Shown: positions 1-64,000 of the stretch, in pieces
How positions within the stretch are numbered: position 1 is the stretch's first letter
How the letters are laid out: the number at the start of each line of letters is the position of its first letter
NCBI GenBank assembly: GCA_026400845.1
Contig: JAPLOH010000110.1
Coordinates: 1-64,000, forward strand
Reading direction: 5' to 3'
Source of the DNA: Alphaproteobacteria bacterium
GTDB lineage: Bacteria; Pseudomonadota; Alphaproteobacteria; Acetobacterales; Acetobacteraceae
Length of the DNA stretch: 64,000 nt
The notes under the pieces: model-generated
What the model was told of the DNA's origin: nothing
Database searches by the model: none
What the model saw: only the letters and a program-made list of their open reading frames with translations
Position numbers and translations under genes: made by a program

Positions 1-234
1 GCCACCGAGCGCGCCAGCGCCGCTGTGGTGACGGCTATGATCCCCTATTGCATGGCAAAGGCGACGCAGGACGCCGACCCGGCAAAGCTTGCGAAGTTCA
101 AGACCGAGACCTCCTCCTACAGCCGCAGCGACATCGTGCGCTCGGCCGGCTGGGCGACGCTTGGCGCCAGCACCTCGCCCGACTACGCGCTGGCGCAGGC
201 CTGCTCGGAGAAGATGGCGGGCACGGCGAGCTGA
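1..234 (+). CDS. hypothetical protein, 5'-truncated by window edge
   Basis: Open frame from base 1 to stop at 232-234; no family recognised. Confidence 0.5.
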   Translation, partial: ATERASAAVVTAMIPYCMAKATQDADPAKLAKFKTETSSYSRSDIVRSAGWATLGASTSPDYALAQACSEKMAGTAS

Positions 235-266
235 TCGTCGACGCCTGGATCATGTGATATCCTTAT

Positions 267-291
267 CCGCCGCACCGGTTCGGTGCGGCGG
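267..291. terminator. hairpin, possible terminator or attenuator
   Basis: CCGCCGCACCG-GTT-CGGTGCGGCGG, perfect 11-bp stem in the gap between CDSs; no T-tract. Confidence 0.4.
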
Positions 292-311
292 CTCGAAGCA
301 TTGGAGACAGC

Positions 312-641
312 GTGGGTAAACCCGAACTCGGCTCGAAACTGAACTGCGTGAATTGCGCGGTGCGGTTCTATGACCTCCTGCGCGTGCCGGCGGTGTGCCC
401 GAAATGCGACGCGGTGCAGCCGCCGCCGAAGCCGCGCGCGGCCTTCGTCACCCGTGGCGCGCCGCGGCGCTGGATGTCCCCCGCCGCATCGCCTGCCGCC
501 GCCGGACAGGCTGACGACGAGGCGGCCGTGGCGGTGGAGGTGGACGACGACCTCGACGCGGTCGATCCGCCGGAAATCGACGACGATGATGACGACGACG
601 ACACCGACGTGGTGAAGCCGGAGATCGGGGTCGACGGGTAG
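312..641 (+). CDS. TIGR02300/FYDLN_acid family protein
   Basis: GTG start; N-terminal KLNCVNCAVRFYDLLRVPAVCPKCDAVQP zinc-ribbon-like motif and C-terminal poly-Asp tract. Confidence 0.85.
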   Translation: MGKPELGSKLNCVNCAVRFYDLLRVPAVCPKCDAVQPPPKPRAAFVTRGAPRRWMSPAASPAAAGQADDEAAVAVEVDDDLDAVDPPEIDDDDDDDDTDVVKPEIGVDG

Positions 642-895
642 TGGAGCAATTCACCCTGGTGCGGCACGGGCTCTACGCGGTTGCCGCCGATCCGCGCTAC
701 GAGGACCAGCTCGAGGTCAGTGAAGTGACCTCGGAGCAGGCCTACCGCGTGCGCGCCGCCGGGGGCGCGCTGTTCGCCGCGCGTGCGGCGGCGGAGCTGG
801 CGCTGGCCGGCGCCCCACGCGGGCATTTCGCCAATGTGCGGATCAACGGCGCCGAGGCTTTCGTGCCGGCGCCGCCGAAGGGCGGTATGATCTAG
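641..895 (+). CDS. hypothetical protein
   Basis: 84 aa ORF overlapping the previous stop by one base. Confidence 0.4.
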   Translation: MEQFTLVRHGLYAVAADPRYEDQLEVSEVTSEQAYRVRAAGGALFAARAAAELALAGAPRGHFANVRINGAEAFVPAPPKGGMI

Positions 896-970
896 CCAGC
901 CCAAGGGTTTCATCACAGTGTCATCCTGAACAGACTGGCGCAGGAGACGCGGCTCGATCTGCTGCGCCTG

Positions 971-1741
971 TTGTTCGCGCGCGGCGCGTCCGGCCTGGCC
1001 GCCGGCGAAATTGCCGGCCGGCTTGGCGTGCCGTCCTCCACCCTCTCCTTCCACCTCGCCGCGATGGAGCGTGAAGGGCTGCTGACGGCGACGCGGCAGG
1101 GGCGGAGCATCGTCTATGCGGTGCGCGTGATGGGCATGCGCGACCTGCTGGGGTTCCTCACCGAAACCTGCTGCGCTGGCCAGCCCGGCCTGTGCGGCGA
1201 CATCGCCGGCCTGTTGCCGGCGGTCAGCGAGGCACCATCCATGACCCCGTCCTTCAACGTGCTGTTCCTGTGCACCGCCAATTCGGCCCGCTCCATCATG
1301 GCCGAGGCGATCCTCAATACGGTCGGCGCCGGGCGGTTCCACGCCTGGTCGGCCGGTTCCGCGCCCGCCGACCGGCCGCAACCGAAGGTGATCGAACGGC
1401 TCGCCTCGCTCGGGCACGACGTCGCTTCGCTGCGCAGCAAGTCCTGGGAGGAGTTCATGGGGAAGGAGGCGCCGCCGATGGATTTCGTCATAGCCCTGTG
1501 CGACATGCTCGAAGGCCAACAATGCCCGGATTTCGGCGATCGTGCCGTGACCGGCGCCTGGCCGCTGCCGGACCCGATGAAGTTCACCGGCAGCGCGGTC
1601 GAGCAGGCGGCGCTGCTGAACGAGTTGTATGCCGCGCTTGACCGGCGCATCCGCATTTTCGTCAATCTTCCGTTCGCGGCGCTCGACCGCATCGCCGCGC
1701 GCAAGCGGCTCGACGAGATCGGCGCTTGGGTGCGGGCATGA
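971..1741 (+). CDS. ArsR-type HTH regulator fused to low-molecular-weight-phosphatase-type arsenate reductase (true 5' end probably ~920-926)
   Basis: HTH region [27 protein letters not shown] with CCAGQPGLC cysteines, followed by [25 protein letters not shown] loop. Confidence 0.85.
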
Positions 1742-2790
1742 GCATGCGGGTCGGCATCAGCGGCATGGGCCGCATCGGGAGGTTGGCGTTGCGCGCCGCC
1801 CTCGGCGCGGCGGAACGCGGGGAGGAGGACCCGCGGCGCGGCAACCGGCTGGAGGTGGTGCATCTCAACGAGATCAAGGGGGGCGCGGCGGCCTGCGCGC
1901 ACCTGCTGGAATTCGATAGCGTCCAGGGTCGCTGGCGCGGGCCGGCGATCGGCGCCGAGGGGGAGGACGCGGTGCGCATCGGCGCGCGCCGCCTCGGCTT
2001 CTCCGCCCATGCCACCCCCGGCGCGATCCCCTGGGGCGATCTCGGGGTGGATGTGGTGCTGGACTGCACCGGCAAGTTCCTTACCCCCGAGGCGCTGCAA
2101 GGCCATCTCGACCGTGGCGCCAGGCGGGTGATCGTTGCGGCACCGGTGAAGTTCGACAGCGTGCTCAACGTCGTCGTCGGCGTGAACCATCATCTCTATG
2201 ATCCCGCGCGGCACCCCATCGTCACTGCCGCCTCCTGCACCACCAACTGCCTCGCCCCGGTGGTGAAGGTGGTGCACGAGGCGATCGGCATCCGCCACGG
2301 GCAGATCACCACCATCCATAACCCCACCAACACCAACGTGGTGACCGACGCGCCGCACCGCGATCTGCGCCGCGCCCGCAGCGCCATGCTCTCGTTGCAG
2401 CCGACCACGACGGGCAGCGCCACCGCCATCGCGCTGATCTACCCGGAGTTGAAGGGCAAGCTGAATGGCCACGCGGTGCGCGCCCCGGTGCTGAACGCGA
2501 GCCTGACCGACTGCGTGTTCGAGATGCGACGCGAGACCACCGCCGAGGCGGTCAACACCCTGTTCGCCGCCGCCGCGGCGGGGCCACTGGCCGGGATTCT
2601 CGGCTATGAGGCGCGGCCGCTGGTGTCGGCCGACTATGCGCGGGATACACGGAGCAGCATCGTCGACGCGCTCTCCACCATGGTCACCGACGGCACGCTG
2701 CTGAAAATCTATGCCTGGTACGACAACGAGATGGGTTATGCCTGCCGCATGGTCGATCTCGCCTGCCACATGAACGCGGTCGGGATCTGA
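1738..2790 (+). CDS. ArsJ-associated glyceraldehyde-3-phosphate dehydrogenase
   Basis: GAPDH features ([45 protein letters not shown]) and direct adjacency to arsJ. Confidence 0.9.
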
Positions 2791-2791
2791 G

Positions 2792-4024
2792 ATGGTTCCG
2801 GCGGCGCGCCACTACGCCATCGTCACGGCGGCGTATTTCCTGTTCACGCTGACCGATGGCGCGCTGCGCATGCTGGTGCTGCTGCATTTCTACCGGCTCG
2901 GCTATACGCCGTTCACGCTGGCGGCGCTGTTCCTGCTCTATGAGACGGCCGGCATTTTTACCAACGCAATCGGCGGCTGGCTCGCGGTACGCTTCGGCAT
3001 TCCGCGCATGCTCGCCTGCGGGCTGGGCTTGCAGATCGTCGGACTCGCGATGCTCTCGGCGCTCGATCCGGGCTGGACGGCGGCGGCTTCGGTGATCTGG
3101 GTGGTGGCAGCGCAGGGCTTGGCCGGGGTCGCCAAGGACCTCACCAAGACCGCTTCCAAGAGCGCGATCAAGGCGACATCGGAGGGCGGCAACGCGCAGT
3201 TGTTCCGCTGGGTCGCATGGTTCACCGGCTCCAAGAACGCGACCAAGGGGGCGGGGTTCTTCGCCGGCGGTGCGCTATTGCAGTGGGTCGGGTTCGCGCC
3301 GGCGCTGTGGCTGATGGCGGGGATGCTGGGGCTGGTGTTCGTGATGGTGTGGACCGCGCTGCCGCGCGCGCTGGGCAAGGCCAAGGCCTCGAAATCCGTG
3401 CGTGAACTCTTCGCGAAGTCCCCCGCGGTGAATCTCATGGCGGTGGCGCGCATCTTCCTATTCGGCGCGCGCGACGTGTGGTTCGTGGTCGGGCTGCCGG
3501 TGTTTCTCTACGCCAGCGGCTGGAGTTTCCTGGAAGTGGCGGGGTTCCTGGCGCTATGGACGATCGGTTACGGCGCCATCCAGGCCGCCGCCCCCGCGGT
3601 GGTGCGCCGCAGCAGCGACGGGCTGAGCCGGGAGGTGCCGGAGGCGCGGCTGTGGGGCGCGGCGCTGGCGGCGATCCCACTCGGGCTGGCGCTGGTGCTC
3701 GGGGGGCTTGATCCCGTGCGGCCGGACCTCGTGCTGGCCGCCGGGCTGTGCCTGTTCGGCGCGGTGTTCGCGGTGATCTCCTCGCTGCACTCCTATCTCA
3801 TCATGGCCTATGCCGGCTCGGAGAAGGCGGCCGAGGATGTCGGCTTCTACTACGCCGCCAATGCCGCCGGGCGACTGTTCGGCATCGTGCTCTCCGGCCT
3901 GCTGGCCAGTGCCGGCGGGATCGTTGCCTGCCTTTGGGGATCGGCGGCAATGCTGGCAGTGTGCTGGGGAGTGACGCTTCTGCTCCCCGCCAACCCCCAG
4001 GACCGACCGGTGATCGCCCCGTGA
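2792..4024 (+). CDS. arsJ: organoarsenical efflux MFS transporter ArsJ
   Basis: 12-TM MFS protein directly downstream of the GAPDH; KDLTKTASKSAIK segment typical of ArsJ. Confidence 0.85.
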   Translation: MVPAARHYAIVTAAYFLFTLTDGALRMLVLLHFYRLGYTPFTLAALFLLYETAGIFTNAIGGWLAVRFGIPRMLACGLGLQIVGLAMLSALDPGWTAAASVIWVVAAQGLAGVAKDLTKTASKSAIKATSEGGNAQLFRWVAWFTGSKNATKGAGFFAGGALLQWVGFAPALWLMAGMLGLVFVMVWTALPRALGKAKASKSVRELFAKSPAVNLMAVARIFLFGARDVWFVVGLPVFLYASGWSFLEVAGFLALWTIGYGAIQAAAPAVVRRSSDGLSREVPEARLWGAALAAIPLGLALVLGGLDPVRPDLVLAAGLCLFGAVFAVISSLHSYLIMAYAGSEKAAEDVGFYYAANAAGRLFGIVLSGLLASAGGIVACLWGSAAMLAVCWGVTLLLPANPQDRPVIAP

Positions 4025-5034
4025 ATATCTTCGAACGTTATCTGACCCTGTGGGTCGCCCTTTGCATGGCCGGCGGCATCGCGCTCGGCGCCTTCCTGCC
4101 GGCGCCCTTCCAGGCGCTCGGCCGCGCTACGGTGGCGCAGATCAATATCCCGATCGCCTTGCTGGTGTGGCTGATGATCGTGCCCATGCTGATGCGGATC
4201 GACCCCGCGGCGCTGCGCCAGGTCGGCCGCCACTGGCGCGGCATCACCGTGACGCTCGGGATCAACTGGCTGGTGAAGCCGTTCTCGATGGCGTTGCTGG
4301 CCTGGCTGTTCGTCGGCTGGCTGTTCCGCCCGCTGCTGCCCGCCGCGCAGATCGACAGCTACATCGCCGGGCTGATCCTGCTGGCCGCCGCGCCCTGCAC
4401 GGCGATGGTGTTCGTGTGGTCCAACCTCGTCGATGGTGACGCGGAATTCACCCTGTCCCAGGTCGCGCTCAACGACGCCATCATGCTGATCGCCTTCGCC
4501 CCCATCGTCGGGCTGCTGCTCGGCATCTCCGCCATCGCCGTGCCGTGGGATACGCTGGTGCTGTCGGTGGTGCTGTTCATCCTGGTGCCGCTGGTGATCG
4601 CGCAGGTCTGGCGCAGCCGTCTGCTCGCGGCCGGTGCGGATGTGCTCGATCGCATGCGGGCGCGGCTCGGCCCGGTCTCGATCTGTGCGCTGCTGGCCAC
4701 GCTGGTGCTGCTGTTCGCGCTGCAAGGCCAGCAAATCATCGCCCAGCCGATGGTGATCCTGCTGCTGGCGGTGCCGATCCTGATCCAGGTCTATTTCAAT
4801 GCCGGCCTTGCCTTGCTGCTCAACCGAAGCTGCGGTGAGAGCTTCGCCGTTGCCGCCCCCTCGGCGCTGATCGGCGCCAGCAACTTCTTCGAACTCGCGG
4901 TCGCCACCGCCATCGCCCTGTTCGGCTTCGAAAGCGGCGCCGCCCTCGCCACCGTCGTCGGCGTTCTCGTCGAAGTCCCCGTCATGCTCTCCGTGGTCGC
5001 CATCGCGCGGCGTCTGCGGCCGGGGTGGCGGTAG
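4021..5034 (+). CDS. ACR3-family arsenite efflux transporter
   Basis: GTG start; multi-TM with AAAPCTAMVFVWSNLVDGDAEFTLSQVALNDAIML typical of ACR3. Confidence 0.92.
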   Translation: MNIFERYLTLWVALCMAGGIALGAFLPAPFQALGRATVAQINIPIALLVWLMIVPMLMRIDPAALRQVGRHWRGITVTLGINWLVKPFSMALLAWLFVGWLFRPLLPAAQIDSYIAGLILLAAAPCTAMVFVWSNLVDGDAEFTLSQVALNDAIMLIAFAPIVGLLLGISAIAVPWDTLVLSVVLFILVPLVIAQVWRSRLLAAGADVLDRMRARLGPVSICALLATLVLLFALQGQQIIAQPMVILLLAVPILIQVYFNAGLALLLNRSCGESFAVAAPSALIGASNFFELAVATAIALFGFESGAALATVVGVLVEVPVMLSVVAIARRLRPGWR

Positions 5035-5091
5035 GGAACGCGGGGCTGGGGAACCCCCGAGACCTTTGTCATCTGCCAAGCGCGTGCGTGC

Positions 5092-6504
5092 CTACGGCAG
5101 CACCTTGCCGGGGTTCATCAGGCCCGCGGGGTCGATGGCGTGTTTGATCCGGCGCATCAGGTCGAGTTCGGCGCCGCCGCGCCAGTCCGGCATCATGTAG
5201 GGCTTGAGGCGGCCGATGCCGTGTTCGGCGGAGAAGCTGCCGCCGTAGCGGCGCACCACTTCGCAGACGGTGTCCATGATCTCGTGGTCGCGCGCGAGGA
5301 ACGCGGCGGGGTCCATGCCCACGGGCTGTTGCAGATTGAAGTGGATGTTGCCGTCGCCCATGTGGCCGAAGGGCACGGCGCGGATGCCCGGCATCAGCGC
5401 GGCGCAGGCCGCGGTGGCCTCGCGGATGAATTGCGGCACCTTGGAGACCGGCACCGAGACGTCGTTCTTGACGCTGGCGCCCTCGCGCTTCTGGCTCTCG
5501 CTGTGCTCCTCGCGCAGCTTCCAGATGGCGGCGCGCTGGGCGGCGGATTCGGCGATGGCGGCGTCGATCACCACGCCATCCTCCAGCGCGCCTTCCAGCA
5601 CCGTCTCCAAAGTGTCGCGCAGCCCGGCATTGGGGCGGGGGGTGGCCAGCTCGATCAGCGCGTAGTGCGGCGCGCGTTCAGCGAGCGGCAGGGTAACGCC
5701 GGGGATGTGCTTCAGCACGAAATCCATCCCGAGGCCGGACATGTATTCGAAGGCCTGCACCGCCGCCGGGTCGTGGCGGTGGAAGCGGGTGAACAGATCG
5801 AGCGCTGCGGCCTCGCTCGGCACGGCGCAGAACGCAACCTCCACCTCGCGCGGGCGGGGCACCAGCTTCAGCACGGCGGCGGTGATGATGCCGAGCGTGC
5901 CCTCGGCCCCGACGAAAAGCTGGCGCAGGCAGTAGCCGGTGTTGTCCTTCCGGAGGCGGCGCAGCCCGTGCCAGATTTCGCCGTCCGGCAGCACGACTTC
6001 GAGGCCGAGCACGAGGTCTCGCGCATTGCCGTAACGCACGGTGTTGTTGCCGCCGGCGTTGGTGGAGAGGATGCCGCCGATCTGCGCCGTGCCTTCCGAG
6101 CCGATGGAGAGCGGAAACAGGCAGCCGGCCTCATCGGCGGCGGTCTGCGCGGCCTTCAGCGTGGCGCCGGCCTCGATGGTGAGGCTGAGATCGATCGCAT
6201 CGACGTCGCGGATGCGGTTCATCCGGGACAGGCATAGCACGAGTTCACTACCGTCCTCGTCCGGCACCGCGCCGCCGACCATCGAGGTATTGCCGCCCTG
6301 CGGCACCACCTTGCGCCCGGCGGCGGCGCATGCGCGCAGCACCGCCGCGACCTGCTCGGTGCTGTCGGGGCGCAGCACTGCTTCGGTGCGGCCGCGATAG
6401 AGGCGGCGCCAGTCCTCGCTATGGGGGGCGGTGTCGGCGGGATCGGTCAATATGCCGGAGGGGCCGAGAATTTCGGCGAGACGGGCAATCAAGGCATCGG
6501 ACAT
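5092..6504 (-). CDS. FAD-binding oxidase (GlcD/D-lactate or D-2-hydroxyacid dehydrogenase-like)
   Basis: PCMH-type FAD domain (VVPQGGNTSMVGGAVP) and C-terminal GDGNIHFNLQQP...SAEHGIGRLKP. Confidence 0.88.
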   Translation of the reverse strand: MSDALIARLAEILGPSGILTDPADTAPHSEDWRRLYRGRTEAVLRPDSTEQVAAVLRACAAAGRKVVPQGGNTSMVGGAVPDEDGSELVLCLSRMNRIRDVDAIDLSLTIEAGATLKAAQTAADEAGCLFPLSIGSEGTAQIGGILSTNAGGNNTVRYGNARDLVLGLEVVLPDGEIWHGLRRLRKDNTGYCLRQLFVGAEGTLGIITAAVLKLVPRPREVEVAFCAVPSEAAALDLFTRFHRHDPAAVQAFEYMSGLGMDFVLKHIPGVTLPLAERAPHYALIELATPRPNAGLRDTLETVLEGALEDGVVIDAAIAESAAQRAAIWKLREEHSESQKREGASVKNDVSVPVSKVPQFIREATAACAALMPGIRAVPFGHMGDGNIHFNLQQPVGMDPAAFLARDHEIMDTVCEVVRRYGGSFSAEHGIGRLKPYMMPDWRGGAELDLMRRIKHAIDPAGLMNPGKVLP

Positions 6505-6573
6505 GGCGGAACCTCCTGGCGCGCGGTATTTGCCAGAACGCCGCGCGATTTGCACGCGAGGGGAGGAAGACGC

Positions 6574-6992
6574 GATGAGCATCGAGATCGTCAATATTGT
6601 CGACCGGCCGGACCTCATTCCCGCCGATCGAGCAGGTCGAGGCGTTCATGGCCAGCCACACCGCCACGTCGGGCCCGCCACAGTGTTTCGTGCTGCTCGA
6701 TGGCGGGGTGCCGGCGGCGGTGGCGACGCTGGAGCACCATGATCTCGACGCGCGGCCCGATCTCACCCCCTGGCTCGCCAATCTGGTGGTGGACCCTGCC
6801 TTCCGCGGCCGTGGCCACGCGATCCGTCTGGTGCAGCACACCGAGGCCGCCTGCCGCGCCGCCGGGCTGGCGCGCTTCTACCTCAACACCGAATCAGCCG
6901 TCCCCCTCTACGCAAGGCTCGGCTGGACCGAGATCGGCACCGCGCCGCACTATGATCACACCGTGACCATCATGGTCCGCGAACTCGGTTGA
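6574..6992 (+). pseudogene. GNAT-family N-acetyltransferase with apparent frameshift near 6625-6640
   Basis: MSIEIVNIVDRPDLIP in one frame continues as PIEQVEAFMASHTATSGPPQCFVLLDGG...NLVVDPAFRGRGHAIRLVQHTE in the next frame. Confidence 0.65.
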
Positions 6993-7085
6993 GCGCCGCT
7001 TGCCCGCACGGCATTTTCGTGGCTTGTGCGTTCGGGGTAGCAAACACATCTAACCGGCGCATGAGCGCGGAGCGAGGACGTCGAT

Positions 7086-8009
7086 ATGGATGAGATCATC
7101 GGGCAGAAGCCGGCCGCCGAGGCCATGATCGTGGACGGGGACCAAAGCACCTTCATGAAGGATGTGGTGGAGGCCTCGCGCGCCATCCCCGTCCTGGTGG
7201 ATTTCTGGGCGACCTGGTGCGGTCCCTGCAAGACATTGACGCCGACGCTGGAGAAGGTGGTGAAGGCCGCCGGCGGGCGGGTGAAGCTGGTCAAGATCGA
7301 CATCGACAAGAACCGCCAACTGGTTCAGCAACTCGTGCAGATGGGGCTGCCCTTGCAGTCCGTCCCCACGGTCGCCGCCTTCTGGCAGGGCCAGATCGCC
7401 GATTTGTTCCAGGGTGCGAAGCCGGAAAGCGAGGTCAAGCGCTTCGTCGAGGCATTGCTGAAAAACGCCGGCGGCGCCATGCCGGTGGCCGACATGCTGG
7501 CCGAGGCCAAGGCCGCCACCGAGGCGGGCGAGCACGAGGAGGCCGGCGCAATCTACAGCGGCGTGCTCCAGGAGGAGCCGGAGAACCCCGATGCCTGGGG
7601 CGGGTTGATCCGCGCATTGATGGCGCTCGGCCGCGAGGATGAGGCGCAGCACGCGCTGACCCAGGTGCCGGAAAAGATCGCCGAGCATGGCGAAATCGCC
7701 GGCGCCCGCAGCGCGCTGTCGCTGGCCGTCGAGGGCCGCAAGGCGCGCGAGCAGCTCGGTGCGTTCGAAGCCCGCCTCGCCGCCGATGCCGATGACCACC
7801 AGGCGCGCTACGACCTCGCCACCGCGCTCAACGCGATGGACCGCCGCGAGGATGCCGCCGAGGCGCTGCTCTACATCATCAGGAAGGCGCGCGCCTGGAA
7901 CGAGGACGGGGCGCGGCTGCAATTGCTGAAGTTTTTCGAGGCCTGGGGCTTCGACGACGCGGCCACGATGGCGGCGCGGCGCAAGCTGTCGGCCCTCCTG
8001 TTCCGCTGA
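7086..8009 (+). CDS. thioredoxin/co-chaperone YbbN-like protein with TPR region
   Basis: VLVDFWATWCGPCKTLTPTLEKVV plus C-terminal TPR-like helices. Confidence 0.92.
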   Translation: MDEIIGQKPAAEAMIVDGDQSTFMKDVVEASRAIPVLVDFWATWCGPCKTLTPTLEKVVKAAGGRVKLVKIDIDKNRQLVQQLVQMGLPLQSVPTVAAFWQGQIADLFQGAKPESEVKRFVEALLKNAGGAMPVADMLAEAKAATEAGEHEEAGAIYSGVLQEEPENPDAWGGLIRALMALGREDEAQHALTQVPEKIAEHGEIAGARSALSLAVEGRKAREQLGAFEARLAADADDHQARYDLATALNAMDRREDAAEALLYIIRKARAWNEDGARLQLLKFFEAWGFDDAATMAARRKLSALLFR

Positions 8010-8014
8010 GCGCG

Positions 8015-8677
8015 ATGCCCGCATTTGCCGGGCGGGTGGAGCGGCTGCCGGAGGTGTTTCCGGTGTTTCCGCTCGCCGGCGTGCTGCTGCTGCCCGGCGG
8101 CAAGCTGCCGCTCAACATCTTCGAGCCGCGCTATCTGGCGCTCACCGAGGATGCCCTGGCGGCGGGGCGGCTGTTCGGCATGGTGCAGCCCGATGCGTCC
8201 CGCCCTGCCGGGGCGCAGGGGCCGGCGGTCTATCCGGTCGGCTGTCTCGGGCGGATCGTCTCCTTCGCCGAGACCGATGATGGGCGCTATCTGATCACGC
8301 TGACCGGACTAAGCCGCTTCACCATCGCGGCCGAGGCCGCGATGTGCCGCGGCTATCGCCGGTTTCACGCCGATGCCGCCGCCTTCGCCGAGGATGCGGC
8401 GCCAGGCGATCCGGTGTTCGACCGCGCGGCGATGCTCGCCGAGCTGCGTCCCTTTTTCGCCGCCCGGCGGATCGACGCGAACTGGGAGGTGATCTCCCGG
8501 ATGACGGACAGCGAACTGGTGACCACCTTGTCCATGGTCTGCCCGTTTCAGCCGGCGGAAAAACAGGCCCTGCTGGAGGCGCCGAGCCCGACCGATCGCG
8601 CCACGGTGCTGCTTGCACTGCTGCGGATGGACGCCTATGCCCCGCGCAGCGAGACCCCGCCCGGCCGGGCTAGTTGA
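8015..8677 (+). CDS. Lon protease substrate-binding-domain protein
   Basis: [31 protein letters not shown]. Confidence 0.9.
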
Positions 8678-8717
8678 CGATCGCCCAGTTGACGATTGCC
8701 CAGTTGACTGCCGCCAG
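8673..8717. repeat. 15-bp tandem repeat, two near-identical units plus one degenerate
   Basis: GTTGACGATCGCCCA / GTTGACGATTGCCCA / GTTGACTGCCGCCAG. Confidence 0.85.
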
Positions 8718-8733
8718 GATGAAAGCGCCCGCC

Positions 8734-8940
8734 ATGACCGAAATCCAGCAGACCCCCACCGCCGCCCCGCTCGATCCGCGACTGCTCGAAATCCTGGTCT
8801 GTCCGCTCACCAAGACCACGCTCGAATACGACCGCGCGGCGGGCGAGCTGATCAGCCGCGCCGCCGGCCTCGCCTACCCGATCCGCGATGGCATCCCCAT
8901 CATGCTGGCCGACGAAGCCCGCGCGCTGGACCCCGCGTGA
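8734..8940 (+). CDS. Trm112 family protein
   Basis: [50 protein letters not shown]. Confidence 0.93.
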
Positions 8941-9293
8941 TGCCGACCCCCACCGAAATCCGCCTCCGGCGCGAGCAGAAACTGATCGAGGTCAGCTTCG
9001 ACGACGGGGCGGCATTCTCCCTGCCGGCGGAATATCTGCGGGTGGAGAGCCCGAGCGCGGAAGTGCAGGGCCACGGCCCGGGCGAGCGCAAAACCATCGC
9101 CGGGCGCCGCCATGTCGGCATCATGACCGTCGAGCCGGTGGGCAACTACGCGGTCAGGCTGATGTTCGACGATCTCCACGATACCGGCATCTATTCGTGG
9201 GACTACCTGTACGACCTCGGGCGCGACCAGACCCGGCGCTGGCATGCCTATCTCGACGCGCTGAAGGCCAAGGGATTGTCGCGCGATCCGTGA
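8940..9293 (+). CDS. DUF971 / gamma-butyrobetaine hydroxylase-like N-terminal domain protein
   Basis: PTEIRLRREQKLIEVSFDDGAAFSLPAEYLRVESPSAEVQGH...GIYSWDYLYDLG. Confidence 0.9.
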   Translation: MPTPTEIRLRREQKLIEVSFDDGAAFSLPAEYLRVESPSAEVQGHGPGERKTIAGRRHVGIMTVEPVGNYAVRLMFDDLHDTGIYSWDYLYDLGRDQTRRWHAYLDALKAKGLSRDP

Positions 9294-9372
9294 GGCTGCA
9301 CGCGGCAATGGGTTTGGCGTGAAGGCGCGCGGCCTGTAGAGTGTACGGAGTCTCGGAGTTTCGACCCCTTCC

Positions 9373-10551
9373 ATGTGGCTGCGCGCGACCAGGATCGATC
9401 GCTACGTGTTGCGCCAGCTCCTGGCCGGGCTGCTCGCCGTCACGTTCGGGCTGGCGGCACTGATCTGGCTCACCCAGTCGCTGCGTTTCGTCGAGCTGGT
9501 GGTGAACCGTGGGCTGTCCTTCGGGGTGTTTCTGCAGCTCACCTCGCTGCTGCTGCCGAATTTCGTCGCCATCATCCTGCCGATCGCCTGCTTCGTGGTG
9601 ACGCTGTTCGTTTACCACCGGCTTGCCGGCGATCGCGAATTGACGGTGATGCGCGGTGCCGGCCTGTCGCAATGGGCGGTCGCGCGCCCGGCGCTCGCCA
9701 TGGCGGTGGGGGCGATGGTGTGCCTCTATGCGCTCAACCTCGCGGTGGTGCCGGCCTCCTCGGCGGCGTTCCGCGAATTCCAGTTCGAGATCCGCAATCG
9801 CGTGGTGGCCTTCCTGTTGCAGGAGGGGGTGTTCACCTCGGTCTCGGAGAACCTCACCGTCTATGTGCGGGCGCGGGACCGCGACGGCACGTTGCGCGGC
9901 CTCCTGATCGATGATGCCCGCAACCCCGCCAGCCACGCCACCATCCTCGCCGAAAGCGGCCGGCTCATCATGGACAGCGGCGCGCCGCGGGTACTCCTGG
10001 TGAACGGCAGCCGGGAGGAGCTTGATCATCGCACCGGCCGGTTGAACGTGCTGAGTTTCGCCGAGAACACCGTGGAGCTGGCCGATACCGACCGCAGCGG
10101 CGAGCAGCGCTTCCGCGACCCCTCGGAGATGACGATCGCCGAATTGTTCAACCCCAACCCCGCGATCGTCCCGGCGCGGGATTTCGGCAAGCTGCGCATG
10201 GAGGCGCACCGGCGGCTGGCGAGCCCGTTCTCCGCGGCCGGCTACACGTTGATCGCCCTCGCCGCGGTGCTGACCGGGGCCTTTCGCCGCCATGGCAGCT
10301 TGTTGCGGCCCTTCGCGAGCATTCTGCTGATCGTGGCGCTGGTGGCCGGCGGGCTGGCGGTCGCCAATCTGGCGGCCAAGCAAAACGCGCTGCTGCCCCT
10401 GGTCTGGCTGCATGCGTTGGTGCCCGGCGTGCTGGCGGCCTGGGCGCTGCTGGCGCCGCAGTTCGGCGCGCTGCCGGCCGGGCTCATGACGCGCCGTCCG
10501 CCGCCGGGTGGTTTCGCGCCAGGCCGGCTGCCGCCGGCCGGGGCAAGGTAG
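9373..10551 (+). CDS. lptF: LPS export ABC transporter permease LptF
   Basis: YjgP/YjgQ permease features; followed by lptG and lptD. Confidence 0.92.
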   Translation: MWLRATRIDRYVLRQLLAGLLAVTFGLAALIWLTQSLRFVELVVNRGLSFGVFLQLTSLLLPNFVAIILPIACFVVTLFVYHRLAGDRELTVMRGAGLSQWAVARPALAMAVGAMVCLYALNLAVVPASSAAFREFQFEIRNRVVAFLLQEGVFTSVSENLTVYVRARDRDGTLRGLLIDDARNPASHATILAESGRLIMDSGAPRVLLVNGSREELDHRTGRLNVLSFAENTVELADTDRSGEQRFRDPSEMTIAELFNPNPAIVPARDFGKLRMEAHRRLASPFSAAGYTLIALAAVLTGAFRRHGSLLRPFASILLIVALVAGGLAVANLAAKQNALLPLVWLHALVPGVLAAWALLAPQFGALPAGLMTRRPPPGGFAPGRLPPAGAR

Positions 10552-10555
10552 GCCG

Positions 10556-11668
10556 GTGCGCTTCGCGACAACCCTCTCGCTCTACATCGCCCGCGTCTTC
10601 ACGCTCTCGGTGCTTGGGATGTTGGCGGCGCTGAGCTTCGTGGTCGGGCTGTTCGATTTCATCGAACTGCTGCGCCGCGCGGCGACCAAGCCGGATGCGA
10701 CGCTCGCCATCGTCGCCGAGATCGGCGGGCTGCGGCTGCCGTGGATCGCCATGCATATCCTGCCCTTCGCGGTGCTGCTCGGCGGCATCATGGCGTTCTG
10801 GCGGCTGACCCGCTCGTCGGAGCTGATCGTGGCGCGCGCCGCCGGGGTGTCGGCCTGGCAGTTTCTCGCCGCGCCGGTGCTGGCGGCGATCGCTCTCGGC
10901 GCTTTCGCCACCGCGGCGATCAGCCCGCTCTCGGCCAGCATGCGCGGCCGCGCCGAGGTGCTGGAGACGCGCTACCTCAAGACCGGCGGTGGGCCGATGG
11001 CGCTGAACGGCGGTGCGCTGTGGCTGCGCCAGTCCGACCGCCAGCTTGATCCGCTGGGGGTGGCGATACTGCATGCCGCAGGGGTGGCGCTGCGCGACGG
11101 GGCGTTGACGGCGCAGGCGGTCAGCGTTTTCCGGCTCGACCAGCGCGATCAGCTGATCCAGCGCATCGAGGCCACCGGCGCGCGGCTCGAGGGTGACGCC
11201 TGGGTGCTCGACAATGCGCGCCGGGTGACGCCGAACCATCTGCCGGAGCCGGCGCAGTCGATCCGCCTGCCGACGGAGATGACGGTCGATCGGGTGCAGG
11301 AGAGCTTCGCCGCGCCGGACACCTTCTCGGTCTGGGCGCTGCCGCCCTTCATCGCCCTGCTGGAGCATTCCGGCTTCTCGGCGATCCGCCACCGGCTGCA
11401 ATTCCAGAGCCTGCTTGCCCTGCCGCTGCTGGCCGGCACGATGGCGCTGGTGGCCGCCGGGTTCTCGATGCGCCCGGCCCGGCGCGGCGGCGTGGCGCGG
11501 ATGATCGGCAGCGGGGTGGCGGCCGGCTTCGCGCTGTTCGTGGTCACCAAGATCGCCGAGGAATTCGGCCAGTCCGGCGCGCTGCCCGCGGTGCTGGCGG
11601 CCTGGGCGCCGGCGGCGGCGGGGCTGCTGCTGTCGGTGTCGCTCCTGCTCCATCTGGAGGATGGCTGA
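10556..11668 (+). CDS. lptG: LPS export ABC transporter permease LptG
   Basis: Second YjgP/YjgQ permease; GTG start in frame; synteny. Confidence 0.9.
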   Translation: MRFATTLSLYIARVFTLSVLGMLAALSFVVGLFDFIELLRRAATKPDATLAIVAEIGGLRLPWIAMHILPFAVLLGGIMAFWRLTRSSELIVARAAGVSAWQFLAAPVLAAIALGAFATAAISPLSASMRGRAEVLETRYLKTGGGPMALNGGALWLRQSDRQLDPLGVAILHAAGVALRDGALTAQAVSVFRLDQRDQLIQRIEATGARLEGDAWVLDNARRVTPNHLPEPAQSIRLPTEMTVDRVQESFAAPDTFSVWALPPFIALLEHSGFSAIRHRLQFQSLLALPLLAGTMALVAAGFSMRPARRGGVARMIGSGVAAGFALFVVTKIAEEFGQSGALPAVLAAWAPAAAGLLLSVSLLLHLEDG

Positions 11669-11670
11669 GC

Positions 11671-13878
11671 ATGAAGGCGCCGTTGCGGATACTGCTCGCG
11701 ACTTGCCTGGCGCTGCTCGGCGTGGCGGTGACGGGTATCGAGCGCCCGGGCGCCCAGCCGCGCCCGCCGGGCGGCCCGTCGGCGCCGATCCGCCAGGACC
11801 AGCCGACATTCTACCAGGCCGATCAGGCCGAATATGACCGTGATCGCGGCATCGCCATCCTGCGCGGCCATGTCGAGCTGTGGCAGGACCCGCGGATGTT
11901 GCTGGCCGACATGGTGACCTACGACCGCAACACCGGCGTTGCCACCGCCAAGGGCAATGTCGTGCTGCTGGAGCCCGATGGCCAGACGGTGTTCGCCGAT
12001 GAGGCGGAATTGTCGGAAGGCATGAAGCAAGGCGTGCTCGCCGGTATGCGGGCGCTGCTCCCCGAGAACGGCCGCCTCGCCGCCAGCGGAGCGCGGCGGA
12101 TCGACGGGCGGATCAACGAATTGTCCCGCGTCGTCTACTCCACCTGCGACCTCTGCAAGGACGACCCGACCAAGCCGCCGCTGTGGCAGATCCGCGCCGC
12201 CGAAGCGGTGCAGGACACCGACAACAAGATGATCGAATACCGTGATGTCGTGGTCGACATGTTCGGCTTCCCGGTCATCTGGCTGCCCTACCTCACCCAC
12301 CCCGACCCCTCGCAGAAGCGGGCGAGCGGGCTGCTGACGCCGAATTTCGGCCTCTCCAAACACCTCGGCGCCTTCTTCGGGCAACCCTACTACTGGGTGA
12401 TCGACGCGCAGTCGGACGCCACCATCACGCCGCTGGTGGCAACCAGGAACGGCCCCGCCGTCGTGATCGACTATCGCCGCCGCTTCAACGACGGGATGGT
12501 CTCGATCAACGCCGGGATTGCCCAGTTCGGCGGCGAGCCGGGCGCCCATGTCATCGCCAAGGGGAAGTTCGCGATCGACGAGGTCTGGCGCTGGGGGTTC
12601 GATGTGCAGCGCACCACCAGCCTCAACTATATGCGCGACTTCCGGATCGCCGGCGCCCAGACCGTGCTCACCAGCCAGGCCTATCTCGAAGGCTTTGGCC
12701 AGGGCGCCTGGACGCGGATCGACACCCGCGCCTACCAGGCACTGTCGAGCCCGGTGCGCGCGGAAAAACTGCCCTATGTTCTGCCGCGCTATGAATACAG
12801 CTTCGTAAGCGCGCCCGGCTGGCTCGGCGGGCGGGTATCGGTGGATGCCGGCGCGTTCAACATCTTCCGCTACTCCGGCACCAACACCCAGCGCGCCAGC
12901 CTCGCGATGGCCTGGGACGGCAGCGCCATCGGCCGGCTCGGCGATGTCTGGAGTGCCCGCGTGCAGGTGGAGAGCGCGACTTACTACGCCCATCAGTATG
13001 ACCAGCAGCCGAATTTCGGACCCAACGGCACCGTCAATGCGGCGCAGGCGATGCCGACCGCCGCCGTGCGCCTCAATCTCCCGTTTGCCCGCAACAGCGG
13101 CAGCTGGGGCACACAGATACTGGAGCCGATCGCCCAGGCGGTCGTCGCGCCGCGCGGCAGCACCTACCGGGGCACGCTGATCCCCAACGAGGACAGCCTC
13201 GATCAGGACTTCACCGACGCCAACCTGTTCTCGCTCAACCGCTTCCCCGGCATCGACCGCATGGAGGGTGGGGTGCGCTTCAACGTGGCACTGCACGCCG
13301 CCTGGTACCTGCCGGCCGGCGGCACCATCGACGCGCTGGTCGGCCAGAGTTTTCGCGCCCGGCCGGACCGCAGCTTCCTCGCCGAGTCCGGCCTCGAGAA
13401 GACCGCGAGCGACATCGTCAGCCATCTCTCCTACACGCCGAACAAATGGTTCGACATCACCACCCGCCAGCGCTTCGACAACAAGAGCATGAAAATCCGC
13501 TTCGCCGAAGCGCTCGCCGGCTATGGCCCGGAATGGGCGCGGTTCTCCACCGGCTACACCTATTCGGTGACTAACCCGTTCTATTATTTCGATACTGCCG
13601 GCGGCTCGGCGCTGGCCACCAAGCCGCGCAACGAACTGGTCGCCGGAGTGGCCACCACCGCCGGCCCCTACCGGCTGCACACCAGCGCAAGGCGAGATCT
13701 GCAACTCAACAAGATGGTGTCCCTCGCCGCCGGCGGCAGCTACGAGGACGAGTGCTTCATCTTCGACTTGAGCTTGCAGCGGCGCTATACCTCCATCAAC
13801 AACGACCGCGGTGCGAGTACCGTCCTATTCGAGATCACCTTCAAGACGATCGGCCAGTTCGGCTTCCACGCGCTGTGA
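11671..13878 (+). CDS. lptD: LPS-assembly protein LptD
   Basis: OstA-like N-terminus (ILRGHVELWQDPRMLLADMVTYDRNTGVATAKGNVVL) and beta-barrel C-terminus. Confidence 0.93.
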   Translation: MKAPLRILLATCLALLGVAVTGIERPGAQPRPPGGPSAPIRQDQPTFYQADQAEYDRDRGIAILRGHVELWQDPRMLLADMVTYDRNTGVATAKGNVVLLEPDGQTVFADEAELSEGMKQGVLAGMRALLPENGRLAASGARRIDGRINELSRVVYSTCDLCKDDPTKPPLWQIRAAEAVQDTDNKMIEYRDVVVDMFGFPVIWLPYLTHPDPSQKRASGLLTPNFGLSKHLGAFFGQPYYWVIDAQSDATITPLVATRNGPAVVIDYRRRFNDGMVSINAGIAQFGGEPGAHVIAKGKFAIDEVWRWGFDVQRTTSLNYMRDFRIAGAQTVLTSQAYLEGFGQGAWTRIDTRAYQALSSPVRAEKLPYVLPRYEYSFVSAPGWLGGRVSVDAGAFNIFRYSGTNTQRASLAMAWDGSAIGRLGDVWSARVQVESATYYAHQYDQQPNFGPNGTVNAAQAMPTAAVRLNLPFARNSGSWGTQILEPIAQAVVAPRGSTYRGTLIPNEDSLDQDFTDANLFSLNRFPGIDRMEGGVRFNVALHAAWYLPAGGTIDALVGQSFRARPDRSFLAESGLEKTASDIVSHLSYTPNKWFDITTRQRFDNKSMKIRFAEALAGYGPEWARFSTGYTYSVTNPFYYFDTAGGSALATKPRNELVAGVATTAGPYRLHTSARRDLQLNKMVSLAAGGSYEDECFIFDLSLQRRYTSINNDRGASTVLFEITFKTIGQFGFHAL

Positions 13879-13909
13879 CGACCGGCCATACCGGAGTGAA
13901 TCCCCAGAG

Positions 13910-15232
13910 ATGACGACGCCTTTCCGCATTCCGACCTGGGCCCGGCCCGCGCTGCTGGCGCTCGGCCTCGCCGTGGCATTCATGCCGGCGGCCGGCATCG
14001 CCCAGCCAGCCATCAAGCCGACCGCCAGCCCCGATGCCGCGCGCATCGTCGCCATCGTCAACGGCGAGGTGATCGCGCAGGGCGACGTGGACAACCGCCG
14101 CCGCCTGTTCGCGCTCTCCGCCGGCATGGGCGCAGCACCCGAGGTACTGTCCCGGCTGACCGGGCAGGTGACCAACCAGCTTGTCGACGAGCGGCTCAAG
14201 CTGCGCGAGATGCAGCGGCGCCAGGTCGTGGTGCCCGATGTCGCGATCGCCGAAGCGATCCGCAATCTCGAAAACCGCAACGGCATGCCGGAGGGCGCCA
14301 TGCGCAAGCGCCTCGGCGCCGACGGGGTGGCGATGCGCACGCTGATCGACCAGATCCGCGTGCAAATCGGCTGGGGACAGGTGCTGCGCCTGGCGATGGG
14401 CACCCAGTTGACGGTTTCCGAAGCCGATCTTGTGCAGCGCGAAAACAGCATCAAGGCGCTGGTCGGGCAGATGGAGTTCCGCATCGGCGAAATCCTCGTC
14501 GCCTACCCGAGCCCGGAAAAGACCGAGGACGCCCGCCGCTTTGCCGAAACCATCATCCAGCAACTGCGCGCCGGCGCCCCCTTCCCGGTGGTCGCCGCCC
14601 AGTTCAGCCAGAGCCAGAGTGCACTGCAAGGCGGCGACGCCGGCTGGGTGCAGGGTATCGAACTCGATCCCGCGGTTCTGCGGGTCGCCGGCGAGATGCC
14701 CGAGGGTGCGGTCAGCAACCCCATTCCGGTGCCGGGCGGCCTCTCGATCGTGACGCTGCGCGGCAAACGCCAGATCGGCCGCGATCAGGCGACGATGATG
14801 ACGCTGCGCCAGGTGTTCTACAAATTCGCCACCCCGCTGCTGCAGGAAAATCCCACCGACGCGCAGCGCCAGCTGATCGAGCGGGCGCGGCAGATCGGCA
14901 CCAACGCGAAATCCTGCTCCGATATGGAGGCCGCGGCCAAGGCGGCCGGTGATGAGAAGGGCGGCGACCCCGGCGAGGTCCGGCTGGAAGGGGTCCAGGT
15001 TCCCGCCCTGCGCCAGCTCATGGGCAGCCAGCCCGTCGGCAAGGGAACCCAGCCGCTGATCGCCGACGACGGCGTCGCAGTGATGATGATCTGCTCGCGC
15101 GAGGTCAAGACGCTCGAACTGCCCAATCGGCGCGAGTTGGCGGACCGCATCCTCGGCGAGCGCGCGGAGCTTGCGGCCCGCCAGATGATCCGGGACCTTC
15201 AGCGGCGGGCGGTGATTGAATATCGCAACTGA
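13910..15232 (+). CDS. surA: SurA-type periplasmic peptidylprolyl isomerase/chaperone
   Basis: Signal peptide, SurA_N (IVAIVNGEVIAQGDVDNRRRLFALS), parvulin domain, lptD-surA-rsmA order. Confidence 0.9.
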   Translation: MTTPFRIPTWARPALLALGLAVAFMPAAGIAQPAIKPTASPDAARIVAIVNGEVIAQGDVDNRRRLFALSAGMGAAPEVLSRLTGQVTNQLVDERLKLREMQRRQVVVPDVAIAEAIRNLENRNGMPEGAMRKRLGADGVAMRTLIDQIRVQIGWGQVLRLAMGTQLTVSEADLVQRENSIKALVGQMEFRIGEILVAYPSPEKTEDARRFAETIIQQLRAGAPFPVVAAQFSQSQSALQGGDAGWVQGIELDPAVLRVAGEMPEGAVSNPIPVPGGLSIVTLRGKRQIGRDQATMMTLRQVFYKFATPLLQENPTDAQRQLIERARQIGTNAKSCSDMEAAAKAAGDEKGGDPGEVRLEGVQVPALRQLMGSQPVGKGTQPLIADDGVAVMMICSREVKTLELPNRRELADRILGERAELAARQMIRDLQRRAVIEYRN

Positions 15233-16061
15233 CGCCGTCGCTCTGCCGCCGCTGCGCGATGTCATCGCGCGGCACGGCCTCGATGCGCGGCGCTCGCTCG
15301 GCCAGCATTTCCTGCTCGATGCCAATCTGATCGGGCGCATCGTTCGCCAGGCCGGCGATCTCGCGGGGCGCCATGTCGTCGAGGTCGGCCCGGGCCCCGG
15401 CGGGCTCACCCGCGGGTTGCTGGCAAGCGACGCGGCCGAAGTGGTGGCGGTCGAAATCGACCAGCGCGCGGTTGGCGCCGTCAGCGAGCTGGCGCTGTCG
15501 GCCGGCGGGCGGTTGCGGGTGATCGAGGCCGATGCGCTGAAATCGGATCTCACGGCGCTGGTACCCGCGCCCCGCCAGATCATCGCCAACCTGCCGTACA
15601 ACATCGGCTCGCCTTTGCTCGTCGGCTGGCTGCGCCAGGCCGCGCAATGGGAGCGCTTCACCCTGATGTTCCAGGAGGAGGTTGCCGAGCGCATCTGCGC
15701 CGCGCCGGGCAGCGACGCCTATGGACGGTTGTCGGTTCTCGCACAGTGGATCTGCACCGCGGAGCTGCGACTGCGCATCCCGGCCGCCGCCTTCGTGCCG
15801 CCGCCCAAGGTGGTCTCCGCCGTCGTCACCCTCACTCCCCGGCCGGCGCAACCCACCGCTGCCGCCTTCGCCATCATGGAGCGGGTGACCGCCGCCGCTT
15901 TCGGCCAGCGTCGCAAAATGCTGCGCGGGGCACTGAAATCGATCGGCGGCGAGAGACTGCTGGACGCCGCGGCCATCGACGGCGTCCGCCGCGCCGAGAC
16001 CTTGTCGATCGCCGAATTCGTCCGGCTCACCGAGGCGCTGATGTCCATCGAGGCCGCATGA
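15216..16061 (+). CDS. rsmA: 16S rRNA (adenine1518-N6/1519-N6)-dimethyltransferase
   Basis: SLGQHFLLDANLIGRIV, VEVGPGPGGLT, IIANLPYNIGSPLL. Confidence 0.95.
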   Translation: MNIATDAVALPPLRDVIARHGLDARRSLGQHFLLDANLIGRIVRQAGDLAGRHVVEVGPGPGGLTRGLLASDAAEVVAVEIDQRAVGAVSELALSAGGRLRVIEADALKSDLTALVPAPRQIIANLPYNIGSPLLVGWLRQAAQWERFTLMFQEEVAERICAAPGSDAYGRLSVLAQWICTAELRLRIPAAAFVPPPKVVSAVVTLTPRPAQPTAAAFAIMERVTAAAFGQRRKMLRGALKSIGGERLLDAAAIDGVRRAETLSIAEFVRLTEALMSIEAA

Positions 16062-16828
16062 TTTCCACCTTCATCCCCCGTGCGGCCCTCGTCACCGGCG
16101 CAGGCAAGCGCATCGGCCGCGCCATCGCCATCGCACTCGCCGAATCCGGTTTCGCGGTGGCTGTGCATTGCCGCGACAGCGTGGCCGAAGCCGAGCTCAC
16201 CGCGGCGGACATCCGCGCCCATGGCGTCGCCGCCTGCGTGTTGCGGGCCGATCTTGCCGAGGAAACCCAGGTAGACCAGCTGATCCCCTCCGCCACCGCG
16301 GCGCTCGGCCCGATCGGCGTGCTGGTGAACAGCGCCTCGACCTTCGAGCGCGACGAATGGCACGACGCCACTCGCGAATCGTGGGATCGCCACATCGAGC
16401 CCAATCTCCGCGCCCCTTTCGTGCTCACCCAGGCGCTTGCCCGACAGCTTCCGCCGCCCGCCGAGGGGGTGGTGGTGAACCTGCTGGACGAACGGGTATG
16501 GTCTCTGACGCCGCATTTCATGAGCTACACGATTTCCAAGGCCGCGTTGTGGGCGCTGACCCAGACGATGGCCCTCGCCCTTGCGCCGCGTATCCGCGTG
16601 GTCGGCATCGGCCCCGGACCCACCATCCCCTCGCCGCGCCAGAGCGACGCCCAGTTCGCCCGCCAGGCCGCCTCCGTCCCGCTCGGACACGGATCATGCC
16701 CCGAGGAGGTTGCCCGCGCCGTGCTGATGCTGCTCGAATTGCGCTCGATGACCGGCCAGATGATCGCGCTCGACGGCGGGCAGCATCTGCAATGGTCGCC
16801 CGCCGCCGGCCCGGCGATCGAGGAATGA
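16058..16828 (+). CDS. SDR oxidoreductase, pteridine/dihydromonapterin reductase-like
   Basis: ALVTGAGKRIGRAIAIALAE, MSYTISKAALWALTQTMALALAPRIRVVGIGPGPT; adjacent to folB. Confidence 0.85.
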   Translation: MISTFIPRAALVTGAGKRIGRAIAIALAESGFAVAVHCRDSVAEAELTAADIRAHGVAACVLRADLAEETQVDQLIPSATAALGPIGVLVNSASTFERDEWHDATRESWDRHIEPNLRAPFVLTQALARQLPPPAEGVVVNLLDERVWSLTPHFMSYTISKAALWALTQTMALALAPRIRVVGIGPGPTIPSPRQSDAQFARQAASVPLGHGSCPEEVARAVLMLLELRSMTGQMIALDGGQHLQWSPAAGPAIEE

Positions 16829-17235
16829 GCATCGCCAGCGCCGGGCGGCGGATACGTCATGTGTTCTTGCGGGACCTCGAGCTGGCCGCGCGGATCGGGG
16901 TCTATGCCTCCGAGCATGGCCGCACCCAGCGGATCCGGGTCAATGTCGATCTCGGCGCCGAGGAAACGGGCGAGGACGGGGTGGATGATCTCGATCGGGT
17001 GGTGGACTACAGCGTGATCGTGGACCGCTTGCGCGCCCTCGTTGCGGCCGGGCATGTGCGGCTGGTGGAGACTTTGGCCGAGCGGATCGCCGCCGTCTGC
17101 CTCGAAGACCCGCGCATTCTGAGTGCCCGCATCCGGGTGGAGAAGCTTGACATCTACCCCGATGCCAGCAGCGTCGGCGTCGAGATCGAACGGGTGCGTG
17201 CAGTGGATTGTCCACTTGGCGCGGTTCCCCCTTGA
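16825..17235 (+). CDS. folB: dihydroneopterin aldolase
   Basis: HVFLRDLELAARIGVYASEHGRTQRIRVNVDL ... YSVIVDRLRALV...VETLAERIA. Confidence 0.92.
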   Translation: MSIASAGRRIRHVFLRDLELAARIGVYASEHGRTQRIRVNVDLGAEETGEDGVDDLDRVVDYSVIVDRLRALVAAGHVRLVETLAERIAAVCLEDPRILSARIRVEKLDIYPDASSVGVEIERVRAVDCPLGAVPP

Positions 17236-17451
17236 GTTACAGTGACATGGCGGCCTTTCTTGAGCCTGTTACTGGTTTGTCACATTGAAATTAAGCAAAA
17301 TCAATGCATTAGAGATTTTGCGCAAATTCCGGGCAGCCTCGTGAAGCGCAGGTATTCCGCCATGTTCACCAAGCTGAACCGGCGTTCTGCACAGAGTTAT
17401 CCACCGGAATCGTGGATGAAATCGCCGGACGCTGCGGAGAGATGAGGCAGG

Positions 17452-19017
17452 ATGACCCGAGCCACCCAACGCGTGATGAACCTCGCCCATTTCCTGCGCC
17501 AGGCCGCAAGGCGGCTGCCCGACGGCATCGGCTTCGTCCACGGCGAGGCCAGCTGGACGTGGCGGCAAATGGAGACCCGCTGCCAGGCGCTGGCCGGAAT
17601 TCTCGCCGCGCACGGGGTCGTCAAGGGGGACCGTGTGCTGGTGCAGTCGAAGAACTGCCTGGCGATGTTCGAGTCGATGTTCGCCTGCTTCCGCCTCGGC
17701 GCGGTATGGGTGCCGACCAATTTCCGTCAGACCCCAAGCGAGGTCGCCTATCTCGCCGCGGCCAGCGGCGCGGTGGCGATGCTCTGCCACCCCGATTTCC
17801 CCGCCCACCCGCAAGCCGCGCAGGACGCCGCCCCGGCGCTGCGCCACCTGTTGTGGATCGGTGATGACGCCTACGAGGCGGCGCTCGCCACCTGCACTGC
17901 GCCGTTTGCGGCGCTCGCCGATGTCGAGCATGACGACCCCTGCTGGTTTTTCTTCACCTCCGGCACCACCGGCCGCCCCAAGGCCGCCGTGCTCACCCAT
18001 GGCCAGATGGGCTTCGTCGTCACCAACCACCTCGCCGACCTCATGCCCGGGACCAGCCAGGACGACGCCTCACTGGTGGTGGCCCCCCTCTCCCACGGCG
18101 CCGGCATTCACCAACTCGTTCAGGTCGCTCGCGCGGTAAAGACGGTGCTGCCGGGGGGCGAGCGCTTCGACCCCGCCGAGGCCTGGGCGATGGTTGAGCG
18201 CTGGCGGGTGACCAACATGTTCACCGTGCCGACCATCCTCAAACTGCTGGTGGAGCACCCGGCGGTGGATCAGCACGACCATTCCTCGCTCCGCCACGTC
18301 ATCTACGCCGGCGCCCCGATGTACCGCGCCGACCAGAAGGCGGCGTTGGCGAAGCTCGGGCCGGTGCTGGTGCAGTATTTCGGCCTCGGCGAGGTGACCG
18401 GCAACATCACCGTGCTGCCCCCCGCGCTTCACCGCCTCGAGGACGGGCCGGAGGCGCGCATCGGCACCTGCGGCATCGAGCGCACGGCGATGCAGGTCTC
18501 GATCCAGGACGACGGCGGCGCCGAGGTGGCGCCGGGCGTCACCGGCGAAATCTGCGTCTGCGGCCCGGCCGTCTTTGCCGGCTACCACGACAACCCCGAG
18601 GCCAACGCCCGCGCCTTCCGCGACGGCTGGTTCCGCACCGGTGATCTCGGCCACATGGACGCGGAGGGATTCCTCTACATCACCGGCCGGGCGTCGGACA
18701 TGTACATCTCCGGCGGCTCCAACATCTATCCCCGCGAGATCGAGGAGAAAGCGCTGGACCACCCCGCGATCGCCGAAATTGCCGTGCTCGGCATGGCGGA
18801 CCCGACCTGGGGCGAAGTCGGCGTCGCGGTTTGCGTGGCGCGCGGGGCAATCACCGAGGCGGACCTGATCGCCTTCCTTGCCGAACGCATCGCCCGCTAC
18901 AAACTGCCACGTCGGGTGGTGTTCTGGGACGAACTGCCGAAATCGGCCTACGGCAAGGTGCCGAAAAAGCTGATCCGAGAAGAACTCGTGGCGCGCGGCG
19001 ACTGGGCCGCGAGCTGA
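17452..19017 (+). CDS. acyl-CoA synthetase (AMP-binding)
   Basis: FFTSGTTGRPKAAVLTH, DGWFRTGDLGHMDAEGFLYITGRASDMYISGGSNIYPREIE. Confidence 0.93.
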   Translation: MTRATQRVMNLAHFLRQAARRLPDGIGFVHGEASWTWRQMETRCQALAGILAAHGVVKGDRVLVQSKNCLAMFESMFACFRLGAVWVPTNFRQTPSEVAYLAAASGAVAMLCHPDFPAHPQAAQDAAPALRHLLWIGDDAYEAALATCTAPFAALADVEHDDPCWFFFTSGTTGRPKAAVLTHGQMGFVVTNHLADLMPGTSQDDASLVVAPLSHGAGIHQLVQVARAVKTVLPGGERFDPAEAWAMVERWRVTNMFTVPTILKLLVEHPAVDQHDHSSLRHVIYAGAPMYRADQKAALAKLGPVLVQYFGLGEVTGNITVLPPALHRLEDGPEARIGTCGIERTAMQVSIQDDGGAEVAPGVTGEICVCGPAVFAGYHDNPEANARAFRDGWFRTGDLGHMDAEGFLYITGRASDMYISGGSNIYPREIEEKALDHPAIAEIAVLGMADPTWGEVGVAVCVARGAITEADLIAFLAERIARYKLPRRVVFWDELPKSAYGKVPKKLIREELVARGDWAAS

Positions 19018-19027
19018 GCGGTCGGGC

Positions 19028-20158
19028 TCAGCCGTTCGGGCGGAGGATCTGCCGCAGCACGGTGCCATCGGCGAGGCGGTCGAAGCCGGCGTTGATGTCT
19101 TCGAGGGGCAGGTAGCCGCTTTTCAGGCGGTCGACGGGGAGTTTGCCGCGGCGGTAGAGGTTGAGGAGGCGGGGGATGTCGCGTTCGGCGACGCAGCTGC
19201 CCATGTAGCTGCCGCGGATTTCGCGTTCGCTGCTGACGAGGTCGGCGTGCAGATAGGCGTGGCGGGATTTGCCGTCGGGCAGGCCAGCGCAGACGACGCA
19301 GCCGCCGAGGCCGGTCATGGCGTAGGCGAGTTCGACGGCTTTCATCACGCCGGCCGCCTCCACCACCTTGTCGAGCCCGCCGCCGGTGGCCGCGCGGACC
19401 TGTTCGGCGCAATCGGGGTCGGTGGCGAGGAAGGTGTCGGTGGCGCCCCATTGGCGGGCGAGGGCGAGTTTTTCGGGGCTGGCATCGACGCAGACGATGC
19501 GCCCGGCGCCGGCGGAGACGGCGGCGAAGAGTGCGTTCATGCCGACGCCGCCGAGGCCGACGATGCCGATATCCTCGCCGGCCTTGAGGCCAGCCGTGTT
19601 GATAACGGCCCCGGCCCCGGTCATCACCGCGCAGCCGAAGATGGCCGCGTCATCGAGGGGGATGTCGTGGTCGATCTTCACCGCCGAGCGGCGATCAATG
19701 ACTGCGAACTGGGCGAAGAGCGAAAGGCCGCTGCCATGGTTGATCGGCTTGCCGTTCTGGAACAGCCGGCGGGTGCCGGCGCGCAGCGTGCCGGCGGCGC
19801 GGGCGGCGTTGCCGGCGGGGCAGATGTTGGGCCGACCGGCGACGCAGTAACGGCAGATTCCACAGGAGGCCGCGAAAACGGTGATGACGTGATCGCCCGA
19901 CCTGAGATCGGCCACGCCCTCACCCACTTCGCGCACGATGCCCGCGCCCTCATGGCCGATGATCACCGGCAGTGGGCGGGGGCGGATGCCCTCGATCGCC
20001 GAGAGGTCGGAATGGCAAAGCCCGGCGGCGGCGACCTCGATCAGCACCTCGCCCGGGCCTGGCGGCAGCAGATCGACCTCCTCGATGGAGAGGGCGATGG
20101 ATTGCGCGAAGGGGCGCGGCCGCCCCTGCTCGCGTAGAATGGCGGCCTTCATGCGCAT
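19028..20158 (-). CDS. Zn-dependent alcohol dehydrogenase (MDR superfamily)
   Basis: CHSDLSAIEG, GHEGAGIVREVGEGV, structural Zn cysteines CGICRYCVAGRPNIC, GLGGVGMNA. Confidence 0.93.
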   Translation of the reverse strand: MRMKAAILREQGRPRPFAQSIALSIEEVDLLPPGPGEVLIEVAAAGLCHSDLSAIEGIRPRPLPVIIGHEGAGIVREVGEGVADLRSGDHVITVFAASCGICRYCVAGRPNICPAGNAARAAGTLRAGTRRLFQNGKPINHGSGLSLFAQFAVIDRRSAVKIDHDIPLDDAAIFGCAVMTGAGAVINTAGLKAGEDIGIVGLGGVGMNALFAAVSAGAGRIVCVDASPEKLALARQWGATDTFLATDPDCAEQVRAATGGGLDKVVEAAGVMKAVELAYAMTGLGGCVVCAGLPDGKSRHAYLHADLVSSEREIRGSYMGSCVAERDIPRLLNLYRRGKLPVDRLKSGYLPLEDINAGFDRLADGTVLRQILRPNG

Positions 20159-20180
20159 GGCGGATTACCTTTCCGGGGGA

Positions 20181-20846
20181 TCAAGGGCAGGCGGAGGGGC
20201 TGACGCCGAAGGCGGCCTTGTTCTTGCCGTCGTTGAAGCAGCCGGCCTTCCAGGTGCCGGTAACGCTGCCGGCGGGGTCGGTGAGGGTGCCCTGCCCTTC
20301 CGGCAGACCATCCTTCAGCGCGCCGTCGTATTTGCGGCCATCGGAAAGCACCAGCACGCCACGTCCGGTCATGGCATCCTCGGCAAACTCGCCATCGTAG
20401 CGGTCGCCGTTCATCGTGGTGAGCACGCCGCGGCCGTTCTTGCGGCCGGCCTTCCACAGCCCCTCGAAACGCACCCCAGGCTCGGCCATCACGCCCTTGC
20501 CGTCAAAATCGTCGTCCTTGAAGTCGCCCTCATAGAAGGTGCTAAGGGTAAAGGTATACTTGCCGCGGCCGTTGAGGTGGCCATCGCGCATCTCGCCCTC
20601 GTAGCGCTGCTCACTTTCGCCGGCGCGCCACACCAGCAGGCCGCGCCCGGAGGCGCGCTTGTTGATGCAGGGGCCGGACCAGGAGGCGGTCTCCTCGGGG
20701 GCGGGGGCGCGGTTCCATACAAAACAGCCGTTGCCGGAAGGGGTCCAGCCGGGCTTGCCGACCTCGGCGAGCGGGGTCTGTGCCTGGGCGTCGAACGGGA
20801 GGAGGGCGGCCACCAGCAGGGCGACGAGGAGGATCCGGCTGATCAT
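20181..20846 (-). CDS. secreted MORN-repeat protein
   Basis: Signal peptide; repeated YEGEMRDGHLNGRGKYTF / FEGLWKAGRKNGRGVLTT / YDGEFAEDAMTGRGVLVL. Confidence 0.88.
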   Translation of the reverse strand: MISRILLVALLVAALLPFDAQAQTPLAEVGKPGWTPSGNGCFVWNRAPAPEETASWSGPCINKRASGRGLLVWRAGESEQRYEGEMRDGHLNGRGKYTFTLSTFYEGDFKDDDFDGKGVMAEPGVRFEGLWKAGRKNGRGVLTTMNGDRYDGEFAEDAMTGRGVLVLSDGRKYDGALKDGLPEGQGTLTDPAGSVTGTWKAGCFNDGKNKAAFGVSPSACP

Positions 20847-21847
20847 GCGAACACCGCGGCGATGGCGGCCGGGTCGACATCCTCGAGCCGCGCCGGGGAC
20901 CATTTCGGCGTGCGGTCCTTGTCGACCAGCATGGCGCGCACGCCCTCGTGGAATTCGGGGTGAACCGAGACAATGCGGGTGAGTGCCAGCTCGGCGGCGA
21001 GTGCGCCGCGCAGGCTGAGGGCGGCGCCGCGGCGGATCGCCTCGAAGGACCACAACACCGCCGAGGGGGAGCCGTGGCGCAGGGCGGCGAGGGCTTCGGA
21101 CGCCCAGTCGCTGCCTTCCGCTTCGAGCGCCGCGATGATGGCGGCGACGCTGTCCTGCCCAAAGCAGCGGTCGATCGCCGCACGGTGTGGGGCCAGGCTG
21201 AAGGGCGGCAGGGTTTCGGCCACCGCGGCGATAGCGGCCACACCGTCGGCGGCGATGGCGTCGGCCAGGCCGGAGATCGCCGCCTTGGGCACGAAATGGG
21301 TGGCGAGCCCGGCATGCACCGCATCCGCCCCGTGCAGGCGAGCGCCGGTGAGGCCGAGATACATGCCGAGCGCGCCGGGCAGGCGCGGCAGCATGAAGGT
21401 GGCGCCCACGTCGGGGAACAGCGCGATCGCGGTCTCCGGCATGGCGAACAGGCTGGCTTCGGACGTCACGCAGATATCGCCATGCACCGAGAGCCCGATG
21501 CCGCCGCCCATGCAAACGCCGTCGATGAGGGAGATATAGGGCTTGGGATATTCGTCGATCATCGCGTTGAGCGCGTATTCGGTGCCGAAGAACTCGGCGA
21601 CCTTGGCGTGCTCGCCGGCCATGGCGAAGGCGCGGATGGCACGGATGTCGCCGCCGGCGCAGAAGGCCCGGCCGCCGGCGCCCTCCACCACCACTGCGTG
21701 GACCGTCGGATCGTCCCGCCATGCGGTGAGCGCGGCGGTCATCGCGTGCAGCATCTCGGCGTCGAGCGCGTTCAGCGCCTTGGGCCGGTTGAGCAGCAGA
21801 TGGCCAATGCGGCCGCGGCGGGTGGCGATGATCGAGGGCTCGGACAT
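20843..21847 (-). CDS. enoyl-CoA hydratase/isomerase family, probable 3-hydroxyisobutyryl-CoA hydrolase
   Basis: FCAGGDIRA, YISLIDGVCMGGGIGLSVHG, MPETAIALFPDVGATFMLPRLPG. Confidence 0.9.
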   Translation of the reverse strand: MSEPSIIATRRGRIGHLLLNRPKALNALDAEMLHAMTAALTAWRDDPTVHAVVVEGAGGRAFCAGGDIRAIRAFAMAGEHAKVAEFFGTEYALNAMIDEYPKPYISLIDGVCMGGGIGLSVHGDICVTSEASLFAMPETAIALFPDVGATFMLPRLPGALGMYLGLTGARLHGADAVHAGLATHFVPKAAISGLADAIAADGVAAIAAVAETLPPFSLAPHRAAIDRCFGQDSVAAIIAALEAEGSDWASEALAALRHGSPSAVLWSFEAIRRGAALSLRGALAAELALTRIVSVHPEFHEGVRAMLVDKDRTPKWSPARLEDVDPAAIAAVFA

Positions 21848-21915
21848 GCGGATCTCTTGCTGGGGCGAATGAAGCGGATATAGCGGCGCGAGCGTATGCG
21901 GGAAAGCGGGCTGCA

Positions 21916-22701
21916 TCAGCGCTTTCGGGCGAGCGCGACCATGTCCCTGAGATCGGCGAGCGCCATGGCGCCGGGGTGCAACTGCTGGCCGATCACATAG
22001 GCGGGGGTGCCCTCGATTTCCAGCGCGCTGGCGAGTTTGAGATTGGCGTCCAGCCGGGCCTGGATCGCCGGATCGGCCATGTCGCGCTGCATGCGCTCCC
22101 AGTCGAGGCCAAGGCGCTGTGCGGCGGCCTTGACGACATCGGCGTCGATCTGGCCCGGGCCGGTCATCAACGCCTCGCGCATCCGCAGGTAACCACCCTG
22201 GCGCTGGGCGGCGAGCACGGCGCGAGCGGCGACGACGCTGCCGGGGCCGAGGATGGGGATGTCCTTGTAGACGATGCGCAGCTTCGGGTCGGTGCGCAGC
22301 AGTTCTGCGATTGTCGGCAGGGTGCGCCGGCAATAAGGGCAGCGGATGTCGTAGAACTCGACGATGGTGACATCGCCGCTGGGGTTGCCGGCCACCGGGT
22401 CTCCGGGCATGCGGGTCAGCGCCTCGGCGTTGCGGGCGATCGCCGCGCCGGAAGCGGCGGATTCGGCGCGCTTGGCGTCGGCCCGCACCGCCTCGATTGC
22501 GTCGCGCAGGATCGACGGGTCGGTGCGCAGGGCATGGCGGAGGATTTCGACGATCTCCTTGCGCTGGGCGTCGCTGAAGGCACTCGGGCTGATTGGCAGC
22601 CGGGGGCTGGTCTGCGCCATCGCTGGCGCGACGGCGTCCAGGACGAGCATCACGGTCAGAGCCACGATGGAGGCGATGGCCCGGGCGGGCAGTCGGAGCA
22701 T
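21916..22701 (-). CDS. DsbA-family thiol oxidoreductase
   Basis: Signal peptide; VEFYDIRCPYCRRTLPTIAELL, EIEGTPAYVIG. Confidence 0.9.
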   Translation of the reverse strand: MLRLPARAIASIVALTVMLVLDAVAPAMAQTSPRLPISPSAFSDAQRKEIVEILRHALRTDPSILRDAIEAVRADAKRAESAASGAAIARNAEALTRMPGDPVAGNPSGDVTIVEFYDIRCPYCRRTLPTIAELLRTDPKLRIVYKDIPILGPGSVVAARAVLAAQRQGGYLRMREALMTGPGQIDADVVKAAAQRLGLDWERMQRDMADPAIQARLDANLKLASALEIEGTPAYVIGQQLHPGAMALADLRDMVALARKR

Positions 22702-22738
22702 GCGAGGGACGTCCTTGTTTGGCTGCGGCCTCTATAGG

Positions 22739-24112
22739 TCAGAAGCCGCTGCGGTTCTCCTTTTTCACGGCATTGCTGATATCGGTCGCCCGGAGCCGGG
22801 CCGGCCCGGGTGGCAGCGCCTTTTCGGCACGGGCGGCGAATTGCCGGGCGGTGGCGATCTCGCCGTTCACCATCGCCTCCTCGGCCAGGGCGAGGTTGGC
22901 CTGGGCGGTGTCGCCGAGCTTGCCCCAGGCGACGCCGAGGGCGCGCCAGCCATCGGCATTGTCGCGCTCACGTTCGAGCGCGACCTGCAACTCCTGGATC
23001 GCCGGGCGCAGCATCAGCGGGTCCCCGCTTTCCACCATCGCATGGGCGAGGGCGATACGGATCTGCGGCTGCTCGGGGGCAATGCGGGAGGCGGCGCGGT
23101 AGGGCCCCAGCGATTCCCGCACCTTGCCGTTCTCGAACAGGATCTGGCCCTTGAGCTCGTTGAGCCACGGGTTCACCGGCTGGGCGGCGAGCAGGCCGTC
23201 GACCAGCGCCAGCGCGTCGGACAAATGGCCGAGGCGGTAGTGCGCGATGGCGCGCGCGTAGCGGGCGGGCGCCGAGGTGTCGCCCTCCGGCACATTGCGC
23301 AGCGTGACCGAGCTCGGGGTAAGGAACGCCTGCAGCTTCGCCCGCACCATGAGAAACCCGGAATCGAACCCCGGCGGCAGCGGGTTCTTGCTGTAGGGGT
23401 CGGTCGCGATGTGGTTCTGCACGAACTCGATCCGTTCGCGGGTGACCGGATGGGTCATCACGTAAGGGTCCTGCTGCGCACGGGCCAGCACTTCCTGGCC
23501 CTCGAGGTGGCGGAACAGGTCGAGCAGGCCCTGGGCCGACCATTTATTGCCAGCGAGGAACACCAGCGCACCCTGGTCGGCTGAGCGCTCCATGCCGCGG
23601 GTGAAAGAGAGGAAATTGCGCTGGGCAAGCTGCTGGGCGCCGATCGCCGCCCCTGCGCCGGCGCCCCGGGTCATCGCGCCGGCCGCAGCCCCGATCAGCA
23701 TGGCAGCGATGCTGGAGATCATCATCTCGCGCAGCGCCTCGGGCAGCTTGGCGAGGTGGCCGCCGGCGATGTGGCCGGTCTCGTGCGCGAGCACGCCGAT
23801 GAGTTCCAGCGCGCTGTCCGCCTTCATGATAAGACCCGTGTGCACGAACAGTACGTTGCCGGTGCTGACGAACGAGTTTATGGCGTTGTCCCGGATGAGG
23901 ACGATGCGGACCAGGTTGGGATCAACCCCGGCCGCGCGGAACAAGGGATTGGCGAAGGTGCGCAGCAGCGTCTCGGTTTCGGCGTCTCGGATAAGGGTGA
24001 GGCGGACGCCGCCGCCCGCGGATTGCGCGTGCGCGGATGACGCCGCGAGCGTCGCGGCCAACATGATCGGAGCCAGCATGGCAGAGACGACACGGACGAA
24101 CGAGCGCTTCAT
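22739..24112 (-). CDS. M48-family metalloprotease with TPR region (BepA/YfgC-like)
   Basis: Signal peptide; LIGVLAHETGHIAGGHLAK zinc motif. Confidence 0.92.
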   Translation of the reverse strand: MKRSFVRVVSAMLAPIMLAATLAASSAHAQSAGGGVRLTLIRDAETETLLRTFANPLFRAAGVDPNLVRIVLIRDNAINSFVSTGNVLFVHTGLIMKADSALELIGVLAHETGHIAGGHLAKLPEALREMMISSIAAMLIGAAAGAMTRGAGAGAAIGAQQLAQRNFLSFTRGMERSADQGALVFLAGNKWSAQGLLDLFRHLEGQEVLARAQQDPYVMTHPVTRERIEFVQNHIATDPYSKNPLPPGFDSGFLMVRAKLQAFLTPSSVTLRNVPEGDTSAPARYARAIAHYRLGHLSDALALVDGLLAAQPVNPWLNELKGQILFENGKVRESLGPYRAASRIAPEQPQIRIALAHAMVESGDPLMLRPAIQELQVALERERDNADGWRALGVAWGKLGDTAQANLALAEEAMVNGEIATARQFAARAEKALPPGPARLRATDISNAVKKENRSGF

Positions 24113-25544
24113 GCGGTCGAGAATAGCCAATCCCGCGCTCGCCGTCGCGCTCGCCTTCGGGCTGCTGACGTCGGGCTGCACGACGATCGGCAATTTCTTC
24201 AGCGACGAGAAGCCGAAGGAGGGTAGCGTCGGTTTTGTCAGCGGCTTCCTCGGTGCCGTGAGCGGCGACGAGCCGCAGGCGGTGTTGGCGGCGCGAAAAG
24301 TGCTGTCGGCCGGCGGCAACGCGGTGGACGCGGCGGTGGGCGGAATTTTCGCCCTCTCCGTCACCCTGCCCTCGCGCGCCGGGCTCGGCGGCGGTGGCGC
24401 CTGCCTCGCCCATCGCGGCGATTCGCGGGCCATCGGCTACCCGGACGCCTTCCTTTTCCAGCCCCAGGCCCCCGCCTCGGCCGGCGGGGCGGACCGACCG
24501 GCGGCGGCGCCGATGCTGGCGCGCGGCCTGTTCCTGATGCATGCCCGCCAGGGCAAGGCACGGTTCGAATCGCTGATCGCGGTCGGTGAGACCCTGGCGC
24601 GCGACGGCGTGCCGGCCAGCCGCGCGCTGGTGCGGGACCTCGCCATCGTCGCCGGCCCGCTCGCGGGCGATCCCGCCGCGCGCGAGATATTCCTGCCCGG
24701 CGGCCAGCCGCTCGCAGAAGGCGCGCCGCTGCTGCAACCCGATCTCGGCTCCACCTTCGCCCAGCTCCGCCGTCTCGGCGTCGGCGAGCTTCATGTCGGC
24801 GCGACCTCGCAGCGCTTCCTTGCCGGCGCCAAGCTGGCTGGTGCCTCGTTGACCGCCGAGGATATGCGCAAGGCGCTGCCGCAGATGACGCGCCCCCTGA
24901 TCGTGCCCGGCTCGGAGGAGATCGCAGTCTCCTTCCTGCCGACCCCGGCCGACGGCGGTCTCGCGGCCGCGATTGCCTACCAGACGCTGGCCGCCAACCC
25001 CACCGCGCTCGCCGAGGCGAAATCCCGCGGCTTGGCTGCCGCTGCCCTGTACCGCCGTGACGGCACCGTGGCGGAAGCCATGCTCAACGGCGCCGTGGCG
25101 CCGTCCGGAACCCTGCCACCGCTGCCCGCCAGCACTACCTTCGCGGTGCTGGATCGCGAGGGCAACGCGGTGATCTGCGCGCTCACGATGGGCAATTTGT
25201 TCGGCACCGGGCGGATCGCCGCGGGCACCGGCGTGATGCTTGCGGCCTCGCCGGCCTGGCTGCCCCCGCCGCTGCTGGCGGCCGGGATGGTGACCCTGCG
25301 CCGCGATAGCGCGCTGCGCGTGATGGCCGGGGGATCGGGCCAGGAGGGGGCACCGGTCGCCGTCGGCCTCGCCATCGCCCGCTCCCTCGCCGACCCCGGC
25401 CGGACCTTCACCGCCGACCCCGCGGCCTCGCCCGAGCCCGGCCGCGCCAACGTGGTCGGCTGCAACCGCGGTCCGACCTCGCCGGAAAGCTGCGGCTGGA
25501 CGACCGATTCGCGCGGCTTCGGGCTGGCGACCGGCAGCAACTGA
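24111..25544 (+). CDS. gamma-glutamyltransferase-like lipoprotein
   Basis: Lipobox FGLLTSGC; SAGGNAVDAAVGGIFALSVTLPSRAGLGGGG typical of the GGT N-terminus. Confidence 0.8.
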   Translation: MRSRIANPALAVALAFGLLTSGCTTIGNFFSDEKPKEGSVGFVSGFLGAVSGDEPQAVLAARKVLSAGGNAVDAAVGGIFALSVTLPSRAGLGGGGACLAHRGDSRAIGYPDAFLFQPQAPASAGGADRPAAAPMLARGLFLMHARQGKARFESLIAVGETLARDGVPASRALVRDLAIVAGPLAGDPAAREIFLPGGQPLAEGAPLLQPDLGSTFAQLRRLGVGELHVGATSQRFLAGAKLAGASLTAEDMRKALPQMTRPLIVPGSEEIAVSFLPTPADGGLAAAIAYQTLAANPTALAEAKSRGLAAAALYRRDGTVAEAMLNGAVAPSGTLPPLPASTTFAVLDREGNAVICALTMGNLFGTGRIAAGTGVMLAASPAWLPPPLLAAGMVTLRRDSALRVMAGGSGQEGAPVAVGLAIARSLADPGRTFTADPAASPEPGRANVVGCNRGPTSPESCGWTTDSRGFGLATGSN

Positions 25545-25559
25545 CGTGGCGCTGAAAAC

Positions 25560-26720
25560 ATGGCGCTGAAAACCGGCCGCGGCGCCGCAGCGCCGTCGTT
25601 CATCGTGATGGACGTGATCAGCGCCGCCAATGCGCGCCAGGCTGCCCTGCCGCCGGGGGCGCCGCACATCATCCGCATGGAGGTCGGCCAGCCCGGCACC
25701 GGCGCGCCGGCGGGCGCGGTCGCCGCCGTGCAGCGGGCGCTCGCCGCCGGTGGTTCGCTCGGCTACACGGAGGCGCTCGGCATCCCGAGCCTGCGCGCAC
25801 GCATCGCCCGCCACTACGCCGACTGGTATGGCGCCGACGTGCCGGCGCACCGCGTCGCCGTCACCGTGGGTGCTTCCGGTGCGTTCCCACTGGCCTTCCT
25901 CGCCGCCTTCGACCCGGGTGACCGGGTCGCCATGGCCGCGCCGTTCTACCCGCCCTATGTGAATATACTCACCGCGCTCGGCATCGAGCCGGTGATCCTC
26001 ACTGCCGGGCTCGAAACCCGCTTCCAGCCGACGGTCGCCATGCTGGAGCGGCTCGATCCGCGACCGGACGGCCTGATCGTCGCCAGCCCCTGCAACCCCG
26101 CCGGCACCATGCTGCATCCCGCGGAACTGGCCGAGATCGCGACCTGGTGCCACGCGAACGGCGTGCGGCTGATCAGTGACGAGATCTACCACGGCCTCAA
26201 CTACGACGCCCCGTTGGCCACCGCCGCCAAGCTGAGCCCCTCCGCCGTGGTGGTGAACAGCTTCTCGAAATACTTCTCGATGACCGGCTGGCGCATCGGC
26301 TGGCTGGTGCTGCCGGACGATTTGGTGCGCCCGGTGGAGTGCCTGGCGCAGAACATGTTCATCTCCGCCCCGCACATCGCCCAGATTGCCGCCGAGGCGG
26401 CGTTCGACTGCACCACGGAGCTGGAGGCCAATATCGCCCGCTACCGGCGATCGCGCGATTTGCTGCTGGCGCGGCTGCCCGGCGCCGGTTTCCCTCGCCT
26501 TTCACCGGCCGAGGGCGCCTTCTACATCTACGCCGACGTCTCAGACCGCACCAACGACAGCCGCGAATTTTGCGCCCGCATGCTGGCCGAGGCCGGCGTC
26601 GCGGCTTCCCCCGGCGTCGACTTCGACCGCGAGCGGGGGCACCATTTCGTGCGCTTCAGCTATTGCGGCCCGGAGGAGGACATGGCCGAGGCGGCAGAGC
26701 GGCTCGCGCGCTGGCGATAG
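25560..26720 (+). CDS. PLP-dependent class I/II aminotransferase
   Basis: NPAGTMLHPAELAEIATWC, ISDEIYHGLNYD, NSFSKYFSMTGWRIGWLVLP. Confidence 0.93.
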   Translation: MALKTGRGAAAPSFIVMDVISAANARQAALPPGAPHIIRMEVGQPGTGAPAGAVAAVQRALAAGGSLGYTEALGIPSLRARIARHYADWYGADVPAHRVAVTVGASGAFPLAFLAAFDPGDRVAMAAPFYPPYVNILTALGIEPVILTAGLETRFQPTVAMLERLDPRPDGLIVASPCNPAGTMLHPAELAEIATWCHANGVRLISDEIYHGLNYDAPLATAAKLSPSAVVVNSFSKYFSMTGWRIGWLVLPDDLVRPVECLAQNMFISAPHIAQIAAEAAFDCTTELEANIARYRRSRDLLLARLPGAGFPRLSPAEGAFYIYADVSDRTNDSREFCARMLAEAGVAASPGVDFDRERGHHFVRFSYCGPEEDMAEAAERLARWR

Positions 26721-26823
26721 TCGGCCGCCGCAGCGTGTTACCGCGCGTCGGAAGATTTTACACACGGGCTTTTGCGTAGCCGTGTTCCGCGGCGAAACAG
26801 GCGGGTTTCCTGAGTCTTCGCCT

Positions 26824-26840
26824 TTGGCACGCGGATTGCA
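26824..26840 (+). promoter_or_regulatory. putative sigma-54 (-24/-12) promoter of the PEP-CTERM gene
   Basis: TTGGCACGCGGATTGCA matches TGGCACG-N4-TTGC(A/T) exactly, about 90 bp upstream of the PEP-CTERM start codon. Confidence 0.75.
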
Positions 26841-26928
26841 TTTATGTTGGCAGGGACGATCTCAACGCGGTCGTCGACAGATGAACATTGGTGAGTGGCT
26901 TCAAATGGCCGTTCGAAGGATAGTTACG

Positions 26929-27630
26929 ATGATCCAGTTTCGCGCACTGAAGACGATGGCGATGGCTCTGGCAGCCGTAGCGCTCCTTGGCGGCCCGGCC
27001 GCCGCGGATAGCGTTACCTACAACCTCGATCAGGATGCCTGCACCAACAGCTGCGGCGTCAGCCAGGCGTTGACCGGCGGTACCATCACCCTCACCGAAG
27101 TGACCGCCTTCCAGGTTGACGTCATCGTCACCCTCGCCCAGGTCGTGAAGTTCGTCAACACCGGTGCCGGCGACGCGCTCGCCTTCAACATGACGCCCGG
27201 CCTGAGCATCCAGCTCGGCTCGGAGTATTCGAGCACCACTGGCCCCTACAGCTGGGCCAGCACCTCGGTCTTCGTCACTGACTCGACGCCCAAGGGCTAC
27301 CAGAACGGCGGCTACGGTTATGGCGTCGACTACACGGCCGGCAGTGGCGCGAGCCAGGCGGTCGGCGGTGCGCTCAAGGTGAGCGTGATTTCGACGACGG
27401 CGATCTCGATCGCCAACTTCGTCGCCAACTCGATCGGCATCCTCTTCTCCGTCGACGTCATCGGCACCACCCCGAACTACACCGGCAACACCGGCAATAT
27501 CGGCGCAAAGGCATCCTCGCTGGTACCCGGCGGTGGCGGCGGCACGACCGCCGTGCCGGAGCCGATGTCGATGCTCCTGTTCGGCCCGGCCGCATTCGGT
27601 CTCGCCGCCCTGCGCCGCCGCCGTCGCTGA
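26929..27630 (+). CDS. PEP-CTERM sorting-domain secreted protein
   Basis: Signal peptide (TMAMALAAVALLGGPAAADS); C-terminal VPEPMSMLLFGPAAFGLAALRRRRR; AAGGA RBS 5' of ATG 26929 (in-frame alternative ATG 26881). Confidence 0.9.
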   Translation: MIQFRALKTMAMALAAVALLGGPAAADSVTYNLDQDACTNSCGVSQALTGGTITLTEVTAFQVDVIVTLAQVVKFVNTGAGDALAFNMTPGLSIQLGSEYSSTTGPYSWASTSVFVTDSTPKGYQNGGYGYGVDYTAGSGASQAVGGALKVSVISTTAISIANFVANSIGILFSVDVIGTTPNYTGNTGNIGAKASSLVPGGGGGTTAVPEPMSMLLFGPAAFGLAALRRRRR

Positions 27631-27650
27631 GACGACGGGCCTCGCACAAA

Positions 27651-27684
27651 AACGCCGCCGGAGCGCTGCTTCGGCGGCGTTTTG
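27651..27684 (+). terminator. Rho-independent terminator
   Basis: AACGCCGCCG...CGGCGGCGTTTT hairpin with short T run just after the PEP-CTERM stop. Confidence 0.8.
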
Positions 27685-27700
27685 CTGTCCGGCGGCCGGG

Positions 27701-28885
27701 TCAGCCGCCGATCGGCATCCAGGCGCCATTGGCCGCCGAGGACGCCACTGCAGCGGTGACGAAGGCGATACCACGCACCCCTTCGCGCACCCCGGGCACC
27801 AGCATATGCGCGGCATCTGGCACGGCGCCGACATGGCGGGCGCGCAACTGGCCGGCGATGTCGCGGTAGAGCTGGGCGAAGCCTTCAAGATACCCCTCGG
27901 GATGCCCCGCCGGAATGCGCGTCGCATGCGCTGCCGCGGGGCCGGAGCCATGGCCGCCCCGGGTGAGCAGCTCCGGCTTCTGGCCGAGCCGGGCGAAGTG
28001 CAGCTGGTTCGGGTGCTCCTGCCGCCAGGACAGCCCGCCCTTCTCACCGTAGACCCGCAGCGTCAGCCCGTTCTCATTGCCCGGCGACACCTGGCTCGCC
28101 CACAGCGCGCCCCGCGCCCCGCCCTGGTAGCGCAGCAGCATCTGCGCATTATCATCCACCCGCCGCCCGGCCACGAAGCTCGACAACTCCGCGGCGAGCT
28201 CGGTGCAGTCCAGCCCGGTGACGAATTCGGCGAGGTTGAACGCATGCGTCCCGATATCGCCGATCGCCCCGCCGGCCCCACTGCGCGCCGGGTCCGTCCG
28301 CCAATCCGCCTGCTTCTGCCCGGTCGATTCGAGGTCGGTGGACAGCCAATCCTGCGCATACTCCGCCTGCACACTGCGGATCGCCCCCAACTCCCCGGCC
28401 GCGATCATCTCGCGCGCCTGGCGGATCATCGGGTAGCCCGTGTAGTTGTAGGTCACCGCAAACAACCGCCCGCTCGCCGCCACCCGTGCGGCCAAATCGC
28501 GCGCCTCCTCCATCGTCCGGCACAGCGGCTTGTCGGAAATCACGTCGATCCCGGCCTCAAGAAACGCCACCGCGACGGGATGATGCATATGGTTGGGCGT
28601 GACGATCGCCACCGCGTCGATACGATCATCCCGCATCGCCTCAGCCGCCGCCATATCCGCAAAACTGCCATAGCTGCGCGCCGGATCAAGCCGCAACATC
28701 GCCCCACTGCGGCGGGCACGCTCGGGCTCGGACGACAATGCGCCCGCCACCAACTCCCACTCGTCATCCAGCCGCGCCGCGATGCGGTGCACGGCGCCGA
28801 TGAAGGCCCCCTCACCGCCGCCGACCATGCCCAGCCGCAACCGCCGTGCGGTGCCGCCGTCGTTCACTGCGCCTATGGTCATCAT
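27701..28885 (-). CDS. Gfo/Idh/MocA-family oxidoreductase
   Basis: RLRLGMVGGGEGAFIGAVHR, VISDKPLCRTMEEARDL. Confidence 0.92.
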   Translation of the reverse strand: MMTIGAVNDGGTARRLRLGMVGGGEGAFIGAVHRIAARLDDEWELVAGALSSEPERARRSGAMLRLDPARSYGSFADMAAAEAMRDDRIDAVAIVTPNHMHHPVAVAFLEAGIDVISDKPLCRTMEEARDLAARVAASGRLFAVTYNYTGYPMIRQAREMIAAGELGAIRSVQAEYAQDWLSTDLESTGQKQADWRTDPARSGAGGAIGDIGTHAFNLAEFVTGLDCTELAAELSSFVAGRRVDDNAQMLLRYQGGARGALWASQVSPGNENGLTLRVYGEKGGLSWRQEHPNQLHFARLGQKPELLTRGGHGSGPAAAHATRIPAGHPEGYLEGFAQLYRDIAGQLRARHVGAVPDAAHMLVPGVREGVRGIAFVTAAVASSAANGAWMPIGG

Positions 28886-28902
28886 CGACTCCTTGATTCA
28901 GG

Positions 28903-29090
28903 GAAGTCTTCTTTTTCTGAAGAAAAAGAAGCAAAAAGACTTTTATCCGTTTGGGTTGGCGGATTGCCGGCAAGGGAGGTGCGCGAAGCAATCAATCATG
29001 GGCTTCGCCCGCCCTCCCGCCGGCGAGCGGCGAAGCCAACGGATAAAAGTTTTTTGGTTCTTTTTTTCAAAAAAGAACACGCTTCCTGCC
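28903..29090. repeat. palindromic intergenic repeat, full copy A
   Basis: Hairpin CTTCTTTTTC-TGAA-GAAAAAGAAG, long outer stem AAAAAGACTTTTATCCGTTTGG/CCAACGGATAAAAGTTTTTT, hairpin GTTCTTTTTT..AAAAAAGAAC; shares an exact 32-nt block with copy B. Confidence 0.85.
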
Positions 29091-30152
29091 TTACGTAAGC
29101 CCCAACATCCGCCGATTAGCCGCCTCATCGGTGCCCGAAGCGGCGAAATCGTCGAAGGCCTTGTCGGTGACGGGGATGATATGCGCGGCGATGAATTCGG
29201 CGCCTTCGCGGGCGCCGGCCTCGGGCGATTTCAGGCAGCATTCCCATTCCAGCACCGCCCAGCCGTCGTAGCCGTATTGTGCAAGCTTGGAGAAGATAGG
29301 CGCGAACTGCACCTGGCCATCGCCCAGCGAGCGGAAGCGGCCGGCGCGGTCGGTCCAGGACTGGAAGCCGCCATAGACGCCTTGCTTGCCGGTCGGGTTG
29401 AATTCGGCGTCCTTGGCGTGGAAGGCGCCGATGCGCTGGTGGTAGATGTCGATGAAGGCGAGGTAGTCGAGCTGTTGCAGCACGAAGTGGCTGGGGTCGT
29501 AGAGGATGCGGGCGCGGGGGTGGTTGCCGACGCGCTCGAGGAACATCTCGTAGCTGATGCCGTCGTGCAGGTCCTCGCCCGGGTGGATTTCGTAGCAGAC
29601 GTCCACGCCATGGCTGTCGAACGCGTTGAGGATCGGCAGCCAGCGCTTGGCCAGCTCGTCGAACGCGGTCTCGATCAACCCTGCCGGGCGCTGTGGCCAG
29701 GGGTAGACGTACGGCCAGGCCAATGCGCCGGAGAAACTGGCATGGGCCTTGAGGCCGAGGCGCTCCGAGGCGCGGGCGGCGTAGAGCAGCTGATTGACCG
29801 CCCATTCCTGCCGCGCCGCCGGCTTGCCGCGCACGCTCTCGGGGGCAAACCCGTCGAACGCCGCGTCATAGGCCGGGTGCACCGCGATGAGCTGCCCCTG
29901 GAGATGGGTGGACAGCTCGGTCACCTCGAGATCGAATTCGGCGAGCGTGCCTTTGATCTCGTCGCAGTAGGTCTGGCTCTCCGCGGCCTTGGCGAGGTCG
30001 AACAGCCGCCCGTCCCAGGAGGGGATCTGGATGCCGGTATAGCCGAGATCGGCCGCCCATTCCGCCATGCCGGCCAGGGTGTTGAAGGGCGCCTCGTCGC
30101 CGGCGAACTGGGCGAGGAAAATGCCGGGGCCCTTGACCATGCCCTTGCTCAT
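29091..30152 (-). CDS. sugar phosphate isomerase/epimerase (xylose-isomerase-like TIM barrel)
   Basis: VCYEIHPGEDLHDGISYEMFLERVG, ILYDPSHFVLQQLDYLAFIDIYHQRIGAFHAKDAEF. Confidence 0.9.
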   Translation of the reverse strand: MSKGMVKGPGIFLAQFAGDEAPFNTLAGMAEWAADLGYTGIQIPSWDGRLFDLAKAAESQTYCDEIKGTLAEFDLEVTELSTHLQGQLIAVHPAYDAAFDGFAPESVRGKPAARQEWAVNQLLYAARASERLGLKAHASFSGALAWPYVYPWPQRPAGLIETAFDELAKRWLPILNAFDSHGVDVCYEIHPGEDLHDGISYEMFLERVGNHPRARILYDPSHFVLQQLDYLAFIDIYHQRIGAFHAKDAEFNPTGKQGVYGGFQSWTDRAGRFRSLGDGQVQFAPIFSKLAQYGYDGWAVLEWECCLKSPEAGAREGAEFIAAHIIPVTDKAFDDFAASGTDEAANRRMLGLT

Positions 30153-31321
30153 GCGAGGAAGACCTCCTCGCCCGCTCCCTGCGGCACCGGCGCCGGCCGC
30201 TCGCAGGTGGTGGTGAGATCGACCCAGCGCCGCTCGGCGCCGGCGATGCCCACGGCCTCCAGCACTTCCAGCACATGGGTCGTCAACTCGCCCGAGGCGC
30301 GATGCGGCCGGCCCTGCTGGATGGCGGCGGCCATGTCGAGCAGGCCGATGATGCGGTAATCCGCCACTTCGCGGCCGTCGCGCATGGTGCGGTTGGGGGT
30401 GTGGAAGGGGTGGGCGGAGATGTCGACCGGGGTCCAGTCACCGCCCTTGTCGGAAATCTCAATTGTGCCGCCGAAGAAGTTGGGGTCGGGCACGATCAGC
30501 GAGCCGTCGACGCCGTAGAGCTCGAACGGCAGGCGCTTGTTCTTCCAGACGTCCCACGAGGCGGCCAGCGTGATGGTGGCGCCGGAGACGAATTCGAGCA
30601 GCGCGGTGGCAGTGGTCTCGATATCCACATCAATGGTCTCGCCCGCGCGCGGCTGGCTGGTGATGGTGCGCACGGGGTTGCCGATGCAGGTGGTGGCGGC
30701 CACGCGGGCGACCGGGCCGAGCAGCTGCACCAAATCCGTCACGTAGTACGGCCCCATGTCGAGGATCGGTCCGCCGCCCTTCATGAAGTAGAAATTGGGG
30801 TTGGGGTGCCAATGCTCCATGCCGTGGCTCAGCACGGTGGCGGAGCCGGAGATCACCTTGCCGATGCGCCCGGAGTCGATGATGCGGCGGCAAGCCTGGT
30901 GGCCGGCGCCGAGGAAGGTGTCGGGCGCGCCGCCCACGCGCACCCCGGCCTTGGCGGCCTGGGCGAGCAGGGCCTGGGCCTCGCCGAAGCTGGCGCAGAG
31001 TGGCTTCTCGGCATAGGCGTGCTTGCCGGCGGCAACGATGGCGCGGTTCACCTCGGCATGCGCGAGCGGAATGGTGAGGTTCAGCACGATGGAGATCTCG
31101 GGGTCGGCCAACAGCCCGTCCACCGTGTCCGAACCGACGCCGAAGGCCTCGGCCTTGGCCTTGGCGGCTTCGGGCCGGATGTCGGCGACCGACTTGATGT
31201 TGATGATGCGCGACGGCGCGGCGGCGGGTCGGCCCTCATTGGCGGGAACGCCAAGGGCGCCGCGCAAATAGGAGTCGCAGATGACGCCGGTGCCGATGAT
31301 GCCGATATTGATGGGTTGCAT
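30149..31321 (-). CDS. Gfo/Idh/MocA-family oxidoreductase
   Basis: INIGIIGTGVICDSYL, HAYAEKPLCASFGEAQALL, GPILDMGPYYVTDLVQLLG. Confidence 0.93.
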   Translation of the reverse strand: MQPINIGIIGTGVICDSYLRGALGVPANEGRPAAAPSRIINIKSVADIRPEAAKAKAEAFGVGSDTVDGLLADPEISIVLNLTIPLAHAEVNRAIVAAGKHAYAEKPLCASFGEAQALLAQAAKAGVRVGGAPDTFLGAGHQACRRIIDSGRIGKVISGSATVLSHGMEHWHPNPNFYFMKGGGPILDMGPYYVTDLVQLLGPVARVAATTCIGNPVRTITSQPRAGETIDVDIETTATALLEFVSGATITLAASWDVWKNKRLPFELYGVDGSLIVPDPNFFGGTIEISDKGGDWTPVDISAHPFHTPNRTMRDGREVADYRIIGLLDMAAAIQQGRPHRASGELTTHVLEVLEAVGIAGAERRWVDLTTTCERPAPVPQGAGEEVFLA

Positions 31322-31327
31322 GGTGGT

Positions 31328-32089
31328 TCAGCCCGTGATGGAGCGAAGGAAATTCAGCGAGTTGCGTGCGGTGGCGCCGGGATCGGCCGGCTTGTCGTGC
31401 TCGACGACCATGTGCCGGGCGCCGGCGGCGATGCAGGCGGCCCAGAGGTCCTTCCAGTCCAGCACCCCGGCGCCGACATCGGCCCAGCCGTCCTGATCGA
31501 CATTCTGCCCGGCGGGCGCGATGTCCTTCACATGGGCGGCGGTGACGATCGGCTGGTAGCGCGTCATCCAGGCCTTGGGGTCCACGCCCCCGCGCACGAG
31601 CCAGGCGACATCCACCTGCCAGGCAAGGCCGCTGCCGCCGGCGGCGTCGAACAACAGTTCGAACGCCGTCTTGTCGCCCGCCTTCTTGTCCATCTCCCAG
31701 TGGTGGTTGTGGTAGCCGAGCTTGATGCCGGACTTGGCGAAACGCTCGGCGAGGTTACCGAGTTCCTTGCCCACTGCGGTCCAGCCGGCGGCGTCCATCT
31801 GGCGCATGTCGGGCGGCACGGCGGGCATGTAGAGGTCGGTGAAGCCGAAGGTCTTGCAGGCCTCGATGATGGTGTCGGGCCGTTCGCGCAGCGCCATCAG
31901 GCCGACATGGCTCGACGTCATCTTCATCCCACGGGCTGCGACCTTGCGGGCAACGGTGGCCGCGTCATCGAGGTGCGAGCCGATGCCCTCGACGTTCTTG
32001 TACCCGGCGGCGGCGACGGTATCGAGGATGAGGTCGACGTCGCCGAGATTGCGCAATGTGTAGAGCTGGATGGAAATCAGGTCGGTCAT
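31328..32089 (-). CDS. sugar phosphate isomerase/epimerase
   Basis: ISIQLYTLRNLGDVDLILDTVAAAGYKNVEG, LGYHNHHWEMD, TAAHVKDIAPAGQ. Confidence 0.92.
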   Translation of the reverse strand: MTDLISIQLYTLRNLGDVDLILDTVAAAGYKNVEGIGSHLDDAATVARKVAARGMKMTSSHVGLMALRERPDTIIEACKTFGFTDLYMPAVPPDMRQMDAAGWTAVGKELGNLAERFAKSGIKLGYHNHHWEMDKKAGDKTAFELLFDAAGGSGLAWQVDVAWLVRGGVDPKAWMTRYQPIVTAAHVKDIAPAGQNVDQDGWADVGAGVLDWKDLWAACIAAGARHMVVEHDKPADPGATARNSLNFLRSITG

Positions 32090-32106
32090 CGCAAGGTCCT
32101 TGGGGT

Positions 32107-33180
32107 CTAAAGGCGTCGTTCGGTGGTGGCGTCGAACAGCGAGGCGAGGCGGAGGTCGAGCGCGAGGGTCGTCGCACCGGCGACGGCACGCGCCCGTTGC
32201 GGCGCGAGGCGCACGGACAGGCGGTGGCCGCCCATGGCGAACCAGCCGAGCGTGTCGGCCCCCATCGGCTCCATGAACTGCATGGTGGTCGCGATGGCCT
32301 CGCCGGGCGCACCGTCCTCGGCGAGGCCGATATGCTCGGGGCGCACACCGAGCACCACCGATGTGCCATCCGCCACCGGCGCCCGCAGGTCAAGCGCTCC
32401 GGCGGGAATGCGGATGCCGTCGACTTCGACCGCGCCGGCACGCCAAATGCCCGGCAGGAAGTTCATCGCCGGGGCGCCCACGAAGCCGGCGACGAACAGC
32501 GTCTCCGGTCGTTCGTACAGCTCATCCGGCGCGGCGTATTGCTCGATCCGCCCGCCCTGCATCACCGCGATGCGGGTCGCCAGCGTCATCGCCTCGATCT
32601 GGTCGTGGGTGACGTAGACGATGGTGAGGCCAAGCTCCTTGTGCAGCTTCTTGATCTCGACGCGCATTTCGGTGCGCAGCTTGGCGTCGAGGTTGGAGAG
32701 CGGCTCGTCGAACAGGAACAGCCTGGCGTCCTGCACCAAAGCGCGGCCGATCGCCACCCGCTGGCGCTGGCCGCCGGACATCTGGCCCGGCTTGCGGTCG
32801 AGCTGCGGGGTGATCTGCAACAGCTCCGCCGCCCAGGCCACCCGCTTCTCGATCTCCGCGCGTGGCCGGCCCTTCACCTTGAGGCCGAAGGAAAGGTTCC
32901 CCCGCACCGTCATGGTCGGATAGAGCGCGTAGGACTGGAACACCATGGCGATGCCGCGCTTGCTCGGCTCGCGGGCGGTGACGTCCTCGCCCCCGATCAT
33001 GATGGTGCCGTCGTTGATGTCGTCGAGCCCGGCGATCGCGTTCAGCAGTGTCGATTTGCCGCAGCCCGACGGGCCGAGCAGCACGGTGAACTCGCCCTCC
33101 GCCACTTCGAGATCGATGTCGCGCAGCACGCTGAGCGCGCCGTAGGATTTGCTGAGCGCGGAGACCCGAACGCCTGCCAT
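32107..33180 (-). CDS. carbohydrate ABC transporter ATP-binding protein (UgpC/MsmK type)
   Basis: LLGPSGCGKSTLLNAIAGLDDI, QMSGGQRQRVAIGRALVQDARLFLFDEPLSNLDAKLR. Confidence 0.95.
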   Translation of the reverse strand: MAGVRVSALSKSYGALSVLRDIDLEVAEGEFTVLLGPSGCGKSTLLNAIAGLDDINDGTIMIGGEDVTAREPSKRGIAMVFQSYALYPTMTVRGNLSFGLKVKGRPRAEIEKRVAWAAELLQITPQLDRKPGQMSGGQRQRVAIGRALVQDARLFLFDEPLSNLDAKLRTEMRVEIKKLHKELGLTIVYVTHDQIEAMTLATRIAVMQGGRIEQYAAPDELYERPETLFVAGFVGAPAMNFLPGIWRAGAVEVDGIRIPAGALDLRAPVADGTSVVLGVRPEHIGLAEDGAPGEAIATTMQFMEPMGADTLGWFAMGGHRLSVRLAPQRARAVAGATTLALDLRLASLFDATTERRL

Positions 33181-33183
33181 GAA

Positions 33184-34050
33184 TTACCCCTTCACCGCGC
33201 CGGCGGCGATGCCGCGGACGAACCAGCGCCCGGAGATGAAATAGACCGCCAGCGGCACCAGCGCGGTCAGCATGGTGGCCGCCATGTCGACGTTGTATTC
33301 GCGCTCGCCCTGGGTCGAGTTGACGATGTTGTTGAGCTGCACTGTCATCGGGAAGTTCTCGCGCCCGGCGAACACCAGGCCGAATATGAAGTCGTTCCAT
33401 ATTCCAGTGGTTTGCAGGATCATCGCCACCACGATGATCGGCACCGCCATCGGCAGCATGATGGAGCCGAAGATGCGCCAGAACCCGGCGCCATCCACCC
33501 GCGCCGCCTTGAACAGCTCGATCGGCACCGAGGCGAAGTAGTTGCGGAAAATCAGTGTCATGGTCGGCAGGCCGAAGATCGTGTGGATCACGATGATCCC
33601 GAGCAGCGTCGAGTTCAGCCCGACATAGGAGAACATCCGCACCAGGGGAAACAGGAACACCTGGTAAGGCACGAACGCCACCGACATCAGGATGCCGAAC
33701 AGCAGCGCCGCGCCGCGGGGCCGCCACAGCGACAGCGCATAGCCGGTCACCGCGCCGACGGAAATCGAGACGGCCACGCTTGGCACCAGGATGGTCACCG
33801 AATTCCAGAACCCGACCTGGATGCCGTTGCAGGTGAGGCCGGTGCAGGCGGTGGACCACGCCTTGATCCAGGCCGCCGCACTCGGCGCACCCGGCAGGGC
33901 CAGCAAATTGCCCTCGCGGATCTCCGGCATCGACTTCAGCGATGTCACCACCATCACGTAAAGCGGCAGCAGGAAGAAGGCCGCCGAAATCAGCAGGAAG
34001 CCGTAGATCCCCAGCCGCACCGGCGAGAAGGCGCCGCTCTGGCCCCTCAT
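33184..34050 (-). CDS. carbohydrate ABC transporter permease (MalG-type)
   Basis: EAA-like loop RVDGAGFWRIFGSIMLPMAVPII. Confidence 0.93.
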   Translation of the reverse strand: MRGQSGAFSPVRLGIYGFLLISAAFFLLPLYVMVVTSLKSMPEIREGNLLALPGAPSAAAWIKAWSTACTGLTCNGIQVGFWNSVTILVPSVAVSISVGAVTGYALSLWRPRGAALLFGILMSVAFVPYQVFLFPLVRMFSYVGLNSTLLGIIVIHTIFGLPTMTLIFRNYFASVPIELFKAARVDGAGFWRIFGSIMLPMAVPIIVVAMILQTTGIWNDFIFGLVFAGRENFPMTVQLNNIVNSTQGEREYNVDMAATMLTALVPLAVYFISGRWFVRGIAAGAVKG

Positions 34051-34940
34051 CGCGCCGCCCGCTCGGCCGAGCGGCTCTGCCAGTACAGGAGTGGTGCCAC
34101 CACGGCGACCACGGTCACCAGCATCGAGGTGGCGGCCGCGGTGGCGAGGCCGATGTTCTGCCGCTCGAACAAATTATCCATCACGAACTTGGCCGGCACT
34201 TCCGAGGCGATCCCCGGCCCGCCATTGGTCATCGCGACCGAAAGATCATAGAGCCGCACGACGGAGGTCGCCATCAGGATGGTGGCGGTGGCGAAACTGC
34301 CCTTCAGCATCGGCAGCACCACGAACAGATAGGTCCGCCACGCCGGAATGCCCTCGATGCGCGTCGCTTTCCAGATTTCCTGGTCGATCCCGCGCAACCC
34401 GGCCAGCATGATCGCCATCACCAGCCCCGCCGCATGCCATACGCCGGCGGCGAGCAGGGTGAAGATCACCCGGTCCTGGCGGACCAGCCAATCGAACTGG
34501 ATCGCCTCGAAGCCGAGGTCGTGTGCGAGTTTGCTGATGCCGAGGGTGGGGTCGAGAATCCAGCGCCATGCCAGGCCGGTGACGATGAAGGACATCGAGA
34601 AGGGATACAGGAACATCGAGCGCAGCAGATCCTCGGCGCGCACCCGCTGGTCGATCAGCACCGCCAGCAGGAAGCCGAGTGCCAGCGAGATGACGATGAA
34701 CAGCGCGCCGAACAGGGCGAGGTTCTGCACCGAGACAATCCAGCGCTCGTTGGCGAACAGGCTGCCGTACTGCCGCAAGCCGATGAAGTTGGTGTTGGGC
34801 AGCATGCGCGAGTTGGTGAGCGAGATCCACACCGTCCAGCCGGTCGCGCCGCAGAAGACGGTAAGCGCGATCAGCATGGCGGGCAGCAGCGCGACCTGGG
34901 CGGCGATGCGGCCTGACACAAAACGGAGGTTGAAGCGCAT
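34047..34940 (-). CDS. sugar ABC transporter permease (MalF/UgpA-type)
   Basis: EAA-like loop ATRIEGIPAWRTYLFVVLPMLKGSFATA; operon context. Confidence 0.93.
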   Translation of the reverse strand: MRFNLRFVSGRIAAQVALLPAMLIALTVFCGATGWTVWISLTNSRMLPNTNFIGLRQYGSLFANERWIVSVQNLALFGALFIVISLALGFLLAVLIDQRVRAEDLLRSMFLYPFSMSFIVTGLAWRWILDPTLGISKLAHDLGFEAIQFDWLVRQDRVIFTLLAAGVWHAAGLVMAIMLAGLRGIDQEIWKATRIEGIPAWRTYLFVVLPMLKGSFATATILMATSVVRLYDLSVAMTNGGPGIASEVPAKFVMDNLFERQNIGLATAAATSMLVTVVAVVAPLLYWQSRSAERAAR

Positions 34941-34980
34941 GGCGCGATGGGGAGCGGCCGAAGCCGCCCCCCGATCCCGA

Positions 34981-36234
34981 TCAGAGCTGCGAGGCCAGCG
35001 CGGCCGAAACCTTGGCCACGAAGGCGTCGGTCGTCATCGTATTGTCGTTCCAGAACGCCGAGATGATGTCCTCGACCGCGCCGGTCAGCGCGGGCGGCGA
35101 GAGCAGCTCGTTGGCGGGGATCTGGGCGGCCTTGTTGGCGACCGAGGCGACCGCCTTCTGGGCGCAGATGTCGAGCGACTTCACGTCAAGGTCGGTGCGC
35201 GACGGGATCGAACCCTTCTTCTGGGCGAACTCGAGCTGGGTCGCCGGCGCCATCATGGTCGAGGCCAGCAGGGTCTGCGCCTTGGCGACATCGGCCGTCT
35301 TCGGCTTGGGGAAGGCGAACACGTCGCCGCCCATCACATAGCCGCCGCCATGGTCGGACACCACGGTGCAGCCGTATTCCTTGCCCGGGGTCTGGCCGGC
35401 GGCGGTGAATTCGCCCTTCGCCCAGTCGCCCATCATCTGCATGCCGGCCTTTCCCTGGATCACCATGGTGGTGGCGTCATTCCAGTTGCGGCCCGGCGAA
35501 CCCGGATCGACGTATCCCTTCAAGCGGCGATAGGTCTCGGCGACTTTGCGGAAGCCCGGGCCCTTGACGAAGCCCTGGTCGCGCTTGCCCCACAGCTTGA
35601 CGAAGCCGTCCGCGCCGCCGACACCGGCCAGCACGTTGTTGAACATGTTGCGCTCCCAGTTTTTCTGGTCGCCGAATGCCAGCGGGATCAGCCCGGCCGC
35701 CTTGAGCTTGTCGAGCTGGACGAACAGGTCATCCCAGTTTTTCGGCTCGGTCGCGCCGGCCTTGGCGAAGGCTGCGGTGGAGTAGAAGAACCAGTTCTGC
35801 CCATGGATGTTCACCGGCACCGCGTAGGCGTGGCCATTCCGCGTCACCGCCTCGAGGATGGCGGGCGGGACGATCGCCTTCCAGTTCTGCGACGCGGCCA
35901 CCGCGTCGACATCGGCGAGCAGCCCGGCCTCGACCAGTTCGTCGAACTGCTTGCCGGTGTTGAACTGCATCGCTGTCGGCGGGTTGCCGCCGATGGTGCG
36001 GTTGATGGCGGCGGTGCGGGCGTTGGGGCCACCGGCGATGGCAGTATCGACCCATTTGCCGCCGGCCTTGGTGAACTGGTCGGCGAACACCTTCACGGCA
36101 GCCGATTCACCGCCCGAGGTCCACCAATGGATCACCTCGGCGGTCTGCGCCGCGGCCGGCGTGGCAAAGCCGAGCACCGTGGCAGCGGCACAAGACAACA
36201 GATATCGCTTCGACAACACGGCGCGTCTCCCCAT
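34981..36234 (-). CDS. sugar ABC transporter substrate-binding protein
   Basis: Signal peptide; EVIHWWTSGGESAAVKVFADQFTKAGGKWVDTAIAGG. Confidence 0.93.
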   Translation of the reverse strand: MGRRAVLSKRYLLSCAAATVLGFATPAAAQTAEVIHWWTSGGESAAVKVFADQFTKAGGKWVDTAIAGGPNARTAAINRTIGGNPPTAMQFNTGKQFDELVEAGLLADVDAVAASQNWKAIVPPAILEAVTRNGHAYAVPVNIHGQNWFFYSTAAFAKAGATEPKNWDDLFVQLDKLKAAGLIPLAFGDQKNWERNMFNNVLAGVGGADGFVKLWGKRDQGFVKGPGFRKVAETYRRLKGYVDPGSPGRNWNDATTMVIQGKAGMQMMGDWAKGEFTAAGQTPGKEYGCTVVSDHGGGYVMGGDVFAFPKPKTADVAKAQTLLASTMMAPATQLEFAQKKGSIPSRTDLDVKSLDICAQKAVASVANKAAQIPANELLSPPALTGAVEDIISAFWNDNTMTTDAFVAKVSAALASQL

Positions 36235-36319
36235 TTGGTTTCTTGGTCGGTGGTCTGATGTTATCTCAGGCGGGCCAGTCCCGTCACGATATTACGCGCC
36301 GGGGCATAACTGGGTCATA

Positions 36320-36329
36320 CAAACGATTG
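36320..36329. promoter_or_regulatory. putative LacI-family operator
   Basis: CAAACGATTG, near-palindrome centred on CpG (consensus-like CAAWCGWTTG), in the divergent SBP/LacI intergenic region. Confidence 0.45.
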
Positions 36330-36383
36330 CAAAGATCGGTCAAGCCATTGTCGCATCGCGCTGTGCGGCGCAAGGATCGCGCC

Positions 36384-37388
36384 ATGATCGCGCCGCACAT
36401 GACCGAGCCCGCGCCGAACCGGCCCAGGATGGAGGATATCGCCCGTCTCGCCGGCGTCTCGGTCTCCACTGTCAGCCGGGCGCTGGCGGGCTCGCCCAGG
36501 GTGACCGGGGACACGCGCGAACGCATCGAGGCGGCGGTGCGGCAGACCGGCTACGTGGTGAACCAGGTCGCCCAGGGTTTGCGCCTGCAGCGCAGCCGGC
36601 AGTTGCTGGTGCTGCTGCCCACCATCGCCAACCCCTTCTTCGCCGAAGTCGTCCAGGGCATCGAGGAGGCCGCGGGCGCCGCCGGCTATGGCGTGCTGGT
36701 CGGCTCCACCGAGGGGGACCCGGCCCGCGAGGCAGTGCTGGCCCGCCAGCTCCTCACCGGCGTGGTCGACGGGCTGGTACTGCTCACCGGGCGCATCCCC
36801 GCCGGGCTCGACGTGCCATCCCTCGCCGGCCAGGTGGTCGCGGTTTCAGAGACCATCCCCGGCGCCGACCTGCCGACGATCGGCATCGACAACGCAGCCG
36901 CGGCCCAGACTGCCGTCGATCACCTGCGCGGCCTCGGCCATCGCGCGATCGCCCATATCGCCGGACCGCCCGGCAACGTTCTCACCGCCCAGCGCATCGA
37001 AGGATGGCGCCGCGCCACCGGCACTCATGCCGTCCTCGCCTTTGGTGACTTCACAATGGCATCCGGGGAAGCTGCCATGGCAGAGCTCCTCGCCCAACTC
37101 CCTCGCCCCACGGCCGTCTTCTGCGCCAACGACGAAATGGCGATCGGCGCCATCAAGGCTGCCCGCGATGCCGGGCTGCGGGTGCCGGAAGACCTCTCGG
37201 TGATCGGCTTCGACGACATCAGCTTCGCTGCCTTCACCCACCCCCCGCTCACGACCATCCGCCAACCCCGCCGCGAATTCGGCCAGGCCGCCGTCGCTGC
37301 CCTGCTCGCTGGCCAAGCCCCCCCGCACCTCGCCTACACCCTGATCGTCCGTGCAAGCACTGCGCCGCCCGGGGATGATACCCATTGA
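36384..37388 (+). CDS. LacI-family transcriptional regulator
   Basis: MEDIARLAGVSVSTVSRALAGSPRVTGDTRERIEAAVRQTGYVVN. Confidence 0.95.
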   Translation: MIAPHMTEPAPNRPRMEDIARLAGVSVSTVSRALAGSPRVTGDTRERIEAAVRQTGYVVNQVAQGLRLQRSRQLLVLLPTIANPFFAEVVQGIEEAAGAAGYGVLVGSTEGDPAREAVLARQLLTGVVDGLVLLTGRIPAGLDVPSLAGQVVAVSETIPGADLPTIGIDNAAAAQTAVDHLRGLGHRAIAHIAGPPGNVLTAQRIEGWRRATGTHAVLAFGDFTMASGEAAMAELLAQLPRPTAVFCANDEMAIGAIKAARDAGLRVPEDLSVIGFDDISFAAFTHPPLTTIRQPRREFGQAAVAALLAGQAPPHLAYTLIVRASTAPPGDDTH

Positions 37389-37635
37389 TGTTGATTGGGT
37401 TGCTGGGTGGGTAGCGGAGGTCGGGGCGTCGGTTTCCAGCTTGCGCTTTTGCTGATTTGCCTTGGCCTCCCGTGCCACCGCGCCGGGATCAGGATCGGCG
37501 GGAAGCCAGTCCAGCAATTCGCTGAACTGGCCCCTTGGGAGCAATGTTATGTTCCATATATGTTATTATAACACGATCAATCAGAAGCGTGACGAGAACT
37601 ACTTCAACGCAAATGGTGCGAGGCTCTCGCCGTCT

Positions 37636-39063
37636 CTACTCCGCCACCGGCCGCGTGCGGATGGGTGGTTGCACCTCGGGGGGCAATGGCGAGACGTAGG
37701 GGTTGTCGCGGGTGCGTTCGGCGAGGTCGGCCTTGGCTTCGGCGATCAGGGTGGGGCTCTTGATGGCGTCGATCGCGGTGCCGGCCATGACTTTGGCGAC
37801 GTGGACCATGCCTTTCTTGGCGAGGGCGGATTTGCCTTGGGCGGTCATCTGCCAGGAGTGGAAGGGCGTGCCGATGGCCACCGTGGCGCCGTCGGCCTGG
37901 ACGAGCGGGACGTTCCAGGAGACGTCGCCGACGTCGGTGGAGCCCAGCATGGCTTCGCCGCGCAGGCCGAGGGGGACGATGAAGTCGGCGAGCGGCTGGT
38001 CGCGGCGGATGGGCAGGCCAGCGCGGCGATATTGGGTGCTGATGTCGCCGTCGGTGAGGGTGGCGCGGATGCCCTCGGCGAAATCGCGGTCTTCGGCGTC
38101 GAAGGGTGGCGGGCCGAGGCGCAGGAGGTTCGCGTGCATGGCGTGGTCGAGCGGAGTGTTGCCCATGAGGTTGGAGACGGCGGAGATGGTTTGCATTTCG
38201 ACGCGGGTCTCGGTCATCAACGCCGCGCCTTGGGCGACTTTCTTCACGCGCTCGACGAGGGCGAACATTTCGCCGAGGTCGCGCGCGCGAATGGCGTAGC
38301 GCACCTTGGCGTTGGCCTGCACCACGTTGGGGGCGATGCCGCCGGTTTCCAGCAGGGCATAGTGGATGCGCGCGTCGGACGGCATGTGTTCGCGCAGGTA
38401 GTTGACGCCGACATTCATCAGTTCGACGGCATCGAGCGCGGAGCGGCCGAGATGGGGTGAGGCGGCAGCATGGCTGGCGCGGCCGATGAAGGCGAAGTCC
38501 ATGCGGGTGTTGGCGAGGCTCATCGCGTCGTTCACGCCGGCGAAGGGCATGGAGTGCCAGGTGATGGCGATATCGACGTCATCGAAGCAGCCCGCGCGGA
38601 CCATGAAGGCCTTGGCGGCGCCGCCTTCCTCGGCGGGGCAGCCGTAGTAGCGCACGCGGCCTTTGACGCCGTTTTCGGCCAGCCAGTCCTTCACCGCGGC
38701 GGCGGCGAGCAGAGCGCCGGAGCCGAGCAGATTATGGCCACAGCCATGGCCCATGCCGTCGCCCGGCAGTGGGCGCGGCTCGGCGACGCCAGCCTCCTGG
38801 GAGAGGCCGGGGAGTGCGTCGTACTCGCCGAGGATGGCAATCACCGGGCCTTCCTCGCCCGCCTCGCCCATCACGGCGGTTGGGATGCCCGCGAGGTCGC
38901 GGGTGATGCGGAAGCCCTCGGCCTCCAGCATCGCGGTATGCTCGGCGACGGCGGCGAATTCGGTATAGGCGATCTCCGGCTTGTCCCAGATGCGGTCGCT
39001 GAGGGCTTCGTACTGGTCCTTGCGGACATCGACGAGTTGCCAGATCCGTTCGCTGTTCTGCAC
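37636..39063 (-). CDS. M20-family amidohydrolase (AbgB-like)
   Basis: ILGEYDALPGLSQ, GDGMGHGCGHNLLGSGALLAA, YGCPAEEGGAAKAFMVRAG; GTG start at 39063. Confidence 0.9.
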   Translation of the reverse strand: MQNSERIWQLVDVRKDQYEALSDRIWDKPEIAYTEFAAVAEHTAMLEAEGFRITRDLAGIPTAVMGEAGEEGPVIAILGEYDALPGLSQEAGVAEPRPLPGDGMGHGCGHNLLGSGALLAAAAVKDWLAENGVKGRVRYYGCPAEEGGAAKAFMVRAGCFDDVDIAITWHSMPFAGVNDAMSLANTRMDFAFIGRASHAAASPHLGRSALDAVELMNVGVNYLREHMPSDARIHYALLETGGIAPNVVQANAKVRYAIRARDLGEMFALVERVKKVAQGAALMTETRVEMQTISAVSNLMGNTPLDHAMHANLLRLGPPPFDAEDRDFAEGIRATLTDGDISTQYRRAGLPIRRDQPLADFIVPLGLRGEAMLGSTDVGDVSWNVPLVQADGATVAIGTPFHSWQMTAQGKSALAKKGMVHVAKVMAGTAIDAIKSPTLIAEAKADLAERTRDNPYVSPLPPEVQPPIRTRPVAE

Positions 39064-39085
39064 GGCGTGCCTCCTGTGGGCGGGT

Positions 39086-39763
39086 TCAGGTATTCCAGAG
39101 CGGGGATTTAAGCTTGCCGAGAAAGGCCGCGTGGGCGGCGAGTTCGCCCTCATTCGGCGCGATCGGGCGCGGGATGCGCGGCCCCTCGGCGGCGTAGGTG
39201 GCGATTTGCAGGCTCGTCTGTTCCTCGGTGGCGAGCGAGAGGCCACGTTGGCGGCCGCCGGTGAGCTCGACATAGACTTCGGACAGCAGTTTGCAGTCGA
39301 GCAGGGCGTTGTGGGTGGTGCGCTCGGAGAGATCGATATCAAAGCGGCGGCACAGCGCGTCGAGGCTGTTGGGGAGGCCTGGAAAGCGCGTTTTGGCGAG
39401 GGCCAGCGTGTCGACCATGCGGGCGCGGTCGAGCGAAAGGCGGCCGCAGCGGGCGAATTCGGCGTTGAGGAAGTTAAAGTCGAACGGCGCGTTGTGGGCC
39501 ACGAGGGGGCCGTCGCCGAAGAATTCCAGCAGGTCGTCGACGATTTCCTCGAAGCGGGGCGCATCGCGCAGCTTGTCGATGGTAATGCCGTGGATGCGCA
39601 CGACGTCGTCGGGGATGTCGCGCTGCGGATGGATGAGGCGGTGGAAGGACTTGCCGGTCGGCAGGTCGTTGTCGAGCTCAAGTGCCGCGACTTCGATCAC
39701 CCGATCGCCCTTGAGGGGATCGAGGCCGGTGGTCTCGGTGTCGAACAATACGGAACGGGTCAT
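39086..39763 (-). CDS. dnaQ: DNA polymerase III epsilon subunit
   Basis: VLFDTETTGLDPLKGDRVIEVAALEL, LVAHNAPFDFNFLNAE, THNALLDCKLLSEVYVELTGGRQ. Confidence 0.95.
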   Translation of the reverse strand: MTRSVLFDTETTGLDPLKGDRVIEVAALELDNDLPTGKSFHRLIHPQRDIPDDVVRIHGITIDKLRDAPRFEEIVDDLLEFFGDGPLVAHNAPFDFNFLNAEFARCGRLSLDRARMVDTLALAKTRFPGLPNSLDALCRRFDIDLSERTTHNALLDCKLLSEVYVELTGGRQRGLSLATEEQTSLQIATYAAEGPRIPRPIAPNEGELAAHAAFLGKLKSPLWNT

Positions 39764-40347
39764 GCGTGCAGTATGTGCAGGAAGCGGCGCAGGGTGCGCA
39801 AGGCGTGGAAGCGGGAGAGCCCGGTGTTGACCACCAGATCGGCCTGGCGCCGCTTGGCGCGGTCGGGCATTTGGCGGGCAATGAAGGCCTCGACTTGGGC
39901 GCGATCCATAGTGCGGCGCAGCAGCACGCGATGGACCTGCACCGCCTTGGGGGCGGAGACCACGAGGATGAGGTCCACGTAGGGGCGGCGCGCGGTTTCC
40001 AGCAGCAGCGGAATATCGAGCACCGCGGCCCGGCAGGCGCGGCGGCGGGCGCGGGCCAGGAAGGCCAGTTCCTCCTCGCGCACCATCGGGTGGATGATGT
40101 GGTTGAGGATGGCGAATCCGTCGGGTCGGGCGATGGCGGCGGCTCGCAGCGCCGCGCGGTCAAGTCGGTTGTCGCTGATGGTACCGGGGAAGGCGGCGGC
40201 AATCGCCGGCAAGGCGCGACCGCCGGGGGCCTGCAATGCGCGCACGCAGGCGTCGGCGTCGAACACCGGGATGCGGGTGCGGCGGAAAAACCCCGCCGCG
40301 GTGGACTTGCCCATGCCGATGCCGCCGGTCAGGCCGATGATCTTCAT
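39760..40347 (-). CDS. coaE: dephospho-CoA kinase
   Basis: IIGLTGGIGMGKSTAAGFFRRTRIPVFDADACVRALQ. Confidence 0.95.
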   Translation of the reverse strand: MKIIGLTGGIGMGKSTAAGFFRRTRIPVFDADACVRALQAPGGRALPAIAAAFPGTISDNRLDRAALRAAAIARPDGFAILNHIIHPMVREEELAFLARARRRACRAAVLDIPLLLETARRPYVDLILVVSAPKAVQVHRVLLRRTMDRAQVEAFIARQMPDRAKRRQADLVVNTGLSRFHALRTLRRFLHILHA

Positions 40348-40468
40348 GCGTGCTCGCCTCCCCGGGGGGTCATCTCTGGCGCCGCCGGTATGGCGGGCGC
40401 TACCATGGAACTGTCACATGCCATGCAGTCCGTGCAAAGCTATGGAGGGGCAGGAGACCAGCCGCGTG

Positions 40469-41536
40469 ATGCCAGCCGAGCAGACCCGTACCGCAACCAC
40501 CGGCGCCGCCGTGCGGTTGACCAACGTCGCGCGCCGCTGGGGCAGCGTCGCGGCGCTCGATGGCGTGTCGCTGACGGTGGCGGCCGGCACATTTTGCGTG
40601 CTGCTCGGCCCGTCCGGCTGCGGCAAAACCACGTGCCTGCGCATCGTCGCCGGGTTGGAGACCGCGAGCGGGGGGACGGTGGAGATCGGCGGGCGGGACG
40701 TCACCAACCTGCCGCCGGCGGAACGGGGGGTGGCGATGGTGTTCCAGTCCTACGCGCTGTTCCCGCATCTCAACGTCGCCGAGAACATCGTATTTGGTCT
40801 CCGGGCGCGCAGCGTTGCGCCGGCGGAGCGCAAGCGGCGGCTCGATCGGGCAGTGGAAATCCTCGGCATCGGCCATCTGCTCGCCCGCCGTCCCGCTCAG
40901 CTTTCGGGCGGGCAGCAACAGCGCGTTGCCCTCGGCCGCGCCATCGTCGCCGAGGCGCCGGTGTGCCTGATGGATGAGCCGCTTTCGAACCTGGACGCGC
41001 AGCTGCGCGCCGATATGCGCCGGGAAATCCTGGCTTTGCAGCGCCGCCTCGGCATCACCATGCTGTACGTCACCCATGACCAGACCGAGGCGATGGGCAT
41101 GGCCGACCAGGTGGTGCTGCTGCGCGACGGGCATATCGAGCAGGACGCCCCGCCGGCGGATGTCTACGCGACGCCGGCCACCGCGTTTGCCGCCAGCTTC
41201 ATCGGCACCCCGCCGATGAACCTGATCAAATTACCGGACTCCGGCACCATTGCCGGCGCCCTCCTCGGCCCGCCCGGCGTGGGCCTGCTTGCCGGCATCC
41301 GCCCGGAGTCGCTACGGCTCGGCGGGCAGGGCATTTCCGCCGTTGTCTCCCATGCCGAGTATCTCGGCGCCGACACCGTCGTCGCCTGCCGGCTCGCTGA
41401 CGGCCAGAGCCTGCTCGCCCGCCTGCCCGGCCGCGCCGGCCTGCCCGACGGGGCGGCGGTGACCTTCGATTTCGACCGCGCCGACCTGCATCTGTTCGAC
41501 GCCGCCAGCGGGCGGCGCCTTCCCACCAACGCCTGA
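40469..41536 (+). CDS. carbohydrate ABC transporter ATP-binding protein
   Basis: LLGPSGCGKTTCLRIVAGLE, QLSGGQQQRVALGRAIVAEAPVCLMDEPLSNLDAQLR; in-frame ATG 40442 also possible. Confidence 0.94.
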   Translation: MPAEQTRTATTGAAVRLTNVARRWGSVAALDGVSLTVAAGTFCVLLGPSGCGKTTCLRIVAGLETASGGTVEIGGRDVTNLPPAERGVAMVFQSYALFPHLNVAENIVFGLRARSVAPAERKRRLDRAVEILGIGHLLARRPAQLSGGQQQRVALGRAIVAEAPVCLMDEPLSNLDAQLRADMRREILALQRRLGITMLYVTHDQTEAMGMADQVVLLRDGHIEQDAPPADVYATPATAFAASFIGTPPMNLIKLPDSGTIAGALLGPPGVGLLAGIRPESLRLGGQGISAVVSHAEYLGADTVVACRLADGQSLLARLPGRAGLPDGAAVTFDFDRADLHLFDAASGRRLPTNA

Positions 41537-41548
41537 AGCGAGGACCCC

Positions 41549-42865
41549 ATGCGCAATATCGCCACCACCCACCGCACGCTGCCCCGTCGTACGCTTATCG
41601 GGGCCACCGCTGCCACGCTCGCGGCCCCGTCGATCCTGGGCGCCCAGGGCAAGACCACCGTCGAGTTCTACTTCCCCGTCGCCGTCGGCGGCCCGATCAC
41701 CAAGATCATCGACGGCTACTGCACCGAATTCATGGCTGCCAACACCGACATTGAGGTGAAGCCGATCTACGCCGGCTCCTATGTCGACACGCTGACCAAA
41801 GCGATCACCGCGACCAAGGCCGGCCAGGGCCCGCAGATGGCCCTGGTGCTTGCCGTCGACGCCTACACGCTGATCGACGACGAGCTGATCCTGCCGTTCG
41901 ACACGCTTGCCACCTCGGACGCCGACAAGGCCTGGCTCAAGAGCTTCTACCCGGCCTTCATGGCCAACGGCACCATCGACGGGCATGTCTGGGGCATTCC
42001 GTTCCAGCGTTCGACGATCGTCGCCTATTGGAACAAGGAAATCTTTAAGGAGATCGGCCTCGACCCCGAGAAAGGCCCGGCCTCCTGGGCCGAGAACGCC
42101 GAATGGACCGCCAAGGCGACCAAGCGTGAGGGCGACAAGGTCTCGCGCTGGGGCATCCAGATACCCGGCGACGGCTTCACCTACTGGCTCTACCAGGCGA
42201 TGGCGGCCCAGGCCGGCGTCGAGCTCGCCGGCGACAATGGCCGCAGGACGGATTTCAACTCCGCCGGTGCCGTCGAGGGCCTGCAATTCTGGCTCGATCT
42301 GATGAACAAGCACCGCTCGCACCCAACCGGCATTTCCGCCTGGGGCACCGGTCCGCGCGACTTCCTCGAAGGCACTACCGCGGTGATCTGGCACACCACG
42401 GGCAACCTCACCAACATCAAGAACAACGCCAAATTCCCCTTTGGCGTCGCCATGCTGCCGGCCGGCAAGCGCCGTGGCTCGCCCGCCGGCGGCGGCAACT
42501 TCCATCTCTTCAAGGGCGCCACCCCCGCCCAGCAGCAGGCCAGCCTGCGCTTCCTGCGCTGGCTCACCTCGCCCGAGAAGGCCGCCGCCTGGGGCATGGC
42601 CACCGGCTACGTCGCCACCCGCCCCGATGCCTGGGAGACCCCGACGATGAAGGACTATGTTGCCGGTTTCCCGCAGGCCGCGGTGGCGCGCGACCAGCTC
42701 GCCTTCGCCGTGCCCGAACTCTCCACCCACGACAACCAGCGCGTCGCCAAGGCACTCACCGACGAGCTTCAGGCCGCCCTGCTCGGCCGCAAGCCGCCCA
42801 AACAAGCGCTCGACGACGCCCAGGCCGCCGCCACCCGCCTGCTCAAGCCGTACCAGAAGGCCTAA
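41549..42865 (+). CDS. ABC transporter substrate-binding protein (UgpB-like), paralogue 1
   Basis: Tat-like N-terminus LPRRTLIGATAATLAAPSILGAQ; extracellular solute-binding fold; operon context. Confidence 0.9.
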   Translation: MRNIATTHRTLPRRTLIGATAATLAAPSILGAQGKTTVEFYFPVAVGGPITKIIDGYCTEFMAANTDIEVKPIYAGSYVDTLTKAITATKAGQGPQMALVLAVDAYTLIDDELILPFDTLATSDADKAWLKSFYPAFMANGTIDGHVWGIPFQRSTIVAYWNKEIFKEIGLDPEKGPASWAENAEWTAKATKREGDKVSRWGIQIPGDGFTYWLYQAMAAQAGVELAGDNGRRTDFNSAGAVEGLQFWLDLMNKHRSHPTGISAWGTGPRDFLEGTTAVIWHTTGNLTNIKNNAKFPFGVAMLPAGKRRGSPAGGGNFHLFKGATPAQQQASLRFLRWLTSPEKAAAWGMATGYVATRPDAWETPTMKDYVAGFPQAAVARDQLAFAVPELSTHDNQRVAKALTDELQAALLGRKPPKQALDDAQAAATRLLKPYQKA

Positions 42866-42889
42866 CCCACCGAACCCGGAGGAACCGCC

Positions 42890-44176
42890 ATGATCCGTCG
42901 CCGCACACTGCTCGGCGCCACCGCCGCCACGCTCGCCGCCCCCGCTGTAGCGCGGGCACAGGGCGTGAAGATCTCGTTCTACTACCCGATCGCCGTCGGA
43001 GGGCCGATCCCGGCCATCGTCGATGGCTACTGCAAGGAGTTCCAGGCCAAGACCGGCATCGAGGTGGCGCCGGTCTATGCCGGCAACTACGGCGAGACGC
43101 TGACCAAGGCGGTCACCGCCATCAAGGGCGGCTCCGGCCCCGCGATGGCCGTGCTGCTGGCCGCCGAGATGCACGCGCTGCAGGACCTCGACATCCTCGC
43201 CAGCCTTGAGGATGTCGGGCTCGACGCCGAAGGGAAGAAGTGGCTCGAAGGCTTCTACCCCGCGTTCCTCGCCAACAGCCGCGCCGAGGGCAAGCTGTGG
43301 AGCATCCCGTTCCAGCGCTCCACCGCCGTGATGTACTACAACAAGGCCGCCTTCGCCGAAGCCGGGCTCGACCCCGAGAAGTTCCCGCGCACCTGGGCGG
43401 AACTCCAGGCCGCCGCCATCAAGCTCACCAAGAAGGACGCCAGCGGCAAGGTGACCCGCTGGGGCGTGAAGATGGCTGCCGATACCGGCAATGCGCAATG
43501 GACCTTCGGCGCGCTGGCCAACCAGGCCAACCACGTGCTGATGAACGAGGCCGGCACCGAGACCTACTTCAACCACCCCAAGGCGATCGAGGCGCTGGCC
43601 TATTGGCGCGGCCTCGGCACCTCCGGCGCCTCGCCGGAGGGTGTGTCGAACTGGGGCCAGCTGACGCCGGACTTCCTGGAGGGCAACACGGCCATCATCC
43701 AGCACACCACCGGCAACCTCACCAACATGCGTGCGAACGCCAAGTTCCCCTTCGGCATCGTCGGCCTACCCGGCAAGGACGGCCCGCGCACCGTGGTGGG
43801 CGGCGGCAACATCTACTTCTTCAAGAACGCCAACCCCGCCGAACGCAAAGCGGCGCTGGCCTTCGCCCGCTTCCTCGCCGAGCCCGATCGTGCGGCCGAC
43901 TGGTCGATGAAGACCGGCTACATCGCCTCCTCGCCGGCGGCCTACGAGACCAAGACGCTGAAGGACTACATCGCCGGCTTCCCCGCTGCTGACGTGGCGC
44001 GCGGCTATCTGCCGGTGGCCGTCGGCGAGCTGTCCACCTTCGAGAACCAGAAGGTCTATGCGGCGCTGACGAATAATGTGCAGGCGTGCCTTTCCGGGCA
44101 GAAGACGCCGGCGCAGGCGATGGCCGATACGCAGGCGGAGGCGGATCGCATTTTGAAGGCGTACAAGAAGGCGTAA
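42890..44176 (+). CDS. ABC transporter substrate-binding protein (UgpB-like), paralogue 2
   Basis: MIRRRTLLGATAATLAAPAVARAQ; extensive similarity to the preceding CDS. Confidence 0.9.
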   Translation: MIRRRTLLGATAATLAAPAVARAQGVKISFYYPIAVGGPIPAIVDGYCKEFQAKTGIEVAPVYAGNYGETLTKAVTAIKGGSGPAMAVLLAAEMHALQDLDILASLEDVGLDAEGKKWLEGFYPAFLANSRAEGKLWSIPFQRSTAVMYYNKAAFAEAGLDPEKFPRTWAELQAAAIKLTKKDASGKVTRWGVKMAADTGNAQWTFGALANQANHVLMNEAGTETYFNHPKAIEALAYWRGLGTSGASPEGVSNWGQLTPDFLEGNTAIIQHTTGNLTNMRANAKFPFGIVGLPGKDGPRTVVGGGNIYFFKNANPAERKAALAFARFLAEPDRAADWSMKTGYIASSPAAYETKTLKDYIAGFPAADVARGYLPVAVGELSTFENQKVYAALTNNVQACLSGQKTPAQAMADTQAEADRILKAYKKA

Positions 44177-44184
44177 GGCAAGTG

Positions 44185-44326
44185 GAAGGAAGGAAGCGCT
44201 TCTTTTTGAAAAAAGAAGCAAAAACTTTTTATCCGTTTTGCTGCGCACTCTCCCGGGAGGGCGTGCAGCAAACGGGTAGAAGTTTTTTGGTTCTTTTTTT
44301 CAAAAAAGAACTCCTTCCTTTTTCCT
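44185..44326. repeat. palindromic intergenic repeat, full copy B
   Basis: Outer AAGGAAGGA/TCCTTCCTT arms, CTTCTTTTT..AAAAAGAAG hairpin, AAAAACTTTTTATCCGTTTTGCTGCGCAC stem, GTTCTTTTTT..AAAAAAGAAC hairpin; 44280-44311 identical to 29047-29078. Confidence 0.87.
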
Positions 44327-44327
44327 G

Positions 44328-45197
44328 ATGCGCCGCGAATCCCTCCAAGCCTGGCTCCTGCTGCTGCCCGCATTGGTTCTGCTGGTGGCCTTTACCCACT
44401 GGCCAGCGGCTACCACGATCATCGACAGCTTCTACACCACGCCCAAGGGCAGCCGCCCGCCGCGCTTCGTCGGCATCGAGAACTACGCCGACCTGATGAG
44501 CGACCCGGTGTTCTGGACCGCGCTCACCAACAACGCGATCTACGCGGTCTGGACCATCCCCGTCTCGGTGATCCTCGCACTGGTGATGGCGCTCGCCGTC
44601 AATACCGCCATGCCCGGCCGCGCTTTGGTGCGCATGGCGTATTTCACGCCGACCATGCTGCCGATGATCGCGGTCGCCAATATCTGGCTGTTTTTCTACA
44701 CGCCCGATTACGGGCTGTTCGACCACATCCTCTCCTGGTTCGGCGGCGGCCGGCACAACTGGCTCGGCGATCGCGCCACCGCCCTGCCGGCGATGATCGC
44801 GGTGGCGGTGTGGAAGGAGGCGGGGTTCTTCATGATTTTCTACCTCGCCGCCCTGCAGGCCATGCCGCCCGACCTCAAGGAATGCGCCGCCCTTGAAGGC
44901 TCTTCGCGCTGGAACTTCTTCCGCCGCGTCACCATCCCGTTGCTGATGCCCACCACCCTGTTCGTGCTGGTCAACGCGGTGATCAACGCCTTCCGCCTGG
45001 TGGACCACGTGGTGGTGATGACGCGCGGCGGGCCGGACAACGCGACCACGCTGCTGCTCTACTACATCTATGAGGCCGGGTTCCGCTTCTGGGACCAGGC
45101 GCTGGCGGCGACACTAACGGTGGTGCTGCTGGGGCTGCTCGGATTGCTGGCCTGGCTGCAATTCGGCGTGCTCGGCAAGCGGGTGCACTACCGGTGA
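44328..45197 (+). CDS. sugar ABC transporter permease (UgpA-like)
   Basis: ECAALEGSSRWNFFRRVTIPLLMPTTLFVLV. Confidence 0.93.
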   Translation: MRRESLQAWLLLLPALVLLVAFTHWPAATTIIDSFYTTPKGSRPPRFVGIENYADLMSDPVFWTALTNNAIYAVWTIPVSVILALVMALAVNTAMPGRALVRMAYFTPTMLPMIAVANIWLFFYTPDYGLFDHILSWFGGGRHNWLGDRATALPAMIAVAVWKEAGFFMIFYLAALQAMPPDLKECAALEGSSRWNFFRRVTIPLLMPTTLFVLVNAVINAFRLVDHVVVMTRGGPDNATTLLLYYIYEAGFRFWDQALAATLTVVLLGLLGLLAWLQFGVLGKRVHYR

Positions 45198-46003
45198 AGG
45201 TTTCGACGCGCTTCCTTGAGATCATCGGCGCCTGGATGCTGGCCATCATCTGGGTGCTGCCGCTGCTCTACGCGCTGTGGACGGCCTTCCACCCCGGGGA
45301 ATACGCCACCCGCTTCAGCCTCACCGCGCCGCTGACGCTGGAGAATTTCCACAACGCCTGGGCCGCCGCCCCCTTCGCCCGCTACTTCCTCAACACCACC
45401 ATTCTGGTGACGCTGATCCTGGTGGCGCAGTTCATCATCTGCACCCCCGCCGCCTTCGCCTTCGCGCGCATGGAGTTCGCGGGGCGCAACGTGGTGTTCG
45501 CCATCATGCTGATGCAGCTGATGATCATGCCGGACGTGCTGCTGGTGGGGAATTACCGCAGCATGGCGAAACTCGGGCTGGTGGACACCATCCTGGCGAT
45601 CGCGCTGCCCTATCTCGGCTCCGCCTTCGGCATTTTCCTCCTGCGCCAGACCTTCCTCACCGTGCCGCAGCAACTGGATGATGCCGCGCGGCTGGAGGGC
45701 TGCACCCTGCTCGGTCGGCTCTGGCGCGTCTACGTGCCGCTCGCCCGGCCGACCTACATCGCCTACGGGCTGGTGAGCGTCTCCTACCATTGGAACAACT
45801 TCCTCTGGCCGCTGGTGATCACCAACTCGGTCGACACCCGCCCACTCACCGTCGGCCTCTCGGTGTTCGCCTCGACCGATCAGGGCATCGACTGGTCGAT
45901 CATCACGGCCGCGACGCTGATGACCAGCGCGCCGCTGCTGGTGGCCTTCCTGCTGTTCCAGCGCCAGTTCGTGCAGAGTTTCATGCGCGCGGGAATCCGT
46001 TGA
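45194..46003 (+). CDS. carbohydrate ABC transporter permease (UgpE-like)
   Basis: GTG start overlapping the previous stop; DDAARLEGCTLLGRLWRVYVPLARPTYIAYGLV. Confidence 0.92.
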   Translation: MKVSTRFLEIIGAWMLAIIWVLPLLYALWTAFHPGEYATRFSLTAPLTLENFHNAWAAAPFARYFLNTTILVTLILVAQFIICTPAAFAFARMEFAGRNVVFAIMLMQLMIMPDVLLVGNYRSMAKLGLVDTILAIALPYLGSAFGIFLLRQTFLTVPQQLDDAARLEGCTLLGRLWRVYVPLARPTYIAYGLVSVSYHWNNFLWPLVITNSVDTRPLTVGLSVFASTDQGIDWSIITAATLMTSAPLLVAFLLFQRQFVQSFMRAGIR

Positions 46004-46082
46004 CCAGACCGGGATTAGCGTTCCGGTAAGCCATTTCCGTCAAGCTGTCCGACCAAGGACACCTTGCGAAAGGCGTGGCTGG

Positions 46083-48085
46083 ATGATGACCGATGATGGA
46101 GTGCGGGCCGATAATAAGCGCGGCGGCGGTATCGCCGTGCGGATGCGCGGCGGGGTGCTGCACCTCACCCTCGCAGGGCTGGCCGGCGCCGCCATCGGCA
46201 TCGGCGCCGTGCTGACCTACGGCACTCAGGTGCGTGAGATGGAGGCGGCGGCCGATCGCGCGATAACCGGCGAGCGGATCAATGGCACGATCAACGCAGT
46301 GGTGATGGATTCGCGCGGCATGTACATGTCCCGCAGCGTCGCCGAACTCGAAAAATTCGCGCCGCCCCTCCTCGCCAACCTGGTGCGCCTGGAGGATCTG
46401 GCGCGCGCTTGGGAAGAAAAATTGCCGGCAGGGCGGCGCGGCGAAATCGCCGATGCCCAGACCCAGTTGCGCCGCTTCGTCGAACTGCGCCGTCAGATGG
46501 TCGCTGCTGGGCGGCGCGAAGGCCCGCGGCGGCGGACGCCATTGGCAACAACGATGTCAATCGCGCGACCCGCCAGGCGTTGAACGCGGTCATCCAGCGC
46601 CTCGCCGCCGCCAATCAGGCCGAGCTCGACACCGTGGTCGCCACCGTCGCGGCATCCCGTCAGGTGATCCTGCTGCTGCTCGCCAGTATCGGCGGCGGTG
46701 GCACTTTGGTCGCGGCGCTACTTGCGGTGCTCTTCACCACGTGCAGCATCGCCCGCCCGCTCACCGGCATGGTAGCTGCGATGCGCGCGCTCGCCGGCGG
46801 GGAGACTGGCGTCGCCATCGCCGGGACGGCCAAGCGCGACGAGATCGGCCAGATGGCCCGCGCGCTGGAAGTCTTCCGCGATCAGGCGATCGAGAACCGC
46901 CTGTTGGCCAGCCAGAAGGAGCAGGCAGAAGGGGTAGCCGAACGCGACAAAAGCACGGCGTTGATGCGCATGGCCAGCGATGTCGAGAGTGAAGCCTCGC
47001 GCGCGATGACGGTGATCGCCGAACGTGGTCAGGAGATGGCGCGCGCCGCCGAGACCATGGCCAATTCCGCATCGCAGACCGACCACGCCGCCCGCGGCGC
47101 GCTGGAGGCGGCTGGCGAGGCGGAGCTTGCCGCCCACGCGGCCGCGGCTGCGACCGAGCAACTCACCGCGTCGATCCGCACGATCGGTGGTCAGGTCACC
47201 CATGCCAGCGCCACGGTGACCCGGGCGGTCGGCATCAGCACGGCGGCGCGTGGCGCCTTCGATGCCCTCGATACCCGCGTCGGCCGGATCAGCACCGTCG
47301 CCGACATGATCGCCGATATCGCTGGGCGGACCAATTTGCTGGCATTGAACGCGACGATAGAGGCCGCCCGCGCCGGCGATGCCGGCAAGGGCTTCGCGGT
47401 GGTGGCCAGCGAAGTCAAGCAGCTTGCCGCCCAGACGGCACGGGCGACCGCGGAAATCGCCCTGCTCATCGCCAGCGTGCGCGAGGCCACGGCGGATGCG
47501 GCGGGGGCGGTGCGCGAGATCGGCTCAACGGTCAGCGATATCGACGCGATCGCCAGTGCGATCGCCACGGGCATGTCGCAGCAGGCGGAGGCCACGGCGG
47601 AGATTGCGCGCACCGTGGCTGGCACCGCCGCGTCGGTCATGGTCATCCGCACCCGCAACGAGGCCGTCCTGCGCGAGGCTGGCACGACCGGCACGGTCGC
47701 AAGTGGCGTGCGCGCTGACACTGCGGCGCTGGTCAGTACCGTCAGTGCGCTGCGCCATGCGCTGGTCGAAACCCTGCGCACCTCGACCGAGGACGTCAAC
47801 CGCCGGTTGACGCCGCGCTTCGCCGCCTCTGGCGAGGCCACCAACAAGCGCGGCGACGGACGTTCTGACAAGATGAGCATGGTCGACATCGGCGCCGGTG
47901 GGCTGCGGGTCTCCGGTCAGCCCACGTTGAGTGTGGGCGAGCGCGTTGCCGTGGCACTACCCGGCGGGGCACAACCGATCGCCGCCGTCGTGCGATCCAG
48001 CGGAGGCGGCAGCGCCGGACTTGCCGCCACGATCGACGCTGCCACCCTCGCCCGTATCGCTCCTGCGGCCGTCGCGGCGGCTTGA
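46083..48085 (+). pseudogene. methyl-accepting chemotaxis protein with C-terminal PilZ-like domain; frameshifted near 46500-46545
   Basis: Frame 46083-46583 (TM plus sensor region) continues in frame 46409-48085 ([41 protein letters not shown], then [12 protein letters not shown]...[11 protein letters not shown]). Confidence 0.75.
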
Positions 48086-48173
48086 GGCTGCCGAGGCCCG
48101 GTTCCAACCGGCCCGCTCATGGACTACAGCAGGTCATGGCGCAGAGTGGCCGCGCCGCATGGAGTACCCTGCA

Positions 48174-48962
48174 ATGTCCGACGCCCTGCAACGTCGCCTC
48201 GAAACCGCCATCGCCATCGCCACCGAGGCCGGGCAGATGGCGCTGCGGATGCGCCCGCCAGCGGGCGGCGCCGTGGCCACGCTGAAGGACCGGCAGGACT
48301 GGTTGACCGAGGCAGACGGCGCAGTGGAGAATTTCATTTCCGACCGCCTCGCGAGCGCCTTCCCGGCCGACGGCTTCCAGGGCGAGGAGACCGGGAAGGG
48401 TCGCCAAGGCGTGCTGACCTGGGTGGTCGACCCGATCGACGGCACCTCCAACTTCGCCCGCGGCGCCGCGCGGTTCTGCGTCTCGCTTGGTCTCATCGAG
48501 GGGCGCCAATCGGTCGCCGGTGTGCTGGTGGCCCCTGCCTTGGACGAGACCTTCGCGGCCCGGTTGGGCGGCGGCGCGACGCTGAACGGTGCGCCGATCC
48601 GCGCCGCCAACACCGAGGATCTCGCCCGTGCCCAGGTGGAATGCGGCTGGTCGCACCGTCGGTCCAATGCTGACTTCTACCGCATGGTGCAGGGCGTGAT
48701 GGACGCCGGCGCCATGCTGCGGGCCGGCGGCTCGGGCGCGCTGGGCCTGGCCGACGTCGCCGCCGGCCGGATCGACGCCTATATCGAGCAGCACATCAAT
48801 TTGTGGGACGTGGCCGCGGTGATGGCGATCCTCGCCGAGTCAGGCGCCGTGGTGTCGGATTTCACCGCCGGCACTGGCATGACTGAGGGCAACCGTATTT
48901 TCGCCGCCGCGCCGGGCATCGCTGCGGCGCTGCGACAGGCCACGGGGTTCGTGGACGCATAG
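48174..48962 (+). CDS. inositol monophosphatase family protein
   Basis: WVVDPIDGTSNFARGAARFCVSLGL; LWDVAAVMAILAESGAVVSDF. Confidence 0.92.
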   Translation: MSDALQRRLETAIAIATEAGQMALRMRPPAGGAVATLKDRQDWLTEADGAVENFISDRLASAFPADGFQGEETGKGRQGVLTWVVDPIDGTSNFARGAARFCVSLGLIEGRQSVAGVLVAPALDETFAARLGGGATLNGAPIRAANTEDLARAQVECGWSHRRSNADFYRMVQGVMDAGAMLRAGGSGALGLADVAAGRIDAYIEQHINLWDVAAVMAILAESGAVVSDFTAGTGMTEGNRIFAAAPGIAAALRQATGFVDA

Positions 48963-48963
48963 C

Positions 48964-50094
48964 TTGAGCCTGCGGGCGACCCAGCGGCGGCTCGCCCTCG
49001 CGCTCGGCGCCAGCCAGGTGCTGGCCTGGGCGAGCACCTTCTACATCCCGGCGACCATGATCGGCCTCGCGAGCGCCGAACTCGGAGTCTCGCGCACCTG
49101 GCTGCTCGGCGGCTTCTCCTGGTCCCTGCTGGTCTCCGCGATGTGCGCGCCGCGGATCGGCCGGTTCATTGACGCCCATGGCGGCAAACCGGTCCTGGTC
49201 GGCGGCGCGCTGGTCACCGCGGCGGGGCTGGTGGTGCTGGCGATGGCGGGCTCGCTACTCCACTGGTATGCGGCCTGGACGGTGCTCGGCGTCGGCATGG
49301 CGCTCGGGCTCTATGACACGGCATTTGCCACCATCGGCCGTCTCCTCGGGCGTGACGCGCGCCCGGCAATCGTGGGGGTGACGCTGATGGGCGGGTTTGC
49401 GAGTTCCGTCGGCTTTCCGACCGGCACCTGGCTCGCCGCGAGTTTCGGCTGGCGTGCCTCGGTGCTGGCCTATGCGGCGATGCAACTCGCGGTGATCCTG
49501 CCGATCATCCTCGCCTTCATCCCGCGCGACCCCGGCCCGCCGCACCCCATCATCGCCCGACCGGCTCCAGCGCCCGGGGCGATGACCGGGCGCACTGCCT
49601 TCGCGTTGCTCGCAGTGTTCTTCACCAGCCGCGCGGGGATCGGCGCGTTGATCTCGGTGCACGCGCTGGTGCTGCTGAAGGGGATGGGGCTGTAGTGGGT
49701 GGCCTGTTGGCAGGAGGCATGCTGCTTGTTCAGTTGATTCCGTTGAAAGCAATTCGTACGCTCAACGATCGTTCGACGCATCAATTGATGCAGTTGCTTC
49801 GTGGCCTTTCGAGCGATGCTGGGCGGTGCGCCGGCGCTGGTGTTCGCCATCGGCTATGGCCTCAGCAACGGTATCCTGACCATCAACCGCGGTACGCTGC
49901 CGATGCATGTGTTCGGGCCGGCGGGCTATGCGACCTTGCTGGGCCGGCTCGCGCTGCCGAGCCTACTGGCGCAGGCCATCATGCCCACCCTCGCCGCGCC
50001 GCTGATCGACACGATGCCGGCGAGTTGGACATTCGCCGCATTGGGCGCGATTTCGCTCGCGGCCTTCGCATGTCTGCTGCCGCTGAAACGATGA
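48964..50094 (+). pseudogene. MFS transporter disrupted by a ~105-bp non-homologous segment containing stops
   Basis: N-terminal MFS half (48964-49695) and C-terminal half (resumes ~49797, FRAMLGGAPALVFAIGYGLSNG...) in the same frame with four in-frame stops between. Confidence 0.7.
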
Positions 50095-50110
50095 CCGTGC
50101 CGTAGCGGGT

Positions 50111-50305
50111 TCAGCCCTGGGTGGGCGTCGAGCCGCTCGTCTTGGCCTTCGGTGCCTTGTGGGCGGTCTTGGGGCTGGCTGGCTTCATGGTTTTCTTGGC
50201 GGGAAGCCGCTTCTTCGCGCCACTATTCTCTGACGTCTGGGCCATGGCGGCGCCCGGGATGGACAGGCCAATGGCGGCGAGCAGGGCTCTACGGTTGATG
50301 ATCAC
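50111..50305 (-). CDS. small secreted Lys/Ala/Pro-rich hypothetical protein
   Basis: GTG start; INRRALLAAIGLSIPGAAMAQ signal peptide; KKRLPAKKTMKPASPKTAHKAPKAK tail. Confidence 0.5.
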   Translation of the reverse strand: MIINRRALLAAIGLSIPGAAMAQTSENSGAKKRLPAKKTMKPASPKTAHKAPKAKTSGSTPTQG

Positions 50306-50434
50306 GGCGGCGCTCCAGAATGGCGGTTGCGGCAGGGCGGTTATGTTCAGGCTTGACGCGAACAAGTCGCGCTACGTGCCTGAAATATCAATGCACCTCT
50401 TGTCGCGTCGTGGCAAGGTCTTTCAGAATTCCGC

Positions 50435-51566
50435 CTATTGCGCCTGCGCCGAGGCGTCCGAGCGGGTGGCGCCGACGCGGGCGGCCAGGGCGGCGGCCAT
50501 GAAGGCGTCGAGATCGCCGTCGAGCACCGCGTCGGGGTTGCCTTTTTCGACGCCGGTGCGGAGGTCCTTCACCATCTGATAGGGCGCCAGCACGTAGCTG
50601 CGGATCTGGTGGCCCCAGCCGATCGCGGTTTTGGCGTCTTCCTGCGCCGTGCTGATGGCCTCGCGGCGTTGCAGCTCGGCCTCGTACATCCGCGCCTTCA
50701 GCATCCCCATCGCGGTGGCGCGGTTGCGGTGTTGGCTGCGGTCGGTCTGGCAGGCGACGACGATGCCGGACGGGAGATGCGTTATGCGAATGGCGGACTC
50801 GGTCTTGTTGACGTGCTGGCCCCCGGCACCGGAGGCGCGGTAGGTGTCGACCTTGAGGTCCGACGGGTCGATCTCGATTTCGATGGTATCGTCCACCACC
50901 GGATAGACCCATACGCTGGCGAAACTGGTCTGCCGCCGCGCCGCGGCATCGAAGGGCGAGATGCGCACAAGGCGATGCACGCCCGATTCGGTCTTGAGCC
51001 AGCCATAGGCGTTGTCGCCCGTGATCTGGAGGGTCACCGATTTCAGCCCGGCCTGCTCGCCTTCGCTCTGGTCGAGCATCTGTATCTTGTAGTTGTGCTT
51101 CTCCGCCCAGCGCGAATACATCCGCATCAGCATCTCGGCCCAGTCCTGCGCCTCGGTGCCGCCGGCGCCTGCGTTGATTTCCATGTAGCAGTCATTGCCG
51201 TCGGCCTCGCCGGACAGCAGGCTCTCGAACTCGCGGCGCTTGGCTTCCTCGGCGAGCACCCTCAGCGTGGCGAGCCCCTCGGTGACCATCGCCGACTCGC
51301 TTTCGGCCTCCGCCATCTCGATCAGCTCAATGGTGTCGGCGACCTCGGTTTCGAGCCGGATCACGCCCTCGATCAGACCAGCGAGGCGGTTGCGTTCACG
51401 CATCAGCTCCTGCGCCTTCGCGGCGTCGTTCCAGACGTCGGGATCCTCGGCGCGGTGGTTCAGTTCCTCGAGGCGAGGAAGCGCGACATCCCAGTCAAAG
51501 ATGCCTCCTCAGCAGCGCGACGGACTGCTTGATCTGTTGGTTGAGGGCGTCGGATTCGGCGGACAT
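50435..51566 (-). CDS. prfB: peptide chain release factor 2 with programmed +1 frameshift at UGA 51495-51497
   Basis: [23 protein letters not shown] then CTT TGA C slippery site preceded by AGGAGG; after +1 shift [15 protein letters not shown]...; [19 protein letters not shown] motif. Confidence 0.95.
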
Positions 51567-51611
51567 GGTCTCGTCTTCCGGTGAAAAATCAGGAGAACAA
51601 TGAGGGGCGCG

Positions 51612-54272
51612 TCAATACAACCCGTCCATCGAACTGTCGACCCCGGCGGCGGCCGGCTTGGCCGGTTTGGCGGCCAGGGTCTCGCCCTCGGCGGGCGCCA
51701 CGGGTGGCGGCGCGCCGCCGACCGGGCCGGAGGCGCCGGGCACCTGCCCGGTCTTGAAGGCGTCGGTCACCTGGCCGTTGCCGGCATCCCAGGACGCCAT
51801 GGTGACGCCGGGGGGCGGCACGAATTTGAGGTTCGGCCGGGCCTTGAGGGCGACGGCCATGAAATCATGCCACACCGGGGCGGCGTTGCTGCTGCCGGTC
51901 TCGTTGTTGCCGAGCGTGGTCGGCGTGTCGAACCCGATCCATACGGCCGTGACGAGATCGGGCGTGAAGCCGACGAACCAGTTGTCGTTGAACTCCTGGC
52001 TGGTGCCGGTCTTCCCCGCGATCTGGCGGTTGAGCCCGGCACCAGCCGCAACGCCGGTGCCCCGGGTGACGACGCCCTGCATCATGGTGACCAGCTGAAA
52101 TACGCTCGCCGCATCGACCACCTGCTTGCGCGCGTCGGCGAGCAGCGGCGGGCGGGTGGGGTCGTTGCAGCCGGTGCACTCCGCCGCTGGCGCCCGCCAC
52201 AGGACCTTGCCGTCGCGGTCCTGCACGCTGTCGATCAGCGTCGGGATCACCTCGCGGCCGCCGGCAGCCAATGCGGCATAGCCCGCCGCATTGCGCATCA
52301 CCGTGGTCTCGACCGCGCCGAGGGCGGCAGGGAGCACGCGCGGCATGTCGTCGACCACGTGCAGCCCTATCGCCGTCTGCGCCACCGCCTGCATGCCGAC
52401 CCGGTCGGCCACCCGGACGGTAACCAGGTTGAGGGATTTTTCGAGCGCGACACGCAACGGCACCGGGCCGTTGAATTCGAGATCGAAATTCCCTGGCCGC
52501 CATTTGCCCGCCGCCCCCTGGTCGACCACGAAGGGGGCGTCGAGGAATTTCTGCGACGGCGAGATATTGGCCATCATCGCCGTCAGATACACGTAGGGCT
52601 TGAAGCTGGAGCCCGGCTGGCGGCTCGCCTGGGTGGCGCGGTTGAACTGGCTGAGCTCGAAACTCCAGCCGCCCGACATCGCCAGCACCCGCCCGGTCGC
52701 CGGGTCGAGTGCGACCAGCGCGCCCTGCACTTTCGGCACTTGGCGCAACAGCAAACGCTCGGTGCGGGCGGGATTGCGCCCTTGGGCTGCCACAGCGGGC
52801 GCCGGTTCGACCATCACGAGGTCGCCCGGGACGACTACTTCCGCCATTTTGCGCGGCGCTGGGCCGGGCTTGCCGTCCTTCAGCGCCCGCGCCCAGCCAA
52901 GATCGGCGATCTGCATCGGCGCCACGCGGGGTTGCACGATACTGGTGCCCGCGGTGCGCTCCATGAAACCGAGCCGCGCCTCGGTGTCATTCGCCTCGAT
53001 CACCACCGCGAGCCGCCAATCCGGCAGCATGCCGGCCGGGCGCGGCGTCAGTGCCAGCGCGTTGGTCCAGGTTTGGCGGAAGGCGCCGGATGCTTCCACA
53101 TGCGCCACCGGCCCGCGCCAGCCGCCGCGCCGCTGATCGTAGCGCAGCAAGCCGTCATGCAGCGCCTTGTCGGCGGCGATCTGCAGGGCAGGATCGAGCG
53201 TGGTGCGCACCACGAGCCCACCCTGGGTGGTGCGATCGGGGCCGAAGCGCTCGATCAAGGTGCGTCGCACCTCCTCGCCGAAATATTCGCCGCCGGCGAC
53301 CACCTCGGGTCGGCGGAACGGCGAGGGGGCGATCGGCGTCGCCTTGGCCTGGGCTGCCTGCGCGGCGGTGATCGCGCGGTCATCGGCGAGGCGGTCGATC
53401 ACCCAGTCGCGCCGGGCACGGGCGGCGTCGGGGAAGCGGAAGGGGTTGTAGTTGTTGGGCGCCTTGGGCAGGGCGGCGAGGAAGGCGGCCTCGGGCAGGG
53501 TGATCTCGTCGAGCGGCTTGTTGAAATAGGTCTGCGCAGCGGCGGCCACGCCGTAGCTTTGCAGACCCAGGAAAATCTCATTGAGATAGAGCTCCAGGAT
53601 GCGATCCTTGGGCAGTGACTGCTCGATGCGCGCGGCCAGGATCATCTCCTTGGCCTTGCGCGCGATCGAGACCTCGTTGGTCAGCAGCATGTTCTTGGCG
53701 ACCTGCTGGGTGATCGTCGAGGCGCCGATCGGGCGGCGGCCCTGGCCGTATTGCAGCACGTCGGTCACCACCGCGCGCAGGATCGCCACCGGGTCGATGC
53801 CTTTGTGGGTATAGAAGTTCTGGTCCTCGGCGGAGATGAAGGCCTGCTTCACCACGTCCGGCACCGCATTGGCGGGGACGAAGATGCGCCGCTCGGTGGC
53901 GAGTTCGGCGAGCAGGCGGGCGTCACCGGTGTAGAGCCGGCTCATCACCCGCGGCTGGTAGGTGCGCAGGCTTTCGATGTCCGGCAGGTCGGCACTGAAG
54001 CGTTGGTAGCCGGCGTAGAGCACCACGGCGCCGGCCACCGCGCCGAGCACGAAGAGGCCAAAGACCAGCGAAATCAGCCGCCGCAGCCAGCCCAGCGGCG
54101 CGGCCTTGCGGCGCGGCTTTTCCGGCTTCGACCGCTTCGAGATCGGCGGCGGGGCGTCAGCCGCCTCCGGCCCGGCCGCGGGTGCCAAGTCGGGCGCAGC
54201 CTCCGGCAGCGGCGCGGCGCGGGGGCGCCGGCGCCCGCCGAGCGGATCGCCAGCGGTCAGAGGTTCGTTCAT
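51612..54272 (-). CDS. mrcA: penicillin-binding protein 1A (class A)
   Basis: Transglycosylase FISAEDQNFYTHKGIDPVAILRA..GASTITQQVAKNMLL and transpeptidase RQPGSSFKPYVYLTAM, AGKTGTSQEFNDNWFVGFTPD. Confidence 0.95.
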   Translation of the reverse strand: MNEPLTAGDPLGGRRRPRAAPLPEAAPDLAPAAGPEAADAPPPISKRSKPEKPRRKAAPLGWLRRLISLVFGLFVLGAVAGAVVLYAGYQRFSADLPDIESLRTYQPRVMSRLYTGDARLLAELATERRIFVPANAVPDVVKQAFISAEDQNFYTHKGIDPVAILRAVVTDVLQYGQGRRPIGASTITQQVAKNMLLTNEVSIARKAKEMILAARIEQSLPKDRILELYLNEIFLGLQSYGVAAAAQTYFNKPLDEITLPEAAFLAALPKAPNNYNPFRFPDAARARRDWVIDRLADDRAITAAQAAQAKATPIAPSPFRRPEVVAGGEYFGEEVRRTLIERFGPDRTTQGGLVVRTTLDPALQIAADKALHDGLLRYDQRRGGWRGPVAHVEASGAFRQTWTNALALTPRPAGMLPDWRLAVVIEANDTEARLGFMERTAGTSIVQPRVAPMQIADLGWARALKDGKPGPAPRKMAEVVVPGDLVMVEPAPAVAAQGRNPARTERLLLRQVPKVQGALVALDPATGRVLAMSGGWSFELSQFNRATQASRQPGSSFKPYVYLTAMMANISPSQKFLDAPFVVDQGAAGKWRPGNFDLEFNGPVPLRVALEKSLNLVTVRVADRVGMQAVAQTAIGLHVVDDMPRVLPAALGAVETTVMRNAAGYAALAAGGREVIPTLIDSVQDRDGKVLWRAPAAECTGCNDPTRPPLLADARKQVVDAASVFQLVTMMQGVVTRGTGVAAGAGLNRQIAGKTGTSQEFNDNWFVGFTPDLVTAVWIGFDTPTTLGNNETGSSNAAPVWHDFMAVALKARPNLKFVPPPGVTMASWDAGNGQVTDAFKTGQVPGASGPVGGAPPPVAPAEGETLAAKPAKPAAAGVDSSMDGLY

Positions 54273-54319
54273 GCGCGGGCAGTTACACCAGATCGTGGCG
54301 CCAACGGTAGTGTCTCGCC

Positions 54320-55153
54320 TCAGCCCTGCGCCGGCGGCGGACCGGCGGATTTCTCCGGCCGGACGGCGAACCACGCATCCACCGCGCGGCGCATGGCGGC
54401 GGCGACTTTCGCACGATGCTCGGGCCGTCGCAGCGCCGCCTCGTCCTCCCGATTGGACATGAAACCCATCTCGACCAGCACGCTCGGGATATCGGCGGCC
54501 TTGAGCACCATGAAACTGGCATGGCGCGCGGGGTTCTGGATCAGCCGGAGATCATGGCCGAATTCGCCCACCACCCGGCTCGCCAGCCGCGCCGAGCCCT
54601 GGCGGGTTTCCTGGCGCACCAGGCTCGAAAGGATGCGCGACACCTCGGGCGGAGTATCGCGGAAGGCGGGACCGCCGAAGCGGTCGGCGGCATTCTCGCG
54701 CTGCGCCAGCGCCGCGGTCTGGCGGTCGGACGCGGCGTCGGACAATGTGTAGACGCTGGCGCCGCGCACGCTGCGATCGCCGAGTGCATCGGCGTGCATG
54801 GAGACGAACAGCGCCGCGCCCCGCCGCTGCGCGAAGGCGACACGCTGTTCGAGCGGGACGAACACGTCGCGCGTGCGTGTCAGCTCGACGCGGTAGCGGC
54901 CGGCAGCGGCGAGTTGGCGCTGCAACTCCTGCGCCGCCGCAAGGGCGACATGCTTCTCGTAGGTGCCGGAGATGCCGATCGCGCCTGGGTCCTTGCCGCC
55001 ATGGCCGGGATCGAGCACCACCAGCGGCAGGCCGGGCTTGGCCGGTTTCGTGGGTGACGGACGCGCCGCCGGGGCGGCGGCCGCCGCCTGCTCCGGCCAC
55101 ATGAACCGGGCAGTCACTCCAGCGACAAGCAGGACACGGCGGGAGATCAACAC
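54320..55153 (-). CDS. N-acetylmuramoyl-L-alanine amidase (Amidase_3)
   Basis: VVLDPGHGGKDPGAIGISGTYEKHVALAAAQELQRQL; FVSMHADA; VLVEMGFMSNREDEA. Confidence 0.95.
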   Translation of the reverse strand: MLISRRVLLVAGVTARFMWPEQAAAAAPAARPSPTKPAKPGLPLVVLDPGHGGKDPGAIGISGTYEKHVALAAAQELQRQLAAAGRYRVELTRTRDVFVPLEQRVAFAQRRGAALFVSMHADALGDRSVRGASVYTLSDAASDRQTAALAQRENAADRFGGPAFRDTPPEVSRILSSLVRQETRQGSARLASRVVGEFGHDLRLIQNPARHASFMVLKAADIPSVLVEMGFMSNREDEAALRRPEHRAKVAAAMRRAVDAWFAVRPEKSAGPPPAQG

Positions 55154-55789
55154 AGACCCTCGTTCGCGGACACCGCGCGAAACCTAACAAATAACTTACA
55201 GAAAAGCACCTTATCTATTGATTAAGGCGAATTCACGGTCGGCGTTCCCAGCTCTGGCACATGTGCGCTTGCACAAGAGCGGGGTTTGCTCCATGGTCCT
55301 TCAGCTACGGTGACGTCACCGGATCGGCGCGCTTGCGCAGGGTTCGGGGGTCCATGCGACGGCGATGCAGGGGCTGGCAATACGCCAGGATGCGCAGAGC
55401 AGGCTCGCAAAACCCGCCACCGTCCGCGCCGCGCGCTGTCAGCGCCGGCTAGGCCGCAGATGCAGGCGCCGCCATGGAGGGCGGCCGTATCGGGCGGCGG
55501 TGGGGGACGCGCAAGCGCCCGGCAACAAGTTTCACCGGGGCGGCGCGCCCTTATCCGGCGCGCGCCCGACCGCAGATACAGGGTCCGATGACCGCCGCGA
55601 CGAGTGTTTTTTCCGGGACCGACTTCTCGAACCGTATTCGGTTCCCGGCACGCGCGCGTTCTTCGTTCGACGCTACCGCCTCCCTGCCACTCCTGCGACC
55701 GGGTCAGCCCCTCCCGCCATGCCTATCGCCCCCGACGCGCGCCGACTTAGCGGCGCGCGCGACCAGGGCCCACCGGAGTTCAGGGCTTA

Positions 55790-58732
55790 ATGACCAAGCG
55801 CATGTTGATCGACGCCACCAACGCGGAAGAAACCCGCGTTGTGGTGCTGGACGGTACCCGCCTCGAGGATTTTGACGTCGAGACGTCAACCAAGAAGCAA
55901 CTCAAGGGAAACATCTATCTCGCCAAGGTGGTCCGCGTGGAGCCCTCGCTCCAGGCGGCCTTCGTGGAATATGGCGGCGGCCGTCACGGCTTCCTCGCCT
56001 TCGGCGAAATCCATCCCGACTACTACCAGATCCCGGTCGCTGACCGGCAGCGGCTGATCGCCATGCAGGCCGAGGAGGCCCGCGCCGAAGCGGAAGCCGA
56101 GGAGGCGGAGGACGCCGAGGAGAAGCCCGCCCCGCGCCGCGAGCGTGACCGCCGCCGCGAGCCAGACCGCGAGCCAGACCGCGAGCCCGCCCGCGAGCAG
56201 GCCTCTCCGCTTGAGGTCAGCTTCGGCGAGGTGACCTATGGCGCCTTCGATCCCGATGCAGCACCGACCGGCGACGTGATGGCCGCCGTTCCCGCGGACG
56301 AAGCCCCCGTGCCCGTCGAGGAGGCCGGCGCGCCGGAGCCCTACGACGCGGCCCGCGACGAGGTGCCCGACGAGCCCGGCTATGACGATCTCGACGCGCC
56401 CCCCTCCGACCAGGCGCCGCCCGAGGCGCTCGGTGGCGAAAGCGACGTTTTCGAAGGCAATGGTGCCGAGGAGGCCCGCGCACGGCGCTCGTCGCGTTTC
56501 CTGCGCAACTATCGCATCCAGGAGGTGATCCGCCGCCGCCAGATCCTGCTCATCCAGGTGGTCAAGGAGGAGCGCGGCACCAAGGGCGCGGCGCTTACCA
56601 CCTATATCTCGCTCGCCGGCCGCTTCTGCGTGCTGATGCCGAACTCGCCGCGTGGCGGCGGCATTTCGCGCAAAATCACGTCGGCCGCCGATCGCCGCCG
56701 CCTCAAGGAAATCACCGCCGAGCTGGAAATTCCCCAGGGCATGGGGCTGATCGTCAGAACGGCGGGCGCCGCGCGACCAAAACCCGAGATCAAGCGCGAC
56801 TGCGAATACCTGATGCGCCTGTGGGACGACATCCGCGAGCACACCATGCAGTCGATGGCGCCGGCGCTGATCTACGAGGAGGCGAGCCTCATCAAGCGCG
56901 CCATCCGCGACGGCTACTCGCGCGATATCGACGAGGTGCTCGTCGATGGCCGCGAGAGCTGGAAGGCGGCGCATGATTTCATGCGCATGCTGATGCCCGC
57001 CCATGCCCGCAAGGTGATCCAGTGGCGCGAAGCGGAAACCGGCGGCCAGTCGCTGTTCAGCCGCATGGGGGTCGAAGCCCAGCTCGACGCTATGCTGTCG
57101 CCCAACGTGCAGCTCAAATCGGGCGGCTATCTCGTCATCAACCAGGCCGAGGCGCTGGTCGCCATCGACGTCAACTCGGGCCGTTCGACGCGTGAGCGGA
57201 ACATCGAGGAGACGGCGCTGCGCACCAACCTCGAAGCCGCCGAGGAAGCCGCCCGCCAGCTTCGCCTGCGCGATCTCGCGGGGTTGATCGTCATCGATTT
57301 CATCGACATGGAATCGCGCAAGAACAACGCGATGGTCGAGCGCCGCCTGAAGGACTCGCTGAAGAACGATCGCGCGCGCATCCAGGTCGGTTCGATCAGC
57401 CATTTCGGCCTGCTGGAGATGAGCCGCCAGCGGCTGCGCCCCAGCCTGACGGAAACCAACTTCGTCACCTGCCCGCATTGCAGCGGCCTCGGCCATGTCC
57501 GCAGCGTGGAAAGCAGCGCGATGCACGTGCTGCGCGCGGTGGAGGAGGAGGGCGCGAAGGCCCGTTCGGCGCTCATCACCGTGCATGTCGCCGGGGCGGT
57601 CGCGATGTATCTGCTCAACCACAAGCGCGATCGCCTGGTCGACATCGAGACGCGGACGGGCATGCGGGTGCATTTCGCCGCCGATGACAGCCTCGCCGCG
57701 CCGCAGGTTCGGGTCGTGCGCGAGCGCGCCCTCGAACCCGGCGAGCGGCCGACGGTGATCCCCATTGCCGCGGCGCCGGTCGCGACAGCGCCGGACGAGA
57801 TCGAGGAGGAGGATGTCGCCTTCGCCGGCGACGTCGAGGAGCCGGCCGCGCCGGCGGCGGATGACGCAGCGGCTGGGGCCGAGGCCCGGGATGAGGAAAG
57901 TCGCCGGCGTGGCCGCCGTCGCCGTCGTGGCGGCCGCCGCGAGGATGGCGAGGAAGCCAAGGCCGACGCCCCGGCTGTAGCGGCCCCGATCGCCGATGGC
58001 GAAAGCGAGACCACGCTCACCGATGCCGCCGACGCCCCACCTGTCGAGGTCGCCGCGGCAGACGCTGCAGCCGGCGACCAGCCGACGCTCGATGAGAACG
58101 CGCTTGACGAGAACGGCCGCCCGCGCGCCCGGCGCCGTGGTCGGCGTGGCGGCCGTCGCCGTCGTCGCGACGAGGACGGCAACGAGATCCCCGATACCGC
58201 TGAGGCCTCGGCCGAAGGTGACGAGGCCCCGCCGGCGGTGACGCCTGCCCCCGCTTTTGTCGCTCCCGTGTTCGTCGCCCCCGCCTATTCCGGCCCGACC
58301 CCGGCGGACCCGTTCGGCGGCCAGCAGATCATCGACATCTTCGATATCATGGAGCAGCAGGCCGAAGCCGAGCAGGCCGCCGCGACCGTCGCGCCTCGTG
58401 CGGCGGAACCTGTGGCTGTGGTGGTGGAAGCCGTCGAGGCCATCGTCGTGGCGGCACCGGAATCCGCGGCGGAACTGCTGATCGCGCCAACGGCGCCGGA
58501 GCAGGCGGCCGCCGCGCCGGTGCCGGTCGACGTTGCCATCCCCGAGGTCGCCATCCCCGAAGTCGTGGCGCCGGAGGCAGCCCCGGAGGCACCGAAGGAG
58601 ACGCACGCCGCGGCGGAGCCGGCCGCCGCCGCCGTCTCTGAACCTGACGTTGGCCCTGCGATCAAGCCGATCGTGCTCGGCGAGGATCCAGCCCCCGCCT
58701 CCCCGCCCAAGCGCGGGTGGTGGCGGCGCTGA
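55790..58732 (+). CDS. rne: ribonuclease E/G
   Basis: KRMLIDATNAEETRVVVLDG, LVAIDVNSGRSTRERNIEETALRTNLEAAEEAARQLRLRDLAGLIVIDFIDM, CPHCSGLGHVRS; disordered R/E/A/P-rich C-terminus. Confidence 0.95.
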   Translation: MTKRMLIDATNAEETRVVVLDGTRLEDFDVETSTKKQLKGNIYLAKVVRVEPSLQAAFVEYGGGRHGFLAFGEIHPDYYQIPVADRQRLIAMQAEEARAEAEAEEAEDAEEKPAPRRERDRRREPDREPDREPAREQASPLEVSFGEVTYGAFDPDAAPTGDVMAAVPADEAPVPVEEAGAPEPYDAARDEVPDEPGYDDLDAPPSDQAPPEALGGESDVFEGNGAEEARARRSSRFLRNYRIQEVIRRRQILLIQVVKEERGTKGAALTTYISLAGRFCVLMPNSPRGGGISRKITSAADRRRLKEITAELEIPQGMGLIVRTAGAARPKPEIKRDCEYLMRLWDDIREHTMQSMAPALIYEEASLIKRAIRDGYSRDIDEVLVDGRESWKAAHDFMRMLMPAHARKVIQWREAETGGQSLFSRMGVEAQLDAMLSPNVQLKSGGYLVINQAEALVAIDVNSGRSTRERNIEETALRTNLEAAEEAARQLRLRDLAGLIVIDFIDMESRKNNAMVERRLKDSLKNDRARIQVGSISHFGLLEMSRQRLRPSLTETNFVTCPHCSGLGHVRSVESSAMHVLRAVEEEGAKARSALITVHVAGAVAMYLLNHKRDRLVDIETRTGMRVHFAADDSLAAPQVRVVRERALEPGERPTVIPIAAAPVATAPDEIEEEDVAFAGDVEEPAAPAADDAAAGAEARDEESRRRGRRRRRGGRREDGEEAKADAPAVAAPIADGESETTLTDAADAPPVEVAAADAAAGDQPTLDENALDENGRPRARRRGRRGGRRRRRDEDGNEIPDTAEASAEGDEAPPAVTPAPAFVAPVFVAPAYSGPTPADPFGGQQIIDIFDIMEQQAEAEQAAATVAPRAAEPVAVVVEAVEAIVVAAPESAAELLIAPTAPEQAAAAPVPVDVAIPEVAIPEVVAPEAAPEAPKETHAAAEPAAAAVSEPDVGPAIKPIVLGEDPAPASPPKRGWWRR

Positions 58733-58740
58733 ACCCGGTC

Positions 58741-58774
58741 GGGGAGCGCCTGCCGGTCCCGGCAGGCGCTCCCC
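58741..58774. terminator. bidirectional hairpin between convergent genes
   Basis: GGGGAGCGCCTGCCGG-TC-CCGGCAGGCGCTCCCC, perfect 16-bp stem. Confidence 0.75.
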
Positions 58775-58783
58775 TTACCCGCG

Positions 58784-59995
58784 TCAGTCCTTGCCGAAGG
58801 TCAGCACCGTGAAGCTGTCGGCGCGGAAGGTGTTGGCGTAGAACGGGCTGACGGACGTCGTGATTTTCTTGGCGAAATCGGCGCTGCCCTCGGCGGCCAC
58901 CGCGTGCAGCTTCTTGCTCTTGGGGTCGATCACCAGCGTGCGCATGCCCGAGCGCGTGCCCAGCGCCTCGACCGGCTTGTAGGTATCGGCGTCGACCTGC
59001 TCGAATACGTTCAGCACCGCGCCCACGCCGTTGGCGAGGAAGATGCGCTTGAGCCCGGCGTCATAGACGATGGCGTCGTTCCCGCCGCCGATTTCCGCAG
59101 TGTAGATCACCGTCCCGCTCTGCGCGTCCATCACCGCGAAGGAGGGCTTGACGGTGTCGCTGCCGCGGCAGCCCAGGAAAATCCGCCGGTTAGCACGATC
59201 GATCGTCAGGCCGTTGGTCTGTGCGCAGCCCGGGGTCGGCCAGGAGGCGGTGAGGGTCAGCGCCTTGGTATCGACGCGATAGACCATGTTGGTGTCCCGC
59301 GCCGCGATGAAGAACCCGCCCACGCCGTCGGAATCGGCGCCTTCCATCTTCTTCGTCGGCAAGCGGATCGAACCCACCTTGGTCAGCGACGGCACGTCGA
59401 GCACGATGGCATCGGTACCGTCCTTGTCGGGTGCCATGTTCATCACCATCCGCTTGGTCACCGGGTCATAGTGGCCGGTATCGAGCTCCTCGCCGAGCTT
59501 GATCGCCGGGCGTGCGGCGAGCGTCGAGAGGGTGAACGGGATGATGCTGCCGTTCTCGTTCAGCGAAATACCAAGGTCGAATTCCGGCAACAGCAACGCG
59601 CCGTTGGAACTCGCCGCCGCGGTGCCCTCGATGGTCGTGATCATTTTGCGTGAAGTCAGATCGAACGCCTGCAACCCATCGCGGCGATGCCCGATGAAGA
59701 GACGGTTGTGTGTCGTGTCGAGCGAGAGGTAGTCCCAGGCACCGGTCTTGCCGGGGATGACCGTCGCCTGCTGGACGTGCCAGCCGTCAAACGCGCGCGC
59801 CGGCTGGCCGGTCAGCAGTAGAATGGCGCCCGCCAGGAGCCTGCAAAATCTCGCTCTGATTACCGGGACGCCGGGGTCAGACGTGTTTCCTCCTAGCTTA
59901 CTGCCCGGTGCGAGGGCGGTGATATTGCTAACAAGGGAAAAAAAATTGGCGTAACGCACGAGCTGCGCACGCCACGTGCGGGGCACTTTTCCCAA
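58784..59995 (-). CDS. secreted YncE-like beta-propeller protein (start uncertain)
   Basis: CRLLAGAILLLTGQPARAF signal-like segment; LSLDTTHNRLFIGHRRDGLQAFDLTSRKMITTIEGT propeller repeats. Confidence 0.8.
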   Translation of the reverse strand: MGKVPRTWRAQLVRYANFFSLVSNITALAPGSKLGGNTSDPGVPVIRARFCRLLAGAILLLTGQPARAFDGWHVQQATVIPGKTGAWDYLSLDTTHNRLFIGHRRDGLQAFDLTSRKMITTIEGTAAASSNGALLLPEFDLGISLNENGSIIPFTLSTLAARPAIKLGEELDTGHYDPVTKRMVMNMAPDKDGTDAIVLDVPSLTKVGSIRLPTKKMEGADSDGVGGFFIAARDTNMVYRVDTKALTLTASWPTPGCAQTNGLTIDRANRRIFLGCRGSDTVKPSFAVMDAQSGTVIYTAEIGGGNDAIVYDAGLKRIFLANGVGAVLNVFEQVDADTYKPVEALGTRSGMRTLVIDPKSKKLHAVAAEGSADFAKKITTSVSPFYANTFRADSFTVLTFGKD

Positions 59996-60067
59996 ACCGG
60001 GACACAGTTGCTAGAACCTCCCCGCCAAGTCCAAGTCCAAGCCCCGGCGCAGGAGACCCGACCGAAT

Positions 60068-61741
60068 ATGACGGCGAATGTCCACTCACCCGATGACCTC
60101 TCGGGCCTCGCCACCGCGGTGATCGACCGTCTCGGCATGGCGTTCGACGTGGCGGTCAGCCGGGCGGCCGCTATGTGCGCCAAGGGCGGGCGGCTCGATG
60201 CCGGGCTGCTCGATACCCATCAGTGGATTTGCTACGAGCTCGCGCTGGCCAATGCCGATCTCTACGCTGCGCGCACCTTGCTGGGGCTGGGAGGAAATAT
60301 CTCTCCGCTCGATGCCGGGCTCGGCCTGGCGTTCGCCGCCCAGACGGCGCCGGCGCTGCTGGAGCGGTTGAGTGGCATATATGCCGCCGCCGGGCTCGAC
60401 ACCGCGGCGCTCGACGATCTCGTGACCGGGACAGCGCTGCGCCGCCTGCGCCGTGATGCGGGGGGGCCGGAGGTGCTGGCGGCACTGGGGGCCGAACTCG
60501 CCGAGACCGGCCTCGAGATCGCCGACGTGCAGGTGGATGAGGCCACTGCCCAGGCGCGCGATGGATTTCGGCGTTTCGCCGCCGACGTGGTGGCACCACT
60601 CGCGGCGGCGATCCATCGCGAGGACCGCACGGTACCCGAGAGCCTGCTGCAACCGTTGCGCGAGATGGGCGTGTTCGGCCTCTCCATCCCAGAGGAATAT
60701 GGCGGTCTGGCGCCGGCGGGTGGCGCCAATACGCCGATGATGATCGCGGTGACCGAGGCGCTGTCAGAGGCCAGTCTCGCCGCCGCCGGTTCGCTGATCA
60801 CTCGCCCCGAGATCCTCGCCCGTGCTTTGCTGGCCGGCGGTACCGAGGCGCAGAAGGCGCATTGGCTGCCCAAGCTGGCGGCCGGCGAGCCGCTCTGCGC
60901 CATCGCCATCACCGAGCCGGATGCCGGCTCCGACGTCGCCAGCCTCAAGTTGCGCGGCACCAAAACCGAGGGTGGCTGGCTGCTCGATGGCGCCAAGACC
61001 TGGTGCACCTTCGCGGGCAAGGCGGGGGTGCTGATGGTGGTGACCCGCACCAACCCCGACCGCTCGCTCGGCCATCGCGGCCTGAGCCTGCTGCTGGTGG
61101 AGAAGCCATCCTATGAGGGCCATGATTTCGCCTATCGCCAGGAGGGCGGCGGCAGCCTTACCGGGCGCGCCATCCCGACGCTCGGCTATCGCGGCATGCA
61201 CTCCTTCGACCTCGCCTTCGAGAATTTCTTCGTGCCCGATGCCTGCGTGATCGGCGAGGAGGGCGGGCTCGGCAAAGGGTTCTATCTCACCATGGCCGGC
61301 ATGGTCGGCGGACGCATCCAGACCTCCGGGCGGGCGCTCGGGGTGATGAAGGCGGCGCTCTCAGCCGCCATCCGCTACGCCCGCGATCGGAAAGTATTCG
61401 ACGCGCCGCTGATCGATTTCCCGCTCACCCGCATCAAGCTCGCCACCATGGCCGCCCGCTTCGCCGCCTGCCGCCACCTCGCCTATGCCGTCGCGCGCGA
61501 GTTGGACCAGGGGCGCGGACGGATGGAGGCGAGCCTGGTGAAGCTGCTGGCCTGCCGTTCCGCCGAGCTGGTCACCCGCGAGGCGCTGCAGATCCATGGC
61601 GGCATGGGCTACGCCGAGGAAAGCCCGGTCAGCCGCTATTTCGTCGATGCCCGCGTGCTCTCCATCTTCGAGGGCGCGGAGGAGACGCTGGCGCTGAAAG
61701 TGGTCGCGAAATCCCTGCTGGAAGAGGCGCTCAAGTCATGA
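60068..61741 (+). CDS. acyl-CoA dehydrogenase with ~150-aa N-terminal extension, possible methylsuccinyl-CoA dehydrogenase (Mcd)
   Basis: ACAD motifs GLSIPEEYGGLAP, CAIAITEPDAGSDVASLK, QIHGGMGYAEESPVSRYFVDARVLSIFEGAEE; long N-terminal helical domain. Confidence 0.88.
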   Translation: MTANVHSPDDLSGLATAVIDRLGMAFDVAVSRAAAMCAKGGRLDAGLLDTHQWICYELALANADLYAARTLLGLGGNISPLDAGLGLAFAAQTAPALLERLSGIYAAAGLDTAALDDLVTGTALRRLRRDAGGPEVLAALGAELAETGLEIADVQVDEATAQARDGFRRFAADVVAPLAAAIHREDRTVPESLLQPLREMGVFGLSIPEEYGGLAPAGGANTPMMIAVTEALSEASLAAAGSLITRPEILARALLAGGTEAQKAHWLPKLAAGEPLCAIAITEPDAGSDVASLKLRGTKTEGGWLLDGAKTWCTFAGKAGVLMVVTRTNPDRSLGHRGLSLLLVEKPSYEGHDFAYRQEGGGSLTGRAIPTLGYRGMHSFDLAFENFFVPDACVIGEEGGLGKGFYLTMAGMVGGRIQTSGRALGVMKAALSAAIRYARDRKVFDAPLIDFPLTRIKLATMAARFAACRHLAYAVARELDQGRGRMEASLVKLLACRSAELVTREALQIHGGMGYAEESPVSRYFVDARVLSIFEGAEETLALKVVAKSLLEEALKS

Positions 61742-62979
61742 ATCTCGGCCTGCTCAACCTCCGGGTCGTCGAATCCAGCGCCTTCATCGCCGCCCCGCTG
61801 GCTGGGCTCACACTGGCGCAGTTCGGCGCCGACGTGATCCATATCGACAATATCGGCGGCGGCATCGATTACGGCCGCCTGCCGCTGATGCCCTCCGGCC
61901 GCTCGCTTTACTGGACCAGCCTCAACAAGGCCAAGCGCTCGATTGCGATCGATCTGCGCCGCCCCGAAGGGCGCGAACTCGTCCAGGCCCTCGTCACCGC
62001 TCCCGGCGAAAACGCCGGCATTCTGCTCACCAACATCGTCTCCAAATGGCTCGATCACGCGGCACTGGCCAAGACGCGGCCGGACCTCATCACCTGCATG
62101 ATCGAGGGTAACCAGGACGGCACCACCGCCGTCGACTACACGGTGAACGCCGCCACCGGCTACCCGGCGATGACCGGGCCGGGCTCGATCGACGCGCCGG
62201 TGAACCATGTGCTGCCGGCCTGGGACATCGCCTGTGCCTTCCAGGCGGCGCTGGCGATATCCGCCGCCGCCGATCGCCGCCGCCGCACCGGGGTGGGGGC
62301 CGAGTTGCGGCTCGCGCTGTCGGACGTCGCGTTCACCATGCTCTCGCATCTCGGGCTGGCTACCGAGGCGCAGTTGTTGGGCGAGGCGCGTCCCTCGCTC
62401 GGCAATCATATCTACGGCGCCTTCGGACGGGATTTCGCCACCGCCGACGGCAAGCGGATCATGGTCGCCGGGATATCCGCCGCGCAATGGACGACGCTGG
62501 TGAAGTCCTGCGGGATCGAGGCGGAGATCGCCGCGCTGGAAGCCCGGCTTGGCAAGCGTTTCGTCGATGAGTCCGACAGGTTCGACGCCCGCGATGCCAT
62601 CGCCGAGCTGGTCGCTGGCTGGTGCCTGGCGCGGACACTCGCCGAAATCCGGCCTACTTTCGATGCCAACCGGGTCTGTTGGGGCCCCTACCGCACCACG
62701 CCCGACCTGATGGCGAACGACGCTCGCGTCGGCCCGACCAACCCGGTGTGGGAACAACTCGATCCCGCCGGGATCGGCCCCCATCGCGCCGCCGGTACCC
62801 CAGTGCGCGCTCCGGCCGAGCCGCGCGGCGCGATGACCCCGGCGCCCCTGCTCGGCCAGCATACCGACGACATTCTGCTCGGCGTACTCGGCCTCAGCGG
62901 CGCCGCCGTCGGCAAGTTGCATGACAGCGGCGTGGTCGCGGGACCCGACAAGGACCCGACCGGACTGCGCGATCTATGA
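61738..62979 (+). CDS. CaiB/BaiF CoA-transferase family protein
   Basis: LRVVESSAFIAAPLAGLTLAQFGADVIHIDNIGGG... SLNKAKRSIAIDLRRPEGRELV. Confidence 0.93.
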   Translation: MNLGLLNLRVVESSAFIAAPLAGLTLAQFGADVIHIDNIGGGIDYGRLPLMPSGRSLYWTSLNKAKRSIAIDLRRPEGRELVQALVTAPGENAGILLTNIVSKWLDHAALAKTRPDLITCMIEGNQDGTTAVDYTVNAATGYPAMTGPGSIDAPVNHVLPAWDIACAFQAALAISAAADRRRRTGVGAELRLALSDVAFTMLSHLGLATEAQLLGEARPSLGNHIYGAFGRDFATADGKRIMVAGISAAQWTTLVKSCGIEAEIAALEARLGKRFVDESDRFDARDAIAELVAGWCLARTLAEIRPTFDANRVCWGPYRTTPDLMANDARVGPTNPVWEQLDPAGIGPHRAAGTPVRAPAEPRGAMTPAPLLGQHTDDILLGVLGLSGAAVGKLHDSGVVAGPDKDPTGLRDL

Positions 62980-63017
62980 TAACGATTGAGAGAAAAGCTG
63001 GCCCAGGGTTGCAGACA

Positions 63018-63056
63018 GAAGCAAGGGGTTCTCCTTTCAAAAAGAAGCGCTTTCTT
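63018..63056. repeat. degenerate half-copy C of the palindromic intergenic repeat (reverse orientation)
   Basis: Reverse complement contains AAGCGCTTCTTTTTGAAA, identical to 18 nt of copy B. Confidence 0.65.
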
Positions 63057-63083
63057 TGATTTCCCGCCACGCGCAACAGCCCA

Positions 63084-63911
63084 TCACGCCTTCACCGCCC
63101 CGGCCGTAAGGCCAGCGACCAGATAGCGCTGCAACAGCAGCACCAGCGCCAGGATCGGTGCGAGCTGAATGGTTGAAGCAGCAAAAATCACGCCCCATTG
63201 CACGCCCTCGACAGTGCCGAGCAGTTCGGCGATCACAACCGGCGCCGTCTTGGCCGAGGTGGTGGTGAACACCAAGGCGAAGACGAATTCGTTCCACGCG
63301 AACACCACCACGAAAATCGCCGCCGCCACCATGCCCTGCGCCGCCAGCGGCAGCACGATCCGCCACAGCACCCGCGCCAGCCCGGCTCCGTCGACCTCGG
63401 CGGCCTCCTCCAGTTCGCGCGGCAAGGCGGCGATGAAGGCGCGCATGATCCAGGTGGCGATGCTGACGTAGAACGCGGCATACAACAGGATCAGCAGCCC
63501 ATGGGTGTCGTTGAGCCCGAGCGCGTTCACCGCGGGGAACAGCGGGATGGTGATGATGATCGGCGGCAGCATGCGCAGCGCCAGCATGACGAATGCCGTT
63601 CCCTGCAACACCCGCCCGAGGTGACGGGCATAGACGTAGCCGGCCAGCGAGGAGACCGCCAGCGTCAGCGCGGTCGCCCCTGCTGTCACCACCAGGCTCG
63701 ACAGCAGGCCGCGGAAGAACATCGGATGATGCGCCCACAGGGCCCGGTAGTTGTCGAGCGTCGGCGCGAAGACCAGGCTCGGCGGTGTGGCAAAGATGTC
63801 GCGCGCTTCCTTAAAGGAGGACGTCACCACCAGCAGAATCGGCCCCACCGACCATGCGAGTGCCAGCAATACCGCCGCCCAACGCAGCAGACTCGGCACG
63901 AAGCTACGCAT
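63084..63911 (-). CDS. carbohydrate ABC transporter permease (MalG-type)
   Basis: EAA-like loop EEAAEVDGAGLARVLWRIVLPLAAQGMVAA. Confidence 0.93.
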   Translation of the reverse strand: MRSFVPSLLRWAAVLLALAWSVGPILLVVTSSFKEARDIFATPPSLVFAPTLDNYRALWAHHPMFFRGLLSSLVVTAGATALTLAVSSLAGYVYARHLGRVLQGTAFVMLALRMLPPIIITIPLFPAVNALGLNDTHGLLILLYAAFYVSIATWIMRAFIAALPRELEEAAEVDGAGLARVLWRIVLPLAAQGMVAAAIFVVVFAWNEFVFALVFTTTSAKTAPVVIAELLGTVEGVQWGVIFAASTIQLAPILALVLLLQRYLVAGLTAGAVKA

Positions 63912-64000
63912 GACGCACCAGCCGATCGTAGAGCCGCCACAAATAGGGCAGCGCGACAACCATGCAGAGCAGCAGCATGATGGTTCCGGTCGCCGCCGCA
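63904..64000 (-). CDS. partial ABC transporter permease, truncated by window edge
   Basis: Frame ...AAAATGTIMLLLCMVVALPYLWRLYDRLVRHA* overlapping the start of the next permease. Confidence 0.7.
   Translation of the reverse strand, partial: AAATGTIMLLLCMVVALPYLWRLYDRLVRHA

Follow-up and report, generated by a model that had tools for sequence, protein, structure and literature searches.

A predicted PEP-CTERM box with helically phased spacing among relatives, upstream of a lone surface-protein gene in Acetobacteraceae

A single gene for a PEP-CTERM surface protein, found within a 64,000-nucleotide stretch (the window) of an alphaproteobacterial draft assembly of the Acetobacteraceae (GCA_026400845.1, contig JAPLOH010000110.1), is a predicted member of a set of at least five co-regulated PEP-CTERM surface-protein genes in the same genome. 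Its promoter arrangement has been described before, as the “motif 1 + sigma-54 motif 2” or PEP-CTERM box (Haft et al., 2006; PMC1569441). The gene probably belongs to a regulon driven by PrsR and RpoN, with the corresponding locus located on a RepA/ParA replicon that is missing from the assembly. Support comes from the cis-elements and their conservation, the five-gene regulon, an RpoN encoded in the genome, and the tendency of PrsR to occur in relatives that have the motif. The features of the region are collected in Table 1.

Table 1. Predicted elements around the PEP-CTERM gene (positions in the window)
Feature	Position	Strand	Evidence
CGTGTT repeats and ACACGG/CCGTGT pair of the initial annotation	26734..26791	+	Present; judged non-functional (unconserved, not above chance)
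Putative activator (enhancer-binding protein) site, PEP-CTERM box motif 1, GTCGGAAGATTTTACA	26747..26762	+	Ortholog conservation, genome-wide pairing
Sigma-54 -24/-12 promoter TGGCACGCGGATTGCA	26825..26840	+	Exact consensus; GG 26826-26827, GC 26838-26839
Predicted transcription start	26850..26852	+	About 12 nt after the -12 GC; inference from -24/-12 geometry
Ribosome-binding site AAGGA	26916..26920	+	Sequence; 8 nt before ATG 26929
PEP-CTERM surface protein, 233 aa, single-gene unit	26929..27630	+	TIGR02595 over cut-off; ortholog alignment from ATG
Intrinsic terminator AAAACGCCGCCG ... CGGCGGCGTTTT	27649..27683	+	Sequence

The initial annotation, whose quoted sequences were all found at the coordinates it gave, had assigned the gene a sigma-54 promoter of exact consensus. 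Taken alone, such a match is weak evidence for a promoter, since TGGCACG-N4-TTGC occurs exactly at eight sites in the 5.4-Mb genome, several of the others falling inside long open frames, and only two of the eight (that of the window and one on contig C355) carry the upstream motif. One exact site without motif 1 (G000:C260:12993-13007) follows an NtrC-type regulator gene at a distance of about 460 nt, and the opposite strand there carries a long open frame. Within the window, TGGCACGCGGATTGCA is the sole sigma-54 match even when one mismatch is allowed (0.61 expected). The site becomes convincing because it is conserved in orthologs and paired with the upstream motif, which bears out the assignment of a genuine sigma-54 promoter. 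Two orthologs were compared, one from a sister species (L056/L062; uncultured Rhodospirillales MAG, CAIPLM010000006.1; protein 72-74% identical from ATG 26929 onward) and another from a different genus of the same family (L063; 47-53% identical). Their -24/-12 elements, TGGCACGGAGTTTGCG and AGGCACGATAGTTGCA, occur at the same distance as in the window, approximately 102-105 nt ahead of the start of the protein alignment. A chance match, with the gene transcribed from another promoter, might be suspected from the eight exact sites, most of which lack the motif, but position and spacing are kept in both orthologs and in four paralogous promoters, and no sigma-70-like site was found in the promoter region, which makes such a coincidence very improbable.

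The putative activator binding site is GTCGGAAnnTTTTACA/GTCGGAAGATTTTACA, not CGTGTT. The CGTGTT repeats had been proposed as the activator site, and the region does contain two near-copies along with one 6-nt inverted pair; the first reading overlooked GTCGGAAGATTTTACA, at the position where an activator would bind. The second CGTGTT-type copy has a one-base deletion, and for the upstream copy, CGTGTTNCCGCG, about four matches with one mismatch are expected by chance in the window and one was found. Neither copy was found in the two orthologs, and the activator position is taken by a different, conserved motif. CGTGTT was thus rejected for its lack of conservation and chance-level count, and hardly any likelihood is left to it. 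GTCGGAAGATTTTACA, by comparison, was not matched in any of 100 shuffled versions of the window and is conserved upstream of both orthologs. Alignment of the three intergenic regions gave two common blocks, GTCGGA..TTTTAC and GGCACG....TTGC, outside of which the region has diverged. The motif is separated from the -24/-12 element by a 62-nt spacer (78 nt start to start, the modal distance), and it fits the published description of motif 1, 17 nt ending in TTTACA (here 26746-26762) (PMC1569441).

In that work, the 17-nt motif, a spacer averaging 62.8 nt (range 32-92 nt), the sigma-54 motif and a mean of 71 nt to the start codon were described upstream of 99 of 167 proteobacterial PEP-CTERM genes, usually single-gene units, and PrsR was proposed as the activator (Haft et al., 2006). 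The window shares with this description the TTTACA-ending motif, the spacer, the -24/-12 element, the single-gene PEP-CTERM unit and an RpoN encoded in the genome, but differs in that PrsK, PrsR and exosortase were not found in the assembly.

A search of the whole genome for motif 1, allowing two mismatches, yielded seven sites. Five of them have a -24/-12 element at a start-to-start distance of 66-78 nt, with a PEP-CTERM open reading frame after it; these are the window locus and those on contigs C56, C261, C67 and C355, of which the C67 and C355 loci are truncated at contig ends. No -24/-12 element with a PEP-CTERM open reading frame was found at the remaining two. The view that the gene is one unit of a PEP-CTERM regulon is upheld by these five promoters. 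The motif pair is absent from at least six further PEP-CTERM hits (L032, L033, L034, L036, L037 and L038 over the cut-off, and L039 below it); therefore not all PEP-CTERM genes of this genome belong to the regulon.

The spacing between motif and promoter was analyzed with motif 1 sites from 22 related genomes (130 distinct sites). A good downstream -24/-12 element accompanied 81 of the 130 sites, whereas the upstream control gave 5 of 129. A PEP-CTERM open reading frame follows 64 of the 81 pairs. Start-to-start distances cluster at 58, 66-69, 75-80, 88-91 and 97-100 nt, the ranges between being empty, and a few distances exceed 125 nt; 10 genomes have the 67-nt class and 18 the 78-nt class. 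When the main peak was excluded, the side peaks gave a best period of 10.4 bp (R=0.79), in phase with the main peak, and none of 5000 random sets was as strong. Phasing held with each offset counted once per genome (p<0.001 at score thresholds of 13.0, 13.5 and 14.5; p = 0.03 at the strictest threshold of 15.5, with only 10 values), although these p-values are rough, given the uniform random model, the approximate sigma-54 weights and possible shared descent within genomes. Dependence on the helix face is expected for sigma-54 activators in general, and the steps in spacing correspond to one turn of DNA, as would be expected if the activator always works from the same side of the helix. A literature search on PEP-CTERM, helical and enhancer gave only the 2006 paper, where phasing is unmentioned; no earlier report of helical phasing in the PEP-CTERM box was found. 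PrsR was present in 14 of 21 motif-rich genomes of the family versus 10 of 69 others (Fisher p=1e-5).

The encoded protein has a signal peptide at about residues 1-26 and ends in the tail VPEPMSMLLFGPAAFGLAALRRRRR. It scored 18.6 bits with TIGR02595, above the cut-off of 16, and 15.9 with Pfam PF07589, below the cut-off of 20.7; the PEP-CTERM tail is real. The description of a lone signal-peptide/PEP-CTERM gene with its own terminator thus stands, and from its class the protein is probably exported, to act at the surface or in the matrix. A structure predicted from two sequences reached a mean pLDDT of 38. A similar case is pepA of Aquincola tertiaricarbonis, a PEP-CTERM gene with rpoN1-dependent transcription from a mapped -24/-12 promoter (PMC9850573), with which the window gene shares an RpoN-type promoter, the lone PEP-CTERM gene and the terminator. 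The full-length match to floc_PepA (NF033554) is weak (21 bits, far under the 80-bit cut-off) and, unlike pepA, the gene is not adjacent to prsT; therefore the protein is not PepA.

Regarding the trans-acting components, the initial annotation took a genome without exosortase, PrsR or RpoN as grounds for refutation. RpoN is indeed encoded, on contig C227 (391 bits, cut-off 277), whereas searches of the assembly returned no exosortase (PF09721, E<=0.1), no PrsK or PrsR over the cut-off, and no XrtA-locus ATPase, XrtA chain-length protein or RepA. All the locus genes tested, together with RepA, are thus missing from an assembly that is 98% complete. The assembly still encodes six full or partial NtrC-type enhancer-binding proteins. 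The best enhancer-binding proteins are only 39-46% identical to the PrsR of sister species, compared with 82-84% identity among PrsR proteins of the genus. A fragment at a contig end (C70) was considered as a truncated PrsR and discarded, since it shares 45% identity with PrsR of the sister species. On one contig (G000:C103:2347-7128), two response regulators of the NtrC type lie near each other, both with a histidine kinase as neighbor.

These absences seem better read as a missing replicon than as a refutation, given that exosortase is present in all four other genomes of the genus and PrsR in three of them. The fourth (G002) has exosortase and no PrsK, PrsR or motif 1; its locus (G002:C2; L257, L258) is a natural case of a sorting system without regulation by motif 1 and PrsK/PrsR. 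The G001 locus has genes for exosortase A, FemAB, XrtA chain-length and export proteins, PrsK and PrsR, as well as for an EpsB_2-type transferase that scored slightly below its cut-off; PrsT begins there too but is truncated by the contig end. A plasmid-type RepA (PF04796) and ParA adjoin the exosortase locus in G001, G003 and G070, the last from a different genus, in which the counterpart of the window gene is on another contig, of 827 kb. The RepA beside the G001 locus (890 plasmid records match it) is 94-95% identical across the three genomes (L126:7737-9511), and is thus more conserved than the PEP-CTERM protein. The G001 exosortase gave only distant matches to known plasmids, in other genera. 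Plasmid-type location is not general among relatives, since seven others had no matching RepA within about 20 kb of the locus, as tested with the G001-type RepA.

The missing exosortase, PrsK, PrsR and RepA are most likely due to a replicon that was lost or left unbinned, because the locus adjoins RepA/ParA in three relatives and RepA is missing here too; loss of the replicon, whether from the bin or from the cell, would explain all these absences at once. True loss of the locus, with the five promoters as relics or under another NtrC-type activator and the proteins remaining membrane-anchored, is a considerably less probable explanation. It would account for the absence of the whole locus and RepA from a nearly complete assembly and is compatible with the six remaining enhancer-binding proteins; the regulon without the locus is also found in three other genomes (G008, G018 and G048), one of them a single contig. 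Against it, motif 1 and the -24/-12 element are intact at modal spacing in an otherwise drifting region, which argues for current use, no remaining activator closely resembles PrsR, exosortase occurs throughout the sister species, and replicons are readily lost in metagenome binning. The single 3.37-Mb contig of G048 (L132-L137, L206, L207) contains about ten motif 1 sites, most of them before PEP-CTERM genes, and no exosortase, PrsR or other XrtA-locus gene was found on it.

In the preferred explanation, with its locus on a RepA/ParA replicon absent from the draft, PrsK would signal to the NtrC-type PrsR, which would be phosphorylated and bind GTCGGAAnnTTTTACA, some 62 bp ahead of the -24/-12 element, on the correct helix face. 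Bound PrsR would then drive RpoN-RNA polymerase to transcribe a single exported protein, whose PEP-CTERM tail would be processed by an XrtA-type exosortase and which might participate in matrix or floc formation. A plasmid-borne EpsH locus is known in Desulfovibrio vulgaris (PMC1569441). The locus of the relatives is similar in that an exosortase/exopolysaccharide locus is located on a plasmid and at least one PEP-CTERM target on the chromosome, but in these Alphaproteobacteria the replicon is of the RepA/ParA type and carries PrsK and PrsR as well. More tentatively, and with odds rather against it, the regulon might be split, chromosomal PEP-CTERM targets answering to PrsK/PrsR and exosortase on the replicon, with the organism of the window representing the form without it.

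These findings confirm and sharpen, in a new lineage, the PEP-CTERM box prediction of 2006, and give the activator site a testable form, GTCGGAAnnTTTTACA. Helically phased spacing, unstated in the original paper, makes the fixed helix face of site and promoter visible from sequence alone. In some relatives the genes for sorting and regulation seem to be carried by a plasmid-type replicon, which would account for the several draft genomes that apparently combine PEP-CTERM proteins with a lack of exosortase. If the split between chromosome and replicon is true, gain or loss of the replicon would switch a whole set of matrix proteins on or off.
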